A stretch of DNA of 34,891 bases from Candidatus Uhrbacteria bacterium (GTDB lineage: Bacteria > Patescibacteriota > Patescibacteriia > UBA9934 > GWF2-40-263). Below are positions 1 through 34,891 of the stretch, piece after piece (within the stretch, counting starts at the first letter, position 1; the number at the start of each line of letters is the position of its first letter). The notes beneath the pieces are model-generated. The model was not told the origin of the DNA and ran no database searches. It worked only from the letters and a program-made list of their open reading frames with translations. The DNA is taken from the NCBI GenBank assembly GCA_016209325.1, contig JACQWJ010000035.1:1-34891 (forward strand). Direction: 5' to 3'. Both the position numbers and the translations under genes were made by a program.

Positions 1-35
1 AAATAACGCTTAGGTTTGTTCTAAAAGAGAGATGA

Positions 36-1481
36 TCAAAAAGTTAACCGGACAGGAGTGCCGTTGCCGGGGATGATTCCCAGGTCGACCTCAGGCCATC
101 CGATGACAGCCTTCAGCCCGACCACTCGGAAGTGGCAGCTCATAGCGAGCTCCGCACCCCCTCCGAGGCACGGGCCGTCGATGACCGCCACGACCGGCGT
201 GGTCATCCGCTGGATTTGCAGTCCCAGCGCCTGGCCACGGAGTGGAAACTCGGCCATCTCGGTCGCACTTCGCAGCGCGGCCAGCTCGCCGATATCCGCG
301 CCCGCAAGGGTTCCATTGAACCCCGAGAGAATAATGCCATGCACTTCAGGATTTTCTTCCAGTACAGTCATCTCCTCCGCCAGTTCGCACAGCGCATTGG
401 TGCAGAGCGGGTTCACCGGAGGCCGGAACACGGTGACGACGGCGATGCCAGCGTTCTCTACCTCCACTTTCACGTCCTTGGTAAGGCCCCGGATTGGGTT
501 CGCCATGAAGCCAAGGGCATTTCTCGCGATCCAGTTCAGGTCGAACGCGCTGACGATGCCGACGGAGACGAGACGGTCACTTATGATCTCGAGCTTCGAC
601 CACATCATTTTTATCACCCGTTCCTCTTGCTCCCTCGAGTATGATGTGGCGTCGTCATCCGGACACAGCCACAGCTCGTTGCTTTCCGCGTGATTCACGA
701 GCTCCGCGCGGGGCACGTAGAGGTCCTTGAACCACCCATTGAGATGCTCGGCCAGGGTCTGGAGGCAGACCAGGGTCAGGAGGTTGGAACCGGGGATGCT
801 GTCATGCACCCGGAACACGCCCCCGCCCCCCAAACGGTCCGCGAGGATCGCGTTTACCTGCGCGACGGTTCCCCATCCCATCTCGACCATCTCCAAGGCC
901 CAATTCATGAGCCCACAGAACAGGACGTTCCCGACGAGACACGGGCTGTCCTGAACGACGATCGGCACCTTTCCCAGAAGGGTCAGGAGATCTATCAATC
1001 GTCGGTCGTTGACCTCATTACCCGTCAGGACGACTTCCATGACTGGATTCCTCCAGGCGGGGAAAAAAGGGTGAGTGAGGTAGCAGCGTTCCGGATGTTC
1101 TGCCTTCTCGGCGATCGTCGTCCGTGTGAGCGACGAGGTTGTAAAACCGATGAGGCAGTCCTCCCTGACCACTTTTTCGATTTCACGAAGGATGTCGCAT
1201 TTGATCCTTATGTTCTCCGTCGCGGCCTCGATCACGAGGTCGCACTCGGCAAGGTCGGCGTAGTCCGTCGTTGTTCGGATCCGAGTTGCGAGCACGAATG
1301 CCTGTTCGACGCCCAGTTTGCCCTTCGCGACCGCCTTGGTGCCGAGCGCAGTGATTTCTTCCATTGCCGCTTCCAGCGCTTCCGGCCGGATGTCGATCAG
1401 CACGATCTCCGCGCCTTTGCCTGCGAACGCATAGGCGAGCCCCCTGCCGATACTGCCGGATCCCACGATACCGATTTTCAT
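36..1481 (-). CDS. 3-hydroxyacyl-CoA dehydrogenase / enoyl-CoA hydratase fusion, C-terminally truncated
   Basis: A fatty-acid beta-oxidation type fusion. The N-terminal Rossmann domain opens with the NAD motif GSGSIG (about residues 7-12), followed by a THPFFP stretch where the catalytic His of this family lies. The dehydrogenase C-terminal domain follows at about 190-300. From about 345 there is a crotonase domain with oxyanion-hole motif AGADI, and GGGAELAM and PEVDLG, which carry the two Glu used by hydratases. The start at 1481 is chosen because GGGAGG lies 7 nt upstream; an upstream in-frame extension has no such site. The protein stops just after PGNGT, where crotonases normally run on for 80-100 more residues, and the DNA beyond becomes AT-rich. 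So the hydratase half is probably non-functional or was cut by recombination. Beta-oxidation genes are unusual beside this kind of reduced-genome gene set, so transfer is likely. Confidence 0.8.
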   Translation of the reverse strand: MKIGIVGSGSIGRGLAYAFAGKGAEIVLIDIRPEALEAAMEEITALGTKAVAKGKLGVEQAFVLATRIRTTTDYADLAECDLVIEAATENIRIKCDILREIEKVVREDCLIGFTTSSLTRTTIAEKAEHPERCYLTHPFFPAWRNPVMEVVLTGNEVNDRRLIDLLTLLGKVPIVVQDSPCLVGNVLFCGLMNWALEMVEMGWGTVAQVNAILADRLGGGGVFRVHDSIPGSNLLTLVCLQTLAEHLNGWFKDLYVPRAELVNHAESNELWLCPDDDATSYSREQEERVIKMMWSKLEIISDRLVSVGIVSAFDLNWIARNALGFMANPIRGLTKDVKVEVENAGIAVVTVFRPPVNPLCTNALCELAEEMTVLEENPEVHGIILSGFNGTLAGADIGELAALRSATEMAEFPLRGQALGLQIQRMTTPVVAVIDGPCLGGGAELAMSCHFRVVGLKAVIGWPEVDLGIIPGNGTPVRLTF

Positions 1482-1514
1482 TTCGTCCTCCCTGTTCAAA
1501 CCAATGCCCGACAT

Positions 1515-1535
1515 GCCCGCCACCAGTTGGCGGGC
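1515..1535. other. Hairpin in the leader of the dehydrogenase gene
   Basis: GCCCGCCA and TGGCGGGC form a perfect 8-bp stem around the loop CCAGT. It lies about 30 nt upstream of the ATG of the minus-strand dehydrogenase gene. There is no T tract on either side, so it is not a canonical terminator. It may be a short repeat element or an mRNA-stabilising hairpin. Confidence 0.4.
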
Positions 1536-1584
1536 CAATCCGACAATGCGGCGTCATCCTAACACTCCGTTCCGAGGAGTCAAT

Positions 1585-2034
1585 TCAATACGTCGTCTCG
1601 ATCACTTCGCTCACGTAGCTCTCCTCGTTGTCGCACTCATAGCTATGGACCTGGACCACCCAGACCACCTTTTTCTGCCAGTCCGCGGGAAAGGCGCCGC
1701 CGCAGGTCCAGGTTCCGTTCCGCTGCGTGCAGAGGACCTCGTCGGTTCCTCCGTAGATGCTTTCGATCTCTGGACGGTAATCTTTTTCCTTCATCTCGAA
1801 GCCGTTTCGTTTGCAATGCGCGTCAGGGACGCTCCACTGGACCCCCGGCCTGCCTCCGACGTCGATGTGTGTCGGACCCTGCGTAAAGGTTCCGTTCGAC
1901 GCGCGCGGGAATTCCACATTCACATCGTCTCCCGGACGGAACGGCGGCCCGGAAAATTTGCCCACGACGGCGGAAACGGCAATCGCGGTCAGGATGCACC
2001 CGAGGGTGGCGAGGATGGGGAGATGTTTGGTCAT
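1585..2034 (-). CDS. Unknown small membrane-anchored protein
   Basis: A protein of 149 residues that I do not recognise. Residues about 6-24 are hydrophobic and act as a signal anchor or uncleaved signal. A Cys follows TLG at position 13, but the preceding hydrophobic run is too short for a good lipobox. The rest is polar, with four Cys (in AHCKR, VLCTQ, WTCGG and YECD) that could form two disulfides outside the membrane. No Shine-Dalgarno sequence precedes the ATG. It shares its direction with the dehydrogenase gene downstream and the HAAS/PadR pair upstream, but a hairpin at 2076-2102 separates it from the latter. Confidence 0.55.
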   Translation of the reverse strand: MTKHLPILATLGCILTAIAVSAVVGKFSGPPFRPGDDVNVEFPRASNGTFTQGPTHIDVGGRPGVQWSVPDAHCKRNGFEMKEKDYRPEIESIYGGTDEVLCTQRNGTWTCGGAFPADWQKKVVWVVQVHSYECDNEESYVSEVIETTY

Positions 2035-2075
2035 AGTGTAAAAGAAAACATGTCATCCTGAGCATCAGATTTTTT

Positions 2076-2102
2076 ATAGGCGGGAGGCCCCCTCCCGCCT
2101 AT
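2076..2102. other. Perfect GC-rich hairpin at the end of the HAAS gene
   Basis: Twelve-base arms, ATAGGCGGGAGG and its exact complement, flank the loop CCC. The stop codon of the 2099-3811 gene lies inside the right arm. In the minus direction the hairpin is followed by an A run, not T, so it is not a textbook intrinsic terminator. It could still end or protect the transcript. Just beside it, the sequence GTCATCCTGAGC (2052-2063) resembles half of the inverted-repeat element at 22084-22192. Confidence 0.5.
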
Positions 2103-3811
2103 GTGTCATTCAGGTTTTTTCCGACATCCGCCAAATACACGAAATCCGTATTCGTCGCCGACAGGACGAGGAGGAGCCATCGTTCGTCCGAACTTACAGC
2201 CGCGGCCTTGAGGACGTACGGGTCGGGCATGGTGTAAACGGTCTTGCCTCGGTAGGTTACGAAATTGCACTCGGGGGGCGCGCCTTGCTCGTAGCTGTCG
2301 GTGACGGGGTAGCCCGTGAGGCTTGAAACGTTACGCACCTCGATTTCCATTCCGGGTTGCGTGAACGCTTCGAGCTTCCGGTGGTAGCAGGTGAGTCCCG
2401 TGGGGAGGGTGTAGGAAGCCATGAACGGATTGATCTCTCCAAGTTGCGGAAAGGGACTTGTGAAGGGCTGGACATCTTTTTCCCTTACGAGGGAATACGC
2501 GCCGGTCGAGACAATGTGCGAAAGCCTGAGTTGCTTGCGTTCGGAGGCAGTTTGGATGAGGAAGCCATCGGAATCAGAAGCGACTCCGTAGGTGAACGTG
2601 CTGAAGGAATGGTCCAAGTATTTCCCGAATCTGGCAAACGGTCCTGCCAAGCGTTTCTCGACGCGCTGGGACACGTTCGACACGGGAACTTCCCATCCAA
2701 TGACGGGCGCCTGCGTCGAGCTGAGGCAGAGGAGGGCGATCACGTAGGAGAGAATGCATGCCTGGAGCCAGGGGAAATGGCGGCGTTCCGTTCGCTTCCG
2801 TCGACGCATGAATTCGGAGATTACGTAGAGGCAGTAGACTCCGAGCAGCGTAAGGAGAATGCCAAACGCCCAGATTCCTATGAGGGGATTCGTGTCGTTT
2901 AATCCCAACAAGCTCACGTGGAGAACGCCTTCGAGCGTCATCCGCGGCGCGAGGAGCGCGCTCACCCAGCCGGTATCGTACTTTTGAAGCAGTCGTTGAT
3001 CTGTCATCCATTGGACGCCCGTCGTGACCGCGACGTAGAGAAGAAAGAGAGCGCCTAACATCGTCGGCATCCACTCCTTCGCGCGCAGGGCGAACCGGCT
3101 CAGGGACGTATCCTGCTTCATCCCCGTCGCGGTCTCGCGGATCCAGCCCTCGTGCATGCGGGAGCTCCACCAGACGGAGGCGGCCCCGTATCCGAAGCTG
3201 AGCACAAGGGCGAGGGTGCCAAAGGGCAAGAGAGAGGAATGCACTTCGTGGTCGTCCATTCCAAGGAGCGTCAGGAAATGCCGAAAGACAAGCATCATCG
3301 GGAGCATGACGAGAACCGTCAGGCACGCGTTGCGCGTCTTTCGTGTATCCCAGTATTCCGCAAGTCGACCGATCGTGAGGAGGTAGAAGCAGGGCAGGGC
3401 GGCCAGGATGCCGACAAGCTGGGGCAGGATATGCCAGAGCATTTCTACGCCGAAGTCCTCCTGTCCCGGTGCGAAGATGGACGATGCCATCATGAGCGAG
3501 CTGAAGAGCAGGGCAGCGCACAGGAAGTAGAGCGGCACTGAGAGGACCGCGACGAACACAGTCTCAAGGAAGCAGTGGAGGGGGGAACGAAGCTTCATAG
3601 CGCGATTGAAGGAATTTCGAACGTTCCGGGGATCGCCAAGGGACTGCACACTCCGGGCTTCCGCCTCCTCTTCCTTGAATCCGGACAGCAGAAGGACGGA
3701 AGTCTTGTCCTCGACGTGCGCGGCAATCTCCTCGCGCAGCCGGTCCGCGTACTCGGTTCGCATGAGCCCCGGCTCGAGTGCGTCAAAAAAAGTCTCGAGG
3801 GGACGGCTCAT
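2099..3811 (-). CDS. HAAS-domain multi-pass membrane protein paired with a PadR regulator
   Basis: A 570-residue protein. Residues about 1-70 form a HAAS-type helical signalling domain (DUF1700-like: an AAHVEDK stretch followed by AEARSVQSLGDPRNV), the module typically encoded beside PadR regulators. From about 88 to 365 there are around seven hydrophobic segments. Roughly 200 C-terminal residues are soluble, probably extracytoplasmic, and contain Cys in TCYHR and PECNF. The ATG overlaps the stop of the padR gene by four bases (ATGA), so the two are translationally coupled. In known PadR/HAAS pairs the HAAS protein is thought to work with the regulator in envelope-stress or membrane sensing. 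The C-terminal part is unrecognised, and no enzymatic motif is visible. Confidence 0.75.
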   Translation of the reverse strand: MSRPLETFFDALEPGLMRTEYADRLREEIAAHVEDKTSVLLLSGFKEEEAEARSVQSLGDPRNVRNSFNRAMKLRSPLHCFLETVFVAVLSVPLYFLCAALLFSSLMMASSIFAPGQEDFGVEMLWHILPQLVGILAALPCFYLLTIGRLAEYWDTRKTRNACLTVLVMLPMMLVFRHFLTLLGMDDHEVHSSLLPFGTLALVLSFGYGAASVWWSSRMHEGWIRETATGMKQDTSLSRFALRAKEWMPTMLGALFLLYVAVTTGVQWMTDQRLLQKYDTGWVSALLAPRMTLEGVLHVSLLGLNDTNPLIGIWAFGILLTLLGVYCLYVISEFMRRRKRTERRHFPWLQACILSYVIALLCLSSTQAPVIGWEVPVSNVSQRVEKRLAGPFARFGKYLDHSFSTFTYGVASDSDGFLIQTASERKQLRLSHIVSTGAYSLVREKDVQPFTSPFPQLGEINPFMASYTLPTGLTCYHRKLEAFTQPGMEIEVRNVSSLTGYPVTDSYEQGAPPECNFVTYRGKTVYTMPDPYVLKAAAVSSDERWLLLVLSATNTDFVYLADVGKNLNDT

Positions 3812-4143
3812 ACCGAGAGGCTGAGAGCGTTCTTCATGGCTCGCATGAAGCTCTGGAATTCTCCCAGGCGTTCGGCAAGGACCTTTTTGCCGCTTTTGGT
3901 GATCGTGTAGTACCGGCGTTCCTTGCCGCTCGGCGCCGTCCGCTTTTGACTCGTCACGAGCCCTTTCGACTCGAGGCGGTACAGGATGGGGTAAAGCGTC
4001 CCTTCCTGCATTTCGAAGATATTGTTGTTCGTATCCGCGATCGTTTGTACGAGCTGATAGCCGTACGATTCACCGTGGTCGCAGAGTGCCTGGAGCACGA
4101 TGAGCTCGGCCGCGCCTTTCATAAGTTCTTTGGAGAAGGGCAT
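3808..4143 (-). CDS. PadR-family transcriptional regulator
   Basis: A 111-residue winged-helix repressor of the PadR family. Family features are MKGAAELIVLQAL at the start, SYGYQL, then EGTLYPILYRLESKGLV as the recognition helix and start of the wing, and RRYYTITKSGKK at the end of the wing. Length fits the short PadR subfamily (one C-terminal helix for dimerisation). It is the first gene of a two-gene unit with the HAAS membrane protein. A strong promoter overlapped by a palindrome lies directly upstream, so autorepression is likely. No Shine-Dalgarno sequence is seen. Confidence 0.93.
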   Translation of the reverse strand: MPFSKELMKGAAELIVLQALCDHGESYGYQLVQTIADTNNNIFEMQEGTLYPILYRLESKGLVTSQKRTAPSGKERRYYTITKSGKKVLAERLGEFQSFMRAMKNALSLSV

Positions 4144-4163
4144 AAGGAGTGTTGCTTAGTTAC

Positions 4164-4189
4164 GTATACTATATATAATATAGTAATAC
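4164..4189. promoter_or_regulatory. Likely PadR operator overlapping the promoter
   Basis: TACTATA (4167-4173) and TATAGTA (4179-4185) form a 7-bp inverted repeat around TATAA. With one bulged base the symmetry extends to GTAT/ATAC at 4164 and 4189. It covers the -10 box and half of the spacer. PadR regulators commonly bind AT-rich dyads with ATAC or ATGT half-sites, so autorepression is the natural reading. Confidence 0.6.
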
Positions 4190-4196
4190 ATGTCAA
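4168..4196 (-). promoter_or_regulatory. Strong sigma-70-type promoter of padR-HAAS
   Basis: On the minus strand TTGACA (4191-4196) is separated by exactly 17 bases from TATAGT (4168-4173). Transcription should begin near 4161, about 18 nt before the ATG. This is close to consensus. The promoter sits in the 60-nt gap after the zincin gene, so padR-HAAS can be transcribed on its own. Confidence 0.8.
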
Positions 4197-4203
4197 ATAT
4201 TCT

Positions 4204-4575
4204 TTAGCCACGTCCACCTTCCTGACCCCGCCACCCCTTCTTTTCCTCCATGTGGTAGACGGCGTCGTCTTCCCATCCGAAGTGGTGGGCGATTTCGTGC
4301 CAGAGGGTTCGCCCGATCTCCTCGCGGATTCGGTCGGGATCGTCCTCGCATTCATCCTCGATCGCGTCCTGGTACAGGATGACCTGGTCCGGGAGCACGC
4401 CCGAGTAGCCGTCGTCGCGCTCGATCTGCGAGATGCCGACGTATTCGCCCAGGCACTCCCCGTCCTCCGAGTCGTCCTCGATGCACACGGCGACGTTGTC
4501 GAGCGCCTCAACCACACGTTCGGGAAGCGCATCAATAGCCTCGGCTACCAGTTTTTCAAATACTTCGCTGGTCAT
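4204..4575 (-). CDS. Small zincin-like metallopeptidase (Zincin_1/DUF1025 type)
   Basis: A 123-residue protein. The motif HEIAHHFGWEDD (from residue 93) matches HExxHxxGxxD, giving zinc ligands His93 and His97 with catalytic Glu94 and an Asp at 103 or 104. The order of acidic N-terminal region, then GVLPDQVILYQDAIE, then HExxH is that of the widespread cytoplasmic Zincin_1 family, whose substrate is not established. There is no signal peptide. TATGCT at 4585-4590 ends 9 nt before the ATG and may be the -10 box of a nearly leaderless transcript. Confidence 0.8.
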   Translation of the reverse strand: MTSEVFEKLVAEAIDALPERVVEALDNVAVCIEDDSEDGECLGEYVGISQIERDDGYSGVLPDQVILYQDAIEDECEDDPDRIREEIGRTLWHEIAHHFGWEDDAVYHMEEKKGWRGQEGGRG

Positions 4576-4584
4576 ATGTGGTTG

Positions 4585-4590
4585 AGCATA
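4585..4590 (-). promoter_or_regulatory. Possible -10 box of the zincin gene
   Basis: TATGCT on the minus strand lies 9 nt from the ATG. No convincing -35 box is found 16-18 bases upstream. It is reported because the same 8-9 nt spacing recurs before smc, clpP and ribE. Confidence 0.3.
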
Positions 4591-4679
4591 GCATGGGAAT
4601 ATGCTTCATCAGCGTGTCGTTCCCATTTTTCTTCTGTGGAAATCTTTGGAATGTGCCACTGCCAAAGCGTTTTTTCGCG

Positions 4680-4709
4680 TTGACATTTCGTCAAAAATTG
4701 TGGTACCAT
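4680..4709 (+). promoter_or_regulatory. Promoter of the KH-protein gene
   Basis: TTGACA (4680-4685) is followed after 18 bases by TACCAT (4704-4709). Transcription would start near 4716 and give a leader of about 100 nt with no clear Shine-Dalgarno sequence next to the ATG at 4816. Confidence 0.55.
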
Positions 4710-4815
4710 GGAAGCGTTAGTAAGGCTTGTCTGTGCACAGTCCAAGCGTGCGTCCAGGTCGGCAGGCGGCGGCTAACGAACGGCAGAGAGCAAATGTAAC
4801 GATTGACCAGCTGAT

Positions 4816-5145
4816 ATGGCAGAGTTCGACCAGGAGTTCGTGGAGTACGCGGTCCGAGCGATTGTCAACCACCCGGACGACGTCCGCACGGAGCGTACCG
4901 TCGACGAGCGCGGCGTTCTCATTACCCTCTTCATCAACCAGGAGGACATGGGATACGTCATTGGCCGCCAGGGACAGACCGCCCGCGCCCTGCGCATCCT
5001 CTTGAAGATCGTGGGTGCCAAGAAGAACGCGCGCGTCAACCTGAAGATTTACGAGCCCGAGGGATCCCGCCGCATGCGCGGTATGGAAGAGACCGCTCCC
5101 GTTTCCGGTGGAGCCGAGTCTTCCGTCGACGACCTCGGAATCTAG
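4816..5145 (+). CDS. khpA: KH-domain RNA-binding protein (KhpA/YlqC family)
   Basis: A 109-residue single-KH protein. The core holds VIGRQGQTARALR with the GxxG loop at residues 50-53 (GRQG), which contacts RNA. The family usually ends near residue 80; here an extra acidic, Ser-rich tail of about 25 residues follows. KhpA proteins bind small and messenger RNAs and affect ribosome assembly and cell division. In many bacteria this gene lies in the rpsP-khpA-rimM-trmD cluster. Here khpA is followed by trmD, with rpsP just beyond on the other strand, so the cluster is rearranged and rimM is absent from it. Confidence 0.88.
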   Translation: MAEFDQEFVEYAVRAIVNHPDDVRTERTVDERGVLITLFINQEDMGYVIGRQGQTARALRILLKIVGAKKNARVNLKIYEPEGSRRMRGMEETAPVSGGAESSVDDLGI

Positions 5146-5155
5146 TGAAAAATCG

Positions 5156-5193
5156 AAAAAGCCGTGGTACAGTCGTATCGCGGCTTTTGATTT
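5156..5193 (+). terminator. Terminator after khpA
   Basis: AAAAAGCCG (5156-5164) pairs with CGGCTTTT (5181-5188) around a 16-nt loop that can pair further (GTAC with GTAT). A short T-rich stretch follows. It lies 11 nt after the khpA stop. Confidence 0.6.
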
Positions 5194-5195
5194 GA

Positions 5196-5321
5196 GATAG
5201 GACTTGCGCCTTTGGCCCATTTCGTTGTCACAAGCTCCGCTCCTCGACGCCGTACCTTGAGTACGGCTTACTCCGGTGCTCGCTTGTTCCTAGAACTGGA
5301 CTCAAACGCGCAAGTCCTATC
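5196..5321. repeat. Dispersed 126-bp repeat with 14-bp terminal inverted repeats, copy 1
   Basis: GATAGGACTTGCGC at 5196-5209 is repeated exactly in inverse at 5308-5321. Inside is a hairpin with arms GCCGTAC and GTACGGC. The interior matches the element at 26092-26247 over most of its length and in the same orientation (shared blocks include CGACGCCGTAC and GTACGGCTTACTCCGGT). No coding capacity. The right end lies 9 nt from the ATG of trmD. It looks like a MITE-type or palindromic interspersed element. Confidence 0.8.
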
Positions 5322-5330
5322 AACTTAATT

Positions 5331-6002
5331 ATGCCCAGAAGAAAGATACGACATTTTGACGTCATCACGATTTTCCCCGAGGCGGTTCCCGCTTACGCCG
5401 AACTGTCCATCCTGGGGCGCGCCCAGCGGGACGGGCTCATTCAGGTTCGCGCCCACGACCTTCGGGACTGGACATCCGACCGCCACCGCAAGGTCGACGA
5501 TACGCCCTACGGGGGAGGCCCCGGCATGGTCATGCGGGTCGAGCCCTTCGACAAGGCGGTCCGCGCCGTCCGGAAGAAGGGAAAGAAGGCGCGGGTCATC
5601 CTAACCTCCGCGAGCGGGAAGACCTTCACCCAGCGCGACGTCCTGCGCCTGTCCGCCTACGACCAGCTCATCTTCCTCTGCGGCCGCTACGAGGGGGTCG
5701 ACGCGCGTGTCGAGGAGCGCGTGGCCGACGAGGCGCTGTCGATCGGTGATTATGTGCTGACTGGCGGGGAACTGCCGGCCCTCGTTATACTGGACGCCGT
5801 GGCGCGCCTCCTCCCCGGCGTGCTCGGGGCGGCGGAATCGCTCGAGGTGGAATCCCATACAGAAGAGGGGGTACTCGAGTACCCGCAGTACACGAAGCCC
5901 GAGTCCTACCGCGGCTGGGACGTTCCCGAGCTCCTGCGTTCCGGTCACCATGCGGCGATCGAGGCCTGGCGCCTGGAACAAAGCCGGAAAAAGGGCCTGT
6001 AA
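5331..6002 (+). CDS. trmD: tRNA (guanine37-N1)-methyltransferase TrmD
   Basis: A 223-residue SPOUT methyltransferase that adds a methyl group to G37 next to the anticodon, using S-adenosylmethionine, and so prevents +1 frameshifting. Landmarks are FDVITIFPE near the start, [13 protein letters not shown] at 56-68, [12 protein letters not shown] at 116-127, and the knot segment [16 protein letters not shown] at 137-152. [13 protein letters not shown] precedes the C-terminal domain. Family members often have Asp-Ser-Phe just before that segment, where the proposed catalytic Asp lies; here the nearest match is Glu174-Ser-His, which needs an alignment. The start follows the repeat element closely, and no Shine-Dalgarno sequence is seen. 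Confidence 0.95.
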
Positions 6003-6005
6003 ACC

Positions 6006-6032
6006 AAAATCCGCCATGGACTGGCGGGTTTT
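6006..6032. terminator. Bidirectional terminator between trmD and rpsP
   Basis: AAAATCCGCCA (6006-6016) pairs with TGGCGGGTTTT (6022-6032), with a T-G pair in the middle and the loop TGGAC. It has a T tract on both strands and sits between the convergent ends of trmD and rpsP. Confidence 0.85.
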
Positions 6033-6035
6033 GTG

Positions 6036-6392
6036 TCAGGCGGCCGGCTCGGCAGGTGTTTCGGCCTTCTTCGCGGTCATCTTGGCGGCTTCGGCCTGTT
6101 CCTTTTCCATTTTGGTATGGCGCTTCTTACTGATGTTGGTCACGGAGCGCTTCTTTCCCTCGACGATCTTCTGGTCGACGAGGATGTTCCAGACGCTTTC
6201 GGTGGCCTGGGCGCCCTTGCTGATCCAGTGCGTGATACGGTCGGCCTTCAGGAGGGTCTCCTTGGTGCGGGGGTTCCTGTTGCCGAGAATTTCGAGGGAC
6301 TTGCCCCAGGGATCCTTGCGCTTGTCGACGAGGATGATCCGGAACTCAGGGCGGTTTTTCTTTCCAACGCGCGTCATGCGGATGCTGAGCAT
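6036..6392 (-). CDS. rpsP: 30S ribosomal protein S16
   Basis: A 118-residue S16. The start MLSIRMTRVGKK matches the family N-terminus, followed by FRIILVDKRKDP and LGNRNPRT. The S16 core ends near residue 85; the last 35 residues are a Lys/Ala/Glu-rich low-complexity tail (ending ETPAEPAA). S16 supports assembly of the 30S 5' domain. The gene is convergent with trmD rather than co-directional with it as in most bacteria. No Shine-Dalgarno sequence precedes the ATG. Instead a GCGAAT-type repeat begins 5 nt upstream. Confidence 0.96.
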   Translation of the reverse strand: MLSIRMTRVGKKNRPEFRIILVDKRKDPWGKSLEILGNRNPRTKETLLKADRITHWISKGAQATESVWNILVDQKIVEGKKRSVTNISKKRHTKMEKEQAEAAKMTAKKAETPAEPAA

Positions 6393-6397
6393 AGGGG

Positions 6398-6496
6398 AAC
6401 GATTGGGGGGCGAATTACGAATGGTGGCGAATATGCGAATGTAGATCGGGAGCGTATCTCCCCTCCTTCCCCAAGGAGGGGATTAAGGGGAGGTCC
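6398..6496. repeat. Intergenic repeat, copy A: GCGAAT block plus CCCCTCC hairpin
   Basis: The block 6398-6440 contains AACGATTG, a G run, and four GCGAAT/ACGAAT pentamer-type units. It is shared with 30289-30346 and 31798-31845. After it CCCCTCCTT (6460-6468) and AAGGAGGGG (6473-6481) form a hairpin, followed by TTAAGGGGAGG. The copy at 30289 has the same order of blocks. It stands directly before the rpsP start, so on the minus strand it is read as ATTCG-rich leader DNA. Confidence 0.6.
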
Positions 6497-6575
6497 TGCG
6501 AAGTTTAGCAGAGAAACGGAGTTCGTCAAGCGTCTGTTTGTCGGATTGGGGATTTGGCCACACAATGGGGCCCGT

Positions 6576-7343
6576 ATGCCCGCCGTGGTTCAGCTTCCGT
6601 CAGTCTTTGAGGCTGTTATTCGTGACGCGAGTCGTCTGGTTCCGGACCTCCGTCATGTCCGTTCGGAGGAGATTTTGACATTGGTTCACCGTCTGCCGCC
6701 CAAACGTCAGGCCCAAACGATCGCCCTCCGCCAAGCGCGATCCCGGCGACGGTACCAGCCGGCATTTCCGGAAGTCGTCTTTGAAGGAAGGGACATCCGG
6801 TACCTTCTCAGCTTTCATCCCCGCATCTGCGTTGCCTCCTACGCCGTCGGCTGCGACCCCTTGGAAACCGTCATGCACGAGCTCTGGCACCTGTCGCCCG
6901 AGGCCGACGGCACGATCCGCTCCCTCCGCCACGGCTGCGCGTTCAACGCCGCGGTCCGAACCTGCACGGAGGCCTACCGTCGGGCCGGCGGGCGCGAGCT
7001 ACCCCGCCTTGAGGGGTCGGAACGCGTCGCCATCCGTGCATGGAAGGCGGACGAGACGCCGTGCGTCGCCTACGTTCGCCAGGACGTCGGGATCTGCGAC
7101 AACCGCGCGCTCGCGCGGAGCGGCTGGCGCCGACGCTGGACGGAGGAGGACGTCGCCCTGTCCGTCGTTCCGCTCGCCGGCCTCCTGCCGAATGTCCACC
7201 GCTACGTCTGCCCGAACGGCCACGTGATCCAGGCCCACGTTCAGTTCCGCAAGCCCCGTTCTTGTGCCACGTGTGCCCCGCATTTCGACCGCCGGTTCCT
7301 GTACCGGCCGGCCGCGCTTGAGGAAGGGACGAAGATCTTTTAG
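6576..7343 (+). CDS. HExxH metallopeptidase-like protein with C-terminal zinc ribbon
   Basis: A 255-residue protein. HELWH at residues 101-105 is a zincin active-site motif, and His119 in LRHG is a candidate third ligand. The arrangement, with a short insert ending in DGTIRSLRHG, recalls the putative phage metallopeptidase and SprT-like families, but I cannot assign it firmly. Near the C-terminus, VCPNGH and CATC could bind a structural zinc. The N-terminal 70 residues are Arg-rich, which suits a nucleic-acid contact. The start at 6576 is the first ATG after the intergenic repeat. Further upstream the same frame runs antisense through rpsP and is not coding. It is convergent with smc. Confidence 0.7.
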   Translation: MPAVVQLPSVFEAVIRDASRLVPDLRHVRSEEILTLVHRLPPKRQAQTIALRQARSRRRYQPAFPEVVFEGRDIRYLLSFHPRICVASYAVGCDPLETVMHELWHLSPEADGTIRSLRHGCAFNAAVRTCTEAYRRAGGRELPRLEGSERVAIRAWKADETPCVAYVRQDVGICDNRALARSGWRRRWTEEDVALSVVPLAGLLPNVHRYVCPNGHVIQAHVQFRKPRSCATCAPHFDRRFLYRPAALEEGTKIF

Positions 7344-7365
7344 CCCGTCCGGGTTGTTTCGCGCC

Positions 7366-7396
7366 AAAAATCCGTCACGCGGGGTGACGGATTTTT
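7366..7396. terminator. Bidirectional terminator between the metallopeptidase gene and smc
   Basis: AAAAATCCGTCA (7366-7377) and TGACGGATTTTT (7385-7396) form a perfect 12-bp stem with the loop CGCGGGG. Both strands end in a T run. It serves two convergent genes. Confidence 0.92.
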
Positions 7397-7415
7397 CGGT
7401 CCCGGCGCCTTCCGG

Positions 7416-9719
7416 TCAACGCCTCGCCGTTCCCACATGTTCCATATCGGAGAGTTTGACCGAGAGCAGGTTGCTGACGCCGTCGTCGCCCATGGTGACG
7501 CCGTAGAGAACGTCGGCCTTCTCCATGCTCGCGCGGTTGTGGGTGATGACGATGAACTGGGTGAGGGTGCGAAGCTCCTCGAGGATGGCCGCGAAGCGGA
7601 GCGTGTTCGCTTCGTCGAGCGCGGCGTCGACCTCGTCGAGCACCACGAACGGGGCGGGATTGACGGTCATGATGGCGGACACGAGTGCGATCGAGGTGAG
7701 AGCTCGCTCGCCGCCTGAGAGGAGGTTCAGTGCCTTTAGTTTCTTGCCGGGCGGCGTGGCTTGGATGTCGATGCCGAGGACGCGGTCCTCCCGCTCACGG
7801 ACGCCGTGGCGCAGTTCCTCAATCGGTTGCTCCTCGTGTTGCCGTTCGGCCTCTCCCGTGTCCGCCAAGGCCCGCTCCGGGGTCAGGTCCGTTCCCTCTT
7901 CCGCCAACTCTGCGGCCGTTAGCTTCACGAGCTCGCACGAGCCCCCACCGAATAGGATCTTAAAGAACCGCTCGAATTCCCGGTTGATCTTGCGGAAGGC
8001 TTCCTCGGACTGGCCGCGGATCTTCTGGTCGAGTTCGTCGACGATTTTTTCCGTCGATTTCAGCGCTCCCCGCAGGTCTCCTACCTGTCCTTCGAGGAAG
8101 GTCCAGCGGCCGTTTGTCTCCTCGTATTCCTTGACGATTTCCGGATCGATGCCACCGATGAGCTCGAGCTGGTAGCGCAAGCGTTGGATGTCGGGGAAGA
8201 GGGCCTCTGCGTTCACGCCTTTCGCCGGACGCTGCCCCCGGATTGAAGCGGCCAGGTCCTTCGTCTCGGTCTCCAGTTCCCGGCCCAGGTTCCGTTCCCG
8301 CTCCTCGAGGCGCGCGAGGTCGATCTGAACGGCGTGCTGACGCATCTCGAGTTCGTGGAGGAGCCGCTGCCGCTCCCGAAGGTCGCGCTGGATTTCGAAG
8401 AGTTCGCTCCGTTGCCTGCGCTCCGTATGTGCGTGCGCTTCCATGGCCTGTTCGACCTCGTCGAGGCGCTTCTCGGTTTGTGTCCGCTTTTTCCGGAGTT
8501 CTTCGATGCGGTTGAGGACCCCCGGGTCTGGCTTGAAGTCTTCGGGCGCCGGGCGCTGCAGGCGTCCCACTAGCTGTGAGGAGCGCTTCACCCCTGCGTC
8601 GAGCGCCGCCTCGATCGCCGGAAGCTCGTCCAGCGCCTTGACCAAACGCAACTGTTCCAGCAGCTCCTGCTGGTCCCGGTGGATGTCCTCAACTTCGGCG
8701 ATAATTTTCGACAGGGGCAGGGGCGCCCAGTTCGACTGCGCCCGCACCTTGGCCAGCTCGAGCTGCCGCTGAAGCTCGAACTCCTCGTCGCGGAGACGCG
8801 TGCGCTCCTGTTGCAGTTCACGGTAGGTTTTCTGCAGGGCGAGCAGGCCGGCATCCTCCGGAGGGCGGTCATCTTCAGCTTCCGCGCTTGCCAGCCGTCC
8901 TTCCGCTTCCTGAATGCGCGTCTGGGCCTGGGCAAGCTCGTGCCCTACTGTCTGGTGCTTTCCACGCGCCTGCAGGAGCTCGTCCTGCACGTTCCACCAG
9001 AGGGAGCCGTAGTATGTTGTCTGCAACGACCGGAGCTCTGCCTCGACCTCCCCGCGTTTTTCGAGTCGGTTTACCTGACGCTTCAAGCTCTTCAACCGCG
9101 GTTCGAGCTCGCGGAGCAGCATCTCCACTTCCTCCAGGTTCTCGTACGTTCGCTTCAGCTTCAGCATGGCCTCGTGCCGCTTGAGCTGGAGGGGCTTCAC
9201 CCCCGTCGCGTCGTCAAAGAACGCTTTTCGTTCCTCGGGAGTAGCCAGCAGGATGTGGTCGACCATGCCTTGGCCGATGACCGAGTACGACTGCTGTCCG
9301 ACGTTCGCTTCGGCAAGCAGGAGGCGGATGTCGGAGAGGCGTGTTTCCGTCCCGTTCAGGAGGTAGGCTGACTCCCCGTCGCGGTACAGTCGCCGGGTGA
9401 TGACCACCTCGGCGAAGTCGATCGGCATGGCCCGTTCGCGGTTGTCGAACGTGAGGCTGACCTCGGCAAACCCCGCGCGCCCGCGCCCAGCCGAACCGGA
9501 GAAAATGACGTCCTGCGACTGTTTGCCGCGCAGCAGTTTCAGACTCTGCTCTCCGAGCGCCCAGCGGATGGCGTCCGCCACGTTCGACTTGCCCGACCCG
9601 TTCGGCCCCACGATGCACGTGATCGCGTTCCCCCCGTTTGCGGACGTCGACGGAAAAACGAGTCCCGTCTTTTGGGCGAACGTCTTGAATCCGTGGAGCT
9701 CGAGTCGGGCCAGATGCAT
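7416..9719 (-). CDS. smc: Short SMC-family chromosome condensation ATPase, apparently without hinge
   Basis: A 767-residue protein with both SMC head halves. The N-terminal head has Walker A GPNGSGKS at 38-45 and the Q-loop region GQQSYSVIGQG. The C-terminal head has signature LSGGERALTS at 667, Walker B FVVLDEVDAALDEAN from 691, and the His switch ITHNR. Bacterial SMC is usually near 1,150-1,200 residues, with two long coiled-coil arms and a Gly-rich hinge of about 150 residues. Here the arms total about 380 residues, and between them only a Pro-containing break (APLPLSKI, then RPAPEDFKPDPG) interrupts the heptads. I see no hinge and no CxxC zinc hook. An acidic insert of about 40 residues precedes the signature region. 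The -10 box lies 9 nt from the ATG. Confidence 0.9.
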   Translation of the reverse strand: MHLARLELHGFKTFAQKTGLVFPSTSANGGNAITCIVGPNGSGKSNVADAIRWALGEQSLKLLRGKQSQDVIFSGSAGRGRAGFAEVSLTFDNRERAMPIDFAEVVITRRLYRDGESAYLLNGTETRLSDIRLLLAEANVGQQSYSVIGQGMVDHILLATPEERKAFFDDATGVKPLQLKRHEAMLKLKRTYENLEEVEMLLRELEPRLKSLKRQVNRLEKRGEVEAELRSLQTTYYGSLWWNVQDELLQARGKHQTVGHELAQAQTRIQEAEGRLASAEAEDDRPPEDAGLLALQKTYRELQQERTRLRDEEFELQRQLELAKVRAQSNWAPLPLSKIIAEVEDIHRDQQELLEQLRLVKALDELPAIEAALDAGVKRSSQLVGRLQRPAPEDFKPDPGVLNRIEELRKKRTQTEKRLDEVEQAMEAHAHTERRQRSELFEIQRDLRERQRLLHELEMRQHAVQIDLARLEERERNLGRELETETKDLAASIRGQRPAKGVNAEALFPDIQRLRYQLELIGGIDPEIVKEYEETNGRWTFLEGQVGDLRGALKSTEKIVDELDQKIRGQSEEAFRKINREFERFFKILFGGGSCELVKLTAAELAEEGTDLTPERALADTGEAERQHEEQPIEELRHGVREREDRVLGIDIQATPPGKKLKALNLLSGGERALTSIALVSAIMTVNPAPFVVLDEVDAALDEANTLRFAAILEELRTLTQFIVITHNRASMEKADVLYGVTMGDDGVSNLLSVKLSDMEHVGTARR

Positions 9720-9728
9720 AGCGGAAGC

Positions 9729-9734
9729 ATTATA
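9729..9734 (-). promoter_or_regulatory. -10 box of smc, nearly leaderless
   Basis: TATAAT on the minus strand ends 9 nt before the smc ATG at 9719. Transcription would begin within 1-3 nt of the start codon. No good -35 box is visible. Confidence 0.55.
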
Positions 9735-9808
9735 ACGGGTTGCGCTCTGACGGGGTAGAGGCCAGCATCCCCAATCCTAAAATCTCAACGCTCACGTCTT
9801 CCATCTTC

Positions 9809-9837
9809 TTGCATCCACGGGATTTCCGCGCTATAAT
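9809..9837 (+). promoter_or_regulatory. Promoter of the DHH phosphoesterase gene
   Basis: TTGCAT (9809-9814), 17 bases, then the perfect -10 TATAAT (9832-9837). The start point near 9844 leaves a leader of about 16 nt without a Shine-Dalgarno sequence. It is divergent from the smc promoter. Confidence 0.8.
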
Positions 9838-9859
9838 CCACCCCTTCTTCAGGCTCGCT

Positions 9860-10834
9860 ATGCACCAGTACCTCTTTCACCAGATGCACGACAGGCTTCT
9901 TCGGGCGAAGCGGGTGCTTCTCATTGCCGACGAACGGATCGACGGGGACTCGCTCGGTTCCTCCTTGGCTGTCGCCGACTACCTGCATCGCCTGGGCACG
10001 CCCTTTCGTGTTCTGGTTTCCGGCCCCGTTCCGGAGAAGTACCGGTTCTTGCCGCATGCCGACTGGTGTACCGACGATCCGGCCGTCCTTGCCGACCCGC
10101 ACATCGATCTCGCTGTTTCCTTCGACTGCTCGAACGAGGTTTATGTGAACCGTCTCCTGTCCCAAGTGCCCCACCGGCCGTTTCTCATCAATGTTGACCA
10201 TCACAAGACGAATGTCGGCTACGGCGACCTAAACCTGGTCTTCGTCGAGGCACCTGCCACTTGCGAGGTCGTTCATCAATTTTTCGACGTCAACCGCATT
10301 GTCCCGAGCAAGCAGTCGGCCACGGTCCTCCTATGCGGCATCGCGTTCGACACCACCGTTTTCTTCAACGACGGCACCAACGCCAGGGCCTTTGACGCCG
10401 CCTCGCAGCTCGTCCTCCACGGGGCCCGTCCCCACGATGTCATTCGTCTCTTGTTCCGTAACCGCACCGTGCCGGCGCTCCGCATGTGGGGCACGGCCCT
10501 CGAACGCCTGCGTCGGCACGCGGAGAGCGGCTGTGTTTCGACCTGCATCCTGCGTCGTGATATCGAGGAGAACGATGTAACGGACGACGAGGTCGATGGT
10601 CTGTCGGATTTCCTGAACGTCGTCGTGAACGCGCACACGCTGTTCGTTCTGAAGGAGACCCGTGAGGGCGGAATCAAGGTGAGCATGCGCACCTCCGTCT
10701 ACGATGTCGCCCGGCTGGCCCGCGCGTTCGGTGGCGGGGGACACGTGAAGGCCGCCGGGTTCACGCTCCGCCATGCCTGTCTGGTTCCCGGGGAAGGGAA
10801 CGCCTGGCGCGTGGCTTCGCTCCCGAGAACGTGA
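9860..10834 (+). CDS. DHH/DHHA1 phosphoesterase (NrnA-like nanoRNase / pAp phosphatase)
   Basis: A 324-residue protein of the NrnA type, which degrades 2-5-nt RNA and dephosphorylates pAp using Mn ions. Motifs: DGDSLGS (from residue 24), AVSFDCS, the signature VDHHKTN, GIAFDTTVFF, and the C-terminal DHHA1 motif GGGGHVKAAGF. In motif I the metal-binding His of HxxPDxD seems replaced by Asp (ADERIDGDS), so one ligand is changed. The ATG at 9860 is chosen because the promoter -10 ends 22 nt upstream and the encoded protein then starts at the family position. It is the first gene of a plus-strand run. Confidence 0.85.
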   Translation: MHQYLFHQMHDRLLRAKRVLLIADERIDGDSLGSSLAVADYLHRLGTPFRVLVSGPVPEKYRFLPHADWCTDDPAVLADPHIDLAVSFDCSNEVYVNRLLSQVPHRPFLINVDHHKTNVGYGDLNLVFVEAPATCEVVHQFFDVNRIVPSKQSATVLLCGIAFDTTVFFNDGTNARAFDAASQLVLHGARPHDVIRLLFRNRTVPALRMWGTALERLRRHAESGCVSTCILRRDIEENDVTDDEVDGLSDFLNVVVNAHTLFVLKETREGGIKVSMRTSVYDVARLARAFGGGGHVKAAGFTLRHACLVPGEGNAWRVASLPRT

Positions 10835-10880
10835 TACCGTTTTGGTATTCTCTTGACCTTGTATTTCTTTCGCATCCCTT

Positions 10881-12488
10881 ATGCATAAGATGTTCTTGAA
10901 GCTCGCTGTCATGTTTGTGTTATGCGTGCAAATAGTTCCATTGAAAGCACTCGCCGATGAGATTGTCACACCGACCACCACACCGGAAGTCGTTGTCGAC
11001 GTTGTCCCAGCCGTCACACAGGAAACGATTCCGGAGACCCTTTCTGTGGAGGGTGTTGTGCCTCCAGTCGTCCAGCACATCACACCAGACCTCGTTCCCG
11101 TCACGGAGGATTCCACTCCCGTTCCTGTCGCGGAAACGGAATCCGTCACCGACGACGAGGAACCCTCTGATCCAAGGATCGAGGAAACCACAAAAGACTT
11201 CACAAACATCATCCCTCAGACCACCGAGTACACCTGTGGTCCTGCCGCGCTTGCCACACTCATCCTTCAAAAGGGTGGGGCGGCGGGAGACGAGATGGCT
11301 ATTGTCGAGCTGTCTCAGACGACCGAGGAGTATGGAACAACACTGCTTGGACTCAAGAAGGCCGCGAGCTCGCTCGGCTACGACGTGAAGATGAAGCGCT
11401 GGAGTCTGCCTGCTCTGAAAATCGCAACACTTCCCGTCCTTGTAAATGACAAAGCCCCAGATGGCTCTGCCCATTACTCCGTAGTCGTCGCGTTCACGGA
11501 CTCCACGGTCAAACTCGCCGATACAAAGCTTGGCAACATCGAGCTCGATATCGACGACTTCGAGAAGTCCTACACCGGAACCACACTCACCATCACCCCA
11601 AAGAAAACCGTCACAGACGGCATGAGCATCGAAGCAGTTGCCAACATCCTCGACGCGAACCCGTCTGAGGTCATCGCATTCGATCAAGATGGCAACGTGA
11701 TCCCCGTCGATCAACTCGATGATGTATACGATGACGAGGCTTCGACGGTGACGGGGAAAGGAGGCGTCTCCTCGGTCGAGATCAGTGTCAAATCACTTTC
11801 AAAGACAATGCGCGTCGCTTTTGAAGCACTCGGGGTCAACACCATTTCCGCTGTTGTCACCGCAAGTGGTCAGGTCACGGCGATTTCAGGCATGAGTACC
11901 GCCATGCGAGCACTCGTAAAAACAATCATCGGCCCCCTGTACGACGCGATCCAACTCCTCGTCCAAAAGGAGATGTGGACGGCGGGAGCTGCCTTGCTGA
12001 ATAAAAATCGTCCGATCTCTTCGGCTTTGATGCTCCATGCATTGAAGCTCAATCCAAAAAACATCAAGATTACGGAGAAGAACCAGGGATCGTATGGGAA
12101 TGTGGTGGACGAAATTAAGGGATCACAGATCTTTAAGGATTGCCTTAAATCGGCCACCAGTAATGCTAAAAAGACGAATGCAAAATCTTTCGATGTGACG
12201 GTATGTCCTGATAAAAATGGAAAAACAATAGATGGGATCGAGTTTATAAAAAATGACAATAAAGATCTCTATACATCTATCAAAACCGCTGATATTCGTA
12301 TCATAGGAACACAAAAAAATGGCACATGGAATTTGACTGTAAAAATATCTGATCTATACAATTTTGAACTACATAACTATGACATAAACAATTGGGCATC
12401 ATGGGCAAACAATGCAGCTGTGGTGAGTCTGTTCCTCGGGGTCATCACCAAGTATGACGTGGTCATCTCATTTGACACTACGCGTTAA
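10881..12488 (+). CDS. Secreted C39-like cysteine peptidase with AT-rich C-terminal module (toxin candidate)
   Basis: A 535-residue protein. A signal peptide (residues 1-25, cut after ALA) is followed by a Thr/Pro/Val/Glu-rich linker to about 105. A C39-type papain-fold peptidase follows at about 109-240, with oxyanion Gln113, Cys119 in YTCGPAAL, His198 in SAHYSV and Asp214 in LADTKLG, so it looks active. Residues 240-370 hold a region with DQDGNVIPVDQ and a helical part. From about residue 370 (nt 11990 on) the DNA becomes AT-rich with A-ending codons, and the protein changes to a Lys/Asn-rich module ending YDVVISFDTTR. This composition shift inside one gene is typical of polymorphic toxins with exchangeable C-terminal effectors. 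The next gene, 12 nt downstream, is equally AT-rich and could be its immunity protein. Confidence 0.75.
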   Translation: MHKMFLKLAVMFVLCVQIVPLKALADEIVTPTTTPEVVVDVVPAVTQETIPETLSVEGVVPPVVQHITPDLVPVTEDSTPVPVAETESVTDDEEPSDPRIEETTKDFTNIIPQTTEYTCGPAALATLILQKGGAAGDEMAIVELSQTTEEYGTTLLGLKKAASSLGYDVKMKRWSLPALKIATLPVLVNDKAPDGSAHYSVVVAFTDSTVKLADTKLGNIELDIDDFEKSYTGTTLTITPKKTVTDGMSIEAVANILDANPSEVIAFDQDGNVIPVDQLDDVYDDEASTVTGKGGVSSVEISVKSLSKTMRVAFEALGVNTISAVVTASGQVTAISGMSTAMRALVKTIIGPLYDAIQLLVQKEMWTAGAALLNKNRPISSALMLHALKLNPKNIKITEKNQGSYGNVVDEIKGSQIFKDCLKSATSNAKKTNAKSFDVTVCPDKNGKTIDGIEFIKNDNKDLYTSIKTADIRIIGTQKNGTWNLTVKISDLYNFELHNYDINNWASWANNAAVVSLFLGVITKYDVVISFDTTR

Positions 12489-12500
12489 AGACATCTTTTT

Positions 12501-13205
12501 ATGCACAAAAAAGATGTCTTGCGTTGGCTTGCGATTCTCATAGCGATCCTCATTTCCATCATCTTAAGTATCCGTTCTCAACCGTTCCAGGAACGGGTCG
12601 TGCTCGCCAAGGAACTGTACGAGAAATGTGAGACGCATCTATCCTTAGATGCCATCAACAAAAAACTTTGTTCTTTTTCTGTTGTATTAGATGCAATTTT
12701 TAATCCAGAAAACAATGTCAAACTGAGAGAAATTATCGCGAGATGTGCATCCGATTGGTTGGATAAATCTATGGAAACAAGAGACTGTTACGGGGTGATA
12801 ACGATTGAGAGAACACCTGAACGTCGATTCTATGACACGACATACAGAATTCATGTTAATAAAAAACATGTTTACAATACGATTATTGGTATTAACCAAG
12901 TCGAACGATTTCTTGTTGTCGGAGATTTTTTGTATGTCATCAATCAATCTTTGAGTTTTGTGGATGATGCTCAAGAAGGATACCATTCTTACTTGATCAA
13001 TGATGATATTGGATTTATTTATTATTCCGACGAGCAAGTGTCTGATTATTTAGTAATTAACACGAAAACAGGCGATATCCGCACATATCTCGCACCGGAT
13101 GACGTTCCAGAGTCAGAGCGAGCTTTCTTTGAGCAGATTGCGACCCACAAACCAAGGTTTGATTGTGAAAAATATTTTGGAGATATTTGTAACTTGTGGT
13201 TATGA
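12501..13205 (+). CDS. AT-rich membrane-anchored protein, candidate immunity protein
   Basis: A protein of 234 residues that I do not recognise. One hydrophobic segment at about 9-24 (WLAILIAILISIILS) anchors it, most likely with the bulk outside the cytoplasm. It contains six Cys in the soluble part (KCETH, LCSFS, RCASD, DCYGV, DCEKY, ICNLW), suggesting disulfides. The gene is strikingly richer in A+T than every housekeeping neighbour. It begins 12 nt after the stop of the C39 protein gene and has no promoter of its own, so the two form one operon. The setting and composition suggest immunity to the upstream protein's C-terminal module; the sequence alone does not prove it. Confidence 0.65.
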   Translation: MHKKDVLRWLAILIAILISIILSIRSQPFQERVVLAKELYEKCETHLSLDAINKKLCSFSVVLDAIFNPENNVKLREIIARCASDWLDKSMETRDCYGVITIERTPERRFYDTTYRIHVNKKHVYNTIIGINQVERFLVVGDFLYVINQSLSFVDDAQEGYHSYLINDDIGFIYYSDEQVSDYLVINTKTGDIRTYLAPDDVPESERAFFEQIATHKPRFDCEKYFGDICNLWL

Positions 13206-13213
13206 TGTTTTCC

Positions 13214-13219
13214 TAATCT
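13214..13219 (+). promoter_or_regulatory. Possible -10 box of clpP
   Basis: TAATCT ends 9 nt before the clpP ATG. The -35 region is weak. The words GCATCCCT before this ATG and GCATCCCTT before the ATG at 10881 are alike. Confidence 0.35.
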
Positions 13220-13228
13220 TGCATCCCT

Positions 13229-13843
13229 ATGCCTTCCCATCCCTTGAACATCCGCTCCCAGTTCCTCATCCCGACGGTCATCGAGAAGACCCACTACGGC
13301 GAGCGAGCCTACGATATTTACTCACGCCTCTTGAAGGATCGCATCATCTTTCTTGGTACGGAGATCGACGATGGGGTGGCAAACACGGTCATCGCCCAGT
13401 TTCTCTTTCTCGAAAGCCAGGACAAGACGAAGGACATCAAGCTTTATGTGAACTCTCCCGGCGGCTCGGTCACGGCCGGGCTCGCGATCTACGACGCCAT
13501 GCAGTACGTGCAGCCCGACGTCTCGACCATCTGCATCGGCATGGCGGCCTCCATGGGGGCGGTGCTCCTTGCCGCCGGCGCCAAGGGTAAGCGCTTCGCT
13601 CTGCCGCATTCCGAGATCATGATCCACCAGGTCCTCGGCGGCGTGCAGGGGCAGGCGACCGACATCAAGATCCACGCCGAGCGCATCTTCAAGATGAAGG
13701 ACAGCCTGAACACCATCCTTGCGCACCACACGGGCCAATCAAAGGAAAAAGTCGAAAAGGACACGGACCGCGACTACTTCCTCGATGCCGAAGACGCGGT
13801 CACTTACGGCCTCATCGACAAGATGATCGAGAAGACCTCCTGA
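13229..13843 (+). CDS. clpP: ATP-dependent Clp protease proteolytic subunit
   Basis: A 204-residue serine peptidase that forms the tetradecameric barrel fed by ClpX or ClpC. The catalytic triad is visible: Ser108 in GMAASMGA, His133 in MIHQV and Asp182 in DRDYF. The substrate-binding strand [15 protein letters not shown] and the N-terminal loop region ([23 protein letters not shown]) are typical. Length is normal. It follows the AT-rich cassette, and the base composition returns to GC-rich here. A clean terminator follows. Confidence 0.97.
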
Positions 13844-13861
13844 CTCTCTGCAATTAGCAAG

Positions 13862-13894
13862 AAAAGACGTTATGACTGTTTATAGCGTCTTTTT
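13862..13894 (+). terminator. Terminator after clpP
   Basis: AAAAGACGTTAT and ATAGCGTCTTTT form a stem with one G-T pair, followed by a T run. It begins 18 nt after the clpP stop. Confidence 0.85.
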
Positions 13895-13905
13895 GACATA
13901 GAGCA

Positions 13906-13934
13906 TTGACATTTATAAGGCTTTCTGATACACT
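13906..13934 (+). promoter_or_regulatory. Promoter of the secreted surface-module gene
   Basis: TTGACA (13906-13911), 17 bases, TACACT (13929-13934). Transcription would start near 13941 and give a leader of about 50 nt. Confidence 0.75.
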
Positions 13935-13992
13935 AGCCGGTCTAATTTACGCCCCGGGAGAAGACCGCGGGCAAAGCCGTAAGACCATTCGT

Positions 13993-15681
13993 ATGCATGT
14001 ACGCAACATCGTCCTCGCGGGTCTGGCCTTGGCCACGGCCTTCAACCCCCTCGCTTACCGCGGCCAAGCCGACGCCGGCGCTTGGGAACCAATCCAAGCC
14101 ACACAGGCCTGGAATTACGATCATTACAAGGTCGAGAAGCTCGCTTTTGCCGGGAATGCCGAGGGACCCCTGTCTTTGGGATCTCACGTTGTTGTGGCCG
14201 AGCCGGTCGAGACCTGCCAAACGAATCCGTGCGAACGCTACAACGTCTATTTCCTGAAGGACGGCATGCGCCGCCTTATCTCCAACGTGCCGGCGGAAGC
14301 GCTCAGCGAGGGACGCTACTTTGCCAATGGTGAAGCCTTCGTCTACGTGGACGCGGCTGACTTGGAAAACCACACCTGGGATGTCGTCGGGGTGAACCCC
14401 GACACGGGCGAGGAAACCACCTATGCCGACGATTTCTTTATGGACGGTGTGGTCGAGATGGACGTCCTTGTGGACGGCGGGATGACGTATCTTAACCCCA
14501 CCCTCAACTGGAACGGCCATACTGGCTATTCTCAGGCTACCATTTATTCCTACAACAAGAAGGCCGACGACATGCGCGTCGTGACCAAGCACTGGATCCT
14601 GAACCATGAGGATATCCAGGACACCCAGGACGGCCGCGTGCTGTCGCGTATGGTGTTTCCGGACGGCAACAAGCAGCTCTGGATCTACGACACCTCCAAG
14701 GATCCAGTCGACATGCGGGCCGTGCCTGGCACGTGGACGCCGCCGAATGAAGACATTGTGGGCGCCCACTTCCGGGAGGACGGTTCGGTCGAATACTTCC
14801 AAATGTACCAGCGCTACGTCTTTGACGGCACGAACGCCGTGGCACAGGGTGACCACCTCACTTGGTACCGGGAGGGCGACGACGCCTTTCAGGTCGTAAA
14901 TGGCCGCATGGCGTGGCTTGATTCTGAGGACACGCTCCGGGTGAGCGATACCGACGGAACCCTGAATCTCGGCACGATCGGCTATCCGCAGACGTTCCAC
15001 CTCGATGCCGACCGCCTGTTCTACGCTTCGGAAAACGCGGGCAAAATGTACGAATTCGGAAGTGGAAAGACCACGGACCTCTCGTTTGCCGCGACCGACA
15101 GCCTGGGATCGATCCTGGTCGGCACGGACGCCTCGGGCCGCGTGTGGTACCGGGACACGGAAACCGGCACACAATTTTCCCTCGGCTATGGCTCCCGCCC
15201 GACGCTCGCCGATGAGACGCATGTCTACTGGCGCGACGGGGCCGGTATTTACGAGGCGACAGTCGCCGCCGGAGCCCTCATTCAGGCTTCCACGGCTCGC
15301 GCTGTGAAGATGGGCGGATCCGCCTCGACCTATCTCGTGGTCGACAATATCAAGCATGAGATCCCCAATGAGCGGGTCTTTGCCAGCTGGTTTGCCGATT
15401 GGAAGGAAGTCGAGACCGTCTCGAAGAGCGAGCTCGCCGCCCTCGCGGAGGGGCCCAAGGCCTCCTACGCGCCCGGCTCTCGCTTGAAGATCGCAGGAGA
15501 TCCCAAGATGTACATGGTTGGCACGGATACCAAGTTGCACTGGATCACGACTCAGATCATTGCCGAACAGGTGTTCGGAGCCGTCTGGAACAAGGGCATC
15601 ATTGAGATCAACCAGCTTGATCTTACCGAACTCGTCCTCGGTCAGCCGATCTTGACCGAGCGCGACGCCCAGACGTTCTGA
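13993..15681 (+). CDS. Secreted beta-rich protein with a C-terminal surface module
   Basis: A 562-residue protein. The signal peptide ends near residue 30 (ALATAFNPLAYRGQADA). Residues about 50-430 are rich in beta-type segments with repeated turns such as DTDGTLNLG and GTDASGRVWY, which suggests a propeller fold; no named family is certain. Residues about 435-555 form a module with TYLVVDNIKHEIPNERVFASW, then SYAPGSRLKIAGDPKMYMV and LHWITTQIIAEQVFG. I associate this with many extracellular proteins of candidate-phyla-radiation bacteria; its role is unknown. The ATG at 13993 gives an intact signal peptide; upstream codons in this frame overlap the promoter. It has its own promoter and terminator. 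Confidence 0.8.
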   Translation: MHVRNIVLAGLALATAFNPLAYRGQADAGAWEPIQATQAWNYDHYKVEKLAFAGNAEGPLSLGSHVVVAEPVETCQTNPCERYNVYFLKDGMRRLISNVPAEALSEGRYFANGEAFVYVDAADLENHTWDVVGVNPDTGEETTYADDFFMDGVVEMDVLVDGGMTYLNPTLNWNGHTGYSQATIYSYNKKADDMRVVTKHWILNHEDIQDTQDGRVLSRMVFPDGNKQLWIYDTSKDPVDMRAVPGTWTPPNEDIVGAHFREDGSVEYFQMYQRYVFDGTNAVAQGDHLTWYREGDDAFQVVNGRMAWLDSEDTLRVSDTDGTLNLGTIGYPQTFHLDADRLFYASENAGKMYEFGSGKTTDLSFAATDSLGSILVGTDASGRVWYRDTETGTQFSLGYGSRPTLADETHVYWRDGAGIYEATVAAGALIQASTARAVKMGGSASTYLVVDNIKHEIPNERVFASWFADWKEVETVSKSELAALAEGPKASYAPGSRLKIAGDPKMYMVGTDTKLHWITTQIIAEQVFGAVWNKGIIEINQLDLTELVLGQPILTERDAQTF

Positions 15682-15692
15682 TTATTCAGAAC

Positions 15693-15725
15693 AAAAAATC
15701 CCGTCTCTCGCGAGGCGGGATTTTT
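15693..15725. terminator. Bidirectional terminator before rplS
   Basis: AAAAAATCCCG and CGGGATTTTT with extra pairs toward the loop CTCGCG. It has T runs on both strands and lies between the convergent ends of the surface-module gene and rplS. Confidence 0.88.
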
Positions 15726-15738
15726 GGTATGCGATCGT

Positions 15739-16290
15739 TTACGTGTTCCAGGTTTCCTTCAGTTTCCGCTTGAAGCGGTGACGCAGGTCGCTGAGGAAGT
15801 TCAGCTTGGCGCGGCGTACCTTGGCGACCTTTACGACTTCCACTTTAGCGATGACGGGGCTGTGCAGAGGGTAGATCTTTTCGACCCCGTAGCCCTTCTG
15901 CTCGCGGCGAATCGTCATGGTCTTGGTGATCCCCGCGCCGCGCATGCCGAGCACGATTCCTTGGAAGATCTGGATGCGCTGGCGCTCCTCGCCCTTGGCC
16001 GAGACGTCCTTGATCCGCTCGTGGACGCGCACCGTCATGCCCGGGCGGAGGTCGGTCGCCTGGACGACTTGGGCCGGGACGGATTCCGTTTCCGTGGGAA
16101 GTGTCGCCTCGCGAGGCGACACTTCTTCGTCTTCGTCCGTTTCCGTCGGCGTTTCGGGAGCGGCCGCCGCCTCTTGAGGCGGCGTTACGTTGGTGGTTCC
16201 GGACGCGGGTTCCGCGGCGGGGGCCGTCACGGGCTCGGCAACGGCGTCCTGTTGCTCGTCTTTCTTGTCTTCTGACATACTGTACATCAT
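15739..16290 (-). CDS. rplS: 50S ribosomal protein L19 with acidic N-terminal extension
   Basis: A 183-residue protein. The L19 core, about 105 residues, starts at TDLRPGMTVRVHERI and ends with the basic helix RHRFKRKLKETW. It contains IQIFQGIVLGMRGAGITKTMTIRR, typical of L19 at the 30S-50S interface. Upstream is an unusual extension of about 75 residues made of Ala, Pro, Glu and Thr. Two in-frame DNA palindromes fall in it. The start at 16290 is chosen because GAAGG lies 6 nt upstream; ATG codons at 16287 and 16278 are alternatives. A promoter is found at 16407-16435, giving a leader of about 110 nt, a length that could allow feedback control. Confidence 0.9.
   Translation of the reverse strand: MMYSMSEDKKDEQQDAVAEPVTAPAAEPASGTTNVTPPQEAAAAPETPTETDEDEEVSPREATLPTETESVPAQVVQATDLRPGMTVRVHERIKDVSAKGEERQRIQIFQGIVLGMRGAGITKTMTIRREQKGYGVEKIYPLHSPVIAKVEVVKVAKVRRAKLNFLSDLRHRFKRKLKETWNT
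16098..16125. repeat. 28-bp perfect palindrome inside rplS
   Basis: The arm GAAGTGTCGCCTCG is followed at once by its exact reverse complement. It encodes EVSPREATL in frame within the L19 extension. A perfect 28-bp palindrome is unexpected in coding DNA and resembles in-frame palindromic element insertions. Confidence 0.85.
16165..16184. repeat. Second in-frame hairpin inside rplS
   Basis: CGCCGCCTC and GAGGCGGCG flank TT, giving 9-bp arms. It encodes PPQEAAA within the same extension. The centre CCTC-GAGG is shared with the palindrome at 16098-16125. Confidence 0.75.
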
Positions 16291-16406
16291 TGCGCCTTCA
16301 AGAGGACCGGTTTTGGAACGTTCGTTCCACTGTTCTTCCTTTTCAGGAATAAACCGTTCATGGACAGGCGATCTGGAATTAAACAAGGAACCGAAATAGT
16401 GCCGCT

Positions 16407-16435
16407 AGATTAGCGGAAATGCCCATGCGCGTCAA
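16407..16435 (-). promoter_or_regulatory. Promoter of rplS
   Basis: On the minus strand TTGACG (16430-16435), 17 bases, TAATCT (16407-16412). The -10 box lies in a small dyad, CCGCTA-GAT-TAGCGG (16402-16416), which could be an operator. The start point is near 16400. Confidence 0.65.
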
Positions 16436-16473
16436 GCGGCGGGGTAAACGGCGGGGTAAACGCGCGTATGCGA

Positions 16474-16502
16474 TTGACACAGACGGAGTTTTTTGCTAAA
16501 AT
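16474..16502 (+). promoter_or_regulatory. Strong promoter of the coiled-coil protein gene
   Basis: TTGACA (16474-16479), 17 bases, TAAAAT (16497-16502). Transcription should start near 16509, about 28 nt before the ATG. It is divergent from the rplS promoter; two direct copies of GGCGGGGTAAAC (16438-16461) lie between them. Confidence 0.82.
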
Positions 16503-16503
16503 C

Positions 16504-16521
16504 AAAGCTAAATTTAGCTTT
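16504..16521. promoter_or_regulatory. Palindrome over the transcription start, possible operator
   Basis: AAAGCTAAATTTAGCTTT is an 18-bp perfect palindrome followed by TTT. Because the predicted start point lies inside it, the transcript would contain only half. That favours a protein-binding site over a terminator. The related word TTTAAGCTAAAAT occurs at 32113-32125. Confidence 0.5.
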
Positions 16522-16536
16522 TTTCTCTAGAAAAAT

Positions 16537-17529
16537 ATGGGCAGGGAATCTGCGGCACGCGCATACCCTTCATCTCCGGAACGCGACTTTGGTTCAAACC
16601 AGGGCCCGGAAGACGGACGCCAGCCGAGACCTGAGCTGCGGCTCGCCTCGTTCAATCCGGATATCCCGGCCTCCACTTCCGAGCGGCGCGGGGACCGTCC
16701 GGCGCCCCGCGAACTTTTGGATATGGAACGCGTACGGCCGGAGCCCGAGCCCGCGTCTGAACCCGTGGACGGGGTTCCGATCGCGCGCGAGCAGATGCGT
16801 TTTGCCGAGACGGACGACGCGGAAATTTTGGCCCCCATGGAGCGTCAGCTCGAAGAGTTCAACCGGCGCATTGCCAACCTTCGGCCAGTAAAACCGTCCT
16901 CGCGCGTTTCCGGGTGGATAAGCGGCTTAAAGAAACAGGCTGCGGTCATCTTGTCCTTTTCCAAACACGCAGGAGATCCTCTTTCTGAATTGCAGCAGCG
17001 GCGTGACATCCTTCAGGGAAGGATTACGCGCATACAAGAGAGCCGTAAGCGATTTAACGAGGAAATACAGCGGCCCGTCCTCGGGTCCAAATCCGTCGAG
17101 GTGTCTCCCCGTAACCGCGCGGATCAGATGGAAAAGGAGGCACGCATGTTGGAAGACGAGCTCCGAGAAGCCAAGGGGCGCGCCATGGGCCCCTACGGCG
17201 AGCGTCCGGACGACGCCGAGCGCGACCGGCGCAATACGGTCGCAAGCGCGACCTATACGGAACGCGATGCCGTCCGGCGCGAGCTCGCCACTGTCTCCGA
17301 TCTCGCTGAGCGCACGCGTCTAGAAAATTCCACTGCAAGACTGGAGGCGGAATTCCAGGAGAACATTTCCCAGCGCGATCGCACGGCCACGGACCACGTC
17401 CGTACGGGGCGCGCCAGTCGCTTTCAGGCCGTGAACACCGTCTTTAACCGCCTGGTCGACGTGCGCCGCCGTATTGCGGACGCTCGGGCTGCCACACGTG
17501 AGGAGACGGAAAGGAAAAAGGCGGCCTAA
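16537..17529 (+). CDS. Unknown charged coiled-coil protein
   Basis: A protein of 330 residues that I do not recognise. There is no signal peptide; one mildly hydrophobic patch (KKQAAVILSFS) lies near residue 135. Residues 1-85 are Pro/Arg/Glu-rich and disordered in appearance. From about 100 on there are long charged helices (MERQLEEFNRRIANL, then LQQRRDILQGRITRIQESRKRF, then EARMLEDELREAK and later segments). The helix-basic hydrophobic linker-helix pattern resembles the repeats of the following 1210-residue protein, so the two may be related and act together. It has its own strong promoter and no Shine-Dalgarno sequence. Confidence 0.72.
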   Translation: MGRESAARAYPSSPERDFGSNQGPEDGRQPRPELRLASFNPDIPASTSERRGDRPAPRELLDMERVRPEPEPASEPVDGVPIAREQMRFAETDDAEILAPMERQLEEFNRRIANLRPVKPSSRVSGWISGLKKQAAVILSFSKHAGDPLSELQQRRDILQGRITRIQESRKRFNEEIQRPVLGSKSVEVSPRNRADQMEKEARMLEDELREAKGRAMGPYGERPDDAERDRRNTVASATYTERDAVRRELATVSDLAERTRLENSTARLEAEFQENISQRDRTATDHVRTGRASRFQAVNTVFNRLVDVRRRIADARAATREETERKKAA

Positions 17530-17550
17530 AGCTAAAGCCCCCTTTGTCTT

Positions 17551-17579
17551 TTGGAGACAATCGGGAAGTAGGGTAAAAT
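17551..17579 (+). promoter_or_regulatory. Promoter of the large repeat protein gene
   Basis: TTGGAG (17551-17556), 17 bases, TAAAAT (17574-17579). The start point is near 17586, leaving a 29-nt leader. A small dyad, TTGTCT-TTTGG-AGACAA (17545-17561), covers the -35 box. Confidence 0.55.
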
Positions 17580-17614
17580 GGCATCAATTATTTTCAACCC
17601 CTTATCTTTTTGCT

Positions 17615-20600
17615 ATGCCAGGTCGAGGTGAAAGGTCATCTGCGGAACGCTTGGAAGACTTCGGTCCGAGTTTGCAAGTCGAGACGGAGGGCGAACAGGT
17701 TCGGGATACGACATCAGAAGAAGAAGGAGAGAATGCCATCGATCTTTTCGGGCTCCGAGAAGACAACGAGGTCGTCATGGGGGATAGAGAAAGTGCACGT
17801 GGTAACGTGCTTAGTATAGACCGGGCGAAGCGGGTGGCCGATGCCGGGCTGCATCTCGCCCCTGAACGGGCTTCCCGAATTGGCGAGGACGTCGTACAGA
17901 ACGAGAACACCTTCGCCAGCGCGCTGGAAACGCGCTTGGCGAGGCAGTTGTCCTTGGACGCGCGTCGTCAGTACGCCCAAACCCGCGCGCGGCTTATTCA
18001 GGAAGCGCGAGAGGATTTGGAAACGGTCAAGGAAGGGCTTGCCGAATTTTCTTCCAAGGAAAAGGCCGACATCCTCAGACGCTACCACGCCACCATCGAT
18101 TATAATCGCCGCCTGAAGGAGAAGATCAAATCTTCCCCCTTTGAGCAGAAGTTCAACGACGATCGAAGCCTTAGGGTTAGGGACCAAGAGCTTGCCCGCT
18201 TTGTGCAGGAGAACCCCGTGGAACCCGATACGCTGGTTCAGCAGGCGCGGGACGGGAGATTCGTGGTTCTAAGAGCCCGCAAGCGCCAGCTTGAGGACGT
18301 CGTTGCCCACGGCCCTTCAAAGATCGCCGTTTTGGAAGCGTCTCATCGTTTATCGGAGAAAAGGCAAGCGGAACTTCGTCTGGATAACCAGCCGACAGAC
18401 GGCGGGGCAGAGGATTCGCAGAGAATTACGAAACTGGAAGCCCAGATCGCCCTGGTTCAAGAACAGATCCGCGGAGGAAAGGAAGCGGGCCTGGGTCATA
18501 CGGAGATTTCGAACCTCGAACGTCAGCTGCAGACCCTCCGCGAGCTCGGAACAAGTGGTTCGAGCAATGGGCGCTCGTCTGGACAGGGCGGGTCCGAGCG
18601 GGTGCCTACCGAAGCTGATGAGGAGTTATCCGGGAACTTGCTGTTGGAAGAAGATGAACCTGTCGTTTCGATTCCTCAGCCGGACGTCGTCGCGCCAGCG
18701 CCTGACCAGCAAGTTGAACAGTCTCGCGCCGGTTTTGCGCAGGCATATGAGGCTTTGCGCGTTCAGACCGTAGATGGCACCCTCGAGGCTTACCTTCAGG
18801 AGAAATCGGCCGAGGGTGGGTTGAGTCCTGTGGAAACGGCTGCACTTCTACGCTTGACGGGTGATGCGTCTTTGTCTCAGGAAGTTCGAACACGTCTTGT
18901 CAGCCGGGATACGGCCATCGCTTTGTTGGACGTGCTGCAGGCATTCCTTAGAGAGCGGCCTGGGTCCAATTATTTGCATTTGGTCAACAGCATCGAGCGG
19001 GCGGCCCTTCCGTCGCATTTTCGGACCGAAGACCGGCGTCGTATCGCCCATGAGCTAGCGCTTGGGATCGACGCGCTGCGGGACGGCGGGGTGTACGACC
19101 AGATCCCGGCGGCGGTCGCGCGGGAATTCGATGAGCTGCGCCAGGCGTTCGAGCCCACCGGAGAGCAGCGGCGCGAATACCCCGTTCTCGAGCACTGGGG
19201 AAAGCACGTGGCCGAGAAGGACTATGGCCGCTTCATGCGGGCCATGGAGGATCTCGCCTCGCTCAAGGCGTTCGCAGATCAGATCGACGTTTTGCCCCTT
19301 TCCGTTCTTAAGGACAAGCTGCGCGCCTACCAGCCGGTGTTTGGCGTCTTAGGCGTGGATACCGCCCGCCTTCTGCGGCAAACGGACAAGGACCGGTCTC
19401 GCGTGCGTCTGGAACTCTTCAACCGCATCAGCCCGTTCCTCATGGAGGCCGCGGGCCGGGTCGTGGCCAACCGGGCGCAGCTTGAGCAGGAACGTCAGCC
19501 TAAGCCGGAATTGCAATTTTTGCAATTCCAAAAGGTTGCTCGAGACCTTGAGCAGCTCACGACCGCCGCCGCCAATACTCCTACTAAGAAGGACGTCGCT
19601 TTCGCACGCGGCAAATCCGTGCAAGAGTTGACTCCGGAGGAAATCGACGCTCCCCCCTCTTTCACTTTTGACCCAGAGCGCGGCCTTCAGGCCGTTGAAC
19701 CGGAGGTTGTGGCATCAACCACTGAGGACGAAGCGCCCGCGGAATTCCTTTACGACGAAAGGGTGGGAGCGGACGCTGAGCCGCCGCGTGCGTCGGTGAC
19801 GAAAGCGACTGATGGTGTGATGGGAGAGAATGCTGTTTCGGAATTTACGCTTGCATCTTCCCATGAATCTCTTGATATTTCGGAGGACGAAGAGGATGCG
19901 CCTCCCGCCGCTTCGGTTTCCCGACAAGACTCGGATTTTATAGAGACCGGCAGGTCTCCGCGTGACGTGACGGCGGAGCTTCGCCGGAGCGTTAAGCGTT
20001 ACGGCCGGCAGATCGACGATCTCCAGGTGCAGCTTAAGCTTCCACGCTGGAAGCGCACCGGCGTTGACGTCCTTCTTGGACGTGATACGGCGCCTCTTTG
20101 GAAGCGCGATCTACTGCCTCCTTCGGATAATGCGCTGAATGTGGAGATTCGTCGCTTGACGAACTTGCGCGGGATCGACCAGCGCGGCCTGCGTCCGCGC
20201 GAGGCTGCGGTACCCGTCACACAGGCGTTGGAGGCCGTCCTGCACCGTGCACGGGCCGAGCCCGTTTCGTTCGTCGACACTGCAGAACAGGTACGTGCGG
20301 AATTGCGTGTGGCAGACCATGTGGGCTCGTTCATCGACGCCTCCGAACAGCCGGCGGCGGCCGCTTCCGAGCACACCGCCCCGGCCGCGTCCGAGGATCT
20401 GCCTATGGCTGCGACTGTCGAGGTGAATATCCCCGCCGGGCTCATCCCGTCCACCGTCGGTCCCGCACCGGCCCCGGAACTGCTTGACGCGCATACCCGT
20501 CAGCTGCTCGAAGGCCTCGCGCGTACGACCAGGCAGATTCGCGATTTGGAGAGGGAGCTTGGCCTTCCGCGACGCAAACGCGATTCCATCGACACCGTGC

Positions 20601-21247
20601 TGGGCGTCGCTCCTGTTTCGCGTTGGAAGCGGCTCATTGAGCTGCCTCCGAGCGACGAGACCCTGCGCGATCGGATCGTGCACCTGAAACGTCTGCGTGC
20701 CATGGATCAGCGCGGCTTGGAAAGCCGGCGGAACACCGCGCCGCTTCCGTCCGTTCAAGAGCGTGTGGACAGCGCCCCGCGTCGCGCGCGCGCCGAAGCG
20801 GTTCCGTCCCCCGATGCCGCGCAGGTGGCGCGCGCGGAAATGCGCGCGGCCGATCGTGTCGGCTCTTCCATCGACGCCCCCGCCGCTCCCGAGCGGACCG
20901 CCCCGCCTTCGCTTGAAGGCCCACCGGCCGCGTCGACCATCGAGATGGACATCCCCCAGGTGTCCGAGGCCGCTCCCAGCCTGACGCCCGAGCAGCAACG
21001 TCTGCAGGATGAGATTGCCAGCATCGAGAACGAGCTCAGGGACGTGGTGGCCAAGCAGACTTGGAAAACATCCCAGAGAGCGCTTCCGTTCTACCGCCGC
21101 GACCTGCGTATGCTGACCGCTCCCTCCGATGTCAGGCTGCAGGAGGACCTGGAGAGTTTGCGGACGAGCCTGCGGCTCAAGACACGCACGCTTGAGACCG
21201 TGCGTCAGCTCGCCCGCGGCAGCTCCGAGACGCACGCAGTCACCTAA
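17615..21247 (+). CDS. Large cytoplasmic repeat/coiled-coil protein of unknown function
   Basis: A 1210-residue protein without signal peptide or membrane segment. An acidic N-terminus leads to charged helices at about 80-340 with a Gly/Ser-rich break (TSGSSNGRSSGQGG). A helical domain lies at about 375-690 and a Glu/Pro-rich linker at about 700-780. Then come two long tandem repeats of about 155 residues and one shorter partial copy. Each repeat starts with a helix ending in LPRWKR or LPRRKR, goes on to LPPSD and RLTNLR or HLKRLR, DQRGL, and in the full copies ARAE, GSSIDA and a Pro/Ala/Ser linker ending in NIP or DIP. No enzyme motif is visible, so a scaffold or filament role is only a guess. 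The ATG at 17615 follows the promoter; upstream codons overlap the previous gene. Confidence 0.75.
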   Translation: MPGRGERSSAERLEDFGPSLQVETEGEQVRDTTSEEEGENAIDLFGLREDNEVVMGDRESARGNVLSIDRAKRVADAGLHLAPERASRIGEDVVQNENTFASALETRLARQLSLDARRQYAQTRARLIQEAREDLETVKEGLAEFSSKEKADILRRYHATIDYNRRLKEKIKSSPFEQKFNDDRSLRVRDQELARFVQENPVEPDTLVQQARDGRFVVLRARKRQLEDVVAHGPSKIAVLEASHRLSEKRQAELRLDNQPTDGGAEDSQRITKLEAQIALVQEQIRGGKEAGLGHTEISNLERQLQTLRELGTSGSSNGRSSGQGGSERVPTEADEELSGNLLLEEDEPVVSIPQPDVVAPAPDQQVEQSRAGFAQAYEALRVQTVDGTLEAYLQEKSAEGGLSPVETAALLRLTGDASLSQEVRTRLVSRDTAIALLDVLQAFLRERPGSNYLHLVNSIERAALPSHFRTEDRRRIAHELALGIDALRDGGVYDQIPAAVAREFDELRQAFEPTGEQRREYPVLEHWGKHVAEKDYGRFMRAMEDLASLKAFADQIDVLPLSVLKDKLRAYQPVFGVLGVDTARLLRQTDKDRSRVRLELFNRISPFLMEAAGRVVANRAQLEQERQPKPELQFLQFQKVARDLEQLTTAAANTPTKKDVAFARGKSVQELTPEEIDAPPSFTFDPERGLQAVEPEVVASTTEDEAPAEFLYDERVGADAEPPRASVTKATDGVMGENAVSEFTLASSHESLDISEDEEDAPPAASVSRQDSDFIETGRSPRDVTAELRRSVKRYGRQIDDLQVQLKLPRWKRTGVDVLLGRDTAPLWKRDLLPPSDNALNVEIRRLTNLRGIDQRGLRPREAAVPVTQALEAVLHRARAEPVSFVDTAEQVRAELRVADHVGSFIDASEQPAAAASEHTAPAASEDLPMAATVEVNIPAGLIPSTVGPAPAPELLDAHTRQLLEGLARTTRQIRDLERELGLPRRKRDSIDTVLGVAPVSRWKRLIELPPSDETLRDRIVHLKRLRAMDQRGLESRRNTAPLPSVQERVDSAPRRARAEAVPSPDAAQVARAEMRAADRVGSSIDAPAAPERTAPPSLEGPPAASTIEMDIPQVSEAAPSLTPEQQRLQDEIASIENELRDVVAKQTWKTSQRALPFYRRDLRMLTAPSDVRLQEDLESLRTSLRLKTRTLETVRQLARGSSETHAVT
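19969..21230 (+). repeat. Coding tandem repeats of about 155 residues
   Basis: Copy 1 covers about 19969-20434, copy 2 about 20494-20959, and a partial copy 3 about 20995-21230. Shared landmarks in order are the WKR/RKR linker, LPPSD, DQRGL, RARAE, and DHVGSFIDA or DRVGSSIDA. The DNA copies differ at many third positions, so the duplication is not recent. Confidence 0.7.
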
Positions 21248-21265
21248 CCCTTTTACGCAATCGGT

Positions 21266-22012
21266 ATGCCTTTCCTCCTCATCCTCGTTGTCGTCGTCCT
21301 TCTCGCGAGCCTCCGCCAAGTGAATCAGTACGAGCGCGGGGTCAAGTTCACGATGGGGCGCTTCACGCGGATGGTCGATCCCGGCTGGCGTCTCGTCATC
21401 CCTGTTTTCCAGTCCATGCGGAAGGTCGACCTGCGCCTGAAGGCTGTCGACGTCCCGTCCCAGGACGCGATCACGAAGGACAACATCTCGGCCAAGATCA
21501 ACGCCGTCATCTACTACAAGATCGTCGACGCCGCGAAGTCGGTGATCGAGGTCGAGAATGTCTCGTACGCCGTGCTCCAGCTCGCCCAGACGACGATGCG
21601 GAACATCGTCGGGGAAGTGACGCTCGACGAGCTCCTGAGCCAGCGGAAGACCTTGTCCGAAAAGATCGAGAAGATCGTGGACGAGGCCACGATCAACTGG
21701 GGGGTCGAGGTCACCGCGGCCGAGCTGAAGGACATCAACCTGCCGACCGACATGGTGCGGACGATCGCCAAGCAGGCCGAGGCCGAGCGCGAGCGCCGTG
21801 CCGTTATCATCAACGCCGAAGGCGAGGTGATCGCGGCCGAGAACCTCGCGAAGGCCGCCGATATCCTCGCGGGCTCCGCCGGCGCTCTCCACCTGCGCAC
21901 CCTGAACTCGATTAACGACATCGCCTCCGACCAGTCGAACACGGTGGTGTTCACGGTCCCGCTCGAGATCCTGCGCGCGTTCACGGGGTTCCAAAACGGG
22001 GAGAAGAAGTGA
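21266..22012 (+). CDS. SPFH/stomatin-like membrane protein (slipin type)
   Basis: A 248-residue prohibitin-homology protein. Residues 1-16 form the N-terminal membrane anchor. VNQYERGVKFTMGRF, then DPGWRLVIPVFQSM, DLRLKAVDVPSQDAITKDN and INAVIYYKI are typical slipin landmarks, and the C-terminal helix AKQAEAERERRAVIINAEGE drives oligomerisation. Family members build membrane microdomain cages and often control FtsH-type proteases. No NfeD partner is next to it. It begins 18 nt after the large repeat protein and probably shares its transcript. Confidence 0.92.
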   Translation: MPFLLILVVVVLLASLRQVNQYERGVKFTMGRFTRMVDPGWRLVIPVFQSMRKVDLRLKAVDVPSQDAITKDNISAKINAVIYYKIVDAAKSVIEVENVSYAVLQLAQTTMRNIVGEVTLDELLSQRKTLSEKIEKIVDEATINWGVEVTAAELKDINLPTDMVRTIAKQAEAERERRAVIINAEGEVIAAENLAKAADILAGSAGALHLRTLNSINDIASDQSNTVVFTVPLEILRAFTGFQNGEKK

Positions 22013-22031
22013 GGCCGAAACAGACGCGGGC

Positions 22032-22058
22032 AAGGGCAGGTTTCAAACCTGCCCTTTT
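22032..22058 (+). terminator. Terminator after the SPFH gene
   Basis: AAGGGCAGG and CCTGCCCTT flank TTTCAAA, followed by TT. It lies 20 nt after the stop. Confidence 0.85.
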
Positions 22059-22083
22059 GCGTCCGTCATGCGTGCATCCATCC

Positions 22084-22192
22084 AAACCGCCCGTCTTCCT
22101 GAGCGAAGCGAAGGATCTTACCGCTTGTTCCAACCCGCGTTGGTTGGGACGCTCGCAAGATCCTTCCCGAGGCGGTCAGGATGGCGGGGTTT
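22084..22192. repeat. Imperfect inverted-repeat element
   Basis: About 109 bp that folds on itself. AAACC-GCC and TCCTGA (left) match TCAGGATGGCGGGGTTT (right), and inner arms AAGGATCTT (22111-22119) and AAGATCCTT (22157-22165) are exact. The words CCTGAGCGAAGCGAAGGATCTT-type are widespread in bacterial intergenic repeats. A half-site resembling it lies at 2052-2063. No gene is seen in 22013-22260. Confidence 0.6.
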
Positions 22193-22222
22193 TTGGTTTT
22201 TCCTCGCTTCTCTCCGCGTCGC

Positions 22223-22252
22223 TTGACCGAAGCCTGCCTAACCGGCTAGCGT
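22223..22252 (+). promoter_or_regulatory. Weak promoter candidate of ribE
   Basis: TTGACC (22223-22228), 18 bases, TAGCGT (22247-22252), which ends 8 nt before the ATG. If used, the mRNA is nearly leaderless. Confidence 0.35.
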
Positions 22253-22260
22253 ATGCGGGT

Positions 22261-22866
22261 ATGTACACAGGCATTGTCGCTGGATCGTTTCCGGTCACCC
22301 GCGTCCACGACCAGGAGGGGCTGCGCACCTTTGTGGTCGCGCTCGATACGGAGCGCCTCCACGGACTCAAAATCGGCGGCAGCGTTTCCGTAAGTGGTGT
22401 CTGTCTGACGGTCGTCGGCATCCAAAACGACCAGGTGACGTTCGACGCCATGCGGGAAACGCTCGAAAAGACGACCATCGGCTCGCTGACCGTCGGTGAT
22501 CGGGTGCATATTGAGCGTTCGGCGAAGATCGGCGACGAGATCGGGGGACATCTCATGTCGGGCCATGTGAGCGCCAAGGCGAAAGTCGTTTCTATCGAGC
22601 ATACTCCAAATAATTTCGTCCTGCGTCTTGAGCTTGATCCGGAGTGGATGAAGTACGTGTTTCCCAAGGGCTTCATCGCGGTTGATGGCGCAAGCCTCAC
22701 CGTCGTTGATACGTTTCCGGACGGCTTTACCGTCCACCTGATTCCGGAGACCCTGCTTCGGACGACGTTCGGGGAGAAGAAAGAAGGGGATTGGATAAAT
22801 ATTGAATGCGACCCCCAGACCCAGGCGATCGTCGAGACCGTCCGCCGTGTCATGGGCCAGGCCTGA
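22261..22866 (+). CDS. ribE: Riboflavin synthase alpha subunit
   Basis: A 201-residue protein with two lumazine-binding halves. The first starts MYTGIVAG and includes GVCLTVVG, and ERSAKIGDEIGGHLMSGHV. The second includes GFIAVDGASLTV and HLIPETLLRTTFGEKKEGDWINIE. The enzyme dismutates two 6,7-dimethyl-8-ribityllumazine molecules to riboflavin. The usual GHVDG reads GHVSA here. No other rib gene lies in the window, so the lumazine supply is unclear. The start at 22261 gives the family N-terminus; codons upstream run through the repeat element. It is followed by tsaD after 4 nt, so the three genes form an operon. Confidence 0.92.
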   Translation: MYTGIVAGSFPVTRVHDQEGLRTFVVALDTERLHGLKIGGSVSVSGVCLTVVGIQNDQVTFDAMRETLEKTTIGSLTVGDRVHIERSAKIGDEIGGHLMSGHVSAKAKVVSIEHTPNNFVLRLELDPEWMKYVFPKGFIAVDGASLTVVDTFPDGFTVHLIPETLLRTTFGEKKEGDWINIECDPQTQAIVETVRRVMGQA

Positions 22867-22870
22867 GCGT

Positions 22871-23920
22871 ATGCGCATCCTCGCCCTTGAGACGAGTTGC
22901 GACGAGACCTCCGTCGCCATCCTTGAAACGGATGGCCGGTTTTTTACCCTGCATGCCAACCTGACTGCCTCCCAGATTAAGGACCATGCCCCCTATGGCG
23001 GGGTCGTCCCCGAGGTCGCGGCGCGCCGGCATGTGGACGTCGTGTATCCGCTTCTCGAAGCGGCCGGCGTCCCGCATGACGGGGAAGGGATTGACGCGGT
23101 CGCCGTCACCGCCGGCCCTGGGCTCGTGCCCGCGCTTCGCATCGGCGTCGAAGTCGCAAAGATTCTCGCCCATGTTTGGAGAAAGCCCCTTATTCCCGTG
23201 AATCACGTGGAAGGCCACCTCTACAGCGTCTGCCTTCCGGACCCGAAGGACCCCGAGGCCGTGCGCCAGCCGACCGGCGACCGGCTCCTGTTTCCCGCCC
23301 TCTGCCTTCCCGTCTCGGGAAAACACACGGAACTCATCCTCATGAGGGGTCACGGTGATTACGAACTCATTGGCATGACGCGCGATGACGCGGCTGGCGA
23401 GGCCTTCGACAAGGTGGCGCATCTCGTCGGTCTCCCGTATCCCGGAGGACCGGCGATTTCCGCGGAAGCCAAGAAAGGGAACGGTGCGGCCATTTTGTTT
23501 CCGCGCCCCATGCTGGACAGCAAAGATTTCGACTTCAGCTTTTCGGGTCTGAAGACGGCCGTTGCCGTGCACTTGAAGTCTCATCCTATTCGGAACGCTT
23601 CTGATTTAGCGGACGTATGCGCGTCGTTCCAGGAAGCCGTGGTGGACGTGCTTGCGACGAAGACGTTGCGCGCCGTGGAAGCCTTGCGACCCCGGACCGT
23701 TCTTCTGACGGGTGGTGTGTCGGCCAACGCGCGATTGCGCGAAGAGTTCGCGTCCCGACTCCGGGAACGGCATCCGGACGTGCCGTTTCTCTGTCCCGCG
23801 CTTGCCTTTACCGGAGACAACGCCGCCATGATCGCCGCGGCCGGTTTTTTTCGCGCACAGCGGCAGGAGTTCGTCGATCCGTTGACGTTGGAAGCGGATC
23901 CGAACATGCGGCTGGCGTAG
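22871..23920 (+). CDS. tsaD: tRNA N6-threonylcarbamoyladenosine transferase subunit TsaD
   Basis: A 349-residue ASKHA-fold protein that transfers threonylcarbamoyl from TC-AMP to A37 of ANN-decoding tRNAs, together with TsaB and TsaE. Landmarks: ALETSCDETSVA at the start, the metal motif HVEGH (His112, His116), GEAFDKVAHLVGLPYPGG, FSFSGLKTAV, TGGVSANARL and FTGDNAAMIA. The usual SGGHT reads SGKHT (Lys151), which is unexpected next to the substrate site. Only 4 nt separate it from ribE and from tsaE. TsaB and TsaC are not in this window. Confidence 0.96.
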   Translation: MRILALETSCDETSVAILETDGRFFTLHANLTASQIKDHAPYGGVVPEVAARRHVDVVYPLLEAAGVPHDGEGIDAVAVTAGPGLVPALRIGVEVAKILAHVWRKPLIPVNHVEGHLYSVCLPDPKDPEAVRQPTGDRLLFPALCLPVSGKHTELILMRGHGDYELIGMTRDDAAGEAFDKVAHLVGLPYPGGPAISAEAKKGNGAAILFPRPMLDSKDFDFSFSGLKTAVAVHLKSHPIRNASDLADVCASFQEAVVDVLATKTLRAVEALRPRTVLLTGGVSANARLREEFASRLRERHPDVPFLCPALAFTGDNAAMIAAAGFFRAQRQEFVDPLTLEADPNMRLA

Positions 23921-23924
23921 GTCT

Positions 23925-24362
23925 ATGGAACACATTTCACATTCTGCCGAAGAAACCAAAAGGATTGCCGCCGATTTCGCCCGCATGCTCCGGGGCGGGG
24001 AAGTGGTTCTGCTCGAAGGCGGCCTCGGGAGCGGCAAGACGACGTTTGTTCAGGGTGTTGCCGAAGCCCTCGGGATTTCCGAACCCGTCCGAAGCCCGAC
24101 GTTTGCCGTCCTGCAAACCTACCCGATTTCCTCGCACTCGGTCATCCGCGAGCTCGTCCACATGGACGCCTACCGTCTGAAGAGTCCAGAAGACATTGCG
24201 GACCTCGGTCTTGAAGAATGGCTGGGACGCCCCGACGTCGTCTTCTTCATGGAATGGCCTTGGATCGTTTCCGGCCTCAACCTGCCAGCTACCCACGAGA
24301 TTATTTTTTCCTCTGATGGAGATCCGCGTCGTATCACCCTCCATGTCCTTCCTAAGAGATAG
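23925..24362 (+). CDS. tsaE: tRNA threonylcarbamoyladenosine biosynthesis ATPase TsaE
   Basis: A 145-residue P-loop protein. Walker A GLGSGKTTF begins at residue 33. It is followed by SPTFAVLQTY (switch I-like segment) and HMDAYRLKSPEDIADLGLEE, which is characteristic of TsaE, with EWP further on. TsaE binds TsaB-TsaD and its ATP hydrolysis resets the complex. It is the last gene of the ribE-tsaD-tsaE operon, and its stop lies 10 nt from the convergent pilB stop with no obvious terminator between. Confidence 0.95.
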   Translation: MEHISHSAEETKRIAADFARMLRGGEVVLLEGGLGSGKTTFVQGVAEALGISEPVRSPTFAVLQTYPISSHSVIRELVHMDAYRLKSPEDIADLGLEEWLGRPDVVFFMEWPWIVSGLNLPATHEIIFSSDGDPRRITLHVLPKR

Positions 24363-24372
24363 CCAAATCAAA

Positions 24373-26091
24373 TTACTCCCCTCCCGTCGCGTCGAAGACT
24401 TCTTCGACGGTGGTTAGGCCTTCGAGGACTTTCAGGAAGCCGTCTTGGGCCATCGTGACCATGCCTTGGGCGAGGGCGAGCTGCTTGACTTCGTATTCGG
24501 AAATACGCTCGGACAAAGCCTTTCGGATCGGTTCGTCCATGAGGATGAGCTCGTAGATGCCGATGCGGCCCTTATAGCCCGTCCCGTTGCACTCATGGCA
24601 GCCCGCGCCTTTGTAAAATTTGAGCCGTTCCAAATCGGGAACGGGTTCGCCTGAAGCCGGGGAGATTGTCGCTAGCTGTTTCTTAATCTCCTCGAGCCGT
24701 TCCGGATCGACGGCGTCTTCCGTCTTGCAGTCGGCGTGGATTTTCCGGATGAGGCGCTGGCCGATGATCGCGTTTAGCGCGGGCGACAGCAGGAAGGGCT
24801 TCACGCCCATCGCGATGAAGCGTGGGAGCGCGCCCGAGGCGGCGTTCGTGTGGATGGTCGAGAGGAGAAGGTGACCTGTGAGCGCCGCGTTGATCGCCAC
24901 CTCGGCAGTCTCGAGGTCGCGGATTTCACCGACCATCACCACGTCCGGGTCCTGGCGGAGGACGGAGCGCAGGCCGTTCGCGAACGTGTATTGCTTGGTG
25001 TGGTCGATCTGGGACTGGTTCACGCCCTCGAGCTTGTACTCGATCGGGTCCTCGAGCGTGATAATCTTCACGTCCGGGGAATTCAGTTTCCGAAGGATAG
25101 CGTACATGGTGGTCGTCTTTCCGGACCCGGTGGGGCCGGTCGTAATAACCATTCCATGGGGTTTCCCGATTTCTCGCCGGAGTTTCTTTTCGACGAGTGG
25201 CCGCCAGCCGAGCTCGGAAAACTCGACGTTGATGGCGGACGGCTTCAGGATGCGCATGACCACCGACTCGCCCCAGGTGGTCGGGATTGTGGACACGCGC
25301 ACGTCGGTGTCCCCGCTCGCGAGGAAGATGGTGAACCGACCGTCCTGTGGCTTGTCGTTTATGTTAATCTTGAGTCCGCTGATGAGCTTGATGCGTGCGA
25401 TGACTTTTTTCCAGGATGCGTGGGGGAGGGACGCCACGTCCTGCAGCACGCCGTCCACGCGGTAACGCACAGCGATCTTTGTCTCCTCGGCTTCGACGTG
25501 CACGTCGCTCGTCCCGAACTTGAGGCCGGCCGCCATAATGACGGTCATGATGTCGGTGATGGACGCCCGCTGGATGGCCTGCTGGATGTCGGCAAACGAC
25601 GCCATCGCCGACTGAAATCGTTCGAGTTCGGCGTCGGCGATGTTCACGCCCTTTACGATCGGTTTGATCTTCGGGAGTGCGTCATAAAACTTGAGGGCGA
25701 TTGTGAGGCTTTCCTCGGAAATTTTGTACGCGAGACCGTTGGCGTGATGTCGCTCCGTCAACTGGAACAGGAGTTCCTGGACGGCGGGATCCTGGGGCTC
25801 GAGGGCGCCCAGCCGGAGCTCGCTTCCGGTAAACAGAAAGGCGACCACTCGTAGGTGTTCAGCCTGCTCGCGAGGGACGAGAGACAAGGCTTCGGGACTA
25901 ATTGGAAACCCCTTCAGATTCACGTAGGACACCTTGAGACCTGAGGCTTGACGCTGTGCTTCGTGTTCTTTTTCCTTGCTGCGCACCTCGCGCATTTTTT
26001 CGTCGAATTTTTCAAGGGTGCCGGCGTCCGACGCTGTCGGGGCCGGTCCGTTCGTGCCGTGCTTTTTGATGAGGTCCTCAATCGATTGCAT
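24373..26091 (-). CDS. pilB: Type IV pilus / type II secretion assembly ATPase (PilB/GspE)
   Basis: A 572-residue hexameric secretion ATPase. The N-terminal part to about 145 includes a degenerate GspE N-terminal domain. The core has SDVHVEAEETKIAVRYRVDG (about 205-224), Walker A GPTGSGKTTT at 319-328, the Asp box TLEDPIEY, Walker B DPDVVMVGEIRD and the His box LLLSTIHTN. The zinc subdomain reads HADC and later CHEC, so the first of the usual four Cys is replaced by His. It powers pilin assembly, which in this lineage is linked to attachment and DNA uptake. The ATG at 26091 is chosen because codons upstream lie inside the repeat element. No pilin or PilC gene is adjacent. Confidence 0.93.
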   Translation of the reverse strand: MQSIEDLIKKHGTNGPAPTASDAGTLEKFDEKMREVRSKEKEHEAQRQASGLKVSYVNLKGFPISPEALSLVPREQAEHLRVVAFLFTGSELRLGALEPQDPAVQELLFQLTERHHANGLAYKISEESLTIALKFYDALPKIKPIVKGVNIADAELERFQSAMASFADIQQAIQRASITDIMTVIMAAGLKFGTSDVHVEAEETKIAVRYRVDGVLQDVASLPHASWKKVIARIKLISGLKININDKPQDGRFTIFLASGDTDVRVSTIPTTWGESVVMRILKPSAINVEFSELGWRPLVEKKLRREIGKPHGMVITTGPTGSGKTTTMYAILRKLNSPDVKIITLEDPIEYKLEGVNQSQIDHTKQYTFANGLRSVLRQDPDVVMVGEIRDLETAEVAINAALTGHLLLSTIHTNAASGALPRFIAMGVKPFLLSPALNAIIGQRLIRKIHADCKTEDAVDPERLEEIKKQLATISPASGEPVPDLERLKFYKGAGCHECNGTGYKGRIGIYELILMDEPIRKALSERISEYEVKQLALAQGMVTMAQDGFLKVLEGLTTVEEVFDATGGE

Positions 26092-26247
26092 ATAGGACTT
26101 ACGCCTTTGGCCTATTTTCCGCCAAAGGCGGACCCGCCTCCGGCGGGCGTTGTCGCAAGCTCCGTCCCTCGACGCCGTACTTGTATAGTACGGCTTACTC
26201 CGGTACTCGCTTGCTCCTAGAACTAGTCTCAAACGCGAAAGTCCTAC
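26092..26247. repeat. Dispersed repeat with terminal inverted repeats, copy 2
   Basis: A copy of the 5196-5321 element in the same orientation, with ends ATAGGACTT and AAGTCCTAC. It has an extra segment of about 30 bp containing the hairpins CCGCCAAAGGCGG and CCGCCTCCGGCGG. The inner hairpin here is GCCGTACT/AGTACGGC. The left end abuts the ATG of pilB directly, and the right end lies 14 nt from the ftsH stop. It fills the whole gap between the two genes. Confidence 0.8.
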
Positions 26248-26261
26248 AGTTAGTTCGATTA

Positions 26262-28115
26262 TCAGGTCTTCGGTGTCGAAGGTGCCGAAGGTTCCGAGGA
26301 CGGTTTTTTAAAGAGCGCTTCGAACGCATCTTTTTCGATCGTCTCTTTTTCGAGGAGCGTATTTGCGATGAGGTTCAGGGACGCGCGCTCTTCCCGCATG
26401 AGCCTTAGGGCCGTTTCCATGCCGGTTCCGATCAGCTGGTTGATCTCCTCGTCGATCTGTTCCGCCAACTTTTCGGAGTAGTCGCGCGCCTCGTGGATCT
26501 CGCGCCCGAGGAAGACCATCTCCTCTTGGTCGCCGAACGTGCGGGGCCCCAGCTTCTCGCTCATGCCGTAACGGGTCACAAGCTGACGCGCGAGGCGTGT
26601 GGCCTTGCGGAGATCATCGCTCGCTCCGGTTGTGACATCTCCGAATACTTCCTTTTCCGCTACGAACCCGCCGAGCATAACGGCGATGTCGTCGATGAAT
26701 TCGGCGCGGCGGTGCATCTTCTTGTCTTCCGTTGGCAGTTTCAGCGTGTACCCCGCCGCTCGCCCGCGGCTGATGATCGAGACCTTGTGGACCGGGTCGG
26801 CGTTCGGTAGCGTGTGGGCCACGAGCGCATGTCCTCCTTCGTGGTAGGCGGTGACTTCACGTTCCTTGGGGGACAGGATGTGGCTCCGGCGCTCGGGTCC
26901 GAGGAGCACCTTCTCGATCGAGTCCAGCACGTCTTCCATCGTGACAGACGTGCGGTCTTGGCGCGCGGTGCGGATTGCGGCCTCGTTCAGGAGGTTCGCG
27001 AGGTCGGCGCCCGAAAAGCCCGGGGTCCGCTGAGCCACCTGGCGCATGTCCACGTTTGGCTCGAGCGGTTTATTCTTGGCGTGGATGTTCAGGATCTCGA
27101 GACGCTCCTCGATGTCCGGCAGGTCGAGGACAACTCTGCGGTCGAAGCGCCCGGGACGGAGCAGGGCGGGGTCGAGGACGTCCGGTCGGTTGGTAGCGGC
27201 AATCACGATGACCCCGAGGTGCGGGTCGAACCCATCCATTTCAACGAGAATTTGGTTCAGGGTCTGCTCGCGCTCGTCATGGCTGCCTCCGAGTCCCGTG
27301 CCGCGCTGCCGTCCCACCGCGTCGATTTCGTCGATGAAGATGATACACGGGGCGCTCTTTTTCGCCTTGTTGAAGAGGTCACGCACGCGGGATGCTCCTA
27401 CGCCGACGAACATCTCGACGAATTCCGATCCGCTGATGTGATAGAACGGCACATTGGCTTCTCCCGCGACTGCTCGGGACAGCATCGTCTTGCCCGTACC
27501 GGGGGGCCCCATAAGGAGCACCCCCTTTGGAATCTTGGCTCCGAGGTCCACGAACTTTTTAGGGTTTTTGAGGAAGTCAACCTCTTCCATGAGTTCCATC
27601 TTGGCTTCCCGGGCGCCCGCCACATCTTGAAACGTAACCCGATCCTTTGAGGCACTCGAAAACTCGCGGGCTCCCGACTGTCCGAAGGACATAGCCTTAC
27701 TGTTCGCCCCCTGGAGCTGACGGACCATGAACCAGAAGAGGACGATGATGATAAGAAGCGGCAAAAGCGTAGGGAGGATGACTCCCAGGATATAGGCTTC
27801 ACGGCTGGCTTTTTCCACCCGGATGTCCACGCTGCGCAGATCCTCGGTTGAGATCCCGTAGGCAGTCAGGAGTTCCACCACGGATCCTTCTGACTCCTTG
27901 CGCGCCTGTTCCTTCACACCGTCCGTCAGGGTGGCTGTGATGTCGTTGCCCGACACAGCGATCGACGCGACACGTCCTTCCCGCATGCGTTCCACGAGCT
28001 GGCTCACGCTGATGTCTGCTGGTTTGTCCTCGCGGAGCTTGTATGTCGAAAACAGAGCGGACAGTCCGATCAGGACCAGGAAAAAGACGATGATGTGTTT
28101 CGGTAGGGGTTTCAT
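26262..28115 (-). CDS. ftsH: ATP-dependent zinc metalloprotease FtsH
   Basis: A 617-residue membrane AAA protease. It has membrane helices at about 8-24 and 108-130 with the small extracytoplasmic domain between them, Walker A GPPGTGKT at 203-210, Walker B IIFIDEID at 258-265, the pore motif [11 protein letters not shown], second region of homology [18 protein letters not shown], and the zinc site HEGGH at 425-429 (usually HEAGH). The C-terminal tail is short and Pro/Ser/Thr-rich. It degrades membrane and short-lived cytoplasmic proteins. The start at 28115 puts the first membrane helix at the N-terminus. It has its own promoter, with a leader of about 45 nt. Confidence 0.97.
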
Positions 28116-28167
28116 AGATACATGGCGTTGTTCAATGGCATCAGGTTCGTCAGCCGTTCCTTTTAGG

Positions 28168-28196
28168 AGTATAGCCGCGTGGGCGTTTTTTTCCAA
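28168..28196 (-). promoter_or_regulatory. Promoter of ftsH
   Basis: On the minus strand TTGGAA (28191-28196), 17 bases, TATACT (28168-28173). The start point is near 28161. Confidence 0.72.
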
Positions 28197-28200
28197 GAAG

Positions 28201-28229
28201 CCAAAAGACGGGATCATCCCGTCTTTTGG
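28201..28229 (-). terminator. Terminator after the S1 protein gene
   Basis: CCAAAAGACGGGA and its exact complement surround the loop TCA: a 13-bp stem with the T run inside the arm. It lies between the S1 stop and the ftsH promoter and looks functional in both directions. Confidence 0.85.
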
Positions 28230-28256
28230 GACGCCTTTCCTGCCAAGTGCCGCTTC

Positions 28257-29426
28257 CTAGGACGCGGCCGGTTCCGCAGGGACGGAGGCCGGTTCCGCCT
28301 TGGATCCCGTCGATTCGCTAAGCGCCTTGATCGACAGGCCGAGTCGGTGCTCCCGGGGCTCGATCGAGACGATCTTGAAATCAAGGACGTCGCCGGGCTT
28401 GGCGATCGTGTGCACGTCAGCCACCGGTTTTGCCGACAGCTCCGAGACGTGCGCCAGGCCGTGGATTTCCGGGTCGAGTTCCACGAAGAATCCGAACGGG
28501 TTGATTTTCAGCACCTTACCCTGGACCGTCTCGCCCACTTGGTACTTCTCCTGCACGCCGGTCCAGGGGTCCTGGATGAGCTTCTTCATGGAGAGGAAGA
28601 TCTTGCTTCCCTCAATGCCGATGATCTCCGCCTTGGCCTGGTCCCCCACCTTGAGCAGGTCGCGGGGATGGTCGATGCGCTGCCAGGCGATCTCGCTGAT
28701 GTGGACCAACCCTTCGAGCGATTCAAACTTAATGAAGGCACCAAAGTCGGCGAGCGCCGTCACATCCCCCTCCACCCTGTCGCCCACCTTGAAGCGGGAG
28801 ATGATGTCCTTCTGGCGCTCCTCCCAGACCGCTTTCTCGGAAACGATAAGTTTGTTCTCGCGCTCGTTCACGTCGATGACCCGCACGTCCATGGACTCGT
28901 CGACGTAGCTCTTCAGCTTCTCGAGGATTTTGTTCTTGTCACCGCCCGTCACGCGCGGGTAGTGGTCGGGAGACAGCTGGGACACAGGCAGGAATCCGAC
29001 GATGTGACTCACTTGCACGATAAGGCCTCCCTTGTTGGCCTCGAGGATCTTCACAGGAACCGTCTCGCCGCTCGCGAAGAATCCCTGGAGGTCTGCCCAG
29101 GCGCGCTGCTGGCCCGCAAAGCGGAACGACAGCTCCATCTCGCCATGCTCGTTCTCGAGATCGATCACGGTCGCCTCCACCTCGTCGCCGTCCTTGAGTT
29201 CCTTGTACAGGGCCGATTCCGCAAACAGCTCGCGTCCGCGCACAACGCCTGTCGTCACGCCTTCGAGGTCAATCCGTACCTCGCGGCGGCTGGAAGAAAT
29301 GATCTTTCCAGTCACGGCATCCCCGACTTTTGGGATCTTGAGGCCGCTTTCGGCGAGGAGTTTCCCAAACGCTGTGTCTTCCTTTAGGTTCTTTTGCTGC
29401 TTTTTGGAGGCTGACTTGGAGGCCAT
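28257..29426 (-). CDS. rpsA: S1-domain RNA-binding protein (30S ribosomal protein S1-like)
   Basis: A 389-residue protein with four S1 domains. Their landmarks are VGDAVTGKIISSSRREVRIDLEG, then GETVPVKILEANKGGLIVQV, VGDRVEGDVTALADFGAFIKF with GLVHISEIAWQRIDHP, and VGETVQGKVLKINPFGFFVELD with GLAHVSELS. The last two are the most typical. S1 helps mRNAs bind the ribosome; a four-domain form is common in Gram-positives and candidate phyla. A Lys-rich N-terminus and an Ala/Glu/Pro tail flank the domains. The ATG at 29426 is preferred over an upstream in-frame ATG at 29462, which would add a Cys/His-rich stretch. With few Shine-Dalgarno sites around, S1 may matter more here. Confidence 0.93.
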   Translation of the reverse strand: MASKSASKKQQKNLKEDTAFGKLLAESGLKIPKVGDAVTGKIISSSRREVRIDLEGVTTGVVRGRELFAESALYKELKDGDEVEATVIDLENEHGEMELSFRFAGQQRAWADLQGFFASGETVPVKILEANKGGLIVQVSHIVGFLPVSQLSPDHYPRVTGGDKNKILEKLKSYVDESMDVRVIDVNERENKLIVSEKAVWEERQKDIISRFKVGDRVEGDVTALADFGAFIKFESLEGLVHISEIAWQRIDHPRDLLKVGDQAKAEIIGIEGSKIFLSMKKLIQDPWTGVQEKYQVGETVQGKVLKINPFGFFVELDPEIHGLAHVSELSAKPVADVHTIAKPGDVLDFKIVSIEPREHRLGLSIKALSESTGSKAEPASVPAEPAAS

Positions 29427-29506
29427 AGAAGGCAATGTCCGGCAGGCGAAAGCGTGGCACAACAGCGACGCATGGCCCGACGGGGCTAGGGGATAAAAGT
29501 GAGGAG

Positions 29507-29535
29507 AGTATAGGGGAAGCCACGTTTTTTGGCAA
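29507..29535 (-). promoter_or_regulatory. Promoter of the S1 protein gene
   Basis: On the minus strand TTGCCA (29530-29535), 17 bases, TATACT (29507-29512). It gives a leader of about 74 nt. Confidence 0.75.
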
Positions 29536-29589
29536 TGATGGGGGATGTTTCCTGCTTTCTCGCGACTAAGGCTTTATCCCCATGTTTGC

Positions 29590-29617
29590 TTGCATATTTT
29601 GTGGCTTCTGTTAAAAC
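29590..29617 (+). promoter_or_regulatory. Promoter candidate of the GFGGC repeat gene
   Basis: TTGCAT (29590-29595), 16 bases, TAAAAC (29612-29617). It implies a leader of about 140 nt. Within that leader CCGCC (29726-29730) and GGCGG (29745-29749), with an inner GGC/GCC, form a hairpin that ends 4 nt before the Shine-Dalgarno GGAGGA, so it could gate translation. No other gene is seen in the 339-nt gap 29427-29765. Confidence 0.4.
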
Positions 29618-29765
29618 GGAAATGGAGGTTTCCACGAAAGTAGGGATGCATCGTGATTTCGCCGTACCGTCTGGGAGCGCCTCGTTCTCCCGTAAGTCGC
29701 CTGAATCGGGCGCAACTCCCCCGTCCCGCCTTGGCGCTTTGCCGGGCGGTAACGGAGGAAATGCC

Positions 29766-30131
29766 ATGCAGACCACCAACCTTTCGTTCGATAGTTCGTC
29801 CTCTTTTTCCATCCACTGCGGTTTCGGAGGCTGTGCCGCTCCCGAGCCGCCGCGGCCCGTCTGGGCACCGAGTGACGTTCCGCTCCCTGAGCAGGACGAC
29901 ACGTTGGTTCCCGACGGATTCCGCTACAACCTCGGCTTCGGGGGCTGCAATGCTCCCGAGGCTCCGCGTCCCCTGTGGGCGCCCGGCTCCTTCCCGTCCG
30001 ATGCGGAAGGGGCGGACGTCCGCGATGGTGGAATCAAATACGATATGGGCTTCGGTGGGTGCAGTGCCCCCGTAAAGCCCCGTCCGATCTGGATGCCCGG
30101 CGTGACCGCCACCCTCGGGTGGTGGTCCTGA
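29766..30131 (+). CDS. Small protein of three exact 38-residue GFGGC repeats (undescribed)
   Basis: A 121-residue protein. GFGGC occurs at residues 19-23, 57-61 and 95-99, and the Trp of the following PRPxWxP at 33, 71 and 109: a strict 38-residue period. The unit is (N/D)(L/M)GFGGC(A/N/S)AP, two variable residues, then PRP, (V/L/I), W, (A/M) and P, joined by acidic linkers. The codons for GFGGC differ at third positions between copies while the residues stay fixed, so the peptide sequence itself is conserved. The start has GGAGGA 6 nt upstream, one of the few strong ribosome sites here. No signal peptide or membrane segment. Cys-bearing repeated cores recall RiPP precursors with several cores, or a small metal- or RNA-binding repeat protein. 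No modifying enzyme lies nearby. Function unknown. Confidence 0.75.
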   Translation: MQTTNLSFDSSSSFSIHCGFGGCAAPEPPRPVWAPSDVPLPEQDDTLVPDGFRYNLGFGGCNAPEAPRPLWAPGSFPSDAEGADVRDGGIKYDMGFGGCSAPVKPRPIWMPGVTATLGWWS

Positions 30132-30236
30132 TCCAGTTGGACTACTCGACTACTCTCTTGCTCCTCTGGCGGAGGCCGGTTCCGCGCCGCTTTATCGCGG
30201 CGCACCAAACGCGTACTTTTTTCCGTTCCGGCCTCG

Positions 30237-30274
30237 ACGACGGCGTGCCCTCTGGCGCCGTCGTTTTTCTTTTT
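30237..30274 (+). terminator. Terminator after the GFGGC repeat gene
   Basis: ACGACGGCG (30237-30245) and CGCCGTCGT (30256-30264), then TTTTCTTTTT. Another hairpin, GCGCCGC/GCGGCGC (about 30184-30203), stands between the stop and this terminator, so the transcript has a structured 3' end. Confidence 0.9.
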
Positions 30275-30288
30275 CTTGGGAACTGTCT

Positions 30289-30440
30289 GGGGGCGAAATA
30301 TGAATAGTGGTCTGCCTGCCGGCAGGCAGGCGAATATGCGAATCCGTCGGCAACCCCTCCTAACCTCCCCTTGGATAAGGGGAGGAAATCGGATCGGAAC
30401 GTGTGTCCCCCTTTCCAAGGGGGACTTACAGGGGGTTGCC
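30289..30440. repeat. Intergenic repeat, copy B: GCGAAT block plus inverted-repeat element
   Basis: The block 30289-30346 matches the GCGAAT blocks at 6398 and 31798, but is interrupted by the 18-bp palindrome CTGCCTGCCGGCAGGCAG (30312-30329). From 30349 to 30440 an inverted-repeat element starts GGCAACCCC and ends GGGGTTGCC; each half contains its own hairpin (CTCCCCTTGG..AAGGGGAG and TCCCCCTTTCCAAGGGGGA). No coding capacity. Confidence 0.65.
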
Positions 30441-30448
30441 GGTGTACC

Positions 30449-30482
30449 AACCAAAAAGACAGGTCTCCCTGTCTTTTTGGTT
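30449..30482 (-). terminator. Terminator after serS
   Basis: AACCAAAAAGACAG (30449-30462) and its complement (30469-30482) form a 14-bp stem with the loop GTCTCC. The serS stop codon touches the stem. Confidence 0.85.
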
Positions 30483-31789
30483 TACTTCTTCTCTATTTCC
30501 AGCTTTTCCTTCCCAACCCAATGGCGAAGCGCTTCCGGAACCATGATCGATCCGTCCGCCTGCTGGTTGTTTTCCATGATGGCGATGAGGGTGCGGCCGA
30601 TCGCGAAGGCGGTGGCGTCGTTTGTGTGGACCAGTTCCACTTCGCCGGAGGCGCGGCGGACGCGCGTGCCGAGGCGGCGGGCTTGGTAGTCGGACATGTA
30701 GTCCGCGGTATGGGTTTCGCGGTAGGTGTTTTGTCCCGGCATCCAGGCCTCGACGTCGTAGCCACTCGCGTTCGGGTTCCCGATGTCGGCCGTGCACTTC
30801 TTGATGACGCGGTAGGGAAGCTTCAGCGACTGCATGAGGTATTCCTGGATGGCGAGGAAAAAGCGGTGTTCGGTTTCGCCATTTTCGGCGGTTACGAACG
30901 ATTCCATTTCGAGCTTGTCGAACTGGTGCATGCGGAGAATGCCCTTCGTGTCCTTGCCGTAGGAGCCGGCCTCGCGGCGGAAGGAGGTGGAGTATCCGAC
31001 GTAACGGATGGGAAGCTCGGCTTCGGGAAGGATCTCGTCCAGGTACATCGAACCGAGCGTGTGTTCCGCGCTTCCCACGAGGTACATGTCGTCCTGCTGG
31101 AGGTAGTAGCGCTCGTCCTTGTCCTCCGGGCTCAGGCGCGCCATCTTCACGAAGACGTCCGGTCGGATCATGACAGGAGGGATAACCGGAACGAACGGCT
31201 TGGCCGAACAGCCGTTTCCAATCTCCTTCGCAATTTCTTCCATGACGCTTGGGGACGTCAGGGTTGAGAAGACATGCTGGATGAGCGCCATCTGCAGAAG
31301 GGCCGCGTCGCCTTTCAGATAGGTGAAGCGCGCGCCCGCGACCTTGGCCGCGCGTTCGGTGTCGATCATGCCAAGTGCCTCGCCGAGGGCGAGGTGGTCC
31401 TTGGGTGCGAAATTAAACGCCGGAATCTCGCCCCAGGTATGCAAGATCTGGTTTTCCGATTCGTCCCTTCCGACGGGAACTTCCGGAAGTGGGATGTTCG
31501 GAACCTTGGAGAGGAGAGGAAGCAATTGTTCCTGCAGTTCCTTCTCTTCCGCTTCAAGCGTCTTGATTTCTTCTTTCAACTGCTTCAACCCCGCGATCAT
31601 GTCCGGGGAAACGGGACCGCCTTTGGACGCCTTGTTCTGTTCAGCACGCTTCTCTTCGACCGCCTGGAGTGCGGACCGGTGCCGTGCCTCGATCTCCACA
31701 ATGGCAGCGACGTCAACGGTTACGTTCTTATCGTGCGCCGCTTTTTGTACCAGTTCCGGATTCTGGAGGATGAATTTGAGATCGAGCAT
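30482..31789 (-). CDS. serS: Seryl-tRNA synthetase
   Basis: A 435-residue class II synthetase that charges tRNA-Ser with serine. The N-terminal antiparallel coiled-coil arm covers about 25-100. Motif 2 is YSTSFRREAGSYGKDTKGILR and motif 3 is near the end at GRTLIAIMENNQQADGSIMVP. PNASGYDVEAWMPGQNTYRE and the DYQARRLGTR segment are typical of bacterial SerRS. No Shine-Dalgarno sequence precedes the ATG; a GCGAAT-type repeat block begins 8 nt upstream, as at rpsP. Confidence 0.97.
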   Translation of the reverse strand: MLDLKFILQNPELVQKAAHDKNVTVDVAAIVEIEARHRSALQAVEEKRAEQNKASKGGPVSPDMIAGLKQLKEEIKTLEAEEKELQEQLLPLLSKVPNIPLPEVPVGRDESENQILHTWGEIPAFNFAPKDHLALGEALGMIDTERAAKVAGARFTYLKGDAALLQMALIQHVFSTLTSPSVMEEIAKEIGNGCSAKPFVPVIPPVMIRPDVFVKMARLSPEDKDERYYLQQDDMYLVGSAEHTLGSMYLDEILPEAELPIRYVGYSTSFRREAGSYGKDTKGILRMHQFDKLEMESFVTAENGETEHRFFLAIQEYLMQSLKLPYRVIKKCTADIGNPNASGYDVEAWMPGQNTYRETHTADYMSDYQARRLGTRVRRASGEVELVHTNDATAFAIGRTLIAIMENNQQADGSIMVPEALRHWVGKEKLEIEKK

Positions 31790-31797
31790 ACGGATGA

Positions 31798-31845
31798 AAC
31801 GATTGAGGGGGCGAATTACGAATTTGTACGAATAGGCGAATCCGT
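31798..31845. repeat. Intergenic repeat, copy C: GCGAAT block
   Basis: Starts AACGATTG and continues with a G run, GCGAATTACGAAT, TACGAAT and GCGAATCCG. Its first 26 positions are nearly identical to those of copy A before rpsP. It sits directly before the serS start on the minus strand. Confidence 0.65.
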
Positions 31846-32135
31846 ATTTTTACGAACGGTCACAAGTTCCCACACTATGCATCAAACGTGGGCGGATCGT
31901 CCAGAGATGTGGATAACGTGGTCATACGCGGAAATGTGAGAGGATCTGCGTTCGTTGCATGCGCTTTTTTCTCTGTCTAAAGGAAATGTTTTCCCCACCC
32001 AACTGTTAAGTGTGTTGAACACGTGGTTGGTACACAACGCGTTTATTTTTTGTGGGTTTGTAGAACAGACGAAATGTCCACGTCAAGGAAAACAGACAAT
32101 TATTTTGGCTAGTTTAAGCTAAAATATTTTTGACA
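31846..32135. other. AT-rich gene-free stretch with one DnaA-box-like site
   Basis: No gene is seen in this stretch. It is much richer in A+T than its surroundings. TGTGGATAA at 31908-31916 equals the perfect DnaA box TTATCCACA read on the other strand. Other words such as TTTGTGGGTTTG (32059-32070) are only partial matches. TTGACA at 32130-32135 may start the leader of the lipoprotein gene. One perfect box is not enough to call an origin. Confidence 0.4.
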
Positions 32136-32606
32136 TATGTTTCATCTTGCGGTGTGCTGGATGCAGATGAGAAGCGCACCTGCAGCTCCATCGCAGATCC
32201 CTTTCGGGGAACTGTTGCAACTTTCGATGAGCACAGATGCTGTCCCGTTCGCGGACCCAGGTCAGGCAAATGGCAGTCACGCGCCTAGGGCCTGCGGCGG
32301 AACGGCATCTTCTCACATCATCCCATTTGCCTGCCCTTTTCCTCGTTTGACCGAGCGCGATGGGTGGAAAATGCGATACCGGAGTTGCTTGACACCTTTC
32401 GGCGACCGACGGCTTGGGGGAGACGTCGGTCGCCACCGTGTCGTCCAAGGAGGAAATTTTTGGACGGCACGACATTGCAATCACGACCGATCAAGGATCG
32501 TACCTGGTCGACCGTTCTCGTCCGGCGTGGGAGTACTAGCGCGCTCGGATGAGGCGGTTGACCATGGGGGTTGCCGCCCGCTCCACCCTATTTGGAGATG
32601 ACGATC
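32136..32606 (+). ncRNA. Candidate structured leader RNA upstream of the M23 lipoprotein gene
   Basis: About 470 nt without a convincing gene but with several exact inverted repeats. CAGGCAAATGG (32263-32273) pairs with CCATTTGCCTG (32323-32333). GGCGACCGACG (32401-32411) pairs with CGTCGGTCGCC (32424-32434). CGTG-CGTCCAA (32437-32448) pairs with TTGGACG-CACG (32460-32471) with one mismatch, and its loop holds AGGAGGAAA-like GGAGGAAATTT. CGACC/GGTCG enclosing CGATC/GATCG lies at 32484-32510. Such density fits a riboswitch, attenuator or stable RNA; it matches none I know. A TTG 7 nt after GGAGG could open a 30-codon frame. The promoter (TTGACA at 32130, weak -10) is uncertain. Confidence 0.45.
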
Positions 32607-34802
32607 ATGAAAATGTTTCCGTTCTACGCCTGCGTATTCGTTCTTGTAGTCATCGTGCTCCTGTTCTTTTCCGCCTGCGGCTCACTGCTCGGTTCCGACC
32701 AGGGCGGGGAAGGCGGGACTGTCCTCCATCTCTCCGTGCCCGCGGATGTGACACTGCTGTGCACGCAGGGAGCCGGAGGATCCTACAGTCACCAGGGAAC
32801 CTCGACCTTGCATGATGTCGATCTCGACACAAGCAATGCCGTTAACGAAGAAGTCTACGCGCCGATTGGCGGGATCGCGTTCGTGCATCTCGAGAACGCG
32901 ACGTCGAACTTCGGCTACCACGTGAACATCGACCTCGGAGACGGTACCTACGTGGTTTTGGCCCACTTCAAGGACGTCTTCGTGTCAGACGGGGCGGAGG
33001 TGGCGGCTGGTCAGCTTCTCGGATACGAGGGCTGTACTGGAAACTGCTCAGGCGACCACGTCCATCTCGGACTCCACCAGGGCGACGCCTCGCAACAGGC
33101 CCAATACGGGACTTCCATCGAGGCGACGTACTATACCGAAGACGCGACCGAGAACGACGGGTTCTCGGAGCGTTCAGGAGACGACTTCGTGTGCGGGGTC
33201 GCGGGTGAAGGCAGTAGCAGCGGACACTGGTATCGCTCAGCGCTTCCGGTCACCCGTTGGCATCCGAACGGCATGCTTATAAAACCGCCCGACGGTACAG
33301 CCGTGTATCTCCTGGAGGACGGCAAGCGCCGTTGGATCGAGACCGAAGAGGTGTTTTGGAGTCTTGGTTATCAGTTCGCCGACGTGGCCATCGTGGCCAA
33401 CGAGGAAATCAGCTGTTACGAAGAAGGCCCTGCGCTTTCAGAGGAGGGAATGACCGATGCGGTATTTGATGATGACGGGACGCTCTGGCTCATTGTCGGC
33501 TCACAGACCCAGTCCGATCGTTATCGGATCCGGGTATCTGACCTCTCGTGGGAAGCAGTTCTGGCTTCCTGGGGGCTCTCGTACGCAGCTTCGGATCCGC
33601 CCGCGACCGTCACCGACAGCCATGCGTTTTTGACCGCCTGGCCCGTTCGCGAGGGCACGGTCCGCTTTCGGGACGGAAGTCTCGTGAAAGAAGCGGGAAG
33701 CTCCGCTGTGTATGCCATCTCCGACGGCGTTGCGGCTCCGATCGAAACCTGGGAGACCTACCTCCTTCTCGGATTCCATGACCGTCAGATCCTCACGGTT
33801 GAAGATGGGCACGTGGAAGCCATTCAGGAAGAGGTGGGAAATTGCACGGCTGACTTGCGGTGCCTTACCTCCCAGGCAGTCACGACATGCGGAGGTGGGT
33901 TCGAGCTCGGAAGTGGCGAGGAAGGCGGCTCCGGAACGGGCGGCCAAACGACGGGAACCCCGACGCCTTCTCCGTGCACCGACAAGGATGGTGACGGGTT
34001 CTGCAACGAAGCCACCGGCGGGACCGACTGCTGGGACAGCAATGCGGACGTGCATCCCGGTTCCCTGGACCTATGCGGGGACGGGATCGACCAGGACTGT
34101 AGCGGCACGGACCTCTCGTGCGCACCCGACGAAACCGACACGGACGGCGACCTCGTGGTGGACACGCAGGACAACTGCCCCTTTGCCGACAACTTCGACC
34201 AGTCCGATCTCGATGGGGATGGATTGGGCGACTCTTGCGACCTCGACATGGACGGCGATGGCGCCAACAACGCAACCGATTGCGATATGCTGGACCCGAC
34301 GGTGGAAGCGTGTGGCGGTCCAAACGGGGAAGACCCTTCTTCGGAGGTGACGCCAACACCCACGCCCGAGGAGACAGACGATCCACAGTTCACGCCGACT
34401 CCGGATGACTCAACCGATTCCCCGGACCCTTCTTCCGGTCCCCGGACCATTGCCGTTTCCTGGACCACGCCTTTCGGCCAGTCTGCGGAACGGATCACCT
34501 TGGCAGGTGCGTACGTGTTCGAGGAAGGATCGTACGGATTCACCTGGCGGACGTTGGTATCCGTTTCGGATGCTTCGACTATCACCTACGCCCTGGCCGG
34601 CGTATCGTCCGGAGACCAATTCCGCTTCTCCGTCGAATACGTGGATGCCATGGGAACCGTGAGCTGGTCCTGCATCGCTCCATATCCGCCCGGGACGCTT
34701 CAGGGGACACCGAAAGCTACTGTTGACGGTGTTTCGCTCGCCGTACAGACGACGGACGATCCGGCTTCCGAAGGCTGTGGCTTGCTCGTCGAGATTCCAT
34801 AG
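32607..34802 (+). CDS. Multidomain M23-peptidase lipoprotein with surface modules and MopE-like repeats
   Basis: A 731-residue protein. A lipoprotein signal (hydrophobic to residue 21, then FSAC with Cys24) anchors it. Residues about 50-165 form an M23/LytM peptidase: His62, Asp72 in DVDLD, His120 in LAHF, then GQLLGYEGCTGNCSGDHVHLG with His151 and His153, so the zinc site looks complete. Residues about 215-430 carry two copies of a surface-type unit (AVYLLEDGKRRWIETEEVFWSLGY and AVYAISDGVAAPIETWETYLLLGF). Then a Thr/Gly linker, Asp/Cys-rich MopE and thrombospondin-3-like motifs (DKDGDGFCN, NADVHPGSLDLCGDGIDQDC, DLDGDGLGDSCD), a Pro/Thr linker and a beta domain of about 110 residues. It may cut peptidoglycan at the surface. 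GGAG lies 9 nt before this ATG. Confidence 0.88.
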   Translation: MKMFPFYACVFVLVVIVLLFFSACGSLLGSDQGGEGGTVLHLSVPADVTLLCTQGAGGSYSHQGTSTLHDVDLDTSNAVNEEVYAPIGGIAFVHLENATSNFGYHVNIDLGDGTYVVLAHFKDVFVSDGAEVAAGQLLGYEGCTGNCSGDHVHLGLHQGDASQQAQYGTSIEATYYTEDATENDGFSERSGDDFVCGVAGEGSSSGHWYRSALPVTRWHPNGMLIKPPDGTAVYLLEDGKRRWIETEEVFWSLGYQFADVAIVANEEISCYEEGPALSEEGMTDAVFDDDGTLWLIVGSQTQSDRYRIRVSDLSWEAVLASWGLSYAASDPPATVTDSHAFLTAWPVREGTVRFRDGSLVKEAGSSAVYAISDGVAAPIETWETYLLLGFHDRQILTVEDGHVEAIQEEVGNCTADLRCLTSQAVTTCGGGFELGSGEEGGSGTGGQTTGTPTPSPCTDKDGDGFCNEATGGTDCWDSNADVHPGSLDLCGDGIDQDCSGTDLSCAPDETDTDGDLVVDTQDNCPFADNFDQSDLDGDGLGDSCDLDMDGDGANNATDCDMLDPTVEACGGPNGEDPSSEVTPTPTPEETDDPQFTPTPDDSTDSPDPSSGPRTIAVSWTTPFGQSAERITLAGAYVFEEGSYGFTWRTLVSVSDASTITYALAGVSSGDQFRFSVEYVDAMGTVSWSCIAPYPPGTLQGTPKATVDGVSLAVQTTDDPASEGCGLLVEIP

Positions 34803-34848
34803 GGACCACTGCAAAAGTGCGTCTTTTCGTCTCACGGGCACCCGTAGA

Positions 34849-34884
34849 CCCCGCTCAACGTAGTGGCTACTACGTCTCGCGGGG
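34849..34884. repeat. Hairpin element at the window end, possibly related to the dispersed repeat
   Basis: CCCCGC, TCA, ACGTAGT, loop GGCT, ACTACGT, CTC, GCGGGG: two exact stems separated by a 3x3 internal loop. Its layout recalls the central hairpin of the 5196 and 26092 elements but the stem bases differ. The window ends 7 nt later. Confidence 0.45.
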
Positions 34885-34891
34885 CTCAACA

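Follow-up and report, generated by a model that had tools for sequence, protein, structure and literature searches.

The window analysed here, a 34,891-nucleotide stretch of Candidatus Uhrbacteria DNA, carries at 29766-30131 a small gene whose product repeats a glycine- and proline-rich core three times. This raises the question of whether the repeat is a genuine protein feature and, if so, what such a protein might do. The first-pass annotation of this DNA had described an exact 38-residue period, and this description holds. GFGGC begins at residues 19, 57, and 95, Trp stands at residues 33, 71, and 109, and 12 columns are identical across all three aligned units (GFGGC.AP..PRP.W.P).

Features of the three-unit gene and its flanks

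The features of the locus are as follows.

29751..29760, + strand: Shine-Dalgarno region, cGGAGGaaatgccATG, with GGAGG 7 nt ahead of the ATG (read from the sequence)
29766..30131, + strand: three-unit small protein, 121 aa (from translation; profile homologues in 22/43 genomes of the window's family)
29820..29864, + strand: unit 1 core, GFGGCAAPEPPRPVW, residues 19-33
29934..29978, + strand: unit 2 core, GFGGCNAPEAPRPLW, residues 57-71
30048..30092, + strand: unit 3 core, GFGGCSAPVKPRPIW, residues 95-109
30236..30275, + strand: terminator-like element, a hairpin with an 11-pair stem (30236-30265) followed by a T-rich tail

Two of the three expression signals that had been ascribed to this gene, the Shine-Dalgarno sequence and the terminator, are indeed present, the latter as a terminator-like hairpin with a T run, and the same pair of signals was seen in many homologue ORFs. 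The third, a hairpin upstream of the Shine-Dalgarno sequence, can be drawn but is no stabler than shuffles of its own sequence (z = -0.8). Across the homologues, 5’ structure exceeded that of other genes by a slim margin (p = 0.04), and we rejected this hairpin as a conserved element. Both 5’ and 3’ hairpins are drawable at several homologue loci. Just 3’ of the gene lies a 94-base hairpin repeat with imperfect inverted arms (30348-30441), of which the genome holds roughly 18 other full or partial copies with 83-100% identity, making it MITE-like or REP-like; beside it is a palindrome around CTGCCTGCCGGCAGGCAG (30304-30337).

The annotation had also argued that selection acts on the peptide, since residues are kept while third codon positions vary. 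In the 14-codon core, mismatches at codon positions 1/2/3 numbered 3/1/7, 3/3/10, and 2/3/8 for the three unit pairs, and the corresponding pN/pS values were 0.133/0.583, 0.198/0.857, and 0.196/0.618, i.e. ratios of about 0.23-0.32, with synonymous differences per site three- to fourfold higher. These values agree with the argument. The linker between units is nearly free to change (0.581/0.667 = 0.87). These values are uncorrected, and the core was picked for its conservation, so its ratio describes the constraint rather than tests it; the independent test comes from the homologues.

A lineage-restricted family of single-unit homologues

A profile built from the three window units alone matched 22 of the 43 genomes in the window’s family (E<=0.01), with a best match outside the window of E = 5.8e-9. 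After the profile was rebuilt with 21 and then 28 sequences, 22 of the 43 family genomes matched at E<=1e-4, together with four further genomes from sister families of the order. A genome from a distant family of the class, which had not been used in profile building, was also recovered when 381 genomes sampled from the class were searched (G337, E=1.2e-7). Within a phylum sample of 380 genomes, which served as the negative control, only the window’s own genome matched and none of the other 379 did. No homologues were found in phages and plasmids by tblastn or in viral contigs, and a named-genome scan with the window protein (P0001) gave no match. Genomes without the gene yielded no diverged copies beside ychF, where several contigs end near the locus. 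The gene went undetected in 21 of the 43 family genomes, which indicates that it is dispensable in much of the family.

The homologues are standalone ORFs with a single unit, mostly of 47-95 residues (57-173 in sister-family members), and there is usually one such gene per genome, while G020 carries two separate genes. In G003 (locus L068, around 8211), a motif copy, GGCSAPTRPEPMVVPG, stands right after an in-frame stop and is perhaps a decayed second copy. The C-terminal regions vary widely, being basic in many members and running to 84-135 aa in a few from f3/f4, and for this reason the members may not all have one role.

In keeping with the first-pass annotation, which knew of no family with this unit, the window protein matched nothing in Pfam, NCBIfam, or PHROGs, eight relatives gave nothing above the cut-off in Pfam, and a PDB search with profile A3 returned no significant chain (best E=2.9). 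The C-terminal tail of one relative, outside the motif, has a weak match to phrog_25202 (E=0.00064). Elsewhere in the window, a 1257-aa ORF (17474-21247, + strand) likewise has no Pfam match. Judged against Pfam, NCBIfam, PHROGs, and the PDB, the family is undescribed, and these bacteria commonly carry lineage-restricted families of this kind: a Patescibacteria genome has 62 +/- 30 of the novel (FESNov) gene families described from uncultivated taxa (PMC10849945).

A shared glycine-proline motif

To define what the family shares, we tallied 30 units, three from the window and 27 from 26 other genomes. Their common motif is G-x-G-G-x-x-[A/T]-P-x-x-P-x-P-x-x-x-P, which lies within a 21-residue core (hydrophobic-x-[C/A/hydrophobic]-G-aromatic-G-G-[C/A]-[R/S]-[A/T]-P-x-x-P-x-P-hydrophobic-aromatic-[L/F]-P-[G/S]) whose flanks are variable. 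The three glycines and the first two prolines are invariant over all 30 units, the alanine is kept in 28 and replaced by threonine otherwise, and the subsequent prolines are present in 29 and 25 units, respectively. Softer preferences include a frequent aromatic residue after the first glycine and an aromatic or hydrophobic residue before the last proline, which is then followed by G or S. At most of the invariant positions all four glycine or all four proline codons are in use, and this free synonymous choice indicates that the conservation belongs to the peptide and hence that the sequence is coding.

The Cys, Phe, and Trp of the window units and the Arg of PRP are not conserved among the homologues. 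The Cys following GG is kept in 17 of the 27 homologous units and replaced by A, L, S, F, or G in the other 10, and both Cys of CGxGGC occur in just 11. Thus, the expectation that homologues would keep GFGGC and PRPxW fails when taken literally. What the homologues retain is GxGG, [A/T]P, and the series of prolines, from which it follows that GFGGC and PRPxW are the local version of a broader motif. Taken together, these comparisons give good support to a small-protein family that is real, lineage-restricted, and under peptide-level selection. The notion that the ORF is spurious and the repeat a DNA or RNA feature, to which the drawable hairpins at several loci might lend themselves, can be set aside almost entirely given the kept amino acids with freely varying synonymous codons, the Shine-Dalgarno sequences in many members, and the absence of any Rfam match over the window.

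Genomic context and origin of the triplication

Across genera, the gene recurs at three positions. In 11 genomes it adjoins an O-antigen-ligase/TPR-like gene and/or ychF, in the window and six others it is found with a large surface-protein-like gene and/or serS plus an M23 peptidase gene, and in three sister-family genomes it occupies the uvrA-uvrB interval. Its neighbors are housekeeping genes, the downstream gene varies across homologue loci, and in one genus (g7) it lies in the opposite orientation beside the same neighbors, which argues for action in trans. Its flanking genes in the window are a divergent S1-domain gene (28257-29462, - strand) and a convergent serS, which leaves it standing by itself. 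The recurrent positions, the flipped strand, and the isolated gene with its terminator-like hairpin collectively point to vertical inheritance and action in trans, rather than control of a neighboring gene.

The window’s seryl-tRNA synthetase gene (30482-31789, - strand) itself appears to be an in-place replacement by a foreign copy. Its product shares about 59% identity with a Candidatus Sungbacteria enzyme and only 43-46% with the same-position synthetases of five relatives, which are themselves 61-78% identical to one another.

Three units occur in the window gene only, as every other homologue found has one, including that of G001, a member of the same genus with its gene at the serS-side locus. 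From this distribution, the triplication most likely arose by tandem duplication in the window’s lineage, long enough ago for the linkers to diverge.

A candidate docking motif and its alternatives

Our preferred reading, to which we assign a probability of roughly 45%, is that the window gene belongs, as its triplicated member, to an undescribed, lineage-restricted family of small standalone proteins that act in trans as a linear docking motif. An adaptor recognized three times by one partner was among the roles first suggested for this gene, and it remains the best of them, although we infer it from the conserved core with free linkers, the homologues across genera, and the isolated gene with its terminator-like hairpin. 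The gene would form its own transcription unit and encode a mostly disordered protein, in which a glycine turn followed by an extended proline stretch would serve as a short linear motif, docking in trans on a conserved cellular partner. In the window genome, the ancestral single motif would have been amplified to three with a 38-residue period, and three-site binding could then provide avidity or a scaffold. An AlphaFold model of the window protein as a single sequence was uninformative, with a pLDDT of 32 and values below 50 throughout; this is compatible with disorder, for which a single-sequence model is weak evidence.

In a less probable alternative, which we hold at about a fifth of our belief, the protein would be a small lineage-specific factor in direct contact with the ribosome, RNA polymerase, or nucleic acid, folding upon binding. 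Several single-unit homologues have basic C-termini with net charges of +3 to +8, and Gly/Pro-rich extended segments are suited to insertion into large complexes. However, the window protein is acidic (net charge -6), some homologues are neutral or acidic, the gene is undetected in half of the family, and neither a protein family nor Rfam supplies a match.

More doubtful still is a cut and exported or modified peptide, of the RiPP or double-glycine leader type, whose three cores in the window would be cut at GG|C. GG precedes Cys three times in the window protein, and its genome (G000) encodes two C39 peptidase-domain proteins, one of which lies in the window:

10881..12488, + strand: C39 peptidase-domain protein, 535 aa (by Pfam, C39 found and no ABC transporter domain)

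A short way downstream of this gene is a ClpP gene (13229-13843), and the second C39 protein is on another contig. Across genomes, C39 was present in 4 of 22 carriers of the small gene versus 8 of 21 non-carriers. YcaO was found in only 2 of the 43 family genomes, and among the 25 commonest families per library in a scan of 111 neighbor proteins there was no peptide-modifying or maturation enzyme, radical SAM, YcaO, and LanM included. In double-glycine leaders the -4 position ahead of GG is hydrophobic; here it is held by the Gly that is invariant over all 30 units, and residues of the kind modified in RiPP cores (Cys/Ser/Thr) are not conserved. The multi-core modified peptide proposed at first therefore finds no backing in these surveys. 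The metal-binding repeat proposed alongside it, or a disulfide-forming equivalent, fares worse and seems very unlikely: the 11 homologous units with both CGxGGC Cys are what it can claim, and the GGC Cys is missing from 10 of 27 with the Gly/Pro frame intact.

We give even less credence to a translation-arrest or leader peptide whose RAP sequence would stall ribosomes and regulate a neighboring gene. Arrest peptides of the RAPP type have been described (PMC10951233, PMC7897499), and 17 of the 27 homologous units have Arg-containing RAP or R-T-P-type cores. RAPP stalling, however, needs the Arg, the mutation of which abolishes stalling, as well as Pro or Gly after RAP (PMC10951233), whereas Arg is absent from the other 10 homologous units and all three window units. 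The residue after the motif is usually E, V, or another (AAPE, NAPE, and SAPV in the window), RAPG occurring in one homologue (G072). Moreover, the downstream gene is variable and, in the window, convergent (serS) and beyond the terminator-like hairpin. Separately, mimicry of the FtsZ C-terminal peptide was considered and rejected; of 10 genomes, nine have a canonical FtsZ tail (IPAFIRKKMM or close to it) and one had a tail that was unreadable, and the motif does not share the P-x-aromatic-hydrophobic context of the host tail.

Returning to the docking motif, a bolder and rather improbable version is that GxGGxxAPxxPxPxxxP is a new docking code of this bacterial lineage, presented by a small standalone protein to a single conserved core machine, and that tandem duplication tunes the number of copies. 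Annotation misses small proteins, and here a 21-residue motif is kept in about half of the family genomes and in distant ones. The motif offers a concrete bait for an interaction in hard-to-culture bacteria, and the contrast between one and three units within one genus is a natural test of valency. Should the partner prove dull or strictly local, this would be one of many lineage-specific orphan families.

Comparison with known systems

Like the RAPP arrest peptides ApdA, ApdP, and ApcA (PMC7897499, PMC10951233), the members are short proteins, often with RAP, but they differ in that the Arg is not conserved, Pro or Gly after RAP is missing in nearly all, there is no consistent downstream gene, and the motif is usually N-terminal with more protein after it. 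The C39-processed double-glycine leader peptides also place GG ahead of Cys or a small residue, but Gly stands at -4 here and the gene shows no association with C39 peptidases across genomes. Proline-rich tandem-repeat linear-motif proteins similarly combine repeated Pro-containing cores with variable spacers, but the window core has no match to a Pfam, NCBIfam, or PHROGs family and no significant one to a PDB chain. Finally, FESNov-type families (PMC10849945) are likewise unannotated and lineage-restricted, and what distinguishes the window locus from these is its tandem triplication.
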